Shown here one piece after another: positions 1 to 45,715 of a stretch of 45,715 nucleotides of DNA. The DNA is from an uncultured Bacteroidota bacterium (GTDB taxonomy: Bacteria; Bacteroidota; Bacteroidia; JABEUT01), in NCBI GenBank assembly GCA_903916255.1, contig CAIWVW010000087.1, forward strand, positions 1 through 45,715, written 5' to 3'. Position 1 is the stretch's first letter; every line of letters starts with the position of its first letter. A program made the translations under genes and the position numbers. The notes beneath the pieces are model-generated. The model worked only from the letters and a program-made list of their open reading frames with translations. It was not told the origin of the DNA and searched no databases.

Positions 1-26
1 CTACCCTTTCCCCAGCAAAAAGCCTT

Positions 27-57
27 GTCATTCCGAACGCAGTGAGGAATCTCTCTG
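27..57. repeat. Half-copy of a dispersed palindromic intergenic repeat
   Basis: Begins GTCATTCCGAACGCAGTGAG and continues to GGAATCTC. It follows the same template as the repeats at 26767, 33331, 43751 and the right window edge (GTCAT, a GA-rich core, then GNATCTC). No clear partner arm is seen downstream, so this looks like a decayed or half copy. It carries no credible gene. Confidence 0.6.
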
Positions 58-124
58 TATTATACATGCACTCAAGTATAAAAGGAAATGAGATTGCTTC
101 TGAATTTCAAGTAACGGAAAACCC

Positions 125-132
125 TACCTTTG
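125..132 (+). promoter_or_regulatory. Bacteroidota-type -7 promoter element
   Basis: TACCTTTG matches the Bacteroidota -7 consensus TAnnTTTG and ends 25 bases before the ATG at 158. No convincing -33 box was identified. Confidence 0.5.
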
Positions 133-157
133 AATTCCAAACATATCCACTACCACC

Positions 158-3100
158 ATGCAATCATCCTTGAAAAAATACCTTCCTGTATTTTCACTTT
201 TTACTTTCTACTTTTCACTTTCTACTCTTACTGCGCAGCCGTACAACCCTTCCCTCTTCAACTGCATGAAATGGCGTTGCATAGGCCCTTTCCGTGGTGG
301 GCGCACTATTGGGGCCTGTGGTGTTATTGGTCATCCAAATATTTTTTACATGGGTGTAAATGATGGCGGAGTTTGGAAAACGGATGATTACGGAAGAACC
401 TGGCAACCTATTTTTGACAGTATGCCGACCGGGTCTATAGGCGATGTTGCTGTCGCACCTTCCAATCCGAATGTGATATATGTGGGAAGCGGTGAAGGTG
501 TTCAACGTCCTGATTTATCAGTCGGTGATGGAATGTATAAATCTGTGGATGGAGGCAAAACATGGAAACATCTCGGACTTGCAGATGGGTATCAAATTGG
601 CGGCCTCGCCATTGACCCAAAAAATGAAAACCGTGTATTTGCTGCAGTGCTGGGGCATCCTTACGGGCCGAATACGGAGCGAGGATTTTACAGAACCACT
701 GATGGCGGCACCACATGGGGTAAAGTATTTTACATGGATGAAAACACCGGAGCAATTCAAGTTGCTATTGACCCGAGCAATTCCAACATAGTATATGCCG
801 ATATGTTTCAGGCAAGGCAAGGCCCTTGGGAGAATGGCGAATTTACAGGCCCTAACAGCGGTCTATTTAAATCTACCGATGGTGGAAATACATGGAAGCG
901 ATTAGAAAAAGGGTTGCCCGGAGTAGCTGAAGGGCTTGGCCGGATTGGCTTTTGCATTGCCCCAAGTATGCCGAATAGATTGTTTGCCGTAGTAAGTTCT
1001 AAAAAACAGGGTGGGCTTTACCGCAGCGATGATGGCGGTGAATCGTGGATTTTATTAAGCAATGATTTTCGCTACTGGGACCGTGGCGATGATTTTGCAG
1101 AAATGAAAGTGGACCCAAAAAATCCGGATATAGTATATGATATAAATGTGGTGAGCTGGAAATCTACCGACGGAGGCAAAACATGGACAGGCTGGAAAGG
1201 CGCACCCGGCGGAGATGATTACCACCGCCTGTGGATTAATCCCGAAAATACGGATGTGATTTTATTGGCAGGCGACCAGGGTGCAGCCGTAACGGTGAAT
1301 GGTGGCAGAACATGGAGTTCCTGGTATAACCAGCCAACGGCACAGCTTTACCACGTAAGTGCAGATAATGCTTTTCCATATAATGTGTATAGCGGGCAAC
1401 AGGAAAGCGGTTCGGTTGGCATTGCATCCCGCGGCAACGACGGACAAATAACCGAACGAGACTGGCATCCTGTATCTGCCGAGGAATATGGCTATGTAGT
1501 TGCCGACCCGCTCAATCCGAATATCGTTTATGGTGGGAAAATATCAAAATATAATAAGCTGACAGGGCAGGCTCAGGATGTTTCGCCAAACTGCCACGAT
1601 GGCAAGTATCGATTTATCCGTACAGCACCTATTGTGTTTTCGCCTGTCGATAATAAAACACTCTATTTTGCCGGAAATGTAATTTTTAAAACAACAGATG
1701 GCGGTAACTCCTGGGATGTTGTTTCACCCGACCTAACCCGCACCAGTTATACTATTCCTGCTTCGGTAGGAGCGTATAAGAATGATACTATGAAATATAT
1801 GAAACCCCGCGGAGTTGTTTATACCATTGCATTATCACCCTTAGATGAAAACCTGATTTGGGCGGGTTCCGATGACGGGTTGATTCATGTAACGCACAAT
1901 GGCGGCAATACCTGGGAAGATGTAACACCTCCGACAATTACCGATTGGAATAAAATATCGATGCTGGAAGCAAGCCACAGCGATAGAATGGAAGCTTATG
2001 CAGCCGTTAATTGTATTCGTTTAAATGACGAACATCCTCATATTTTCCGCACCAAAGACGGGGGCAAAACCTGGAAAGAAATTGTAAACGGTCTGCCCGA
2101 AGCGCCTATCAATTCAGTAAAAGAAGACCCTATACGCAAAGGCTTATTATTTGCGGGAAGCGAGCGGGCAGTTTATGTTTCTTTTGATGATGGCGACCAT
2201 TGGCAATCATTGCGATTGAATATGCCGGCTACCTCTATTCGTGATTTAACCATAAAAGATAACGACCTTATTTGCGCCACCCATGGCCGCTCTTTCTGGA
2301 TATTGGATGATATTACTCCCTTGCGTCAAATCACTAAAAATACCATACCAGACAAGGTAACGCTTTACCAACCTGAACCTGCATATCGTGTGCGTTGGGA
2401 TATGTGGCCCGATACCCCTTTGCCTGCCGATGAACCTGCCGGGAAAAATCCGCCGGATGGAGCGATTATAAATTATTATCTGAAAGAAAATAATAAAGAT
2501 ACGGTGAGTTTAGCTATTTATGATTCGCTTGGAAGGTTGGTAAGGCGTTTCACCAGCAAAGACAGTATGTATAAAATTCCCGATTTAAATATTCCCTTGT
2601 ATTGGGTGCGTCCGCAGCTAATACTTTCAGGCGATTCCGGCTCACACCGCTTTTTGTGGGATATGCACTATGCCCCTTTGAATTTGCCTCCCAATTATCC
2701 TATTTCTGCCATTACCGGCGAAACAGCACCTGCACCTACTTCGCCTTGGGTAATGCCCGGAAATTATTTAATTAAGTTAACGGTAAACGGTAAATCTTAT
2801 ACGCAACCTTTAACCATTAAAATGGACCCCAGGGTAAAAACCAGTACCGCCTCTTTAATAGAGCAGCATGATTATTCCATGGTTTGCTATCACGATGAAC
2901 AAAAAATTATTCCGCTTCTTACCACTATAAGTTCACTTCAATCGCACTTAAAAGAATTGCCCGGGAAAATAGGTTCAGGAAATCATGACAGCCTGCGGAA
3001 TAAAATCGATTCCTGTTATTTCAAACTGGGAATGCTGAAACATTTGCTGGCTGATGGTATCCCCGAAGGGCGTGCTTCCGTTAATGATATACTGCAAGGG

Positions 3101-3280
3101 CAATTAGGTGCATTGGAAGGAACGGATGTACAACCAACCACACAATGCATAGCAGAAGTAAATTCAGCGAATGAGCAATTTGAAATGCTTTGGCAAAACT
3201 GGGGAGCCATGCAAAAAGATTTACTGAAACTGAATACTTTATTAAAAGCCAATAGCATAGCTGAATTAAAATGGCAGTAG
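158..3280 (+). CDS. Secreted Asp-box beta-propeller protein (VPS10/sortilin-like, BNR-repeat family)
   Basis: A 1040-residue exported protein. Residues 1-26 form a signal peptide with a hydrophobic core ending in LTAQ. Residues ~60-740 hold about ten Asp-box motifs such as DGGKTWKHL, DGGNTWKRL, DGGESWILL, NGGRTWSSW and DGGNTWEDV, the hallmark of sialidase/VPS10-type propellers. The C-terminal part has an FlgD-like Ig stretch (VSLAIYDSLGRLVRRF) and a helical tail. Proteins of this build are often called glycosyl hydrolases in Bacteroidota, but I see no sialidase catalytic Arg triad, so a structural or binding role is equally likely. There is no T9SS tail. The ATG at 158 is preferred because the signal peptide starts there and a -7 motif lies just upstream. 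The family call is firm; the substrate is unknown. Confidence 0.85.
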   Translation: MQSSLKKYLPVFSLFTFYFSLSTLTAQPYNPSLFNCMKWRCIGPFRGGRTIGACGVIGHPNIFYMGVNDGGVWKTDDYGRTWQPIFDSMPTGSIGDVAVAPSNPNVIYVGSGEGVQRPDLSVGDGMYKSVDGGKTWKHLGLADGYQIGGLAIDPKNENRVFAAVLGHPYGPNTERGFYRTTDGGTTWGKVFYMDENTGAIQVAIDPSNSNIVYADMFQARQGPWENGEFTGPNSGLFKSTDGGNTWKRLEKGLPGVAEGLGRIGFCIAPSMPNRLFAVVSSKKQGGLYRSDDGGESWILLSNDFRYWDRGDDFAEMKVDPKNPDIVYDINVVSWKSTDGGKTWTGWKGAPGGDDYHRLWINPENTDVILLAGDQGAAVTVNGGRTWSSWYNQPTAQLYHVSADNAFPYNVYSGQQESGSVGIASRGNDGQITERDWHPVSAEEYGYVVADPLNPNIVYGGKISKYNKLTGQAQDVSPNCHDGKYRFIRTAPIVFSPVDNKTLYFAGNVIFKTTDGGNSWDVVSPDLTRTSYTIPASVGAYKNDTMKYMKPRGVVYTIALSPLDENLIWAGSDDGLIHVTHNGGNTWEDVTPPTITDWNKISMLEASHSDRMEAYAAVNCIRLNDEHPHIFRTKDGGKTWKEIVNGLPEAPINSVKEDPIRKGLLFAGSERAVYVSFDDGDHWQSLRLNMPATSIRDLTIKDNDLICATHGRSFWILDDITPLRQITKNTIPDKVTLYQPEPAYRVRWDMWPDTPLPADEPAGKNPPDGAIINYYLKENNKDTVSLAIYDSLGRLVRRFTSKDSMYKIPDLNIPLYWVRPQLILSGDSGSHRFLWDMHYAPLNLPPNYPISAITGETAPAPTSPWVMPGNYLIKLTVNGKSYTQPLTIKMDPRVKTSTASLIEQHDYSMVCYHDEQKIIPLLTTISSLQSHLKELPGKIGSGNHDSLRNKIDSCYFKLGMLKHLLADGIPEGRASVNDILQGQLGALEGTDVQPTTQCIAEVNSANEQFEMLWQNWGAMQKDLLKLNTLLKANSIAELKWQ

Positions 3281-3295
3281 TGCCGGTGTAATTCG

Positions 3296-3303
3296 TAATT
3301 TTG
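3296..3303 (+). promoter_or_regulatory. Bacteroidota-type -7 promoter element
   Basis: TAATTTTG lies in the 42-base gap between the propeller gene and the DUF4271 gene and ends 19 bases before the ATG at 3323. It would start the transcript that runs through hemD, rnpA, yidD and the S41 protease. Confidence 0.45.
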
Positions 3304-3322
3304 TAATCTATCAAAAGGTTGT

Positions 3323-3979
3323 ATGTCCATTATTCCAAATTTGCGGGTTCCGAATCACGAAGTTTGGGTTACACTATTGCTTCTTTTTTGCCTGTTGCTG
3401 TTTGCTTGGGTTCGTATCATAAATCCTAAAAAAATACCCTCCCTTGTATCAGGATTTTTCAGGAGCGGCAATACCGGCGAAAAAACTATTACCCCCGATT
3501 CCATTGCTTTATTCTTCATTTTTATATGTTCCGTTGCCTTGCTTGCTTTGCGGATATTTCATTATCATGGTATCAGCACACGGTTCAGCAAGGTGGAGGA
3601 GTTTCTCTTTTTAGCCCTCTTTGTGCTGGGCTATTACCTGTTGAAAACATTGGTGTTGCTTATTTTAGGCAATATCTTTATGGTACAATCGAAAGCCCGC
3701 GATTATGTGAATGAAATTTATGCTTCAACCCACTTGGCAGCCCTGGGCTTATTTCCTGTGGTTGTGGTAGTTATATTCGCTAATAATGTGAATGAAAGCC
3801 TGTTTGAAAAGTGCATGTTGCTTGCTATAGGGCTGTTTTATCTTTACCGGACGATAAAAATGTTTATTATAATGATGAACAGGGGTTTAAGCATGATGTA
3901 TTTATTTTTGTATCTTTGTGCCCTTGAAATTATCCCTTTGGTGCTTTTATATGAATGCGGCAAAGGACTTAATTTATAG
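3323..3979 (+). CDS. DUF4271 integral membrane protein
   Basis: A 218-residue inner-membrane protein with about six hydrophobic segments, near residues 13-30, 58-76, 92-115, 133-153, 162-180 and 188-210. The size and topology fit DUF4271, a family largely confined to Bacteroidota and commonly encoded next to the uroporphyrinogen-III synthase-like gene, as here (41-base gap to 4021). There is no signal peptide and no recognised catalytic motif; the function is unknown. The conserved neighbourhood suggests a functional link with the downstream HemD-like protein, but that is inference. Confidence 0.75.
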   Translation: MSIIPNLRVPNHEVWVTLLLLFCLLLFAWVRIINPKKIPSLVSGFFRSGNTGEKTITPDSIALFFIFICSVALLALRIFHYHGISTRFSKVEEFLFLALFVLGYYLLKTLVLLILGNIFMVQSKARDYVNEIYASTHLAALGLFPVVVVVIFANNVNESLFEKCMLLAIGLFYLYRTIKMFIIMMNRGLSMMYLFLYLCALEIIPLVLLYECGKGLNL

Positions 3980-4020
3980 TCTTTCTCAAAAGAAAACCAG
4001 GTAGGAAGTTAACACTGTTA

Positions 4021-5160
4021 ATGAAGATAAAAAAAATACTTATTTCACAACCAAGGCCGGAACTGGAGCGTTCCCCTTATTTTGAAATTGCCAAAACCCA
4101 CGGCGTTGAAATCGATTTCCGCCCGTTTGTACAAGTAGAAGGTATTCCGGCACGCGAGTTCCGAAAACACCGTGTCGATATACTTTCCTACACCGCTATT
4201 ATTATGACCAGCAAAAATGCGGTGGACCACTTCTTCCGTATTTGCACAGAAATGCGCATTATTGTTCCTGAAACCATGAAGTACTTTTGTATTTCTGAAA
4301 CCACAGCATATTACCTTCAAAAGTATATCCAGTTCCGCAAACGCAAAATATTTTTCAGCAACCATTCCTATGCTGATTTAGTGGATTTGATTCGTAAAAA
4401 GCATAAAGACGACAAATATCTGCTGCCATGCTCTGATGCTCCGAATGAAGAGTATACCAGCCTTTTAGACAGAGACGGAATCCGCTACGCGAAAGCTCCA
4501 TTATACCGGGCCGTAAATTCAGATATTAAAGACATTAATTTTTCGGAATATGATATGGTAGTGCTGTTCAGTTCTGCCGGATTAAATTCCCTGTTCAACA
4601 GTTTTCCCGAATACAAGCAAAACAATACTGTTATTGCCGCCTTCGGCGAACAGACAGCCCGCGCTGTTAACAGTTCAGGTTTAAAGTTTCATATTTTAGC
4701 GCCCCAGCCCAATGCTCCATCTATGGCTACGGCTATGGACCTGTATTTGAGAGGCGAGTATACTCTTTCTGATGACCCTTTTGCACACATGGGCCCTCCT
4801 AAAAAGCCAAAACCTGCGAAAGCTGTTTCTGCACCTAAAAAAGCGGAAGCGCCTAAAAAAACAGAAAAACCGGTTGCTAAAGCGCCTGTGGTTGTTGCTC
4901 CTGTTGCTAAAAAACCGGTTGCGAAACCGATTGCTAAACCTACTCCTAAAAAAGTTGCCCCTGCACCTGTTGCTAAGAAGAAACCCGCTGTTAAAGCAGT
5001 TCCTAAACCTATAGCTAAAAAGAGTAAGCCCGCACCGGCTAAAAAGAAACCGGTTGCAAAGGTACAGCCCAAAGCAGCAGCTAAAAAGAGCAAGCCTGTT
5101 CCGGCTAAAAAGAAACCGGCGGTTAAAAAGGTTGCTAAAAAAGCTAAAGGCAAAAAGTAA
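4021..5160 (+). CDS. hemD: Uroporphyrinogen-III synthase-like protein with a Lys/Ala/Pro-rich C-terminal tail
   Basis: A 379-residue protein in two parts. Residues 1-250 look like a two-lobed HemD (uroporphyrinogen-III synthase) fold: the N-terminal KILISQPRPE strand, IIMTSKNAVDHFF near 60-72, and VVLFSSAGLNSLF near 180-192 in the second lobe. In the heme pathway HemD would close hydroxymethylbilane to uroporphyrinogen III. Residues 261-379 are a low-complexity tail of repeated AKKKPV/AKPIAK units resembling histone H1 or AlgP tails and absent from canonical HemD (about 250 residues). No other heme gene is nearby; the neighbours are DUF4271 and rnpA. The HemD family call is good, but catalytic activity is uncertain because this enzyme family is poorly conserved. 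Long reverse-strand reading frames over the tail are artefacts of its repetitive codons. Confidence 0.75.
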   Translation: MKIKKILISQPRPELERSPYFEIAKTHGVEIDFRPFVQVEGIPAREFRKHRVDILSYTAIIMTSKNAVDHFFRICTEMRIIVPETMKYFCISETTAYYLQKYIQFRKRKIFFSNHSYADLVDLIRKKHKDDKYLLPCSDAPNEEYTSLLDRDGIRYAKAPLYRAVNSDIKDINFSEYDMVVLFSSAGLNSLFNSFPEYKQNNTVIAAFGEQTARAVNSSGLKFHILAPQPNAPSMATAMDLYLRGEYTLSDDPFAHMGPPKKPKPAKAVSAPKKAEAPKKTEKPVAKAPVVVAPVAKKPVAKPIAKPTPKKVAPAPVAKKKPAVKAVPKPIAKKSKPAPAKKKPVAKVQPKAAAKKSKPVPAKKKPAVKKVAKKAKGKK

Positions 5161-5181
5161 GTCTTGATTTCTAATTTTATC

Positions 5182-5571
5182 ATGGCTGAAATATCCCGCA
5201 GACAAACCTTGGGAAAACAGGAACGTTTGTATGAAAAAACGGTAATGGATTCCGTATTTCAAAAGGGGAACGCCATTCATAATTCACCTGTAAAACTGCT
5301 TTGGGCAATAGACCCTCGGAAAAGCACTTTACCTGTTAAAGTGGCATTCAGCGTGCCGAAAAGGTTGTTTAAAAAAGCGGTTACCCGCAATTTGCTTAAG
5401 CGGAGAATGCGGGAAGCGTATCGCAAACATAAGATTCTGAAGTCGTCAAATGAAGAAACCTATGCCCTTATCTTTATTTACAGCGCCCGTAAAATAAACC
5501 CTTACGCCGAAATAGAATCTAAAATTGTACTAACTTTACAACACTTTAAAACCGCTACGGGTGCTGAGTAA
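5182..5571 (+). CDS. rnpA: Ribonuclease P protein component
   Basis: A 129-residue basic protein that binds RNase P RNA and helps remove tRNA 5' leaders. The family signature appears in the second half as [16 protein letters not shown] (RNxxKRxxR-type RNA-binding motif). The N-terminus [15 protein letters not shown] fits RnpA proteins, which begin near KxxRL. The ATG at 5182 is preferred over an in-frame TTG at 5164 because the extra six residues are not family-like. The gene sits 21 bases after the HemD-like gene and overlaps yidD by 11 bases. The usual upstream partner rpmH is absent here. Confidence 0.92.
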
Positions 5572-5776
5572 ACTTCTGATAATGGTGATACGCGTGTATC
5601 AAAAAATGATTTCTCCCTGGCTGCCGCCTTCCTGCCGATATACTCCCACCTGTTCCGAGTATGGCATACAGGCCCTTCGGAAATACGGAGCCTTTAAAGG
5701 TTCCTGGCTCACGTTGAAAAGAATTTTATCCTGCAATCCATTTAGCCACAAACACGGGTACGACCCGGTTCCTTAA
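5561..5776 (+). CDS. yidD: Membrane protein insertion efficiency factor YidD
   Basis: A 71-residue protein containing the YidD/DUF37 signature: [19 protein letters not shown] near residues 13-31, then [12 protein letters not shown], then the [14 protein letters not shown] end. It is a small membrane-associated factor thought to assist YidC-dependent insertion of inner-membrane proteins. The GTG start at 5561 lies inside the end of rnpA (11-base overlap), implying translational coupling, as is typical for rnpA-yidD. yidC is not in the window. Confidence 0.92.
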
Positions 5777-5785
5777 ATCTACTTT

Positions 5786-7522
5786 ATGATAAAACTTGTT
5801 TTAGAAAAACTGAAGAAATTCCGCTTGTTAATAATGGCTTTCGCTATCGGAGGCTATGCTTTGCTTTCCTACAGTTTTACCGATAACTATTTCGAGATTT
5901 CAAAAAACCTCGACATAATGACCACTATGCTCCGCGAACTCGACCTGCATTATGTAGATACCATTAAGCCCGGAGAATTAATGAAAGTGGGCATCGATGC
6001 TATGCTTGAATCGCTTGACCCTTATACCGATTATATACCCGAATCGGAAATAGAAGACTTCCGTTTTATGACCACCGGCGAATATGGCGGCATTGGCGCG
6101 TTGGTTCAAAAAGACAGCAGTAGCATTGAGATTGCCGAACCTTACGAAAACTCACCCGCTGCAAAAGCAGGAATAAAGGCCGGAGATAAAATTTTAAGAG
6201 TAGATGGCATCGTATTAACAGGAAAAAATACCGATGATGTGGGTAAACTTTTAAAAGGCCAACCGGGAACTTCGGTTAAGTTATCCATCCTTTCACCGGG
6301 TGCAACTGCTCCCGTTGAAAAAACACTTATCCGTGAAGCGATTACCGTCAGCAATGTGCCCTATTCCGGTATGATTTCCGATGATATTGGATATATACGC
6401 CTTACGGAATTTACCCAAGATGCGGGAAAGAATGTGCGTGTGGCTTTGATGGACCTTGAAAAGAATCCGAAACTGAAAGGCGTGGTTTTAGATTTGAGAA
6501 ATAATCCCGGAGGTTTGCTGAATGAAGCCATTGAAGTGGTAAACGTATTCGAGCCTAAAAATCAATTGGTAGTGAATACCCGCGGTCGCATGAAAGAATG
6601 GAACCACGTCGATTTAACCACTAATGACCCTGTGGATACAAACATTCATGTAGCCGTTTTAGTAAACAGCGGCTCGGCATCAGCATCGGAAATTGTAACA
6701 GGTACGATACAAGATTTGGACCGTGGAATTGTAATCGGTACGCGCTCCTACGGAAAAGGATTGGTGCAACAGACGAGGCCATTGAGTTATGATGCACAAA
6801 TTAAATTCACCATTGCCAAATATTACATACCGAGCGGAAGATGTATACAGGCTCTTGATTACACCCACCGCAATGCTGACGGCAGCGCAGGCAAAGTGCC
6901 CGATTCATTGAAATCGGCATGGCGCACCAAACATGGCAGAGTGGTATATGATGGCGGCGGCATTGACCCCGATATTAAAATGGACCCGCACAAATACACG
7001 GCTGTAGCCATTAATTTACAAACAAAATATTTGATTTTTAATTATGCTACACAGTATGCCATGAAGCACCCTACTATCGCTCCGGCAAACAACTTTGCGC
7101 TGACGGATGATGAGTATATGGATTTTGTGAACTATGTAAAGAGCCACGATTTTAAATACACCACCAAGACCGACCAGCTTTTAAAACAACTGAAAGAAAG
7201 CACTCAGACGGAAAACTATTACGACGACCTGAAAGATGCTTATGCAAAAATTACCAGCGACATTGATGAGGCCAAGAAAAATGACCTGATTAAAAACAAA
7301 GACGAAATAAAAGAATTACTGGAAGAAGAAATTGCATCGCGCTATTATTATGACAAAGGCCGTATTGAAGTGGGACTTAAAAACGATAAAGAAGCTGCAA
7401 AAGGCATTGCATTATTGAATGATGAAACCCGCTACGACTCTATTATTAAAACCATAGTGCCTGCCACACGCCCATTCCATAACCCGGCAATGGCAAGCTG
7501 GCCGCCTAAGGAAGCGAAGTAA
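5786..7522 (+). CDS. S41 family C-terminal processing peptidase (CtpA/Prc-like)
   Basis: A 578-residue envelope protease that cleaves periplasmic substrates near their C-termini. A membrane anchor lies at ~13-30, an N-terminal helical region at ~35-90, a PDZ domain at ~90-175 (GIGALV, then SPAAKAGIKAGDKILRVDG), and the S41 core at ~190-370. The Ser/Lys dyad is visible as GSASASEI with Ser299, and SYGKG with Lys324, followed by Gln328. This spacing matches characterised CtpB-type enzymes. Residues 400-578 are a long C-terminal helical extension, as in many Bacteroidota S41 proteases. It starts 9 bases after yidD and is the last gene of this run. Confidence 0.9.
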   Translation: MIKLVLEKLKKFRLLIMAFAIGGYALLSYSFTDNYFEISKNLDIMTTMLRELDLHYVDTIKPGELMKVGIDAMLESLDPYTDYIPESEIEDFRFMTTGEYGGIGALVQKDSSSIEIAEPYENSPAAKAGIKAGDKILRVDGIVLTGKNTDDVGKLLKGQPGTSVKLSILSPGATAPVEKTLIREAITVSNVPYSGMISDDIGYIRLTEFTQDAGKNVRVALMDLEKNPKLKGVVLDLRNNPGGLLNEAIEVVNVFEPKNQLVVNTRGRMKEWNHVDLTTNDPVDTNIHVAVLVNSGSASASEIVTGTIQDLDRGIVIGTRSYGKGLVQQTRPLSYDAQIKFTIAKYYIPSGRCIQALDYTHRNADGSAGKVPDSLKSAWRTKHGRVVYDGGGIDPDIKMDPHKYTAVAINLQTKYLIFNYATQYAMKHPTIAPANNFALTDDEYMDFVNYVKSHDFKYTTKTDQLLKQLKESTQTENYYDDLKDAYAKITSDIDEAKKNDLIKNKDEIKELLEEEIASRYYYDKGRIEVGLKNDKEAAKGIALLNDETRYDSIIKTIVPATRPFHNPAMASWPPKEAK

Positions 7523-7617
7523 ATACTCACCACGGAGGCACGGAGAACACAGATTTTCACGAAAATAATTTATGGGTTTTACTCTGTGTAACTCTGTGAT
7601 GTATTTTCTCTGTTAAA

Positions 7618-7663
7618 CTCTGTGTAAGAATTTTATTTGACTTAATGAGATTCTTACACAGAG
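7618..7663. repeat. Palindromic repeat in convergent gap (CTCTGTGTAAGAAT arms)
   Basis: Two perfect 14-base inverted arms, 7618-7631 and 7650-7663, separated by 18 bases. They sit in the gap 7523-7697 between convergent genes. The surrounding sequence is also repetitive, with variants of ACTCTGTG and CACAGAG throughout 7527-7697. It could act as a two-way terminator, but no clean U-tract follows either arm. Confidence 0.7.
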
Positions 7664-7697
7664 GAATCCAGGAGTACCACAGAGGTTCACAGAGTTT

Positions 7698-9389
7698 TTA
7701 CTTTTGAATAACAAATTTGCCGCTACCTACCAACGCCCCACTATCATCCATTACCCGGTATAAGTAAATTCCATTCGGTTGAGAACTTAAATCAAGTGAA
7801 TAGTGATTAGTGGATAGGGAGTAGTTTGAGGAATACACTTTTTCTCCAAGCACATTATATACCTCCACTTGCATTTTACTATCCACTAACCCCTGCCCAC
7901 TATTCACTTCCAACGTGAACGCTCCGGTGTTGGGGTTTGGGAAAAGGGTGAGGGAGGGGGAGGTGGAGATTGGGGGAATGGAGGTTGTAATATTGGTATC
8001 ACTGCATGGTTGCCATTTAGCTATAAATGGGTATTCTTCGCTATAAGGTATCTCATACAATGTATCCTTTCCTACTATAACATTTTGCCAAAAATCACCA
8101 CCTACATATACAAATGTCTCTGAAGGATTTAGAGTAATACCTGAATTATCATCGCCTCCAGAAGGAAGTATTGAGCCACAAAGCATTTTTCCATTTGAAT
8201 CAAATTTGGCAACAAGCAATGCATCGGTTGCACTATCAAGTGCAAAAGTATCCCTATTGAAAATAACTTTTGCACGTAATCGATTGCCATATTCTCCGCA
8301 TGATAGATAAACATTCTTGCTCTTGTCAATAGCTAATGAATATCCGGACCAACCATTAGAATCATTAGATATACCCGCATTTGCCCAAACAACATTTCCC
8401 ACCGAATTATATTTCACTAAAAAAATACTATGATGAATATTTCCGTGGAAATCAAACGCCCCAAATTGCACAGAATCACCAAAAAATCCTGTTATGTAAA
8501 TATTCCTTTCATTATCTAATATTATTGTAGCTGGTATACAAAAAGTAATAGTTTTGGTTGCCCAAATTAGGTTACCAATAGAATCATATTTAAGTAAAAA
8601 GAAACCGCCATTCGCCAACGTATCATTACCTATGTACATATCCTGATAGAAATATCCAGTTGCATATGCATTTCCCAATTTATCGGCAGCAACTCCAAAC
8701 CCTCTCGCATATTGAGAGTTAGTCCCTGACAGAGATTGATGGGCCCATTTAAAATTGCCAGAAGAATCATATTTGGCAATAAAAAAAGCACCTGCAAGAA
8801 TCGATTTCAAAGTGTCAATTCCTAATACAAGTGTGTCGTTGAAATAGCCGGAAATGTATACATTCCCATTACTATCTACTGCAACAGATTCTGAAACTGG
8901 TCGACAATTTACACTAGACTCGTGACCTTGTATTGCCCATTTAGCATAGCCACCGGTATCATATTTCACAAGGAAAATATTTTGTGTAAATGGTGAAAAT
9001 ATTTTATAAGAGCCAAAATCCATTGTGTCAACAAATACACCTGTACTATATGTATTACCACCTTTATCCGTAGTACTCCCATATAAATCACCTCCTCCAT
9101 ATCCTGTAGATACATTTTCCCAAATGGGATTTCCATTAGAATCAAATTTTGCAATATAAATAGAACCACCTGGACTACTTGCATGCATTACTAGAGATCC
9201 AAAACTACAACTGCCCCTTATATCTCCTGTCAAATAAAGGTTACATCTATAATCTTTGGTTAAATTCCAGCCTTCTACATCACCATTGGTGGCGTCAACT
9301 CCCTGACTCCCCCACACCCAACTCTGCCCCTCACTGCGCCCACACCCCAACATAAAAACCACAAAAACTAAAACCTTAAAATTCCTCAT
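7698..9389 (-). CDS. SBBP beta-propeller repeat protein with T9SS type A sorting domain
   Basis: A 563-residue secreted protein. Residues 1-22 are a signal peptide (the MRNFKVLVFVVFML core). About eight repeats of the SBBP kind follow, each with the pattern GN-x-Y-x-T/S-G-x-F, a D-T-L strand, and F-x-x-KYDS-x-GN. The last ~90 residues are a T9SS type A sorting domain: LFPNPNTGAFTLEV, VEVYNVLGEKVYSS, QPNGIYLYRV and the terminal KFVIQK. It would cross the outer membrane through T9SS and stay on the surface or be released. The start at 9389 is preferred because the in-frame start at 9413 lies inside a -7 promoter motif. It is a paralogue of the protein at 14901-16586. Its ligand is unknown. Confidence 0.9.
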   Translation of the reverse strand: MRNFKVLVFVVFMLGCGRSEGQSWVWGSQGVDATNGDVEGWNLTKDYRCNLYLTGDIRGSCSFGSLVMHASSPGGSIYIAKFDSNGNPIWENVSTGYGGGDLYGSTTDKGGNTYSTGVFVDTMDFGSYKIFSPFTQNIFLVKYDTGGYAKWAIQGHESSVNCRPVSESVAVDSNGNVYISGYFNDTLVLGIDTLKSILAGAFFIAKYDSSGNFKWAHQSLSGTNSQYARGFGVAADKLGNAYATGYFYQDMYIGNDTLANGGFFLLKYDSIGNLIWATKTITFCIPATIILDNERNIYITGFFGDSVQFGAFDFHGNIHHSIFLVKYNSVGNVVWANAGISNDSNGWSGYSLAIDKSKNVYLSCGEYGNRLRAKVIFNRDTFALDSATDALLVAKFDSNGKMLCGSILPSGGDDNSGITLNPSETFVYVGGDFWQNVIVGKDTLYEIPYSEEYPFIAKWQPCSDTNITTSIPPISTSPSLTLFPNPNTGAFTLEVNSGQGLVDSKMQVEVYNVLGEKVYSSNYSLSTNHYSLDLSSQPNGIYLYRVMDDSGALVGSGKFVIQK

Positions 9390-9410
9390 AAAGAGCCTAT
9401 TGGTGTAAAA

Positions 9411-9418
9411 CAAAGATA
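9411..9418 (-). promoter_or_regulatory. Bacteroidota-type -7 promoter element
   Basis: On the minus strand TATCTTTG matches TAnnTTTG and ends 21 bases before the ATG at 9389. Its position inside the longer reading frame rules out the 9413 start. Confidence 0.55.
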
Positions 9419-9428
9419 ATATAAATAC

Positions 9429-9490
9429 AGAGATAAGAGATAAGCATTTGACTACTCAAAATTAAGCCCATGAGGTCATCTCTTATCTCT
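9429..9490. repeat. Inverted repeat (AGAGATAAGAGAT arms)
   Basis: Perfect 13-base arms at 9429-9441 and 9478-9490. A further degenerate copy, CATATCTTATCTCT, follows immediately. It lies upstream of the SBBP gene promoter, in the divergent gap. Confidence 0.65.
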
Positions 9491-9843
9491 CATATCTTAT
9501 CTCTAAATAAATGCTCCGCATTTATTACACATTTGCCACACAACTTATTCGCAGCAGTGGTTTCAAAATTGCTGCAATAGTGTAATTGGTTGTTTTTCTG
9601 TTAGTAAGGTAGTATATTAAGCATTATAAATACTCCATAAAAGTGTAGCATAAAGAAATTTAAAAGGACAGATTTTTAACAGAAAAGAGGCGGACGGCAT
9701 GACGGAGAAATTGCACATAAAAATAAAGAAATAAAAATTTTAACTTGCTCATAACGTGCATATTTAGAATTTATGGTATAGTAAATGCCTTGTGTGTCCG
9801 TCACCTGAAAAGTATTTAACCTGTCCGCAAAGGTTTTTTTTTA
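9491..9843. other. Gene-free, AT-rich divergent intergenic region
   Basis: This stretch separates the SBBP gene (-) from the dioxygenase operon (+). I see no reading frame with a plausible start, no tRNA and no recognised riboswitch. It is mostly A/T-rich with a short GC-richer patch near 9687-9704. It may simply hold upstream regulatory DNA. Confidence 0.5.
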
Positions 9844-9851
9844 TATTTTTG
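9844..9851 (+). promoter_or_regulatory. Bacteroidota-type -7 promoter element
   Basis: TATTTTTG matches TAnnTTTG and ends 31 bases before the ATG at 9883. It is preceded by a T-run, which weakens the call because the stretch is low complexity. Confidence 0.4.
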
Positions 9852-9882
9852 CATCCCTCAAGCCAAACACGACAACTAATAG

Positions 9883-10722
9883 ATGGATAATCCCTCATTA
9901 AAAAACTATCCTAAGTTTACCCTTGGGAGTACATTTACAAAAGAACAGTTAGACTTTTTTAATAAGTATGGCTTTGTACACTTCACCGGCGTTTTTTCCC
10001 CGCAGGAAGTAAGCGAACTGATTGAAGGCTATAATGATGCCTCGAAAAAACTTATCGCTTCGAAAGATAAAATGGTGAATGGTATTCCGGTTATTTTCGG
10101 ACATGATGAAAACGGCCAACGTATTGTTCAGCGATTTCCCCATACATCGAAATACAGCGAGCGTCTCCACCAAATGGTAATTGATGACCGTATCCAGCGG
10201 TTGAGAAACTTATTGAAATATAAATCGGCCCGTATTGCGGAAGACGAACGCGATGGAGTGGTATTTAATCACTATGTAAACTCGAAACACAGCCGTTTTA
10301 AACACATGGGCTGGCATACCGATTCGCTCCGTGAAGTATTTTATCTTAAAAAAGTATATCCCATGTTGAATATTGGGGTATATTTAGATAAATCATCGGA
10401 AATAAACGGTGGATTACGTGTAATACCCGGAACCCATAAACAAAACCTGTGGGGTATGCTGTTCCACAAAACGTATTACCGCAGTTTTAAAGAAGATAAG
10501 GACGAAGTACTTGTTGTTGCCGACCCGGGAGATGTGGTAATTCACCATGGACAAATGTGGCACCGTGTGGGCCATTCCGACTTTAAGGATGAAGTGAGCC
10601 GCCGCCGTATAATGTATATTCCTATTTTGGCAGGGCCTAAACAAAAAAAGATGCCAAACGGCAAAAAGAAGACCCCTATTTACCATCACCTTCAGGCTTT
10701 TGCCAAGTTCGACAAAAAATAA
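9883..10722 (+). CDS. Phytanoyl-CoA dioxygenase (PhyH) family protein
   Basis: A 279-residue cytoplasmic Fe(II)/2-oxoglutarate oxygenase of the PhyH family. The iron-binding facial triad can be read as the HxD of GWHTDSLREV near residue 146 and the distal His in DVVIHHGQMWHRVG near 222-228, with the 2-oxoglutarate-binding Arg likely in SRRRIMYIP just after. The fold matches over the whole length and resembles ectoine-hydroxylase-like oxygenases, but the substrate cannot be read from sequence. Its stop overlaps the next start by one base (TAATG), so it is almost certainly cotranscribed and coupled with the SDR gene. Confidence 0.85.
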   Translation: MDNPSLKNYPKFTLGSTFTKEQLDFFNKYGFVHFTGVFSPQEVSELIEGYNDASKKLIASKDKMVNGIPVIFGHDENGQRIVQRFPHTSKYSERLHQMVIDDRIQRLRNLLKYKSARIAEDERDGVVFNHYVNSKHSRFKHMGWHTDSLREVFYLKKVYPMLNIGVYLDKSSEINGGLRVIPGTHKQNLWGMLFHKTYYRSFKEDKDEVLVVADPGDVVIHHGQMWHRVGHSDFKDEVSRRRIMYIPILAGPKQKKMPNGKKKTPIYHHLQAFAKFDKK

Positions 10723-11513
10723 TGTCATACGCACTAATAACAGGAGCCAGCAAAGGCATAGGAAAAGAATTAGCAGTCAGTTTAGCAAAGCGCAAATACA
10801 ACTTGCTTTTAGTGGCAAGAACGGAACCTCTTTTAAAAGAAATAGCTAAAGAACTGGAACAGACCTATGGGGTTTCAGTACAATACAATGCCATCGATTT
10901 ATCGGCTGCCGATGCCGCAGAAGATATTATTGCCTGGTGCCAAAAGGGCGGGTATGATGTTAGCGTATTAGTAAATAATGCCGGCTATGGCTTACATGGC
11001 GCATTCGAAAAACTTTCGCTCGATGAGCAACTGAATATGATGTGGCTTAACATGAGCACCATGGTTCAGTTAACCCATTTGGCGTTGCCATTATTAAAAC
11101 GTCACTCAGGAAAGAGTTATATACTGAATATAGCCAGCACCGCAGCTTATCAGGCAGTGCCGTATCTTGGTGTTTATTCGGCTACTAAAGCATTTGTACT
11201 TTCATTTACAAGGGCATTGCGCCAGGAAATGAAAGGCAGCAATGTATCTGTCACCTGTCTTAGTCCCGGCGCTGTGGAAACCCATTTTATGGAAAGAGCC
11301 GGAATGGATAAGGTGAATAAAATTGTGAAACAGGCCAAGAAATTCGAGATGCAGCCCAATGTGGTGGCTGAATTCGGAATTAAAGCCCTGCTTAGCGGCA
11401 AAGCGGAGGTTATTCCCGGAGTCGGAAACAAAGTAGGAGCATTTGCCAACAGGCTATTACCCAAAAATGCCGTAGAAGGCGTTGCCAAAGGACTTTATTC
11501 TCCCGAAAAATAG
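10722..11513 (+). CDS. SDR family NAD(P)-dependent oxidoreductase
   Basis: A 263-residue classical short-chain dehydrogenase. The Rossmann nucleotide-binding motif TGASKGIG is at residues ~7-14, NNAG at ~85-88, and catalytic Ser plus YxxxK as NIAST then YSATK near 138-157. R-x-E after the third strand suggests NADP(H) is possible. It resembles the DltE/YqjQ-type SDRs. It overlaps the PhyH gene by one base, so the pair may oxidise and then reduce or dehydrogenate one substrate; that is inference. It is followed by a gap leading to tRNA-Leu. Confidence 0.88.
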   Translation: MSYALITGASKGIGKELAVSLAKRKYNLLLVARTEPLLKEIAKELEQTYGVSVQYNAIDLSAADAAEDIIAWCQKGGYDVSVLVNNAGYGLHGAFEKLSLDEQLNMMWLNMSTMVQLTHLALPLLKRHSGKSYILNIASTAAYQAVPYLGVYSATKAFVLSFTRALRQEMKGSNVSVTCLSPGAVETHFMERAGMDKVNKIVKQAKKFEMQPNVVAEFGIKALLSGKAEVIPGVGNKVGAFANRLLPKNAVEGVAKGLYSPEK

Positions 11514-11575
11514 GGCTAAACCCCTTCATCTTTCCACCTCCGGAAAACTATTCTTCAATTAGATATTTAAAAACC

Positions 11576-11583
11576 TATATTTG
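11576..11583 (+). promoter_or_regulatory. Bacteroidota-type -7 promoter element for tRNA-Leu
   Basis: TATATTTG matches TAnnTTTG and ends 21 bases before the first tRNA base. The promoter of a stable RNA is expected to be a close consensus match, which supports this call. Confidence 0.6.
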
Positions 11584-11604
11584 CAGCCCAATTTTAATTT
11601 ACAT

Positions 11605-11686
11605 GCGGATGTGGCGGAATTGGTATACGCGCTAGTCTTAGGAACTAGTGCCGCGAGGCTTATGGGTTCGAGTCCCTTCATCCGCA
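11605..11686 (+). tRNA. tRNA-Leu (anticodon UAG)
   Basis: An 82-base tRNA. The acceptor stem pairs GCGGATG (11605-11611) with CATCCGC (11679-11685), discriminator A at 11686. The D arm has AATTGGTATA. The anticodon arm is CTAGT-CTTAGGA-ACTAG, giving anticodon TAG, which reads CUA and related Leu codons. A variable arm and the T-arm GGGTTCGAGTCCC follow. The 3' CCA is not encoded. It stands alone between the SDR gene and trigger factor. Confidence 0.95.
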
Positions 11687-11700
11687 CGACCTGAGTTAAA

Positions 11701-11789
11701 AGTTTATAAAGTTGAAAGTTTATAAAGTGAAATACAAAACACCTTATTCCGTCTTTGCAAACTTTATGAACTATATAACTTTATAAACT
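11701..11789. repeat. AT-rich inverted repeats (AGTTTATAAAGTT type)
   Basis: A perfect 13-base arm at 11701-11713 pairs with 11777-11789. A second left copy is at 11717-11728, and looser variants (ACTTTATGAAC, TTTATGAACTTT) run to the start of tig at 11832. This fills the leader between tRNA-Leu and tig and could form competing hairpins. No -7 motif for tig was found in it. Confidence 0.65.
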
Positions 11790-11831
11790 GACTTTATATT
11801 TTATGAACTTTAAAAACTTTATGAACTAATT

Positions 11832-13166
11832 ATGAATATCGCTAAAGAAGACCTTAACAACACCCATGCAGTAATCCGCATAAAACTGGCTCCTGAAGAT
11901 TGGAAGCCTAAAGTAGATAAAACCTTAAAAGAATACCGCAAAACGGCCAATATACCCGGTTTCCGCCCGGGACAGGTTCCCATGTCTATTATCCAAAAGA
12001 GATATGGAAAAGCTGTACTGGTGGAAGAAATAAACACACTGCTTTCAGATAACCTTACCAAATACATTAAGGATAATGAATTGAGAGTAGTAGGCGAACC
12101 GTTGCCTATGGAAAACAAAGTGGATTTAGATAAGGAAGTAGAACACGAATTTGGTTTTGAAGTAGGCATAGTGCCTGATTTCAGCGTGCCAATTTCTGCG
12201 GAGCATAAGTTTACCTTGCTTCAACCGGAGATTGAAGAATCGTTGATGGAAGAGTATACCGAAGAACTGACTAATCGCTATGGTGTAGTTTCAAATACAG
12301 AATCGTCGGCTGCCGATGATTTAATTGGCGGCGACTTTGTAGAATTGGATACCAACGGCGAAATTTTAGCCGGTGGACTTTTCAAGCCATCTATTATTAA
12401 TGTTAAACGAGTAGGCGCTGAATTCAAATCGAAATATATTGGCAAGGCAGTGGGCGATAAAATTGTTCTGAATCTTTCCGAGCTTAGCAAAAGCGCTGAT
12501 GAGATTTCCTCTATGTTCAGCATTAATAAAGATGCAGCCGAAAAACTGACCAATAATTTCCAGTTTACCGTTACCCAAATACACCACATTGTTCCGGCAG
12601 AAATAAACCAGGAACTGTGGGATAAAATCTATGGACCTGGTAAGGTGAACAACTCTGAAGATTTCCGCAAGAATTTGAAAATGGAATTGATGTCCATCTT
12701 TGCACCTAAAGGCGAAAGGAAGCTGAACAATGATATGGTAGAGCATTTAATAAAGAATACCTCCATCACATTGCCGGAAGAATTCTTAAAGAAATGGCTT
12801 ATGAGGGTGAACAAAGAACCACTCAGCGAGGCCCAGTTCAATATGGAATTTGAAGCGTATACCCAATCGTTGAAATGGAGATTGATTGAAGATAAGATTT
12901 ACAAAGACAATAATATTACTGTTACTCCAGAAGAAGTACAGGAATATGCTCACCAACTGGCGCACAGGTATATGGGCCATGGCGTTCCGCACGAACAGGT
13001 TGATATGGCAAGCAAACGCTTGCTGCAAGATGAAAAAGAAGTAAATCGTATGTACGAGCGTCTTTATGAATCGAAACTGTTAGATTTGTTGCGTAAAACA
13101 TATACGATTGAACCGAAGGAAGTAAAACGTGATGATTACGATAAATTAACAGAGTCTGCAAAATAG
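11832..13166 (+). CDS. tig: Trigger factor, ribosome-associated chaperone
   Basis: A 444-residue chaperone that binds the ribosome exit tunnel and shields nascent chains. The N-terminal ribosome-binding domain has the trigger-factor signature as GFRPGQVPMSIIQKRYG at residues ~44-60. The middle region (~140-245) would be the FKBP-like domain, though divergent as usual in Bacteroidota. The C-terminal helical arm spans ~255-430 (VEHLIKNTSITLPEEFLKKW, QEYAHQLAHRYMGHG). Length is near the family norm of about 430-450. It lies 26 bases upstream of clpP, the common tig-clpP arrangement. Confidence 0.93.
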   Translation: MNIAKEDLNNTHAVIRIKLAPEDWKPKVDKTLKEYRKTANIPGFRPGQVPMSIIQKRYGKAVLVEEINTLLSDNLTKYIKDNELRVVGEPLPMENKVDLDKEVEHEFGFEVGIVPDFSVPISAEHKFTLLQPEIEESLMEEYTEELTNRYGVVSNTESSAADDLIGGDFVELDTNGEILAGGLFKPSIINVKRVGAEFKSKYIGKAVGDKIVLNLSELSKSADEISSMFSINKDAAEKLTNNFQFTVTQIHHIVPAEINQELWDKIYGPGKVNNSEDFRKNLKMELMSIFAPKGERKLNNDMVEHLIKNTSITLPEEFLKKWLMRVNKEPLSEAQFNMEFEAYTQSLKWRLIEDKIYKDNNITVTPEEVQEYAHQLAHRYMGHGVPHEQVDMASKRLLQDEKEVNRMYERLYESKLLDLLRKTYTIEPKEVKRDDYDKLTESAK

Positions 13167-13192
13167 TATATAACTCATAACTTAATAAAGAC

Positions 13193-13891
13193 ATGTTTAA
13201 ACAAGATGAATTCCGGAAATATGCTACAAGGCATAAAGGCATAAACAGCTTAACCTACGACCGTTTTACCTCGCACTTTAACGGGCGCTTAAGTTCAACT
13301 GTTAGCGATTATATCTCACCTACAATTATTGAAGAACGTCAGTTGAATGTTGCACAAATGGATGTATTCTCCCGTTTGATGATGGATAGGATTATCTTTT
13401 TGGGCGTAGGCATCAATGATGATGTTGCCAATATCATCCAGGCCCAATTGCTTTTCTTAGAATCGGCCGATTCAAAGAAACCAATCTCGATTTACCTGAA
13501 CTCTCCGGGCGGCTCAGTATATGCAGGGCTTGGCATTTATGATACCATGCAATACATTGCTCCTGAAGTAGCAACCATTTGTACCGGTATGGCTGCCAGT
13601 ATGGCTGCCGTGCTTATGTGCGCCGGAGCTCCTAAAAAGAGAACCGCTTTGCCGCACTCCCGCATTATGATTCACCAACCTATGGGCGGAGCGGAAGGAC
13701 AAGCATCAGACATTGAAATTACCGCCAAGGAAATTCAGAAGTTGAAGAAAGAATTATATGAAATAATTGCAAAGCACTCCGGACAAACCTACGACAAGGT
13801 ATATGCCGACAGTGACCGCGACTATTGGATGACCGCACAAGAAGCCAAAGACTATGGCATGATTGACGAAGTGCTTATTAAAGCCAAGTAA
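13193..13891 (+). CDS. clpP: ATP-dependent Clp protease proteolytic subunit
   Basis: A 232-residue serine peptidase that forms the 14-mer Clp barrel with an AAA+ unfoldase. The catalytic triad is readable: Ser136 in GMAASMAAV, His161 in RIMIHQPMGG and Asp210 in DRDYWM, with the same spacing as E. coli ClpP. The N-terminus carries about 40 residues before the core, consistent with a propeptide or extended axial loop. clpX, often next in line, is absent: a terminator and a convergent gene follow at once. Confidence 0.95.
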   Translation: MFKQDEFRKYATRHKGINSLTYDRFTSHFNGRLSSTVSDYISPTIIEERQLNVAQMDVFSRLMMDRIIFLGVGINDDVANIIQAQLLFLESADSKKPISIYLNSPGGSVYAGLGIYDTMQYIAPEVATICTGMAASMAAVLMCAGAPKKRTALPHSRIMIHQPMGGAEGQASDIEITAKEIQKLKKELYEIIAKHSGQTYDKVYADSDRDYWMTAQEAKDYGMIDEVLIKAK

Positions 13892-13917
13892 TCAAATAAG
13901 GTTTTAGATTAAAATAG

Positions 13918-13950
13918 AAAATCCTCTCAGGAAACTGAGGGGATTTTTTT
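13918..13950 (+). terminator. Rho-independent terminator after clpP
   Basis: The stem AATCCTCTCAG pairs with CTGAGGGGATT around a GAAA tetraloop (13931-13934), with one G-T wobble, followed by a T-run to 13950. It ends the tig-clpP transcript. The A-run on the other side could also let it stop the convergent gene at 13954. Confidence 0.9.
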
Positions 13951-13953
13951 GTT

Positions 13954-14757
13954 TTAAAATTTATAACCTATTCCTGCCGTGAAACTTAATAGATTATAGT
14001 TTACGCGATAATGTCCGGGATATCCACTCCAAATAGCATTATATTGATTACTCTCATTGTATGTCGTATTAATATATGCTTGTGACCACATAAAATCACT
14101 ACTCAACACCGCGAAAAAATGCGCCCCTTGAATAAATCTTACATCAACCCCAAAATCAAAAGCTATTTCAGAAGAAGTGACTTGTTGCAGAGATGAAGTT
14201 ATATCTTCTGTACTGGTATAAGTACTTACACCTCCACCAGGGAGACCTACCCCATAAGTAGAGCTTGAGGTTCCCATTAATGAATATCCTGCAGTTGAAG
14301 ATAACTTATCTCCTGTCAAAAGTTTGAAATCAATTTTATGCTTGCCTCCTGTAGAAAAAAATATCCCTGCCATTAACAACATCTCTTTAAAATCAGAGTA
14401 GCTACTGGAAACTAATTGATTGGTATTCGTTTTATCACATAAATCTAAGAAGCACTGATTTACATTAAAAGGTTCGGCATTATAACTAATCAACCCAGTT
14501 ATTCCAAAATGACTATGGGCAATAGGAATCCCACCAGAAATATTCATGGTATAGCCCATTGTTCCATAACTCCCTGCTCCGGGTCCTCCTGATAATTCCT
14601 CCATATAAAATCCATTTGTCGGAATACCCAAACCAAAATTGGAAGAGACATATGCTGAAGTTTTTTGCTTATGAAAGGCCGAATCCACTTTACTTTGCCC
14701 AAAACACAAAACAGAGAAAACAAAGAAAATAAGAATTGATAATGATATTTTTTTCAT
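13954..14757 (-). CDS. Outer-membrane beta-barrel-like secreted protein, unnamed
   Basis: A 267-residue protein with a signal peptide at residues 1-20 (MKKISLSILIFFVFSVLCFG, then QS). The rest alternates polar and aromatic residues in short strands separated by Gly/Ser-rich turns, and it ends in GIGYKF with a C-terminal Phe, typical of outer-membrane barrels. I do not recognise a named family. The start at 14757 is chosen over 14772 because the signal peptide begins there. It lies downstream of the SBBP/T9SS gene on the same strand but has its own promoter motif. Confidence 0.65.
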   Translation of the reverse strand: MKKISLSILIFFVFSVLCFGQSKVDSAFHKQKTSAYVSSNFGLGIPTNGFYMEELSGGPGAGSYGTMGYTMNISGGIPIAHSHFGITGLISYNAEPFNVNQCFLDLCDKTNTNQLVSSSYSDFKEMLLMAGIFFSTGGKHKIDFKLLTGDKLSSTAGYSLMGTSSSTYGVGLPGGGVSTYTSTEDITSSLQQVTSSEIAFDFGVDVRFIQGAHFFAVLSSDFMWSQAYINTTYNESNQYNAIWSGYPGHYRVNYNLLSFTAGIGYKF

Positions 14758-14782
14758 GGCTTCCAAAAACATTCAATTCTAA

Positions 14783-14790
14783 CAAAAGTA
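14783..14790 (-). promoter_or_regulatory. Bacteroidota-type -7 promoter element
   Basis: On the minus strand TACTTTTG matches TAnnTTTG and lies 25 bases before the ATG at 14757. Confidence 0.45.
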
Positions 14791-14900
14791 ACAAAAAACT
14801 CTTGTCCTGCATTTCCTTCGTGAACCTTTGTGGGCTGTTTCTTTGTGAACTTAGTGGTAAAAATGTATTTAATCCTCTCGGGATACCTGGCGGGATATTT

Positions 14901-16586
14901 TTATTTCTGAATCACTACTTTCCCTTCCCCAAGTAAATCTCGATTCTCGTTTAACACCCTATACAGATAGATTCCGCTTGGTTGATTGCTGAGATTAATG
15001 GACAATTTATCAGTAACAACCGACAATTCTGAATATACTTTTTCTCCCAGCACATCATAAATTTCTACAGATGACTTACTCCCGGCACTTGGTAACTGAA
15101 TTGTAAATGTACCGGGAGACGGATTAGGGTAAATGACGATTTTATCCCAATTCTTCACAGGCTGAATTCCATCCGTAGTATGTGAAAGCTTTGCGACATA
15201 AACATCATGGCCTGAACCAGAAGTGGACAATGTATCAGAGCCAAAAATAACTTTTGTGCCAAAATCACCGGCTACATATACGTCTCCTGTAGTATTTGCT
15301 GCCACTCCATATCCGTCGGAAGAAGGAGTTCCGAAACTCTTGGTGCAGGTATATGCTGCCAACGGATTGCCATTTAAATCGAATTCAGCAATATACATAG
15401 GTTCGCCCGTTGCTGTTGTTGTTAAAGTATCTGAGCCAAAAATCGCCGCATTCGAATAATGTCCTGTGATATATTCATCCCCAATTCCATCTACTGCAAT
15501 ACCTGCACATAATACATTTGCGCCATTGCCTGACTGGGCTCCCCAAACCATATAACCTGTGGTATCAAACTTAATAAGATATGCTTCGCCTAAATTGCCG
15601 GAGTTGGTGGTTAAACTATCTTTTCCAAATACTATGCTTGAACCAAAATAATTTCCACCTACATAAATACTATGGTTATCGCCAACCTCAATACCCACTC
15701 CCGCACTTCCTTTAACACCGGTTCCGCTTTTGGCCCAGATTACGGTACCGCTTAAGTCGTACTTCACCACAAATGTGCAGGAGGTTCCCGAATAATTGTC
15801 GGTTAATGTATCTTTCCCAAAAGGTATATACGGAGTTCCATATTGGCCGGTAATATAAATATAGCCCAAACTGTCAAAAGCAATGCCACCTGCCAAATCT
15901 ACACTTACACTTCCTGCAGTTTTGCCCCATACTTCATTTCCTGCTGAGTCATATTTCACAACAAAAACATCTTGCGCTCCGGGTGTAACGCACAGGAGCG
16001 TGTCGTTCCCAAAGTAAACCGCAGAATCCCAATAATTACCCGTAACATAAACATTCCCTGTTTTATCCACCGCAACACCCTCGCCCGCATCGCAACCGCC
16101 GGTACCTCTTATTCCTTTTGCCCAAATTACATTGCCGTTCGCATTGTATTTTACGGTCCATGCAACGCCTATTCCTGCTGTCACTTTCCATACGGTATCA
16201 TTCCCAAAAACAATGTAAGGGCTGTGTGAGCCACCTGTCAAATATATGTTCCCCTTTTTATCGAGCGTAATTCCTTCGGGCATATCAACTCCTGTTCCAC
16301 CGGCCCACCTCGTCCAAATTAAGTTTCCTGAAGCATCATACTTTACTAAAAATAAATCTCCGTTTCCTGCATCTTCCAGGGTGTCGGCTCCAAAAACAAT
16401 ATAGCTTGATACATAGTACCCGGTCATGTATACGTTTCCTTCATTATCCGTTGCAACCCTGTATCCCGCGTTACCGCCAACACTGCCTGCCGAGCTTCTG
16501 CCCCATTGCCATGTTTGCCCATTGGATAGATTTGAACTAAGAACCAACAAAAGTGTGAAGGCACCAATAAGAAATATGTTTTTCAT
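14901..16586 (-). CDS. SBBP beta-propeller repeat protein with T9SS type A sorting domain
   Basis: A 561-residue secreted protein. A signal peptide ends near residue 23 (SNLSNGQ). Eight to nine SBBP-like repeats follow, with GNVYVTGNYWDSAVYFG-type strands and VKYDSAGNEVWGK-type strands. The sorting tail is IYPNPSPGTFTIQLP, VEIYDVLGEKVYSE, QPSGIYLYRV and GEGKVVIQK. The build is the same as at 7698-9389, and both begin the mature part with a QxWxWG-like motif, so they are paralogues. Many Asp/Asn-Gly turns suggest calcium-supported surface propellers. The function is unknown, with adhesion the usual guess. Confidence 0.9.
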   Translation of the reverse strand: MKNIFLIGAFTLLLVLSSNLSNGQTWQWGRSSAGSVGGNAGYRVATDNEGNVYMTGYYVSSYIVFGADTLEDAGNGDLFLVKYDASGNLIWTRWAGGTGVDMPEGITLDKKGNIYLTGGSHSPYIVFGNDTVWKVTAGIGVAWTVKYNANGNVIWAKGIRGTGGCDAGEGVAVDKTGNVYVTGNYWDSAVYFGNDTLLCVTPGAQDVFVVKYDSAGNEVWGKTAGSVSVDLAGGIAFDSLGYIYITGQYGTPYIPFGKDTLTDNYSGTSCTFVVKYDLSGTVIWAKSGTGVKGSAGVGIEVGDNHSIYVGGNYFGSSIVFGKDSLTTNSGNLGEAYLIKFDTTGYMVWGAQSGNGANVLCAGIAVDGIGDEYITGHYSNAAIFGSDTLTTTATGEPMYIAEFDLNGNPLAAYTCTKSFGTPSSDGYGVAANTTGDVYVAGDFGTKVIFGSDTLSTSGSGHDVYVAKLSHTTDGIQPVKNWDKIVIYPNPSPGTFTIQLPSAGSKSSVEIYDVLGEKVYSELSVVTDKLSINLSNQPSGIYLYRVLNENRDLLGEGKVVIQK

Positions 16587-16616
16587 GAAATTTATTTTAC
16601 GTATTCATTTTCAATA

Positions 16617-16624
16617 CAAATATA
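16617..16624 (-). promoter_or_regulatory. Bacteroidota-type -7 promoter element
   Basis: On the minus strand TATATTTG matches TAnnTTTG and lies 30 bases before the ATG at 16586. Confidence 0.5.
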
Positions 16625-16746
16625 ATATTATATATTTCATAAAATACTGCCATTTATTATACGGCAGTTTTTTAGCGGTGAATGGTATGTTTTACTTATT
16701 GAATGGTAGAAATGAGCATTAACTCAATGCCCACACAAATTATCTT

Positions 16747-16754
16747 TACCTTTG
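16747..16754 (+). promoter_or_regulatory. Bacteroidota-type -7 promoter element
   Basis: TACCTTTG matches TAnnTTTG and ends 18 bases before the ATG at 16773. An upstream in-frame TTG (16752) falls inside this motif and so is not the start. Confidence 0.55.
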
Positions 16755-16772
16755 AAACTCTTTCCTGTCTTA

Positions 16773-18272
16773 ATGAAACGTTTATATTTTTCAAAAATAT
16801 ATCTGCTGTTATTCTTATGCTTTGCAGCGCAGCACGCCTTTGCGCAAAACATCATACGGCAAGGCTTTAATGCTATTAATGTGCGGGAGTATGGCATTGC
16901 CTACAAAAACTTTACCGAGGCCGTTAAAACGCTTCCTGATTCCGCTACGGCCTATTATGGCCTGGGCCTGATGGAGGAATATTACCAGCTCGACACTAAC
17001 AAAGCCTTGCAATATTTTGATGTAGCTACCAAATTGAATCCAGGCTATGCATTGGCATTTAAAGAACTGGCCCGCATTAAATATAAAAAGCGGAATTATT
17101 ACAGCGCACTTACATACAGCAATCAGGCTATTGTATCGGACCCAAACAATGCCGGCGCCTATAATATCCGCGGAAAGACCTACAAAGCTATGGGCAGCTA
17201 TGATGAAGCGGTGTATGATTTTAACAAAGCCATTGACCTCAGCCCGAACTTTGCCGAGGCTTATCTGTATCGCGGCATTGCTGAAAAGGCATTGAAACAA
17301 TATGACTACGCCATGTCCGACATAAGCCGTTCAGTTGAGTTGCAACCCGCTTACTATAGTTACTATTTCGATGATGGCGAAAACTCGCCCGAACTGATGC
17401 ATGTGAATGATACTATCCGAATACAAATGGAGCGCAGGGCATATAACATGTATTATGTGCCTGTGAATATAGACGGAGTGAAAGAATGGTTCGTGCTTGA
17501 TTTTGGTTGCGATGGAATAAATATTCCCCAACGCATGAACGAAGAAATACAACGCAAAGGAACATTGGATAATGACCAGGATTTTTTGAAAAACTCGCAG
17601 AAATATGACATCACCACAAAAAATTATGATGTAAAAATGGTGAGCATTAAAACGCTGCGGTTGGGCAACCAGATTATGTTTAACGTACCTGTTTCAGTTT
17701 CACCGTCCAATAATGCAATGCCATTGCTGGGCATGGAAGTGTTCCGCAGGTTTGGCAAAGTTATAATCGACAACCAAACATTTATGCTGACCTTAATCCG
17801 CTATAAGAACAATTCGTATTCCGGAAATAGCAGGAACAAAAACAAATATTATACGCAACCCGCAGATAACACCTCGACTTTTGTTAATGCACGGGATATG
17901 CCCATAACCGTGAAGCAAAACAAATGCATGATGAAAGTTGAAATTAACGGCGAACCTACCGACATGATATTTGATACCGGGGCAGCCAGCTTTTGCGTTT
18001 CAGAAGATTTTATAAACTATTTAAAACTTCAGGGAAAAATTTCGGATGCCGATTATGTAAATGATACCCGCACCACCGGCGCAAGCGGAACTTCCGTTAC
18101 CGGCAGTTTTATCCATCTCAAATCGGTAAAATTAGGCGGCAAAGTTCTCACCGATGTAAATTCCTTGGTAATTCATACCGAATACAATGGTCTATTGCTG
18201 GGGGAAGCTGTTTTGCAAAAATTCAATAAAATTACGGTTGACTTCAGCTATAACCAAATCTCGTTCGAGTAA
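16773..18272 (+). CDS. TPR protein with two retropepsin/pepsin-like aspartic protease lobes
   Basis: A 499-residue exported protein. The signal peptide ends near residue 25 (HAFAQ). Three to four tetratricopeptide repeats span ~30-190 (AYYGLGLMEEYYQ, AYNIRGKTYKAMGSYDEA, AEAYLYRGIAEKALKQYDYA). Two aspartic-protease-like lobes follow. Lobe 1 has WFVLDFGCDGINI (Asp243) and ends in MPLLGMEVFRRFGKVIID. Lobe 2 has the intact active-site motif MIFDTGAASFCVS (Asp401) and ends in GLLLGEAVLQKFNKITVDF. Lobe 1 reads D-F-G rather than D-T/S-G. The protein may work as a single-chain pseudo-dimer or through lobe 2 only. It probably acts in the periplasm or at the surface. The gene stands alone; its 3' end faces the lipoprotein gene 12 bases away. 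Confidence 0.85.
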   Translation: MKRLYFSKIYLLLFLCFAAQHAFAQNIIRQGFNAINVREYGIAYKNFTEAVKTLPDSATAYYGLGLMEEYYQLDTNKALQYFDVATKLNPGYALAFKELARIKYKKRNYYSALTYSNQAIVSDPNNAGAYNIRGKTYKAMGSYDEAVYDFNKAIDLSPNFAEAYLYRGIAEKALKQYDYAMSDISRSVELQPAYYSYYFDDGENSPELMHVNDTIRIQMERRAYNMYYVPVNIDGVKEWFVLDFGCDGINIPQRMNEEIQRKGTLDNDQDFLKNSQKYDITTKNYDVKMVSIKTLRLGNQIMFNVPVSVSPSNNAMPLLGMEVFRRFGKVIIDNQTFMLTLIRYKNNSYSGNSRNKNKYYTQPADNTSTFVNARDMPITVKQNKCMMKVEINGEPTDMIFDTGAASFCVSEDFINYLKLQGKISDADYVNDTRTTGASGTSVTGSFIHLKSVKLGGKVLTDVNSLVIHTEYNGLLLGEAVLQKFNKITVDFSYNQISFE

Positions 18273-18284
18273 GGGAAAATGCGC

Positions 18285-19067
18285 TTAGTTGAACGTAATT
18301 TTCGCCGATAAGGGATAGTTAACAGAATTAATGTTGACCGATAAAGAACAAAAAGAAACTGTTGTTGAGCCGTTACTGTTTTGCGATATATAAACATAGC
18401 CGCCTTCATTAATTCCATATGAATTGAATCCGGAGTTTAAATTCAGTATTAAAGTGACGGCATATTTACTTGTACTGTTAGTAAAATCGATATTATTAAG
18501 TACATTGTATTCACCATTGGTAGGAACCTGATTAAAATAAATATCCAACGCATTGGAAAATCCAAAATCGGCTTCTACATAAAAAGAACCGTAAGGAGGA
18601 GAACCTCCCCACAAGATATCAGATGGTGTATAATTGCCCTGGAATTCTACGGTATTTTGAGGAATGCTGCATGGCGCCGAATCGGGTTTTGCAGTCGGGA
18701 CGGTAAACGCATACGATTTACTTACACCATAACCATATTGATTTGCAACAAAAGCTTCAAAGTAAAACGTACTGTCTTGATATGCCGGCAAAACAACTGA
18801 AAAGGTGGTGGCGGTGGAATACAATAATACCTGTCGCGATAATAAATCGAAGGTTGGTGTATTGCTGAAACTGAACCCTTCATATTCTATAGGTCCGGCG
18901 CCTTGCGAAGTAACAGTTGCGGTTACTAAAACAGAATCTACCATTCCATAAGCCGATACGGAATTAATCTGCACTGCGGGCAATGTTTCAGAGTATGGTT
19001 TGGAACAACCCCCTAATGCAACTAATGCAGGAATGAAGAACAAATATTTAATGTACGCTTTCCGCAT
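18285..19067 (-). CDS. Predicted lipoprotein, unnamed
   Basis: A 260-residue lipoprotein. The signal sequence ends in the lipobox ALGG-C (Cys21, within VALGGCSKPYS). Residues ~35-125 look like a fibronectin-III/Ig-type beta sandwich (VLVTATVTSQGAGPIEYEGF, FYFEAFVANQYGYG). Residues ~140-260 form a second beta-rich domain resembling small ligand-binding barrels. No catalytic motif is seen. Its start overlaps the stop of the upstream barrel gene by one base (TAATG), so the two are coupled and may form an outer-membrane pair. Confidence 0.7.
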   Translation of the reverse strand: MRKAYIKYLFFIPALVALGGCSKPYSETLPAVQINSVSAYGMVDSVLVTATVTSQGAGPIEYEGFSFSNTPTFDLLSRQVLLYSTATTFSVVLPAYQDSTFYFEAFVANQYGYGVSKSYAFTVPTAKPDSAPCSIPQNTVEFQGNYTPSDILWGGSPPYGSFYVEADFGFSNALDIYFNQVPTNGEYNVLNNIDFTNSTSKYAVTLILNLNSGFNSYGINEGGYVYISQNSNGSTTVSFCSLSVNINSVNYPLSAKITFN

Positions 19068-19684
19068 TATTCAAGAGAATATTGAAAACAGATAGACGTT
19101 TTATCATATTGCTGGGCATTAGCAGTACCCACAAAACTGAGGCTTCTGCCAAAAAAAGCCGAAAGGAAAAACTTATCGTTGATTTTATACTGTAATCCTA
19201 TTCTGGGAACAATGGAAATTAACCAGTAATCTTCTCCGTTGTCGCTGGACAGTTCTAACGTCTCCGCATAATCGTCCTCTGAAATCTGGATGCCCGAAAA
19301 ATTAAGGTCGCATCCAATTACAGGTGAAAATTTTTTTGTTGGCATCAGCTTCAAATCATTGGTAATGCCGAATGAGAGTTCTTCAAAGGAGTGAATTACC
19401 GAATATCCCGGACAAAGGGCATTATTGGGCCCGCCCACACCGTATGTATTGTGAAAAGTATCTTGCGTGGCAGATAAACTGAAATAGCCTATGGATGCTC
19501 CGAAAGAATAATAACTGTCCGCTTCCCCATATTTGCCTACAATTTCAAAACTTACTCCGGGTTTCAACAAATAGGAATAATATCCCGTAGGAGCCACCAA
19601 TGATAGCTGTGCCCCTATTTGCGCACGCAGCGCAGAAAAGGAGAAAGACAAAAATGCAAGTAGTGAAAACGCTGTCTTTTTCAT
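19067..19684 (-). CDS. Outer-membrane beta-barrel (porin-like) protein
   Basis: A 205-residue protein with a signal peptide at 1-21 (LLAFLSFSFSALRAQ). Alternating strands follow (QLSLVAPTGYYSYLL, YYSFGASIGYFSLSA, LSFGITNDLKLMPTKKF, FFLSAFFGRSLSFVG) and it ends ICFQYSLE. The size fits the eight-stranded PorT/OmpA-like barrels common in Bacteroidota, although the C-terminus is not aromatic. It is the first gene of a two-gene operon with the overlapping lipoprotein. Confidence 0.72.
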   Translation of the reverse strand: MKKTAFSLLAFLSFSFSALRAQIGAQLSLVAPTGYYSYLLKPGVSFEIVGKYGEADSYYSFGASIGYFSLSATQDTFHNTYGVGGPNNALCPGYSVIHSFEELSFGITNDLKLMPTKKFSPVIGCDLNFSGIQISEDDYAETLELSSDNGEDYWLISIVPRIGLQYKINDKFFLSAFFGRSLSFVGTANAQQYDKTSICFQYSLE

Positions 19685-19698
19685 CAGGTAGTTGGGTA

Positions 19699-19706
19699 CA
19701 AATGTA
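19699..19706 (-). promoter_or_regulatory. Bacteroidota-type -7 promoter element
   Basis: On the minus strand TACATTTG matches TAnnTTTG and lies 14 bases before the ATG at 19684. Confidence 0.5.
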
Positions 19707-19776
19707 GAAAAATATCAATTACCTTACTAATTGATACAAAGTTATTTGCATTATCTCCGGAAAATTAAAACCCTAC

Positions 19777-22263
19777 TTAATTAGCAAACGTGTTTTTCTT
19801 ATTCAGCAGTGTAACCACCTTTGTATAGAGTGTTTTACTGTTGAATGGCTTTGAAATATAATCGTTCATGCCGGCGCTGTAACATTTCTGTTCTTCGCTG
19901 GCCATAACGTTTGCAGTCATAGCTATGATGGGGATATTGCGCTTGGGCGCGGGCATTTTGGTGCGTATCATCTGGGTGGCTTCATAGCCATTCATTTCGG
20001 GCAGTTGAATATCCATCAGCACAATGTCGAAATCATTATACTCCATAAGTTTAAGAGCTACAAGGCCGTTTTCGGCCACCTCAAATTTCCAGCCCCATTT
20101 GCCTAATATCTTTTTAATAAGTAATTGGTTTATGGCATTATCCTCCACAACCAATACCTTAACATCTTTAATGGTAAACGTCATTTCCTTTTCCGGAATT
20201 GGCGGGTTAATCGGGTCAGTCGATTTATTTCCCTTGCCATAGGTTATCCTGTAATTAAAGCAGGAACCTTCGCCCTCAGCACTGGTAACTGAAATGCTTC
20301 CACCCTGCAAATCGGCCAACTGTTTTACAATCGCCAGTCCGAGTCCGGTGCCTCCGTATTTGCGTGCGGTAGCATTATCTGCCTGAATAAAGGCATCGAA
20401 AATTGAAGAGAGTTTATCCTGTGAAATTCCGATACCGGTATCCTTCACCGAAAACTCGAGTTCCACATTGGTGTTGCGGTCAGTTAGTTTTCTTACAATA
20501 ATACTCACGTAGCCCTTTTCTGTAAATTTAAGGCTGTTAGAAACCAGATTTATTAATACCTGTGTTAAACGTGTGGGGTCGCCAATTAAATTATTGGGCA
20601 CGTTTTTATCCACCGTGGATGATAGCTGCAAACCCTTTTCCATAGCCTTTGGCAGCATCAGCTCAATACAGTTGGAAATAATACTTGTGAGTTTAAATTC
20701 CTTTTCCTCTATCGGCAATTTGCCGGAATGCATCCGTGAGAAGTCGAGAATATCATTGATAATAACAAGTAAATTATCGCCCGATGTTTTAATGGCATCC
20801 GTGCATTGGCTTTGTTCGGGCGTTAACGGGGTTTTAATAAGCACATCCGTAAAGCCCAATATGGCATTCATCGGCGTTCTAATCTCATGGCTCATGTTTG
20901 CCAAAAACTGTTCGCCCACTTTCCTTGCTATTTCGGCACTTTCTGCCCTTTCCTTTTCCTGGCGCAGTTGTTCGTCTGCACGTTTCTTTTCAGTAACATC
21001 CCTGATAATGGAAATGGTTTGGTTCCTTCCTTCCAGAAAGAAATTCTTTACACGGTACTCCACTACAATCCTTTCGCCGTCGCGCCTCAATACTTCAATT
21101 TCGCCTGCCCCCAGGCCCTTTTCGGCAGCCGTTTTTTCCCTGTCGCCATCGGCATGAATCGGGTTTCCTTCTTCGGTTATAATATTTAAAAATGCGGGCA
21201 AAGCTGAAAGTTCATCGCGGGAGTAGCCCGAAATTTTACAAACGGCATCATTCACATAAATAATTTTTTTGCCTTCTGTAATACATACCCCTTCGCCCAA
21301 CTCACTCTGCGTTTTCAACATGGTTTCATACAAACCTTTTTGTTTGTTCAGCGCATCTTCCATCAGTTTCTGTTCCTCATTCCTTTTCTTTAATTCCCCC
21401 GCTGTACCACTAAAGTTATCATTTATTTTTTGAAAGTTATCGGTAATGGTATTCAGCGCAATTGCCAATTGGCCCGCTTCATCATTAGAATTTACGCTGG
21501 CCCTGTAAGTAAAATCCATTTTGGCAATTTTTTGTGCTATGCGTACCAAATCTTTCACTCCCTTACCGGTGCGCGAGCCTTGTGAAAGCACCACTATAAA
21601 CACCAATATCCAAACCGTAAGCGCCAAGGAGCCCATAATGATGAACATTAACTGCTCGATATCGCGCGAACTTTCCTGCAATGTGAATGAAAAATTATCT
21701 TCCATTACATTCAGGTTTTCGTTCAAAAGATAAATATCGTCCAACGTTTTATTGGCTTCCTTGCTCGAAACTTTGCTTGATGTAACCTGCGTGTGCAACT
21801 TGTTTCCCAAATCCTGCAACTGCATAATATACCCATCGCCAAGTTCCCAGATGCTCATCATTTTATTCATGTTGCTCACTTTCCGAAAACGGGTGAGCAG
21901 GGTAATAACCCCGTCAATTTCGCCGGGATGAATCTGGCCTTCGATGAACCCTTGTTTTGCCGCATTCAAATCCGGGTTTGGGGCCACTAATGCCATTCTT
22001 GCTTTACGGTCACCTAAGGGAATAGCCAGTTTTTCCTGGAACTGCTTAAACTCATCTTCGTCTTGTGTGAACCCGTAATTATTCAACCTGTAAACAGCAT
22101 CGCGCTCGGCCTTTGCCCACAGGCCTTCTGCTCCTATAAGCACCCTTTCTGATGACAGGGTTTGTTTCAAAAAGAAAAGGGCCGATAACTCGACAACTAT
22201 TAAAACAGCCATGGAGGTTATCAGAAAAACCAATCTTTTTTTACCGGAAGTACTATTTGCCAT
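19777..22263 (-). CDS. Hybrid sensor histidine kinase/response regulator
   Basis: An 828-residue membrane kinase. Order: TM1 ~11-33; an extracytoplasmic helical sensor ~34-204; TM2 ~205-226; HAMP ~230-282; coiled coil ~285-315; PAS ~316-425 (ITEGKKIIYVNDAVCKISGY); HisKA with H-box FLANMSHEIRTPMNA (His459); HATPase with N-box NLVSNSLKF, DTGIGIS and GGTGLGLA (~550-670); receiver ~700-828 with phospho-acceptor Asp751 in VLMDIQLPEMNGYE. All catalytic boxes are intact. There is no C-terminal DNA-binding or HPt domain, so the output must pass to another protein. No partner regulator lies nearby. The signal is unknown; the sensor is of a four-helix CHASE3-like type. Confidence 0.92.
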   Translation of the reverse strand: MANSTSGKKRLVFLITSMAVLIVVELSALFFLKQTLSSERVLIGAEGLWAKAERDAVYRLNNYGFTQDEDEFKQFQEKLAIPLGDRKARMALVAPNPDLNAAKQGFIEGQIHPGEIDGVITLLTRFRKVSNMNKMMSIWELGDGYIMQLQDLGNKLHTQVTSSKVSSKEANKTLDDIYLLNENLNVMEDNFSFTLQESSRDIEQLMFIIMGSLALTVWILVFIVVLSQGSRTGKGVKDLVRIAQKIAKMDFTYRASVNSNDEAGQLAIALNTITDNFQKINDNFSGTAGELKKRNEEQKLMEDALNKQKGLYETMLKTQSELGEGVCITEGKKIIYVNDAVCKISGYSRDELSALPAFLNIITEEGNPIHADGDREKTAAEKGLGAGEIEVLRRDGERIVVEYRVKNFFLEGRNQTISIIRDVTEKKRADEQLRQEKERAESAEIARKVGEQFLANMSHEIRTPMNAILGFTDVLIKTPLTPEQSQCTDAIKTSGDNLLVIINDILDFSRMHSGKLPIEEKEFKLTSIISNCIELMLPKAMEKGLQLSSTVDKNVPNNLIGDPTRLTQVLINLVSNSLKFTEKGYVSIIVRKLTDRNTNVELEFSVKDTGIGISQDKLSSIFDAFIQADNATARKYGGTGLGLAIVKQLADLQGGSISVTSAEGEGSCFNYRITYGKGNKSTDPINPPIPEKEMTFTIKDVKVLVVEDNAINQLLIKKILGKWGWKFEVAENGLVALKLMEYNDFDIVLMDIQLPEMNGYEATQMIRTKMPAPKRNIPIIAMTANVMASEEQKCYSAGMNDYISKPFNSKTLYTKVVTLLNKKNTFAN

Positions 22264-22353
22264 CTATATCAAAGACATTATTTCAAAATTATAAAAAACA
22301 CCCATCATTTCAATCTAACAGGGGATTGAAACTTTGGATATAAAAGCATTACA

Positions 22354-22382
22354 TATTGATAAAATTACACCATTTATCAATA
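22354..22382. promoter_or_regulatory. Perfect 10-base palindrome, possible operator
   Basis: TATTGATAAA (22354-22363) and TTTATCAATA (22373-22382) are perfect inverted arms around a 9-base spacer. They lie 91 bases upstream of the kinase start in an AT-rich gap between kinase and nadK (22264-22519) that holds no gene. Geometry suits a dimeric regulator site, but it may be chance in AT-rich DNA. Confidence 0.35.
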
Positions 22383-22519
22383 CAATGACTTTTATTATAC
22401 TCCTTTTATAGTAAAAAGTTACTTACTAAAGGGTTTCCCTAAAATAAAATGTCCGGTGACAGATTGGTAATCAGCACTAATATTCGTAATTATAGTGCCG
22501 CTTGTGAAACCCCCAATAG

Positions 22520-23398
22520 CTATTCGTTCCGCAAGTCTTTGCCCCAGTTCAGTTTGGTTCTAAGGGTTTTGGCAAAGCTATAGTCGGGTAACTGAATCAA
22601 TTTAACCCCAAATGATTCCTTTTTGATTACCAGTTCCTTTTGGCTGTCCATAGGAACCGAGCGGGAATCAAGCGACACTAAATAGGTAGGGTTGCGGCCT
22701 TCCACTTTCAGGGTGATGGTGCAACTGTCGGGAATTACAACCGGCCTCACGTTCAGGTTATGCGGGGCAATGGGGGTAATAATAAAACTGGAATCTTCGG
22801 GTAGTAAAATAGGCCCGCTGCAACTTAAGGAATACGCCGTAGAGCCTGTAGGAGTAGCAATAATCAACCCATCGGCCCAATAGGAATTCAGGAATTCGCC
22901 ATTGATATAGGTATGTATGGTAACCATGGTTGAGGTATCCTTGCGCTGCACACAGACCTCATTAAGAGCATAATTATTTTTACCAAAAACAGGAGTTTCT
23001 GTTTCTATACTTAGTAGCGAACGGCTCTGGATAGTGAATTTTTTCTCTTTCAACGCCGTAATTGCCGGTTCAATATCCCCTTTCGGGACCAATGATAAAA
23101 AACCCAGTTTACCGGTATTTATACCAAGCACCGGAATACCAGCTTTCACTATATATGGCAAACTTTCCAAAAAGGTTCCATCGCCACCGATGCTGACTAA
23201 ATAATCCACCGATTTATCGGTCAGTTCAGAAGAAAAAGTGGTGCAATTTGCAGGGAACTTGATTTGATTTTTCAGCGAATCGTAATACACCTGATGCACG
23301 GTGTATTCAATACCCAATACATCCAACTGGGCGAATATTTTTTTCGCCTCTTCACAACGGTTATTTTGGGATGGCCTCCCATATATGGCTATTCGCAT
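22520..23398 (-). CDS. nadK: NAD kinase
   Basis: A 292-residue cytoplasmic enzyme that phosphorylates NAD to NADP. The nucleotide-binding GGDGT motif is at residues 71-75 (VSIGGDGTFLESL). The substrate-binding NE motif follows in ALNEVCVQR near 147-149, and the diagnostic TPTGSTAYSLSCSGPIL is near 180-196. Length is normal for the family. The ATG at 23398 gives MRIAIYGRP; the longer frame start at 23407 falls within the -7 promoter motif, so the transcript is probably leaderless or nearly so. Confidence 0.95.
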   Translation of the reverse strand: MRIAIYGRPSQNNRCEEAKKIFAQLDVLGIEYTVHQVYYDSLKNQIKFPANCTTFSSELTDKSVDYLVSIGGDGTFLESLPYIVKAGIPVLGINTGKLGFLSLVPKGDIEPAITALKEKKFTIQSRSLLSIETETPVFGKNNYALNEVCVQRKDTSTMVTIHTYINGEFLNSYWADGLIIATPTGSTAYSLSCSGPILLPEDSSFIITPIAPHNLNVRPVVIPDSCTITLKVEGRNPTYLVSLDSRSVPMDSQKELVIKKESFGVKLIQLPDYSFAKTLRTKLNWGKDLRNE

Positions 23399-23404
23399 AA
23401 GCGT

Positions 23405-23412
23405 CAAAGGTA
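23405..23412 (-). promoter_or_regulatory. Bacteroidota-type -7 promoter element, near-leaderless nadK
   Basis: On the minus strand TACCTTTG matches TAnnTTTG and ends only 6 bases before the nadK ATG, implying a leader of zero to a few bases. Confidence 0.5.
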
Positions 23413-23431
23413 AGAAAACTGCAGTTATAAG

Positions 23432-23894
23432 TTATGAGTTATAAGTTATGACCTTTAGCGCTTGCCTGAAAACTACCTCACATCAATGATAAGAGGAACT
23501 TTAAACATTACTCGCACAGGCTTATTATTTTGCATTCCGGGTTGCCACTTGGGCATTTTCTTAACACATCGTACAACAGCAGAATCAACTGCAGGCATAG
23601 AGGGGCGAATTATTTTTACAGAAGAAACACTACCATCTTTTTCTACAATAAAACTGACAAATGCACTAGTATTGATTGCTTCTGAATCAACTTTAATATC
23701 AGGGAATTTCATGTTATCATAAATATAAGCACCAACATTGGTAAAGAAAGTTGGCATTTGCTGAACCACTGTATAAATGGAATCGTTGTTTTGGGCCTTG
23801 AGGAAATTTAATGAAAAGATTAGAAGGAGTATAGAAAAGAATGATTTCATAAGCTAAAGATACTAAAAATATGGAACGAACTTATAACTCATAA
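23432..23894. repeat. 16-base inverted repeats flanking the small TonB-domain gene
   Basis: TTATGAGTTATAAGTT at 23432-23447 pairs perfectly with AACTTATAACTCATAA at 23879-23894. The arms bracket the gene at 23473-23850. A related sequence (ATAACTCATAACTTA) lies before clpP near 13170, so this is a dispersed simple motif rather than a unique structure. Confidence 0.6.
23473..23850 (-). CDS. Small secreted TonB C-terminal-domain protein
   Basis: A 125-residue protein with a cleavable-looking signal peptide (residues 1-19, ending LNFLKAQ) and a single TonB C-terminal domain at ~40-125. The domain shows SFIVEKDGSVSSVKIIRPS, AVVRCVKKMPKWQPGMQNN and the closing PVRVMFKVPLIIDV. Proper TonB carries a membrane anchor and a Pro-rich spacer; both are missing. 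It therefore probably does not transduce energy by itself and may be a free periplasmic version of the domain. No ExbB/D or receptor gene is near. Confidence 0.82.
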   Translation of the reverse strand: MKSFFSILLLIFSLNFLKAQNNDSIYTVVQQMPTFFTNVGAYIYDNMKFPDIKVDSEAINTSAFVSFIVEKDGSVSSVKIIRPSMPAVDSAVVRCVKKMPKWQPGMQNNKPVRVMFKVPLIIDVR

Positions 23895-23911
23895 TTCATA
23901 ACTATTTTTCC

Positions 23912-23919
23912 TATCTTTG
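23912..23919 (+). promoter_or_regulatory. Bacteroidota-type -7 promoter element
   Basis: TATCTTTG matches TAnnTTTG and ends 16 bases before the ATG at 23936. Confidence 0.5.
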
Positions 23920-23935
23920 TCTAAACCCTCCTACT

Positions 23936-24340
23936 ATGAAAAAACTCTTTCTTCTTCTACCCGTAATTGCAATAGCCTGTTTCGGTTGCGGCAAAGTGGA
24001 CCAAAGCAAAGCCAAAGTATTGGTGGAAAACCTTATCCATACGATTGACAGTGGCGATTATGCAAACACCAACAAATTTTATACCGATGAGTTTAATGCC
24101 GGGGAATCTATAGATGTGCGCAGCCAAAAATATAAGGATTTGAAAGATGCTTTTGGAAATTTAACATCCCTCGAATGCATTTCCACCAAAGATTCAACCG
24201 ACCCTGAAGACCGCCCGATAGTAATGCTAATGTATAAGGTAAAGCATACAAAAATGACCTCGCTGGAGGCATATAGCGTTGTTTCCCAAAATGGCGATTA
24301 TAAAGTAGAGTCGCAGGATATCAGGCAGGAGAAACTTTAG
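23936..24340 (+). CDS. Small lipoprotein, DUF4878/NTF2-like
   Basis: A 134-residue lipoprotein. The signal sequence ends in AIACFGC with lipobox Cys18. The mature part has an NTF2-like alpha+beta layout: helix AKVLVENLIHTIDSGDYANT, then FYTDEFNAG, then strands around ECISTKD, PIVMLMYKVKHTKM and YKVESQDIRQ. This resembles DUF4878-type lipoproteins, which have no known activity. The gene is monocistronic and is followed by a long palindromic repeat. Confidence 0.7.
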   Translation: MKKLFLLLPVIAIACFGCGKVDQSKAKVLVENLIHTIDSGDYANTNKFYTDEFNAGESIDVRSQKYKDLKDAFGNLTSLECISTKDSTDPEDRPIVMLMYKVKHTKMTSLEAYSVVSQNGDYKVESQDIRQEKL

Positions 24341-24358
24341 ATGCAATAGAATACTATA

Positions 24359-24459
24359 GAACGCGGATGACGCGGATTGCTTAAGATTAAATAAGATTTC
24401 CATTGTTTCCAAATGTTTTTATCCGCGTTTATCATAAGCAATCCGCGTCATCCGCGTTC
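24359..24459. repeat. Long palindromic repeat with perfect 25-base arms
   Basis: The arm at 24359-24383 (GAACGCGGATGACGCGGATT and on to GCTTA) is perfectly inverted at 24435-24459, with a 51-base centre. The arm itself holds a GCGGATGACGCGGAT tandem and is GC-rich against its AT-rich surroundings. A short CAATAG lies on both sides (24344-24349 and 24460-24465), a weak hint of a target duplication. It separates the lipoprotein gene from the HU-SPOR promoter. Confidence 0.85.
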
Positions 24460-24502
24460 CAATAGTTCCAATCTTTTTTGCAGCCAATTCATGGATTTTG
24501 TA

Positions 24503-24510
24503 TAACTTTG
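24503..24510 (+). promoter_or_regulatory. Bacteroidota-type -7 promoter element
   Basis: TAACTTTG matches TAnnTTTG, with TTTG at 24477-24480 as a possible -33 box (22-base spacer). It ends 14 bases before the ATG at 24525 and excludes the upstream TTG at 24498. Confidence 0.55.
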
Positions 24511-24524
24511 GTCATTCGTTTAAA

Positions 24525-25559
24525 ATGAAAATAGAGGAACATATATCGGAACTGTTATTTGAACACGATTGCGTCATAGTGCCTGATTTTGGAGGCTTTG
24601 TATGTAACTATTCACCTGCCAATATTGACCCGGTAAAGCATCTTTTCGAGCCTCCGGCTAAGCGCATCCTCTTTAATAAAGGCCTCACCCGCAACGACGG
24701 ATTGCTGGCGCATCATATTTCCGGCAAATTTAAAATGCCTTATGCCGAGGCGTTAAATGCAATATCTAAAGAAGTAACCCGCTATAAGCAAGACATTGGA
24801 AAGGACAAGCGTCTTACCCTTGATAATATTGGGCTTCTGTATGTAGATGAAAGAGGCAACATTATCTTCCAGCAGGATAATAAACTGAATTACTTAGCCG
24901 ATTCATTCGGGCTTTCCGCTTTCTACCACTTGCCAATTGCTGAAAAAGAAAAAACCGAACAAGAAGCCGCTGTAATACCTATTTACAATGAGCGTAAAAA
25001 GGAACGCACCTATGTGGCAGCCGCTGTGATAGCGGTATTAGTGGTTTCAGCATTCTTCTTCAACATTCTGGAAAAGCAAACCAATATGCGCTTCTCCAGT
25101 TTCAATTTCTTCAACAGAAAGGAAGCGGCGCAATATGTTTATTCCCCCTCACGATATAAACCATTGCCAACAGAAGTTACTTCCCAACCTTTCCATACGG
25201 TAGTTTCGGATGCTCCTAAAACAGTAATGGCGTCGGCACCTGTAGCGGTCCCAACCCCTGTAACACCTAAAACAGCAGCCGTATCTACAAAAACTGTTCC
25301 TGTTACCAATAATAGCATAACTACTGTTTCAAATTCCAAATACTTAATTATTGTAGGTAGTTTCAGTATTAAGGAAAATGCTGACAACCTTATTGCCGAA
25401 TTCAGCAAACAGAATTTACATCTTTCAATTGTCGGCAGAAACCCTGCCGGATTATATATGGTAGGCTATGGCAATTTCCAAACGCATGATGCAGCCATTG
25501 CTGAACGGGAAAACTTCAGCAAGAAGTTTGGTAAAGATTCCTGGATAAAAAGTAACTAG
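24525..25559 (+). CDS. HU-CCDC81-type domain and SPOR domain membrane protein
   Basis: A 344-residue single-pass protein. Residues ~1-125 form a prokaryotic HU/CCDC81-like domain (ISELLFEHDCVIVPDFGGF, then a FNKGLTRNDGLLAHHI segment). A basic stretch, KKER, precedes a membrane helix at ~164-184 (TYVAAAVIAVLVVSAFFF). A Pro/Thr/Val-rich periplasmic linker spans ~200-265. A C-terminal SPOR domain lies at ~268-344 (YLIIVGSFSIKENADNLI, GLYMVGYGNFQTHDAA). SPOR domains bind denuded septal peptidoglycan, so this protein probably localises to the division site with its HU-like part in the cytoplasm. The start was chosen from the promoter and the conserved MKIEEHISELL beginning. Confidence 0.85.
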   Translation: MKIEEHISELLFEHDCVIVPDFGGFVCNYSPANIDPVKHLFEPPAKRILFNKGLTRNDGLLAHHISGKFKMPYAEALNAISKEVTRYKQDIGKDKRLTLDNIGLLYVDERGNIIFQQDNKLNYLADSFGLSAFYHLPIAEKEKTEQEAAVIPIYNERKKERTYVAAAVIAVLVVSAFFFNILEKQTNMRFSSFNFFNRKEAAQYVYSPSRYKPLPTEVTSQPFHTVVSDAPKTVMASAPVAVPTPVTPKTAAVSTKTVPVTNNSITTVSNSKYLIIVGSFSIKENADNLIAEFSKQNLHLSIVGRNPAGLYMVGYGNFQTHDAAIAERENFSKKFGKDSWIKSN

Positions 25560-25581
25560 TCGGAGCCCGACTGGCAATTAT
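25557..25581 (+). repeat. Stop-codon hairpin repeat, copy 1
   Basis: It starts at the TAG stop of the HU-SPOR gene and reads TAGTCGGAGCCCGACTGGCA then ATTAT. The stem AGTCGG/CCGACT is closed by an AGC loop. Near-identical copies sit at the stop codons of murA (42437) and of the lipoprotein at 33448. It is probably an mRNA 3'-end hairpin, although the downstream tract is only weakly T-rich. Confidence 0.7.
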
Positions 25582-25612
25582 TTAAAGCCATTATATATAT
25601 TTAGGATGGGGA

Positions 25613-26719
25613 TTAATTATCCCTACGTCTTCTGTTATTATTCCGGCCTTTATTATTATTGCTTTTTAATTGCTTAGGGCCACCAACCACATATCCCACT
25701 TCTTTTTCTTTTGCCATTTCCAGTTTCATATCTTCAATGGTTTCGGGCTTTTTGCCTTTCTGGTTCATATCAATAATGGCCTTTACACGTTCTACTGATA
25801 GTGGTATAAAGTTTTCGGGAGCATCGAGATAAGTATACCAAATGGTGCGTTTAAAAATATCTGTCTTTTGATGAACGGCTCGACCCTTTTGCGAATCTAA
25901 ATCCATTGTTTGCGGAAAATCTTTCAGCGCATCCATGTAGGAATCTAATTCATAATTGAGGCAGCATTTTAATTTGCCGCATTGTCCCGCTAACTTAACA
26001 GGATTCAGTGCAAGTTGCTGGTAACGGGCAGCAGTAGTACTTACCGAACGAAAATCCGTTAACCAAGTAGAACAACAAAGTTCAAGTCCGCAGGAACCAA
26101 TACCGCCAAGGCGGCCTGCCTCCTGCCGTTCGCCTATTTGCCACATTTGTATGCGCAGGCGGAATTCTGAACTATATGCTTTGATTAACTCCCGAAAATC
26201 GACCCTGCCCGGAGCTGTATAATAAAAGGATGCCTGCGATTTGTCCGCCTGTATTTCCACATCGTTAATTTTCATGTCGAGCTTCATATTGGTGGCATGT
26301 GTGCGCGCCCTTACTATGATGCTCTTTTCAAGCTCCTGAACTTCCTTCCACCTGTCGATATCATTCGGGGTCGATTTCCTTAAAATATTCCTTATACTTG
26401 AATCGTCTTCCGACATTTTTTTCTTTTTCAGTTGCAATCTGGCTGTTTCTCCGGCAACGGAAACAACTCCCACATCAAAGCCGGTAACACCTTCTACAGT
26501 AACAATGTTACCCTGTAGCAATTGCAAATTATTACGGTTCCTGAAAAACTCCTTTCGGCTGTTTTTAAAGCGTACTTCTACAATATCGAAAGGCTTTTGC
26601 CCGTTTGGAAGCTCCATATTGGCAAGCCAGTCGAACACGTTCATTTTATTGCAGCCACCACTGCTGCAGCCACCTTCGCTACTGCCTCCCCTACCCGTTG
26701 AACATCCACTACACGCCAT
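25613..26719 (-). CDS. PSP1 C-terminal domain protein, RicT-like
   Basis: A 368-residue protein. Residues 1-25 are Gly/Ser/Cys-rich with Cys at 3, 6, 18 and 23 (MACSGCSTGRGG, GGCSSGGC). A PSP1 domain follows at ~40-290, containing the family Cys motifs GSCGLELCCSTWL and CGKLKCCLNYE. The last ~30 residues are a Lys/Asn/Arg tail. In Bacillus subtilis the relative RicT (YaaT) works with RicA and RicF in an iron-sulfur-bound complex that promotes RNase Y-dependent RNA maturation. A similar RNA role here is inference, since no RicA/RicF partner is visible. The family call is firm. Confidence 0.88.
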   Translation of the reverse strand: MACSGCSTGRGGSSEGGCSSGGCNKMNVFDWLANMELPNGQKPFDIVEVRFKNSRKEFFRNRNNLQLLQGNIVTVEGVTGFDVGVVSVAGETARLQLKKKKMSEDDSSIRNILRKSTPNDIDRWKEVQELEKSIIVRARTHATNMKLDMKINDVEIQADKSQASFYYTAPGRVDFRELIKAYSSEFRLRIQMWQIGERQEAGRLGGIGSCGLELCCSTWLTDFRSVSTTAARYQQLALNPVKLAGQCGKLKCCLNYELDSYMDALKDFPQTMDLDSQKGRAVHQKTDIFKRTIWYTYLDAPENFIPLSVERVKAIIDMNQKGKKPETIEDMKLEMAKEKEVGYVVGGPKQLKSNNNKGRNNNRRRRDN

Positions 26720-26766
26720 AATCAGTTAAAAGTATAAAGATAAAAGTTCGTAAAGTCTATTGCAAT

Positions 26767-26839
26767 CGTCATTGCGAGGAACGAAGCAATCTCAATTATA
26801 ACTTTATTAACAGGGATTGATTCGTTCCTCGCAATGACG
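26767..26839. repeat. Dispersed palindromic repeat, CATTGCGAGGAACGAAGCAATC type
   Basis: Left arm 26767-26791 and right arm 26815-26839 are 25 bases each with one mismatch; the outer 19 bases are perfect (CGTCATTGCGAGGAACGAA). The 23-base centre is AT-rich. It occupies the gap between the RicT-like gene and the barrel gene (26720-26894). It belongs to the same family as 33331-33414 and 43751-43830. Confidence 0.88.
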
Positions 26840-26894
26840 GATACGCAAAGGTATTAATTCGGCCCGATTACAGGCTTTATGAGCGGCAAAAAAA

Positions 26895-28184
26895 TTAAAA
26901 CCCGAAATTAAGATTATAACTATTCGGGCTGAATCGGGGGTTTACAATATTATTGTAGATGGAACCAAAGCTGTACTTAATACCAACAAAGAAATAGTAT
27001 TGGTAAGGGGTAGGCAGGGCTTTTGTGCTTAACAGAATTTGGGCTTCCGTAGCCCCATCGGCGGGCAAGTATATTTCGTTGTTTACAATGGATGCAGAAC
27101 CACCTACAGCGAGCGTGAAGCCCTCAAACAGATTGAGGCTGAACCCGGTGGAAAAGGTAAGGTTATTCTTTGAAAAATCATAAAAATAATTTGAGCCATC
27201 CAGCGAAAGAAAAAGCGAACCCCATGGTTCTTTGAAATTAACCGATGCAAGTAATTCCTGCCCTAAATAAAACGTATGGGTTTTGCCGTAGATGGTGGAA
27301 TCCTCATATCTTGAATTTTCAAAAGTGAAATAATAAAGCAGGCGGAAGAGCTTATGCGTAGCCTGACTGTATGGAAAGATGGAGTATTCGAATCCCGGTT
27401 GCAATTTTTCCTGATGTTCAATATTATTAAATGTACTGTTGGTTTCAGTAGCGTTTATACCCCACGAAAAATGTTCAGTCATGCTTTTTACATAAAGCCC
27501 GTTAAAGGTTGCAGATTGCGATATGCTTTTAATGGTGGAATCGGGTGAAATGATATAATAACCATAATTATAGCCTATATTAACGCCAAGGCTAACTTTC
27601 CAGTCAGGTGTAACTTTGCTAGCCTGCAACACTCCATTAACATTGGTTGTTCCGGTAAGTTGCTGCCCGTTAAAATTCCCATACCCCCCGCATGTAAATA
27701 CCCACGATTTCCATTTATCAAGTGCCGGGTTAACATTTACCTGGTTGGAAGTGTGGGCTGTATCTTTTGTAAAGGAAATATTTAATTTACTGGCATAGGA
27801 TGTTTTTGCAATGTATCGTGTAAGTCCAAGTTTTATGGTCTGTGCAACTCCCTTTCGTGTTAAATCATCTGTCGCAAATGAGGTAGCATTGTACCGTAAT
27901 GTGTCATTTTGTCCCGCAAATTTTTGCTGCCCCTTAAATACAAAGGTGTACTCCGTACCTCCGCTGCCCGTTTGCAGGGAAGATACTATTATATCTACCT
28001 GTGCTTCCATCCGGTCGCGCACATAATCAATAAACGTCAATTCGGTCCTCAAGTAATCCATATCGCAATAGCTGCAATCTAAAAACACCTTTAACGCATA
28101 GCTGTTTTTGCCGCTGTCGGGGTTGGTTTGCGAGCTGGCGCTTAATCCAATCAATGTAAATAAAAGTAGACAGAATTTCCGCAT
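26895..28184 (-). CDS. Secreted protein with N-terminal Cys-containing domain and C-terminal beta-barrel, unnamed
   Basis: A 429-residue protein with a signal peptide (residues 1-18, LIGLSASSQ). Residues ~25-130 form a compact domain with FLDCSYCDMDYLRTEL, then FIDYVRDRMEAQVDIIVSS, TGSGGTEYTFVF and TDDLTRKGVAQTIKLGL. Such a layout is reminiscent of the alpha/beta domains found before barrels in periplasmic proteins. Residues ~150-429 alternate strands and tight turns, ending SPNSYNLNFGF with terminal Phe, as in outer-membrane barrels. I recognise this as a conserved Bacteroidota protein but know no name or role for it. It is monocistronic. Confidence 0.72.
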   Translation of the reverse strand: MRKFCLLLFTLIGLSASSQTNPDSGKNSYALKVFLDCSYCDMDYLRTELTFIDYVRDRMEAQVDIIVSSLQTGSGGTEYTFVFKGQQKFAGQNDTLRYNATSFATDDLTRKGVAQTIKLGLTRYIAKTSYASKLNISFTKDTAHTSNQVNVNPALDKWKSWVFTCGGYGNFNGQQLTGTTNVNGVLQASKVTPDWKVSLGVNIGYNYGYYIISPDSTIKSISQSATFNGLYVKSMTEHFSWGINATETNSTFNNIEHQEKLQPGFEYSIFPYSQATHKLFRLLYYFTFENSRYEDSTIYGKTHTFYLGQELLASVNFKEPWGSLFLSLDGSNYFYDFSKNNLTFSTGFSLNLFEGFTLAVGGSASIVNNEIYLPADGATEAQILLSTKALPTPYQYYFFVGIKYSFGSIYNNIVNPRFSPNSYNLNFGF

Positions 28185-28288
28185 AAATTCTATTAATTAT
28201 CCGCTTGACGTATGAATGGGCTGAATAGTTACAGTAAATTAAAAGAAAAGAATTTTACAAAGTGGTTTTATTAACTTCCTTTAACAAA

Positions 28289-28433
28289 TATTTATTTCTT
28301 TTCTACTCATCCCCCACCCCTTCTCTATAAAATAGAGAAGGGGCAAATACAAAACAATTACAATATGACTTTCCCTCTCTCTGCAAGCAGAGAGGGGTGC
28401 AGGGGTGGTAAATGTATTTATTTCTTTTCTACT
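28289..28433. mobile_element. MITE-like palindromic element with 19-base direct repeats
   Basis: A 107-base element (28308-28414) lies between two identical 19-base direct repeats (TATTTATTTCTTTTCTACT at 28289-28307 and 28415-28433). The second repeat is the last codons and stop of the GT39 gene, so the first is a duplicate of coding sequence. Inside are 8-base terminal inverted repeats (CCACCCCT at 28314-28321 against AGGGGTGG at 28401-28408), a perfect 11-base hairpin (28317-28343, CCCCTTCTCTA arms) and a second hairpin (28374-28397). It has no coding capacity. Confidence 0.75.
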
Positions 28434-30130
28434 GTTCTTTCCAAAAAAACAAATCCGTTTTTCCGATAAAGTTCTTTTAGTTGAGGATACCATTTTTCCC
28501 AATCTGCAGCATTATTTACTTTGCAAACAAAATAAACAGGCTTATCTATATCGCCTTTCAGCAGCCAATCCTGGTCGGTACTATTTACATTGGGGTTCGG
28601 CTGTTCATCCGAATAAAAAAAGTGGGCATAGCTTTTAAAACCGATAGTTGTAACATATACATCCTTGCCCTTCAAACTTTGGTAAAAGTCAATAGCGGCT
28701 TGTTGGCTAAGCAGTTCTATCTTTGGGGTAATTACTGCCAGTGCAAGGTTTGTAGAAATAAGGCTGCCGAAAAACATAGTCAATATTCCTCGTTTAATTT
28801 TGCCTTTATGAAGAAATATAATAGAAGCTATTAAAGTAATAAGTAAAAATAATCCCAAAAGGCAATCTGCATATGACCAATGAATGCCTGCTTCTAAATT
28901 AGCTGCCGCAAAAGGATCTTTCAGGATGCCGCTATGTATTATGGCCTGTGCGTTCATTCCGGCAATAGGCAAGCCAATCAAAGCAATGGCAATCAATCCA
29001 CCGGTAATACATAATCCCCAACTCATCCATTTCCGCCACTTCACTTCGCCATCCATCAAATTGCTCATGGCTAAAGCGGCAAAATAGGTAAGCGGATAAT
29101 AACAAAGCGAGGAATAGTGAATGATTTTGGTCTTTACAATAGAGAATAAAATTAACGTTACCCAAAATAATAGGCCCATCCACAATGATATTTCCCGCCC
29201 TTTCTCATCGTCTTTCATTTCCGAACTCATACCCCTGAATGCAAATATGGAGGCGGGAAAGCAGCCTATCAGCAAAATAATTACATGAAAATAAAAAGGC
29301 CCGCCATGCCCGGCATCTTCTGTTTTAAAAAGCCGGATTTGGTAATTGATGAATTGCATAATTACATCGCTGTGGCCGGTAATAACTTCAGCAAAAAACC
29401 ACAATCCGCCTGAGAATATAAGCACTATTGCAAAGAGAGATAACTCTCCAAAACTTAAAACAGCTCTTCTCTTTTCAATAAACCAATAAATGATAAAACA
29501 GAGTGAAAAAATAAGCAAGGCTACGGGCCCTTTGGTAATAATTGCAAGGCCCAGCAGGAATGCGGAGAGTACAATAAAAAGATTGGATTTCCCCACTACT
29601 AATTGCTTTTTCTGCATTTGTACACGCATAAAAAAGTAAACACTTGTGAAGATAAAAAAGTTGAACCAGGGGTCAATGATACCCGATTTAAAATAGAAAT
29701 GTGGCAACAAGGAGCCGGCATACGCCAATACCCATAATAGCCCGAAACGGCTGTCTTTAACAAGTGTTCCTATTTTATACAAAACCACCAAAGTGGCAAT
29801 TCCGCAGATGGCGTTGGGCAAGCGTGCCGCATAATCACTAACCCCTAAAATATTCATGCAAAGGGCCTGCATCCATATAAAAAGTGGTGGTTTTTCCCAA
29901 AATGGCTGATAGTTTATAGTGACTAAAAAATACTTTTTTACAACCAGCATTTCGCGGGCACATTCTGCAAAGTTTATTTCATCCCAATCAAATAAATGCA
30001 CCTTGCCAAGAAATGGCAGGAAGAGCAAAGCCCCTGCCAATGCAATAAGATAGGGCATATATTTCTTCTGCCCCAAAGTCCGCCTAAGGCGGGTTTGGGG
30101 CAGATTTGTTATTGATGGATCAGCACTCAT
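28418..30130 (-). CDS. Glycosyltransferase family 39 / ArnT-like membrane glycosyltransferase
   Basis: A 570-residue polytopic membrane protein with about eleven hydrophobic helices over residues ~28-440. It uses a polyprenyl-phosphate sugar donor in this family. The first outer loop has the acidic catalytic motif HLFDWDEINFAECAREML near residues 47-65, and WEKPPLFIWMQAL follows, as in ArnT/PMT enzymes. Residues ~450-570 are a soluble C-terminal domain. Acceptor unknown; lipid A, glycan or protein are all possible. It starts 5 bases after DUF502 in the GlcD-DUF502-GT39 operon. A palindromic element abuts its stop codon. Confidence 0.87.
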   Translation of the reverse strand: MSADPSITNLPQTRLRRTLGQKKYMPYLIALAGALLFLPFLGKVHLFDWDEINFAECAREMLVVKKYFLVTINYQPFWEKPPLFIWMQALCMNILGVSDYAARLPNAICGIATLVVLYKIGTLVKDSRFGLLWVLAYAGSLLPHFYFKSGIIDPWFNFFIFTSVYFFMRVQMQKKQLVVGKSNLFIVLSAFLLGLAIITKGPVALLIFSLCFIIYWFIEKRRAVLSFGELSLFAIVLIFSGGLWFFAEVITGHSDVIMQFINYQIRLFKTEDAGHGGPFYFHVIILLIGCFPASIFAFRGMSSEMKDDEKGREISLWMGLLFWVTLILFSIVKTKIIHYSSLCYYPLTYFAALAMSNLMDGEVKWRKWMSWGLCITGGLIAIALIGLPIAGMNAQAIIHSGILKDPFAAANLEAGIHWSYADCLLGLFLLITLIASIIFLHKGKIKRGILTMFFGSLISTNLALAVITPKIELLSQQAAIDFYQSLKGKDVYVTTIGFKSYAHFFYSDEQPNPNVNSTDQDWLLKGDIDKPVYFVCKVNNAADWEKWYPQLKELYRKNGFVFLERTVEKK

Positions 30131-30135
30131 TCTAT

Positions 30136-30732
30136 TTAATCTACATGCGTTACACCGCCCGAAACTATAAACTTCATAGCTTCGGCAGCTGAAACATCCA
30201 ACGGCTGAACGCTGTCTTTGTGCATAATAACCAGCTTGCCGTTTAAGCCATAAGAGAAAGGCAAATAAACAGAAACCATTTCCCCTTGAATAGACATGCT
30301 TGATAAGTCAGTTTGTGTTACAAACCCTATTTGTTTAATGTCGTTGGCTTTATCAATCGTAACTAAAACAGGGCGGTTAAATTTCTTTTTATTTCCGATA
30401 AAAGCGGAGAAAAGGTCTTTAACGGCAGAGTATACCACACGTATGAATGGTACTCGTTCCACCACTTTTTCGCCCCTTACCAATACCGGTGTAAAGAATA
30501 TGGAAGCAGAAAGCCTACCTATTAAAAATATTAATAAAATGATACCAATGATTATAATGAATGGATCGAGATAGGGGTTAACTATTTTTGGAAAATGGAA
30601 AGTGGTATTAACGAATATAAATAACCTGTAAAAAACAAAAACCGTAATTACGGTAGGCGCTATCACTATCAGCCCTTGCGCAAAGTGGCTGATAAAGTTT
30701 TTTACTATCCTCGATTTTAATATTTTTTTCAT
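30136..30732 (-). CDS. DUF502 family membrane protein
   Basis: A 198-residue protein with two membrane helices near residues 14-35 and 52-74 and a beta-rich soluble part after ~80. The DUF502 features are FAQGLIVIAPTVITVFVFY at the first helix, and later FVTQTDL, MVSVYLPFSYGLNGKLVIM and the AMKFIVSGG end. Function is unknown in all bacteria I know of. It overlaps the upstream GlcD-type gene by four bases (ATGA), so the two are translationally coupled. Confidence 0.85.
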   Translation of the reverse strand: MKKILKSRIVKNFISHFAQGLIVIAPTVITVFVFYRLFIFVNTTFHFPKIVNPYLDPFIIIIGIILLIFLIGRLSASIFFTPVLVRGEKVVERVPFIRVVYSAVKDLFSAFIGNKKKFNRPVLVTIDKANDIKQIGFVTQTDLSSMSIQGEMVSVYLPFSYGLNGKLVIMHKDSVQPLDVSAAEAMKFIVSGGVTHVD

Positions 30733-32153
30733 AACCAGATTTTACCGGGGTTTAGAATTCCATTCGGGTCGAATACCGATTTTATCTGCTTCTGCAAGGA
30801 CCTTGATTTCTCCGTAAATGCAATATCCATATAGTCTTTTTGAACCCAACCTATGCCATGCTCGCCTGAAATGGTTCCGCCCAATTTTACACAAAGTTCA
30901 AATATTTCACGGATACCTTGCGGAAGTTTCACTTTCCAATCTTCGTCGCTCAAATTATTTTTAATAATATTCACATGCAGGTTGCCATCTCCGGCATGTC
31001 CATAACACACCGATTGAAAACCATATTTCCTGCCAATTTCTTTTACCCCAGCTAATAAAACGGGTAATTCCGCGCGGGGTACAACGGTATCTTCTTCTTT
31101 ATAAACAGAATGTGTTTTTACCGCTTCTGCCACACTACGGCGCATTTTCCACAATGCGTTTTTCTGTTCCTGCGATTCGGCAAAAAGTATTTCATCGCAT
31201 TCAAATTGTTGAAGCACTTCCATAATTTGTTCGCATTCCTTCATCAAAACATCGGGGTCGTTACCATCAACCTCTATAATTAAATGCGCCTGAATTTCTT
31301 TTTTATGGCTAACAGCTAACAGTTGTTGGCTGATAGCTGATGTATCTACATATTTCAACGCCCAGTCAATGGCATCGCGCTCTAAAAATTCCATCGCCGA
31401 TGGCGTAATACCTGCTCTGAATATTGCTGAAACAGCTTCACAGGCCTTAATCGCAGAAAAGAAGGGAGCCAGCATTAACAGGTTATGCTTAGGTAAGGGT
31501 ATCAACCTGAAAACTATTTTGGTAATAATACCAAGCGTGCCTTCACTGCCTGTAATTAGTTGCGTAAGGTTATAACCTGTAGAGTTTTTAAGCACATTGG
31601 CCCCCGTCCAAATGATTTCTCCTGTCGGCAAAACAACTTCCAAATTCAATACATAATCTTTCGTAACGCCATATTTCACAGCCTTGGGTCCGCCAGCACG
31701 TTCGGCCACATTTCCGCCTAAAAAGCAACTGCCTTTACTCGCCGGGTCGGGTGGGTAAAACAATCCTTTTTCCATTACCGTTTCCTGGAACACCTGGTTG
31801 ATTACGCCCGGCTCAACGGTGGCTTGCAGGTTCCTTTCATCAATATTCAATATTTTATTAAACCGTTCCATGGAGAGAACAATTCCGCCAAAAACGGGCA
31901 ATGCACCGCCGCTCAATCCGGTGCCTGCACCGCGGGGTGTGAGCGGGATATGCTCATCGTTACAAATTTTTAAAACCTTTGATATTTCTTCCGCTGTGCG
32001 GGGTTTGATAACTACCTGCGGTGGAAAGTTTAAGTCTTCGGTTTCATCATGGCCATAATGTTTTAACGAATCCATATCGGTAAGGACATATTCCTTCCCT
32101 GCAATCCCTATTAAAGATTCAACTATAGCCGGTGTTACTTTTTGGAATTCCAT
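30729..32153 (-). CDS. FAD-binding oxidoreductase, GlcD/D-lactate dehydrogenase type
   Basis: A 474-residue flavoprotein of the VAO/PCMH fold. The N-terminal FAD-binding_4 domain spans ~40-215 (VVIKPRTAEEISKVL, TPRGAGTGLSGGALPVFGG, and GSCFLGGNVAERAGGPKAVK). The C-terminal oxidase domain spans ~220-474 with CYGHAGDGNLHVN and GTISGEHGIGWVQK. The family oxidises D-2-hydroxy acids such as glycolate or D-lactate, passing electrons on. No GlcE/GlcF subunit is nearby, so a single-subunit D-lactate or D-2-hydroxyglutarate-type enzyme is plausible. First gene of a three-gene operon. Confidence 0.9.
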   Translation of the reverse strand: MEFQKVTPAIVESLIGIAGKEYVLTDMDSLKHYGHDETEDLNFPPQVVIKPRTAEEISKVLKICNDEHIPLTPRGAGTGLSGGALPVFGGIVLSMERFNKILNIDERNLQATVEPGVINQVFQETVMEKGLFYPPDPASKGSCFLGGNVAERAGGPKAVKYGVTKDYVLNLEVVLPTGEIIWTGANVLKNSTGYNLTQLITGSEGTLGIITKIVFRLIPLPKHNLLMLAPFFSAIKACEAVSAIFRAGITPSAMEFLERDAIDWALKYVDTSAISQQLLAVSHKKEIQAHLIIEVDGNDPDVLMKECEQIMEVLQQFECDEILFAESQEQKNALWKMRRSVAEAVKTHSVYKEEDTVVPRAELPVLLAGVKEIGRKYGFQSVCYGHAGDGNLHVNIIKNNLSDEDWKVKLPQGIREIFELCVKLGGTISGEHGIGWVQKDYMDIAFTEKSRSLQKQIKSVFDPNGILNPGKIWL

Positions 32154-32166
32154 AATTCTGATAATG

Positions 32167-32174
32167 CAAAATTA
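32167..32174 (-). promoter_or_regulatory. Bacteroidota-type -7 promoter element
   Basis: On the minus strand TAATTTTG matches TAnnTTTG and lies 13 bases before the ATG at 32153, so the operon transcript has a short leader. Confidence 0.45.
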
Positions 32175-32295
32175 GAAATGATTAGGAATAGCACTCCTTG
32201 TTTTATTTCCACTCAAAACATCTAAAAGGCCGATTTCCACTTAAAACACTTTAAAGGGCCTGAGAATGGCAGAGCAAATTGAGATATTATTACAT

Positions 32296-33243
32296 TTAAT
32301 AATATTCTATCGCCCTTTCAATAACTTTCAGTTTACCGTCCGCATAATACCATTCCTTAGTCCAGTTGCCTGTTTTATCATATTCATAGCTGTACTGGCC
32401 CGATAAAAGCAGGGTTCCTTTTTCACTGTACATATTATCTTTTAACTCGTTGCTTTTATCATCGAATGTAGTTACGCCATGCCAATCAAACTTAGTTCCT
32501 TCGTAATGGGTAGCTTCAATTTCATTGCCTGCGCTATCATATTTACTCATGTTCATCCAGCAAATGGTATCGATAGGGTAATATAAAATGCTTTTAACAA
32601 GGCATCCTTTGTCGTCGTAACTATCTACTATTTTTTCCGCCAGTTTTTTTCCGTTTTCATAATCATCCTGCTCAATCATATTTCCTGATGTATCATACTT
32701 GAATAAACTTTTATAATCCAATACTTGTATAATTTTACCCCCATCACCGTAGCAGCCATAGAAATACTGCAAAGCCTTGTCCCCTTTGCCATCATATATA
32801 TTCACAAATTTGCAGGCATAACCTTTAGAAGTGTCGATGGTTGAATCAGAAACAAAAGTCGGTTCCTCATACATTAATACTATCCTCCCAAGCGAATCAT
32901 ACTTATACCAGTGCGTATGGGTATTCGTATCACAGGCATAAAATCCATCGGCGTCAAGCTCGCTGTCTGAGATTTCATTACCGCGCCTATCATAGTGATA
33001 TACCTTCCAATAACATATTTTTCTTTTTATGGGCCTGCCGTGTTTAACTTTTACATCATAGCAATACTCGGTAACTGTTTTAACATACCCTTTCAGATTT
33101 TCCTTTGAAAGGTCATTTTTAATTTTTGCTGATTTTTTTAGAATGGGAGCATGCTTCTCAGAAACACTATTCTCCTGATTATTTGTGCAACAACTAAATA
33201 AAATACATGAAGAGAATAAAAAAATGGAAAAGACGAATTTCAT
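32296..33243 (-). CDS. Lipoprotein with YD/RHS-like repeats
   Basis: A 315-residue lipoprotein. The signal sequence ends near ILFSCC, with the lipobox Cys at 18 or 19. After a Lys-rich stretch, residues ~55-315 hold short imperfect repeats of the form Y-x-Y-D-x-x-G/N-x-x-I/V (YHYDRRGNEIS, YKYDSLGRIVLMYE, FKYDTSGNMIEQDD, KYDSAGNEIEATH, YEYDKTGNWTKEW). This is the YD-type strand-turn pattern seen in RHS shells, but far too few repeats exist for a toxin shell and no toxin domain follows. Role unknown. Confidence 0.75.
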   Translation of the reverse strand: MKFVFSIFLFSSCILFSCCTNNQENSVSEKHAPILKKSAKIKNDLSKENLKGYVKTVTEYCYDVKVKHGRPIKRKICYWKVYHYDRRGNEISDSELDADGFYACDTNTHTHWYKYDSLGRIVLMYEEPTFVSDSTIDTSKGYACKFVNIYDGKGDKALQYFYGCYGDGGKIIQVLDYKSLFKYDTSGNMIEQDDYENGKKLAEKIVDSYDDKGCLVKSILYYPIDTICWMNMSKYDSAGNEIEATHYEGTKFDWHGVTTFDDKSNELKDNMYSEKGTLLLSGQYSYEYDKTGNWTKEWYYADGKLKVIERAIEYY

Positions 33244-33247
33244 AAGC

Positions 33248-33255
33248 CAAATTTA
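33248..33255 (-). promoter_or_regulatory. Possible -7 promoter element very close to start
   Basis: On the minus strand TAAATTTG matches TAnnTTTG but ends only 4 bases before the ATG at 33243. It would give a leaderless transcript, or it is a chance match. Confidence 0.3.
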
Positions 33256-33330
33256 GTAAAACAAATTTCTTAACATCGGAAATATTGCAACTATTGCATT
33301 TACAATATCCTGAACCTGCCAAGCTAATAT

Positions 33331-33414
33331 GTCATTGCAAGACTCTGCGAAGCAATCTTACCCAATAGCTGCTTTCAGATTGTATGAGATTGCTTCGCAG
33401 AGCCTCGCAATGAC
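33331..33414. repeat. Dispersed palindromic repeat, CATTGCGAGG..GAAGCAATCT type
   Basis: Left arm 33331-33359 and right arm 33386-33414, 29 bases each with three mismatches, share CTCTGCGAAGCAATCT. It follows the same template as 26767-26839 but with CTCTGC inserted between the two halves. It lies between two lipoprotein genes. Confidence 0.85.
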
Positions 33415-33424
33415 GATAGATTTT

Positions 33425-33450
33425 ATTATTGCCAGTCCGGCTTGGACCTA
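33425..33450 (-). repeat. Stop-codon hairpin repeat, copy 3 (diverged)
   Basis: On the minus strand it starts at the TAG stop of the lipoprotein gene: TAGGTCCAAGCCGGACTGGC then AATAAT. Relative to copies at 25557 and 42437, the fourth stem pair is C-G instead of G-C, a compensatory double change that keeps the stem. Confidence 0.65.
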
Positions 33451-34185
33451 TTGATTCCCCGAAGACAAATAAGTCTCGGAATAGAAAACTGTGCCTGATG
33501 TGGCACTATCAATTGGGGGAGGCATAGAAAAAAAAGTAGTGGCATTATAGTCAATCACTTCTTTGTAAATTAGTCCCACACCTGTGGCATATTGCTCGTA
33601 GTAATATTGATACTGAAAGAAAGATGAATAATTCTGCTGCATTACAGTAAGTGTAGAATCAAATGTATGTCCGTTAACAGTAGCAGGCGTATTTAATGCA
33701 GAATATTGATAATTCCAAGTTCCTATAGTATTCAAGGCATTGCCGTTCCAAATTTCATTGGCACTCATAGGGAACACCAGTTTTATGTAATTGTAATTAT
33801 CCTCCAAACGGGTAGCCATGTTTGAAAGCAAGGTGCCTGTCCAAACTTTTTCCGGGACCAGGATACTGCTCCAGGGAAGAGTATTCGTTAATGAATCTGC
33901 CCTTTTGTAGCGTACTATACGCTGTGTGGGCTGCCCCTGGTTATTATTATAAATGGAATCTATCACTTCCTTAATTTGATACTTAAAAGTATCTAATCTG
34001 GGTACTGTTGCTTTGTATGGGTTAACTACAATAGAATCGCATTCATAAATTACATAATGCCCCACATTATTCGGAAAATAATCGTAGCCAAAATAAGGTG
34101 CGGTATATTCTTTTTTCTTACAGGAAATAAATGCAATACAGAATATGCTTAAAAGAATTACTCCGTATTTCAGTTGTTTCATCAT
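33448..34185 (-). CDS. Predicted lipoprotein, unnamed
   Basis: A 245-residue lipoprotein. The signal sequence ends in AFISC with Cys22 followed by KKKE. The mature part is beta-rich with many aromatic residues (PNNVGHYVIYECDSIVV, YKRADSL, YQYYYEQYATGVGLIYKEVIDY) and no known catalytic motif. I do not recognise the family. Its start overlaps the stop of mnmA by four bases (ATGA), so it is expressed with mnmA although no functional link is evident. It ends in a TAG that is part of the stop-codon hairpin repeat. Confidence 0.7.
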   Translation of the reverse strand: MMKQLKYGVILLSIFCIAFISCKKKEYTAPYFGYDYFPNNVGHYVIYECDSIVVNPYKATVPRLDTFKYQIKEVIDSIYNNNQGQPTQRIVRYKRADSLTNTLPWSSILVPEKVWTGTLLSNMATRLEDNYNYIKLVFPMSANEIWNGNALNTIGTWNYQYSALNTPATVNGHTFDSTLTVMQQNYSSFFQYQYYYEQYATGVGLIYKEVIDYNATTFFSMPPPIDSATSGTVFYSETYLSSGNQ

Positions 34186-35279
34186 GCAGTTGCCGATTCG
34201 ATTATACCGCCGCCTACCAAATCATCGCCTTCATAAAACACAGCCGATTGTCCGGGCGTAATAGCGTTTACAGTCCGGCTGAAATAGGCTTTTATTTTAT
34301 CGCCTTCCATTTTCAGACTGGCTTTTGCTCCCGGGTCTTTATAACGAATTTTGGTATGCGCTTCGAATCCATCCGGTAGCGTATCATATTTAATAAGGTT
34401 ATAGCGGCCAACGGTCATAGTGTCTTTTTTCAACGCATTTAAATCGCCTAAAGTTACTTTATTGGTCTTCACATCAATATCAGTAACAAACACCGGTTCG
34501 CCAAGAGCAATATCCAAGCCTTTACGTTGCCCAATAGTATAAAACGGATAGCCTCTGTGCTTGCCAATTACTTCTCCATCTTCTGAAACATAATCCCCGT
34601 CATTTACTTTTTCTTCTAATCCGTTAACTCTCCTTTTCAAAAACCCACGGTAATCATTATCGGGGATAAAGCATATTTCATAGCTCTCCGGCTTTTTTGC
34701 CAATTCATTAAATCCGCGTTCATCTGCCAAAGCACGTATTTCCGGTTTGCGAAAACCACCTAACGGGAAAATAGTCCGCTTTAAACTTTCTTGCTTTAGT
34801 CCCCAAAGCACATAGCTTTGGTCTTTCCAGTCATCCAGCCCTTTAGATATTACATACCGATTATTCTCCATCCGCACTTTGGCATAATGTCCGGTAGCAA
34901 TAAACTCGCAATCCATCATATCGGCCCGGCGAAGCAAAGCATCCCATTTAATATGGGTATTACACATCACGCAAGGGTTTGGCGTTCTGCCTGCCATGTA
35001 TTCTTCTACAAAATTGTCTATGATTCGGTCGCCAAATTCGGTCCGTAAATCCAATATATAGTGCGGGAAATTATATTTAACGGCCAGTTGGCGGGCATCA
35101 TTAATAGAATCCAAGCTGCAACAGCCCGTCTCTTTTTTACTTCCGCCGGAAGAGGCATAATCCCATGTTTTCATAGTAATGCCTACTACCTCATAGCCTT
35201 CTTCATGCAATAGCATTGCCGCAACGGAGCTATCCACTCCGCCGCTCATAGCCACTAAAACACGTCCTTTTTTACTCAT
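34182..35279 (-). CDS. mnmA: tRNA-specific 2-thiouridylase MnmA
   Basis: A 365-residue enzyme that thiolates U34 of tRNA-Lys, -Glu and -Gln. The PP-loop SGGVDSS is at residues 12-18. The catalytic Cys103 is in TPNPCVMCN and the persulfide Cys203 in SYEICFIPD, with spacing close to that of E. coli (102/199). The GQRKGL-type motif is visible as YTIGQRKGLDIALG, and the C-terminal OB-like barrel ends with TPGQSAVFYEGDDLVGGG. Length is normal. It is the first gene of a two-gene unit with the lipoprotein. Confidence 0.95.
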   Translation of the reverse strand: MSKKGRVLVAMSGGVDSSVAAMLLHEEGYEVVGITMKTWDYASSGGSKKETGCCSLDSINDARQLAVKYNFPHYILDLRTEFGDRIIDNFVEEYMAGRTPNPCVMCNTHIKWDALLRRADMMDCEFIATGHYAKVRMENNRYVISKGLDDWKDQSYVLWGLKQESLKRTIFPLGGFRKPEIRALADERGFNELAKKPESYEICFIPDNDYRGFLKRRVNGLEEKVNDGDYVSEDGEVIGKHRGYPFYTIGQRKGLDIALGEPVFVTDIDVKTNKVTLGDLNALKKDTMTVGRYNLIKYDTLPDGFEAHTKIRYKDPGAKASLKMEGDKIKAYFSRTVNAITPGQSAVFYEGDDLVGGGIIESATA

Positions 35280-35320
35280 TGTTAAATCTTTGCCAATAGC
35301 TCATGGCTATTAGCAGCTTA

Positions 35321-35328
35321 CAAAGGTA
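35321..35328 (-). promoter_or_regulatory. Bacteroidota-type -7 promoter element for mnmA
   Basis: On the minus strand TACCTTTG matches TAnnTTTG and lies 41 bases before the ATG at 35279. The leader holds a small inverted repeat (ATAGC..GCTAT near 35297-35311). Confidence 0.45.
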
Positions 35329-35398
35329 TTACATTTTGAGGAAACCCTAGTTTATACTATTTGCCTATGTAATCCTACCATTTCTAAAAAATCACCCC

Positions 35399-35559
35399 TT
35401 TTTTTACTAAACCGTCTCTGTTTTCCTACCCGCCCCAAACCCCTAAAGGGGCTTTGAGTAGCGAAGTAATATTTACAATGCACATGACTTTGGAAGCCCC
35501 TTTAGGGGTTTGGGGCTAAGAGATAACACTGTTTTTTTCACCAAACCGCCTCTGTTTTC
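35399..35559. mobile_element. MITE-like palindromic element with 27-base direct repeats
   Basis: A 106-base element (35426-35531) carries perfect 23-base inverted arms at 35432-35454 and 35494-35516, each itself a small palindrome (CCCCTAAAGGGG core). It is bounded by long direct repeats, 35399-35425 and 35532-35559, sharing AACCG-T/C-CTCTGTTTTC and differing by two substitutions and one base insertion. The right repeat ends 10 bases upstream of the -7 box of the PpiD-like gene. No coding capacity. The rest of the 318-base divergent gap (35280-35597) is promoter sequence. Confidence 0.78.
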
Positions 35560-35569
35560 GTTAAAAACA

Positions 35570-35577
35570 TATCTTTG
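35570..35577 (+). promoter_or_regulatory. Bacteroidota-type -7 promoter element
   Basis: TATCTTTG matches TAnnTTTG and ends 20 bases before the ATG at 35598. The -33 region falls in the right direct repeat of the palindromic element. Confidence 0.55.
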
Positions 35578-35597
35578 CAGCCTTTAAATTTAAAAAC

Positions 35598-37715
35598 ATG
35601 AGCGTTTTAGAGACTATACGTAAACGGGCAAAGCTGCTGGTTGGCATAATTGGCGCATCTTTGGTGATATTTGTATTGGAAGATGCACTCACTTCCGGCA
35701 AGTTCTTTTTCGGAGGAGGCGATAACCCTGTTGCTATTATCAATGGCAAGAAAATTGATTATTCCAAGTTTAATACCATAGCCGAAAACGCTGTTGAAAG
35801 ACAAAAAGCAATAGAAGGTACTGAATCTCTGCGCGATTCGGACCAAACCGCAGCCATACAGGCAGCCTTTAAAAATATGGTGTTCAACCAGGTATTAGCG
35901 CCTCAGTATATGAAATTAGGAATTAATGTTCCGGATAGTGAAGTAACCGATTTAATGATTGGTTCTCACCCTGCAGCCGATGTTTACAGGTTTTTTTATG
36001 GTTTAAGCAAGCAGTTTTTCAATCCGCAAACAGGCGGGCTTAATATGGGCATGGTGCTTCGTTATGTTAAAAATATGAACGAGCAGCAACAGGCACAGTG
36101 GGAAATGCTGGAAGAAAAAATTAAGAATGATGACCTCCAGTCGAAATTCTTTTACCTGCTGATGAATGGTATTTATATTCCCGATGCCATTGCCAAAATG
36201 GATAACGAAGACAATACCAAAAATTACAGCATCAGCTATGTGCTTAAGCGCTACGCCGATATTCCGGATAATGGCATTACCGTTACCGACCAGGATATTT
36301 CCGATTATTACAACAAGCACATATATGAATATTATAACCAGGAAGAATCGCGCCGTGTTGACTATGTAACCTTTGCAGTTAACCCAAGCGATAGCGATAT
36401 GACTGTTATCAACCGCGAGGTGGATACAATGTACAACCAGTTTAAAAACTTAAAGCCTTCTGAAGATTCCGGATTTATTGTAGCCACAGATGCACAGGTT
36501 TTCGATTACCAATATCATAAAGAAGGTGATTTGCCTGCAGCCATTGATTCTGCTATGACACATACCCAAATTGGCGGAATGTATGGCCCTTATAAAGAAG
36601 ATGGCAAATACAAAATTGCCAAATTGCTTGATGTGGCCGATTTACCGGATTCCTTGCGTTACAGCCGTATTATCATCCAGGTTCAGAACCAGGCTGATTT
36701 CGACAAGATGAAACCGTTCGCAGACAGTTTGAAAAACATTGCTACTGTTGAAAATTTCCCCGACCTGGTGAAAGCCAATTCCAAAGACCCTGACCCTGAA
36801 GTAACCCAAAAAGCAGGCGACATGGGCTGGATTATCCGCGGCAAGCAAAATTTCTTCCCCGCTTCTTACGAACGCCAGTTGTTTGAGGGTAAAGTAGGCA
36901 ATGTACTTGAATTGCCTGTTTCGGGCGGATACCTGATTGTTTGTGTAATGGACCAGAGCGAAAAGCACAAAAACTATCATGTTGGTATTGCCATGAAGGA
37001 TATTGACCCAAGCACTTCTACCCAACAGAAAGTATTTGCCCAAGCAAGCGATTTTTCAGGCAAGAACCATACCTCCGATGCCTTTGAAAAAGCGGCAGGA
37101 CAAATGAACCGCCGCGTAGTAGATATGAGCGAAAATGAAACATCCTTAGCCGGAATACAAACTCCGAGAGATTTTATCCGCTGGGCTTATAATGGAAAAG
37201 AAGGCGATGTTTCCGATGTTATGAGTGTAGGTGACAACAAATATATTGTAGCTCACATCATGCGTGTTTCCAAAATGGGAACCACCCCGCTGGAACAAGT
37301 GAAAGAAGAAATTAAGCTGAAGGTAGCGGTAGATAAAAAAGCTGAAAAAATTATGGCGGATATGAAATCTGCTTTGTCAGGCGGATTGGCTTCCGTAGCT
37401 CAAAAAGTGGGCGGAAAAGTAGATACTGCCAGCGGGCTTACTTTTAATTCATACAGCATTCCTTCATTAGGCAAGGAAGATGCTGTATTGGGAACTATGA
37501 GCGCTATGAATACCGGTGCCGTTTCGCAACCTATACAAGGCGAACTGGGTGTTTATGTTATTAAAGTGGAAAACACTTATTACACCAATAAAACCGATTA
37601 CCGCCTCACCCAAATGGAAGAAACAAGGGCATTGCGCAACAGGGCTCCCAATGAAGCCTATAACGCATTGCTGAAAAAGGCCGGATTTGTGAGCCACCTT
37701 GGTAAATATTATTGA
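35598..37715 (+). CDS. Periplasmic folding factor, SurA_N/PPIC (PpiD-like)
   Basis: A 705-residue membrane-anchored foldase. A single N-terminal anchor lies at ~13-32 (LLVGIIGASLVIFVLEDAL). A SurA_N-like helical chaperone region spans ~45-240. A parvulin-type PPIC domain spans ~345-455 (RYSRIIIQVQ, GDMGWIIRGKQNFFP, VLELPVSGGYLIVCVMD). A second, more degenerate parvulin-like or C-terminal region spans ~480-690 (IRWAYNGKEGDVSDVMSVG, GAVSQPIQGELGVYVIKV). This is the PpiD architecture, which helps outer-membrane and secreted proteins leave the Sec translocon and fold. Proline-isomerase activity is not certain from the sequence. Confidence 0.9.
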   Translation: MSVLETIRKRAKLLVGIIGASLVIFVLEDALTSGKFFFGGGDNPVAIINGKKIDYSKFNTIAENAVERQKAIEGTESLRDSDQTAAIQAAFKNMVFNQVLAPQYMKLGINVPDSEVTDLMIGSHPAADVYRFFYGLSKQFFNPQTGGLNMGMVLRYVKNMNEQQQAQWEMLEEKIKNDDLQSKFFYLLMNGIYIPDAIAKMDNEDNTKNYSISYVLKRYADIPDNGITVTDQDISDYYNKHIYEYYNQEESRRVDYVTFAVNPSDSDMTVINREVDTMYNQFKNLKPSEDSGFIVATDAQVFDYQYHKEGDLPAAIDSAMTHTQIGGMYGPYKEDGKYKIAKLLDVADLPDSLRYSRIIIQVQNQADFDKMKPFADSLKNIATVENFPDLVKANSKDPDPEVTQKAGDMGWIIRGKQNFFPASYERQLFEGKVGNVLELPVSGGYLIVCVMDQSEKHKNYHVGIAMKDIDPSTSTQQKVFAQASDFSGKNHTSDAFEKAAGQMNRRVVDMSENETSLAGIQTPRDFIRWAYNGKEGDVSDVMSVGDNKYIVAHIMRVSKMGTTPLEQVKEEIKLKVAVDKKAEKIMADMKSALSGGLASVAQKVGGKVDTASGLTFNSYSIPSLGKEDAVLGTMSAMNTGAVSQPIQGELGVYVIKVENTYYTNKTDYRLTQMEETRALRNRAPNEAYNALLKKAGFVSHLGKYY

Positions 37716-37789
37716 TTCGAAGCAGCTTCTATTGCTTTTTTTACTATTATTGAGGTTGGATATATCCAGTTCTCATTAATTAATTATAC

Positions 37790-40435
37790 ATGAGAAGATT
37801 CATTACCTCATTTTTGCTGTTGTTTGTAATTTTCCAATGTTATGGACAACTCACAGTAAGCAGGGTATACCCTAACAACAATATCAATTATCTGGTGAAG
37901 AATATTCTGCTGGGCAATGGAGTCCTTGCAAGTAATATTACCTTTAGCGGAGATGATACTGCCATTGGGTTTTTTAATGGAATAAGCTCAAATATAGGAA
38001 TTGATAGTGGTGTGTTGATAACCAATTGTGCCGTAACAAATGCACCAGGCCCTAATAACTCGTCTAATGCAGGGTATTCATGGCCCCGATGTGGCACTTA
38101 TCACGACTCCGACCTTGCGACATTAATTGGAGTTGCTTATAATAAAGTCCATTCAGCAGCTATTTTAGAATTTGACTTTGTACCCTATTCCGACACCGTA
38201 AGTTTCCAGTATGTTTTTGCCTCGGAAGAATATCCGGAATTCGTCGGGAGCCAGTTTAACGATGACTTTGGGTTTTTTGTCAGCGGGCCTGGCATATCGG
38301 GACCCTATTCCCGCAATGCTGAAAACATAGCGCTTATTCCATTTACTTCCACACCGGTGGCCATTAATAACGTGAATTGCACCATGAACTATAACTATTA
38401 TGTGTGTAACTGGCCTGCCACTATAGCTCTTCCATGCGATGTTGGTTGTCCTACATCTTCCAGCATGCCCAGCACAACGGTTCAGTTCGACGGATTCACA
38501 GTGCCGCTTGCAGCCACCGCCATAGTAGAGTGTGGCAAACAATATCATATTAAACTTGCGATTGCCAACATCGGCGATTGCGCATACGGCTCAGGTGTGT
38601 TTTTAAAATCAGGTAGTTTTTCAAGTTCAGGCACTACGGTTAGTTCCGCTATAAATTATTCCAACAGCTTATTTGCCGGGGATACAATATTATACAGGGG
38701 AAACTGCGACCAGGCAAGCATTTATTTTGAAAGAGGCTCCTCCATATTAGCCGATACCATTTTTATCGATACCTCTGGAACGGCTTCTCCGGGAAAAGAT
38801 TATACACCCATACCGGATACTATTATTATGCCGCCGGGGGTAACAGGAGATACTTTAAATATCAGTGCTTTTGCAAGTTCAAAAACAGGTATTCAAACCA
38901 TAATACTTAGTATTTTACAAAAGAGTTGCGGAACGGTAGATACCCAAAAAATAACACTCTATATTGGGAATCCAGATTCCATAAAAGTGAACCAGACGCC
39001 CATAATAGTGTGTTATGGTAATAATGTCACCATTAGCCCTACCATAACCGGAGGAGTTGGCGCATACACCTATAGCTGGAACACCGGAGCCACCACCAGC
39101 AGCATTTCTGTAAATAATATAATCCGCGATACATCATTTGTCGTTCGTATTTTGGATGCATGTAGTGATACGTTGCATGATACGATTCATGTTCGCCCAT
39201 CCAGTTTGATACCGTTGCATGCCTTTACCCGCGATACTGTTATTTTTTGCCCCGATACAGCATTATATATAAGTGTGCTTGCCAAGGGAGGAAGCCCTGC
39301 TTATACTTATTTATGGAGCAATGGCGGAACAACTTCTTCGGTGAATGTTAGTAGTTCATCTACCAAAACCTACACTGTAAATATTACAGATAGTTGCGGT
39401 ACTGTAATTAAAGACTCCTTAACAGTAACGGTTACTTCCATTCCACTTATTATTAGAACAAAGGATACCACCATTAATTGCCTAGGGCCGGCTACCATCA
39501 GTGCATTTGCCAGTGGAGGTGGTGGAGGTTATAGCTATTTATGGAACAACGGAGCCACTTCATCCACCATTACCGTAAAGCCGTTGCACGATAGCACCTA
39601 TGTTGTTACTGTAACTAGCCCTTGCGGCACCCAAGTAAAAAAAGACAGTGTAAAAGTTACTGTAGACACCAAACCGTTAACTGTTATCACAAGCAGCTCA
39701 CAAATTCTTTGCCCCGGCGATATTGCAACTATAACTGCACATGCAACAGGCACTGGCAGCATTTCATATACCTGGATTGGTATAGGTACCGGTCCCGCGA
39801 GAGAGGTCAAACCAACTATTACCACAACGTACACTGTTTCTGTATATGATTCCTGCGGAAATCAATACGTAACTGACACTGTAACTGTTTTTGTTCCGGT
39901 ACTAACACCTATGAGTTCTTCCATTTATCCCGACACAATTACTGTTTGTAAAGAAGATATTGTAAATCTCTTTGCCAATGCAACGGGCGGTAATGGAATA
40001 TACAGCTATCAATGGTTTCAGATTGGCCTGTTTTCAGATACCCTGTTCAATGCCGATTCAGCACATGCATACCTGCATGGGAACACCACCGCCGTTTATC
40101 GTGTACTTATCAAGGATGGCTGCGGAGACACAACATCTAATTATGTGATGGTGGATGTTATACCCGACTGTAACCTGATTATTCCGAATGTGATTACGCC
40201 CAATGGCGATAATAAGAACGATTATTTCTATATTACTAACCTTGATAAGTACCCTGATTCGGAATTACAGATATTTGACCGATGGGGGAAAAAGGTATTT
40301 GAATCGTCTAACTATCAAAACAACTGGGAAGGAACAAATAACAGCGGCGAGAAATTATCCGACGGAGTATATTATTATATTCTATATCTTTCCAACGGTA
40401 AAAAATACCCCGGATTTGTACAATTAATCAGATAA
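37790..40435 (+). CDS. Choice-of-anchor-L protein with gliding-motility-associated (T9SS type B) C-terminal domain
   Basis: An 881-residue secreted protein. A signal peptide ends near residue 19 (FQCYGQ). The choice-of-anchor L domain occupies ~25-265 (ILLGNGVLASNITFSGD, VSFQYVFASEEYPEFVGSQF, DDFGFFVSGPGISG). Four to five Ig/PKD or SprB-like repeats follow at ~410-780, recognisable by AYTYSWNTGATTSS, AYTYLWSNGGTTSS and GYSYLWNNGATSST. The last ~85 residues are the CHU_C/TIGR04131 domain: NVITPNGDNKNDYFYI, LQIFDRWGKKVFES, DGVYYYILY, PGFVQLIR. It is likely exported by T9SS and attached to the surface; partner T9SS genes are not in the window. Confidence 0.92.
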   Translation: MRRFITSFLLLFVIFQCYGQLTVSRVYPNNNINYLVKNILLGNGVLASNITFSGDDTAIGFFNGISSNIGIDSGVLITNCAVTNAPGPNNSSNAGYSWPRCGTYHDSDLATLIGVAYNKVHSAAILEFDFVPYSDTVSFQYVFASEEYPEFVGSQFNDDFGFFVSGPGISGPYSRNAENIALIPFTSTPVAINNVNCTMNYNYYVCNWPATIALPCDVGCPTSSSMPSTTVQFDGFTVPLAATAIVECGKQYHIKLAIANIGDCAYGSGVFLKSGSFSSSGTTVSSAINYSNSLFAGDTILYRGNCDQASIYFERGSSILADTIFIDTSGTASPGKDYTPIPDTIIMPPGVTGDTLNISAFASSKTGIQTIILSILQKSCGTVDTQKITLYIGNPDSIKVNQTPIIVCYGNNVTISPTITGGVGAYTYSWNTGATTSSISVNNIIRDTSFVVRILDACSDTLHDTIHVRPSSLIPLHAFTRDTVIFCPDTALYISVLAKGGSPAYTYLWSNGGTTSSVNVSSSSTKTYTVNITDSCGTVIKDSLTVTVTSIPLIIRTKDTTINCLGPATISAFASGGGGGYSYLWNNGATSSTITVKPLHDSTYVVTVTSPCGTQVKKDSVKVTVDTKPLTVITSSSQILCPGDIATITAHATGTGSISYTWIGIGTGPAREVKPTITTTYTVSVYDSCGNQYVTDTVTVFVPVLTPMSSSIYPDTITVCKEDIVNLFANATGGNGIYSYQWFQIGLFSDTLFNADSAHAYLHGNTTAVYRVLIKDGCGDTTSNYVMVDVIPDCNLIIPNVITPNGDNKNDYFYITNLDKYPDSELQIFDRWGKKVFESSNYQNNWEGTNNSGEKLSDGVYYYILYLSNGKKYPGFVQLIR

Positions 40436-40449
40436 TAAAAAAATAAAAA

Positions 40450-41145
40450 ATGGAAATGCAATATAATACTGCCCAGCCCCACCTGATTATATCGGAATAT
40501 GGCAGGCATGTGCAGGATATGGCGCTTCACCTGCTTACCATAAAAGACAGAAGAGAACGGAGCAAAGCCACCGAAGCCGTCATTCAAACCATGACTCAGG
40601 TGCATCCTTATTCTAAAGACAGCGAGGAATTGCGCCGCAAATTATGGGACCACCTGCATTTAATTACCGGTTTTAAGCTGGAAGTAGACAGCCCCTATGA
40701 AAAACCGGCGCCCGAAGCATTTGAAGTTAAACCGGAAAGGCTGAAATATCCGAAAACGAATATCCGCCACAAGCATTATGGCAAAATAGTGGATGAGCTT
40801 ATTAAGAAGGCTTCTGTAATGGAAGATAACCGTGAACGGGATGTGTTAATCGAATCTATAGCGCAGCTGATGAAAAAGGGTTTCATGACCTGGAACAAGT
40901 GCACAGTAGATGATAATACCATCATGAAAGACCTGAAAGAAATATCGAAAGGCAACCTTATTTTGAAAGACCCGTCCTGCCTCTCGCATGTGCATGTGCA
41001 GCTTACACCAGTACCTATTAATAAGCCGCAAAACTTCCAGCGTAACAAGTTTGGAAACAACAATAACAACAACAATAATAATAAGGGAGGACAGAACAGG
41101 AACCGGAAAAAGAACAAAAATAAAAACAGGAATGGCGGTTTTTGA
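40450..41145 (+). CDS. DUF4290 protein with Asn/Lys-rich tail
   Basis: A 231-residue cytoplasmic protein. Residues ~1-195 match the Bacteroidota family DUF4290: all-helical, with EYGRHVQDMALHLLTIKDR, HPYSKDSEELRRKLWDHLH and later IAQLMKKGFMTWNKCTVDD. Residues ~200-231 are a low-complexity tail of nine consecutive Asn followed by a Lys/Asn/Arg run, encoded by an AAC/AAT repeat tract (41057-41083). It starts 14 bases after the T9SS protein and its end overlaps the murA start by 14 bases, so murA translation is probably coupled to it. Function unknown. Confidence 0.88.
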   Translation: MEMQYNTAQPHLIISEYGRHVQDMALHLLTIKDRRERSKATEAVIQTMTQVHPYSKDSEELRRKLWDHLHLITGFKLEVDSPYEKPAPEAFEVKPERLKYPKTNIRHKHYGKIVDELIKKASVMEDNRERDVLIESIAQLMKKGFMTWNKCTVDDNTIMKDLKEISKGNLILKDPSCLSHVHVQLTPVPINKPQNFQRNKFGNNNNNNNNNKGGQNRNRKKNKNKNRNGGF

Positions 41146-42439
41146 GGTAACGGGAGGTAAGCACCTGAAAGGGGAAATTACTCCGCAGGGTGCAAAAAAC
41201 GAAGCATTACAAGTTATTTCAGCGGTATTGCTTACATCGGGAAAAGTTGTAATAAACAACATCCCCGATATTATTGATGTAAACAGCCTTATCAGCCTGT
41301 TGAAGGACTTAGGTGTTAAGGTGGAAAAGTTATCTGCGAGTTCATATTCTTTTCAGGCAGATGCTATTCACATGGATGTGCTTGCATCGGAAGCATTTCA
41401 GAAAAAAAGCTCATCGTTGCGGGGCTCCATTATGATGGTGGGGCCATTGCTTGCGCGATTCGGTAAAGCCTACATTTCAAAACCCGGCGGCGATAAAATT
41501 GGACGAAGAAGGCTTGATACACATTTTATAGGGTTTGAAAAACTGGGTGCAAAATTCGGTTACGAAGAAGATACCAACCTCTTTAATGTTCATTCAGACA
41601 AAGGCCTGAAAGGAACGTACATGTTGCTGGACGAAGCCTCTGTTACGGGAACTGCCAACATTGTAATGGCAGCGGTTTTGGCGCAAGGAAAAACTACTAT
41701 TTACAATGCCGCTTGCGAACCATATTTGCAACAACTTTGCAAAATGCTTAACCGCATGGGAGCAAAAATTACAGGAATTGGTTCTAATTTATTACATATA
41801 GAAGGAGTAGAATCGCTGAATGGTTGCGAGCACACCATTTTGCCTGATATGATTGAAATAGGCAGTTTTATTGGTCTTGCCGCCATGACTCAATCGGATA
41901 TTACCATTAAAAATGTAGCGTATGATGAGTTGGGAATTATTCCGCTCACCTTCCAGCGCATGGGCATACAACTGGAAAGAATAGGAGATGATATTCACGT
42001 GTTGGCACAGGACCATTATGCCATCGACACCTTTATGGATGGTTCCATACTCACCATTGCAGATGCTATTTGGCCAGGCCTTACGCCTGATTTGTTAAGT
42101 GTATGTTTAGTCGTCGCTACCCAAGCTAAAGGCAGCGTACTCATCCACCAAAAGATGTTTGAGAGCCGCTTATTCTTTGTGGATAAGTTGATAGATATGG
42201 GTGCGCAGATTATTCTTTGCGACCCGCACCGCGCAACCGTTATTGGTATGAACCATGAGCATCCGTTAAAAGGTATATCCATGACCTCTCCTGATATTCG
42301 TGCAGGTGTAGCACTATTGATTGCTGCTCTCTCTGCCAAAGGCAAAAGTACCATCCACAATATCGAACAAATAGACAGGGGGTATCAAAACATTGATGGA
42401 CGATTGCAGGCGTTAGGTGCACAGATTGTGAGGAAGTAG
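41132..42439 (+). CDS. murA: UDP-N-acetylglucosamine 1-carboxyvinyltransferase
   Basis: A 435-residue enzyme for the first committed step of peptidoglycan synthesis: enolpyruvyl transfer from PEP to UDP-GlcNAc in the cytoplasm. Lys22-Asn23 (QGAKNEAL) and the general-base Asp in LTPDLLS are present, and Arg126 corresponds to E. coli Arg120. The loop residue equivalent to E. coli Cys115 is Asp121, in KPGGDKIGRRRLD. That substitution is known in naturally fosfomycin-resistant MurA from other phyla and keeps activity. The ATG at 41132 begins the conserved MAVFEVTGGKHLKGEI; the in-frame stretch further upstream is not family-like and overlaps DUF4290. It follows DUF4290 with a 14-base overlap. Confidence 0.94.
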   Translation: MAVFEVTGGKHLKGEITPQGAKNEALQVISAVLLTSGKVVINNIPDIIDVNSLISLLKDLGVKVEKLSASSYSFQADAIHMDVLASEAFQKKSSSLRGSIMMVGPLLARFGKAYISKPGGDKIGRRRLDTHFIGFEKLGAKFGYEEDTNLFNVHSDKGLKGTYMLLDEASVTGTANIVMAAVLAQGKTTIYNAACEPYLQQLCKMLNRMGAKITGIGSNLLHIEGVESLNGCEHTILPDMIEIGSFIGLAAMTQSDITIKNVAYDELGIIPLTFQRMGIQLERIGDDIHVLAQDHYAIDTFMDGSILTIADAIWPGLTPDLLSVCLVVATQAKGSVLIHQKMFESRLFFVDKLIDMGAQIILCDPHRATVIGMNHEHPLKGISMTSPDIRAGVALLIAALSAKGKSTIHNIEQIDRGYQNIDGRLQALGAQIVRK

Positions 42440-42462
42440 GTCGGAGCCCGACTTGCAATTAT
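42437..42462 (+). repeat. Stop-codon hairpin repeat, copy 2
   Basis: It starts at the murA TAG stop and reads TAGGTCGGAGCCCGACTTGC then AATTAT. Its end also contains the stop codon of the convergent MFS gene (42459-42461). The stem GTCGG/CCGAC with an AGC loop could serve both 3' ends. Confidence 0.7.
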
Positions 42463-43715
42463 ACTGCGTCCGTTTTCGGCACCCTCAAAATCCTTGCCAT
42501 AGAAAGGAAAATAATAATTCCGATTACGGCACAGATAGATTCAATATTCAACATGCCTGTTGCACCATGCAATGCTTCAGTTGTTCCTTTGCTGTCGAAA
42601 ACCCAGCCTTCTATTTTCGTCATATATAAAATAGGGAAATTGGACAGGCAAGCAAATACAGTATATTTTGTTCCGGCAGCACCTCTGCCAATAGCTTCAA
42701 AAACAAAGGCGCTAAATGCAGAATAGCATAACCCTAGTATGAATGCATACACAGATGTCCATATGATAAACATGACCTCGGTATGCGGGCTATATGCCAT
42801 TGCAAATGAACATATGGCAGAAAGCAGCCCGAAAACTACGTATGCAAGTTTCCGGTCGGTTCTGTCACATATCCAGCCTCCAACTAAACAGCCACCTGCT
42901 GTAATAAGCCCGGATAATACTCCAGTTACAAATTCAATAGTTGAGGCACTTGCTTTCCAACTGCCTGCGGCGCCTGCCCATAAATTTTGCAGAGCTCCTG
43001 TTCCCAATGGTAAAAAGCAAAGGATTAAGGCTAATATACCCATTTTCGCTTTCAATGTTTGCCATATATCTGTAAAAAGGTTCTTCAGGGTTTTTCCTAT
43101 TTCTGCATGTTTAATAGTAGATACTTGTTCCCGGATAAAAATAAGTCCAAAAGAACAAAGAATGCATACAAAAGCCAATATTCCTGCCGGCATCCAGCTT
43201 GTGTTCAGATTTTCTGCCAACCAAAGTCCAGCACCGCCGCCTAATCCCGTGCCACCTAAATTACCGGCATTAATATAACCGCTCACCCTACCCTTCATTT
43301 CATCCGGTATATCATGCGCAGCAAGTCCGCTTACAGCGATACCTAAAAAAGAGACTGCAATATTTCCCAGTATTATTATCCATATAAAAGGTGCAAGACT
43401 AGAAGCCTGTATAGGAAGTATCCCCAGGGCAAACATACCGGCTGCCGTAAAAAAACTGGAAATAAGATACCATTTTTTTAACGTAAGAAACCCGTCTAAT
43501 AATGGGGCAAACAAGAATTTAACAACACCAATTATTAATATAGCTGCAGCCAAAGAAGCGATATCAGACATTGAAATACCGATTTTCCCAAACTGGTATG
43601 CAAGTGTTACTGTAACATACCCATTTGTGATGCCAAATGGCAGCATGAGAAACATGTAAATGAACGGAGGGGCATGTTTATGTTTCAGGACGGCAGATGA
43701 TATTGTATTCTCCAT
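42459..43715 (-). CDS. MFS transporter
   Basis: A 418-residue inner-membrane transporter with twelve hydrophobic segments in two halves split by a polar loop near residues 195-215 (REQVSTIKHAEIG). The MFS A-motif is degenerate, but loops such as GGWICDRTDRKLAYVVFG near 276-293 match the second-half equivalent (G-x-x-x-D-R-x-x-R/K). Gly-rich NAGNLGGTGLGGGAGLWLAE near 150-169 is notable. It resembles AmpG-like or sugar-phosphate-type permeases, but the substrate cannot be assigned. The gene is convergent with murA, so no operon link exists. Confidence 0.85.
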   Translation of the reverse strand: MENTISSAVLKHKHAPPFIYMFLMLPFGITNGYVTVTLAYQFGKIGISMSDIASLAAAILIIGVVKFLFAPLLDGFLTLKKWYLISSFFTAAGMFALGILPIQASSLAPFIWIIILGNIAVSFLGIAVSGLAAHDIPDEMKGRVSGYINAGNLGGTGLGGGAGLWLAENLNTSWMPAGILAFVCILCSFGLIFIREQVSTIKHAEIGKTLKNLFTDIWQTLKAKMGILALILCFLPLGTGALQNLWAGAAGSWKASASTIEFVTGVLSGLITAGGCLVGGWICDRTDRKLAYVVFGLLSAICSFAMAYSPHTEVMFIIWTSVYAFILGLCYSAFSAFVFEAIGRGAAGTKYTVFACLSNFPILYMTKIEGWVFDSKGTTEALHGATGMLNIESICAVIGIIIFLSMARILRVPKTDAV

Positions 43716-43750
43716 TGGGAGTGCAAAGTACAGAATATTTTGAATTGCAG

Positions 43751-43830
43751 AGTGACTTTGTCATCCTGAGCATAGCGAAGGATCTCTTCAATAATAGAGA
43801 TGCTTCGTACCTCAGCATGACAAAGTCACT
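43751..43830. repeat. Dispersed palindromic repeat, GTCATCCTGAGCATAGCGAAGG type
   Basis: Arms at 43751-43770 and 43811-43830 (20 bases, one mismatch) share AGTGACTTTGTCAT, and pairing continues inward through AGCGAAGGATCTCT-like sequence. It lies between the divergent MFS and TlpA-like genes. Its translation mimics a protein, but it is not a gene. Confidence 0.85.
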
Positions 43831-43873
43831 TACAGGCAAAGAGGAAGGGGGTGAGTATTTAATGGAAATATCC

Positions 43874-43881
43874 TATATTTG
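43874..43881 (+). promoter_or_regulatory. Bacteroidota-type -7 promoter element
   Basis: TATATTTG matches TAnnTTTG and ends 22 bases before the ATG at 43904. Confidence 0.55.
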
Positions 43882-43903
43882 CTTCTCATAAAAACGAATT
43901 CAT

Positions 43904-44437
43904 ATGAAACGCATCAATGTCATTCTCCTCGGACTCGCTATTGTTTTCGGATTGTTTGCATTTATTAAAGCGCAACCAAGCGGAGCTGTGGTAGGAACTA
44001 ATATTGGAAATGTAGCCCCCGATTTAAAATTCAATAATCCTGACGGAAAAGAATTAAGCCTTTCATCTAACCGCGGTTATTATGTATTGGTAGATTTCTG
44101 GGCATCATGGTGCGGCCCTTGCCGTGGCGAAAACCCTAATGTAGTGGCTACTTACAAGAAATTTCAAAATTTGAAATTCAAAGGCGCCAAAGGATTTAAA
44201 ATATTCAGTGTTTCGTTGGACCAGAATGCCGCCGCATGGAAAGGAGCTATTGCATCAGACGGGTTAATTTGGCCCGACCACGTAAGCGACCTGAAAGGAT
44301 GGAGTTCGGCAGCAGCCCGTTTGTATGGCGTAAACTCAATTCCTACCAACTTCCTTATTGACCCCAAAGGTGTAATTATTGCTACCAGCCTGCGTGGCGA
44401 AGCGTTAGGCAATAAGCTGGCCGAATTGGTGAAATAA
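43904..44437 (+). CDS. TlpA/ResA-type thioredoxin-like protein
   Basis: A 177-residue exported protein. An N-terminal hydrophobic segment at ~5-22 ends near FIKAQ and may be a cleaved signal peptide or a membrane anchor. An AhpC/TlpA-type thioredoxin domain spans ~35-177. The redox motif WASWCGPC places Cys70 and Cys73, and the cis-Pro is in VNSIPTNFLIDPKGVI near residue 150. Such proteins reduce disulfides in the periplasm, often for cytochrome c maturation. No cytochrome gene is nearby, so the partner is unknown. It is convergent with the TfoX-N gene, with one base between the stops. Confidence 0.9.
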   Translation: MKRINVILLGLAIVFGLFAFIKAQPSGAVVGTNIGNVAPDLKFNNPDGKELSLSSNRGYYVLVDFWASWCGPCRGENPNVVATYKKFQNLKFKGAKGFKIFSVSLDQNAAAWKGAIASDGLIWPDHVSDLKGWSSAAARLYGVNSIPTNFLIDPKGVIIATSLRGEALGNKLAELVK

Positions 44438-44438
44438 C

Positions 44439-44783
44439 CTATTTGTTTTTCTTTTTAGATGATTTCGCTTTATGGTTGAAGTCAAGTGCTAGATTTATCC
44501 AGTAGTCAAAATCCTTGTTCGCTTTCATTCCGGCTTCTTCAATCATAATATATCCCTTCATCGGGCGGCCGGTAAAATCCATAAGGCGACAACCGTTTCT
44601 TTCAAGGGCATCTTCTGTGTTAGCAGGGTCTATCCGGCACATAAGCTCATCTTTTATTATTCCCACGCACATTTTCCCATTATACATAAATGTGAGCCCT
44701 CCCATCATTTCTTTTTCTGTAACATTCGATAACGTGGAAAGTTTTTCCCTTATTCTTTCTGCCAGTTTTTCGTTATAGGCCAT
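44439..44783 (-). CDS. TfoX N-terminal domain protein
   Basis: A 114-residue small cytoplasmic protein made of one TfoX-N domain: RIREKLSTLSNVTEKEMMGG, then LTFMYNGKMCVGIIKDEL, MCRIDPANTEDALERNGC and GRPMKGYIMIEEAG. It ends in a Lys-rich tail (KAKSSKKKNK). TfoX/Sxy regulates competence in Gammaproteobacteria, but that role needs the C-terminal domain that is missing here. In Bacteroidota the lone domain has no established function. Confidence 0.85.
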   Translation of the reverse strand: MAYNEKLAERIREKLSTLSNVTEKEMMGGLTFMYNGKMCVGIIKDELMCRIDPANTEDALERNGCRLMDFTGRPMKGYIMIEEAGMKANKDFDYWINLALDFNHKAKSSKKKNK

Positions 44784-44815
44784 ATTAAAAATTAGTTTTT
44801 TTCAGTAAATGTAAT

Positions 44816-45607
44816 TTATTTTCCTGCTTCCACTTTTTCAAAATATGTTCCGGTAAAACGGTATTTTATATACCTGTTAGTTACATTGGAATACTCATCT
44901 ACCAAAGGGATATAAATAGTATTAGTAAATTTATTAAAATAAATGGAGTGGTCTGAGCCAGACGGCAGATTTTCATAATCGTAGGAAAGTATATTATGCA
45001 GCCCGGTTTTTGTTTTAATTATGCGAACGGTGTCATTCAGAACTCCATTTTGAATAGTAAACACTTTAATACCTGCCTTATTATCCAAGCTAGATTCAAT
45101 ATTGGTATATACAGCCAGGTAATAGGTTGAATTGCCGGTTTTAAAAGTGTAGAGTTTATTATAAAGGTTTAGTGTTTCGGGAGCCGGTACATCTATAGTA
45201 TCGGGATGCGGAAGGAAACACGATTTTACTTTATCGCCTGATTTAAATTGGAAAACCGCATCGAAGAAGCGCATCGTTCCTCCCTGCATATTATCCCAGC
45301 AATATATACGAAAAAGCCCGTCATCAGAGGTTAGAATATACAAGGCTTTTTGCATCTCCGTAAAATGGGCTTCAAGCGTAAGCGGATAATGGGAGGTATA
45401 TTGTAGCAGCTTATTCTGAAATATGTCATCATACGTACCCACTGAATCTTCATTAATTTCTCCATTTGGCCAATTAGATTTCTCTTGCCAATGATGTGTC
45501 CGGGCATAGCTTTTCAGCAAATCTTTTTCCATTGACGTGGTATCTTGTGAATGCACCTTAGAAAAGAAAAAAACAATAAATAAAATGGAACAGATGGATT
45601 TTTTCAT
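44816..45607 (-). CDS. Secreted protein, unnamed
   Basis: A 263-residue protein with a signal peptide at 1-20 (ILFIVFFFSKVHSQ). The mature region mixes a short helical start (TSMEKDLLKSYARTHHWQEK) with beta strands (LFRIYCWDNMQGGTMRFFDA, STYYLAVYTNIESSL, HSIYFNKFTNTIYIPLV) and ends in YRFTGTYFEKVEAG. I do not recognise the family and see no catalytic motif. It is probably periplasmic and follows TfoX-N upstream on the same strand, 32 bases away. Confidence 0.65.
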   Translation of the reverse strand: MKKSICSILFIVFFFSKVHSQDTTSMEKDLLKSYARTHHWQEKSNWPNGEINEDSVGTYDDIFQNKLLQYTSHYPLTLEAHFTEMQKALYILTSDDGLFRIYCWDNMQGGTMRFFDAVFQFKSGDKVKSCFLPHPDTIDVPAPETLNLYNKLYTFKTGNSTYYLAVYTNIESSLDNKAGIKVFTIQNGVLNDTVRIIKTKTGLHNILSYDYENLPSGSDHSIYFNKFTNTIYIPLVDEYSNVTNRYIKYRFTGTYFEKVEAGK

Positions 45608-45686
45608 TCGGAGTAAAGAGGATACGAAGATAGGTGGTTTGAACTTTATATACTTGTTCTATGTAATAGTCGCCAATTTTAAAATA

Positions 45687-45715
45687 AGATTCCACACTAC
45701 GTTTCGGAATGACAG
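45687..45715. repeat. Half-copy of dispersed palindromic repeat, cut by window end
   Basis: Read on the minus strand it begins GTCATTCCGAAACGTAGTGT (45714 leftwards) and ends GGAATCT, closely related to 27-57. The other arm would lie beyond the window. The sequence before it (45608-45686) holds no gene. Confidence 0.6.

Follow-up and report, generated by a model that had tools for sequence, protein, structure and literature searches.

A short hairpin repeat set against native stop codons in an uncultured Bacteroidota bacterium

Across the genome of an uncultured Bacteroidota bacterium, copies of a short hairpin repeat lie to the single base against the native stop codons of unrelated genes. 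This anchoring is real and genome-wide, and it is not a trait of ordinary scattered repeats. The best explanation, to which we give about an even chance, is that the element is a REP-like, non-autonomous mobile hairpin that is set at gene 3' ends when it inserts. We followed it from a window of 45,715 nt, the whole stretch of DNA that was analysed, in which an earlier note had reported three copies, each at the stop of a long open reading frame. All three were found as reported. They and the genes they adjoin are as follows, with offsets counted from the first base of the stop.

24498..25559, plus strand: gene ended by copy 1, with HU-CCDC81 and SPOR domains
25557..25581, plus strand: copy 1, TAG followed by TCGGAGCCCGACTGGCAATTAT; split at the stop, TA, GTCGGAGCCCGACTGGCAAT, TAT; hairpin GTCGG-AGC-CCGAC; offset 2
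25613..26719, minus strand: convergent neighbour of copy 1, with a PSP1 domain; its stop is 34 nt past copy 1
33425..33450, minus strand: copy 3, TAG followed by GTCCAAGCCGGACTGGCAATAAT; split at the stop, TAG, GTCCAAGCCGGACTGGCAAT, AAT; offset 3; stem pair 4 is C-G
33448..34185, minus strand: gene ended by copy 3, 245 aa, no Pfam match
40988..42439, plus strand: gene ended by copy 2, EPSP-synthase/MurA family
42437..42462, plus strand: copy 2, TAG followed by GTCGGAGCCCGACTTGCAATTAT; split at the stop, TAG, GTCGGAGCCCGACTTGCAAT, TAT; offset 3
42459..43715, minus strand: convergent MFS transporter gene, its stop adjoining the 3' end of copy 2

With at most three mismatches allowed, the window has these three matches and no more, against 0.01 expected in shuffles, and an Rfam scan of it gave tRNA-Leu as the sole match and no known RNA family at the element. 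The three genes are unrelated, as had been noted. The earlier description is refined in that copy 1 overlaps its stop (TA plus G), while a complete TAG precedes copies 2 and 3. Copy 2 bridges two convergent genes, and its last T is also the first base of TTA, the MFS gene's stop (TAA when read on the minus strand). In the congener G002 the orthologue of the HU-CCDC81/SPOR gene also has the element at its stop by orthologue alignment, as does the EPSP-synthase/MurA-family gene (offset 2); the latter gene lacks it in six other congeners. A CGTC-type REP pair (CGTCATTGCGAGGCTCTGCGAAGCAATC ... GATTGCTTCGCAGAGTCTTGCAATGAC) lies at 33332-33420 of the window, just behind copy 3. The genome has many CGTC-type REP repeats, and they show no anchoring to stops.

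Copy number and placement at stop codons

The census was based on pattern and covariance-model searches plus individual loci. With the pattern GTCSRAGCCSGACTKGCAAT at no more than three mismatches, the genome of the window (G000, 3.74 Mb) gave 79 matches against four for a reversed-pattern control. There were 46 in G002, which agrees position for position with the public MAG uncultured Bacteroidetes bacterium KR3_bin-0479, six in G007 (61% complete), and none in G006 (99% complete) or in most other congeners. A covariance-model search of the genome and its relatives had been proposed in the earlier note. At E<=10 it found 102 matches in G000, 79 in G002, 28 in G007 and 17 in G003, while the 7-12 matches in other congeners are about the noise level. 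Pairing covaries among the matches and stops are preferred; neither of the contrary outcomes named in advance, scatter without stop preference or no covariation, was seen.

For the position test we used the first copies downstream of genes of at least 150 codons. Exactly at +2 or +3 of the stop were 27 of the 38 copies in G000 and 20 of the 29 in G002, about 70% in each. Were the copies spread uniformly over the gap, 0.93 and 1.27 would be expected, respectively (P about 5e-30 and 1e-17), and only 16 of 20,000 random positions had the same offsets. Counting all copies, roughly half are stop-anchored and about half are elsewhere. Other repeats of these genomes, taken as controls (TCATTGCGAGG, CCCCTTTAGGGG, GTCATTGAC), are 11-112 nt away from a stop. 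The anchoring is seen in the sense orientation alone, reverse-oriented copies showing no clustering at stops. Where copies lie slightly further downstream, nearly all have a first copy, or part of one, ahead of them at the stop, and some non-stop copies abut other 3' ends, either a terminator T-run or the end of another repeat. The earlier picture of a small element dispersed to gene 3' ends, stop-anchored and with covariation in its hairpin, holds genome-wide.

Insertion preferences of small mobile DNA usually read sequence or DNA structure, and a stop codon is three bases that are a signal to the ribosome alone. A stop-exact repeat family, found in one genus with some copies in another phylum, points either to selection that acts on a post-stop hairpin with single-base precision or to spread tied to translation or transcript ends. 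Targeting and selection are each testable as the source of the precision.

Native stops and the occupancy of sites

Orthologues were aligned for 24 genes in up to 11 congeners. Where the element is missing, the protein has the same last residue, or ends within a few positions of it, and the stop is TAA, TAG or TGA. C-termini are kept in the parE-like (ARYANIDA), dnaN-like (VMPVMLNN), murA-like (QIVRK), mnmG-like (VHIGR) and serA-like (IIHFLK) genes; gene names outside the window are our presumed assignments from sequence recognition. Since the C-terminus is the same or nearly so without the element, the element neither shortens nor lengthens the protein. At offset 2 the first G of the element converts a native TAA to TAG, and at offset 3 the element stands after a complete TAA, TAG or TGA. 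The earlier suggestion that the element supplies the stop was not borne out: most orthologues without it end at the same codon, copies away from stops have no conserved TAG, and at most the element's first G completes one. The view of REPs as repeats that provide the stop codon is reversed here, the repeat being set against a stop that is native.

The same comparison refutes chance or an artefact of ORF calling, whereby a TAG in one frame of the element would make ORFs seem to end there. The element read after TA does yield TAG, but orthologues without it stop at the same residue, many at-stop copies are behind complete stops of all three kinds, and random positions seldom share the offsets; we give this explanation practically no weight. 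At one locus of the window's genome (L012, contig C132:37060) a 506-codon ORF runs through the element to a TAA behind it, ending in GFSPSRTGN, which is possibly a C-terminal extension made by the element.

Site occupancy varies, sites being filled in one species only, in two or in three, and at many occupied stops the congeners have no copy. The parE-like gene, L014, the ABC-F-like L132, L128 and the serA-like gene have a copy in either G000 or G002 alone, already exactly at the stop; several of these single-species copies are sequence-perfect. Decayed copies are found at fusA and rplF in G000. Two positions lie inside a ribosomal-protein operon, between rplE and rpsN, where the operon is unbroken, and after rplF. 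At eleven sites occupied in both G000 and G002, identity is 86% within the element and 61% in the gap-aligned flank.

Such conservation could reflect selection. The hairpin would then spread randomly, and copies right after stops would be kept for a useful RNA hairpin while others decay or vanish. Its presumed use would be to block 3' exonucleases or ribosome run-on and to set mRNA ends between operon genes. We hold both the selection and this use to be possible, though less probable than targeting at insertion. It is in line with selection that the element is conserved and re-paired at the sites shared by G000 and G002; orthologous copies at the DTKK gene carry compensatory double changes (GTCC..GGAC vs GTCG..CGAC, and C-G to G-C at 8:16). 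The copies between ribosomal-protein genes, and an at-stop share that is greater in perfect than in decayed copies, also speak for it. On the other hand, copies 5-20 nt past the stop, which should be equally good, are almost absent save behind a first or partial copy, the empty sites are numerous, and the rplE and rplF copies of G007 look decayed. What speaks for targeting over selection is that single-species copies already sit to the base at the stop, several being perfect, and that near-miss positions are almost empty. Protection of mRNA by the element is a possible role.

Sequence, pairing and the fate of the terminator reading

The 20-base consensus is G-T-C-[G/C]-R-A-G-C-C-[C/G]-G-A-C-N-G-G-C-A-A-T. 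The element takes an 18-22 bp form, GTC[G/C]GAGCC[C/G]GACNGGCAAT, and the tandem unit is 18 or 22 bp, the latter being the element plus TA. Direct tandems with a 22- or 18-bp unit occur on contigs C138, C36, C118, C78 and C132, and on C35 of G002; one inverted pair was seen (G002 C21). Bases 5' of the element are variable except for a purine at position 0.

The change of the fourth stem pair from G-C to C-G, first noted in copy 3, is real, and counts over copies from three genomes agree with it (G-C 98, C-G 24, T-A 1). Copy 3 has a stem of four pairs, A-C at the fifth position being a mismatch. Among 53 distinct copies, stem 1-4:10-13 and a possible second helix 7-9:15-17 are paired in 93% of cells, with 18 double changes observed against 4.6 expected, and the covariation score was reached by none of 500 shuffles. 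The signal is mostly from pair 4:10. The stem pairing covaries, and on the alignment both a hairpin acting in DNA (copying) and one acting in RNA (function) would fit. A pseudoknot-like second helix, GCC(7-9):GGC(15-17), was considered and set aside as suggestive only, with one pair showing a double change in three copies and a one-base connecting loop that is sterically doubtful.

A rival reading, which goes back to the earlier note, makes the element an intrinsic terminator or a processing hairpin and the source of the stop codon. The hairpin does come immediately behind the stop, and a permissive terminator scan picks it up. However, the tail is CAATTATT and not a U-run, the stem has only 4-5 pairs, some copies come after an existing terminator T-run, and the stop is native. 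The copies between rplE and rpsN in an unbroken operon likewise argue against termination, and we consider this reading very improbable. A hairpin after the stop codon is also the likeness to Rho-independent terminators at large, from which the element differs in having no U-tract and in its copies inside operons.

Mobility, a second phylum and known repeat families

The case for a mobile hairpin is built on copy number, stop anchoring, native C-termini, covariation and, in Verrucomicrobia, a net 18-nt gain relative to empty sites. As we picture it, the element would spread as DNA copies, each placed in sense orientation with its 5' end against a native stop, after stop base 2 or 3, or less often against another 3' end such as a terminator T-run or the end of another repeat. 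The precision would arise at insertion, by target choice at the 3' end of a translated unit, and not by later selection. The transcript would then bear a short post-stop hairpin of small or mildly protective effect. Against this reading, the search for a mobilising enzyme came out negative, about half of all copies are away from stops, conservation and pairing at shared sites fit selection as well, and the sequence past the element in Bacteroidota is mostly too diverged to fix both insertion boundaries.

When 84,980 named genomes were scanned for the exact element, it turned up mainly in KR3_bin-0479 and soil Verrucomicrobia. Four Verrucomicrobia MAGs have 31-74 copies each, of the form GTCCGAGCCGGACTGGCAWT. 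Only four of the 78 copies sampled are at stops, one of them at a nusG-like gene before rplK, and others lie beside or inside other palindromic repeats. At two sites in the comparison of the sibling Verrucomicrobia species G062 and G065, 21 nt against 3 nt separate the aligned flanks, a net +18 nt with no target duplication. Site 1 reads GCGCGG, GTCCGAGCCGGACTGGCGGTA, TGAG in G062 and GCGCGG, TCT, TGAG in G065; site 2 reads GCGCG, GTCCGAGCCGGACTGGCATTT, GATG and GCGCG, CTC, GATG, respectively. From the aligned flanks we treat both as evidence of probable insertion, the alternative being a deletion in G065. Insertion into hairpin loops was rejected as a general rule in Verrucomicrobia: some copies are within palindromes (GGGATCCCTCG, element, TTCGCTCGGGATGAC), yet flank complementarity over all copies is not above that of mispaired flanks. 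Behind the same gene in sibling species, different palindromic repeats are found (L308 vs L341, L306 vs L338), as if the gap had been exchanged whole.

We also searched for a mobilising enzyme. The window's genome has seven Y1_Tnp genes, and at 45 Y1_Tnp loci of both phyla no association with flanking copies was found; the few copies seen were not adjacent and came to about the number predicted by copy density. On these loci a RAYT/IS200-type transposase as neighbour was rejected. Reverse transcriptase (RVT_1, PF00078) had no match in G000 or G002, the two genomes richest in copies and 97-98% complete, and a retroelement dependent on one was rejected.

That result bears on a related idea, in which insertion is coupled to RNA 3' ends. 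The mRNA would be cut at the ribosomal A site of the stop, or end at a terminator, and then be copied into DNA. Offsets 2 and 3 are the only common ones and resemble RelE-type cuts; RelE cleaves the A-site codon mainly after base 2 and partly after base 3 (PMC5224514). Some other copies stand behind terminator T-runs or the ends of other repeats. Because no reverse transcriptase was found in the two richest genomes, the likeness to RelE is a lead only; moreover, there is no known intermediate, and the Verrucomicrobia copies are mostly not at stops. A hairpin that enters DNA at mRNA ends (stop base 2 or 3, A-site-like, or a terminator) in at least two phyla, by putative machinery, is an improbable reading of these parallels, if less so than a terminator.

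Among known families, the mobile hairpin that we favour resembles the GTAG REPs and REPINs (RAYT, TnpA-REP), palindromes of 20-40 bp with tens of extragenic copies, mostly behind genes. Di Nocera et al. (2013, PMC3733652) noted that flanking ORFs often take their TAG stop from the ends of GTAG REPs. Unlike them, the element has no conserved unpaired GTAG/GTGG tag 5' of the hairpin and no adjacent RAYT/Y1_Tnp gene, the stop is that of the gene itself and may also be TAA or TGA, and its direct tandems of 18 or 22 bp outnumber head-to-head (BIME-like) dimers. With the CGTC REP superfamily, short palindromes also found in Bacteroidetes and lacking a dedicated transposase (PMC3733652), it shares these features. 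Its stem, however, is 4-5 bp against 8-9, it has no CGTC (TGTC/CCTC) tag outside the stem, and its first stem bases are GTC itself. The CGTC-like repeat of the same genome (TCATTGCGAGG..) is found 11-112 nt away from stops and not directly at them. Integron attC sites also place a hairpin at the gene end; the element, on chromosomal housekeeping genes, is set apart by gene context. It is REP-like in behaviour and differs from both GTAG and CGTC REPs in the features that define them. The element sequence was found in none of the papers searched, the nearest statement being in PMC3733652, from which contact between repeat and stop is already known for GTAG REPs. What is new is that a family without that tag has about half of its copies fixed to the base at native stops, and that one element is shared by two phyla.

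The element also occurs with other repeats. On contig C118 of the window's genome (L032:540-1040) an array of alternating variants (CCGAGCCGG, CCGAACCGG, TCGGAAGCCCGA) has a repeated TTTAAAATGTANGGAAATAACGG spacer. A non-coding repeat of at least 250 bp (GTGAAATGTCCGGGTTTTNCGCGTATTTG ... CACTAATTAGTGGTACCGAATTAG), for which Rfam gave sub-threshold chance matches only, often precedes the element and runs up to it at L043:2410-2670, L045, L025 and L047 of the same genome. At four loci of G002 (L133, L152, L153 and L155) the element is embedded in a longer composite repeat, with TTCATGAAATGTGTTTTTCAAAAAAG before it and TTATTTATGAACACTGC behind.
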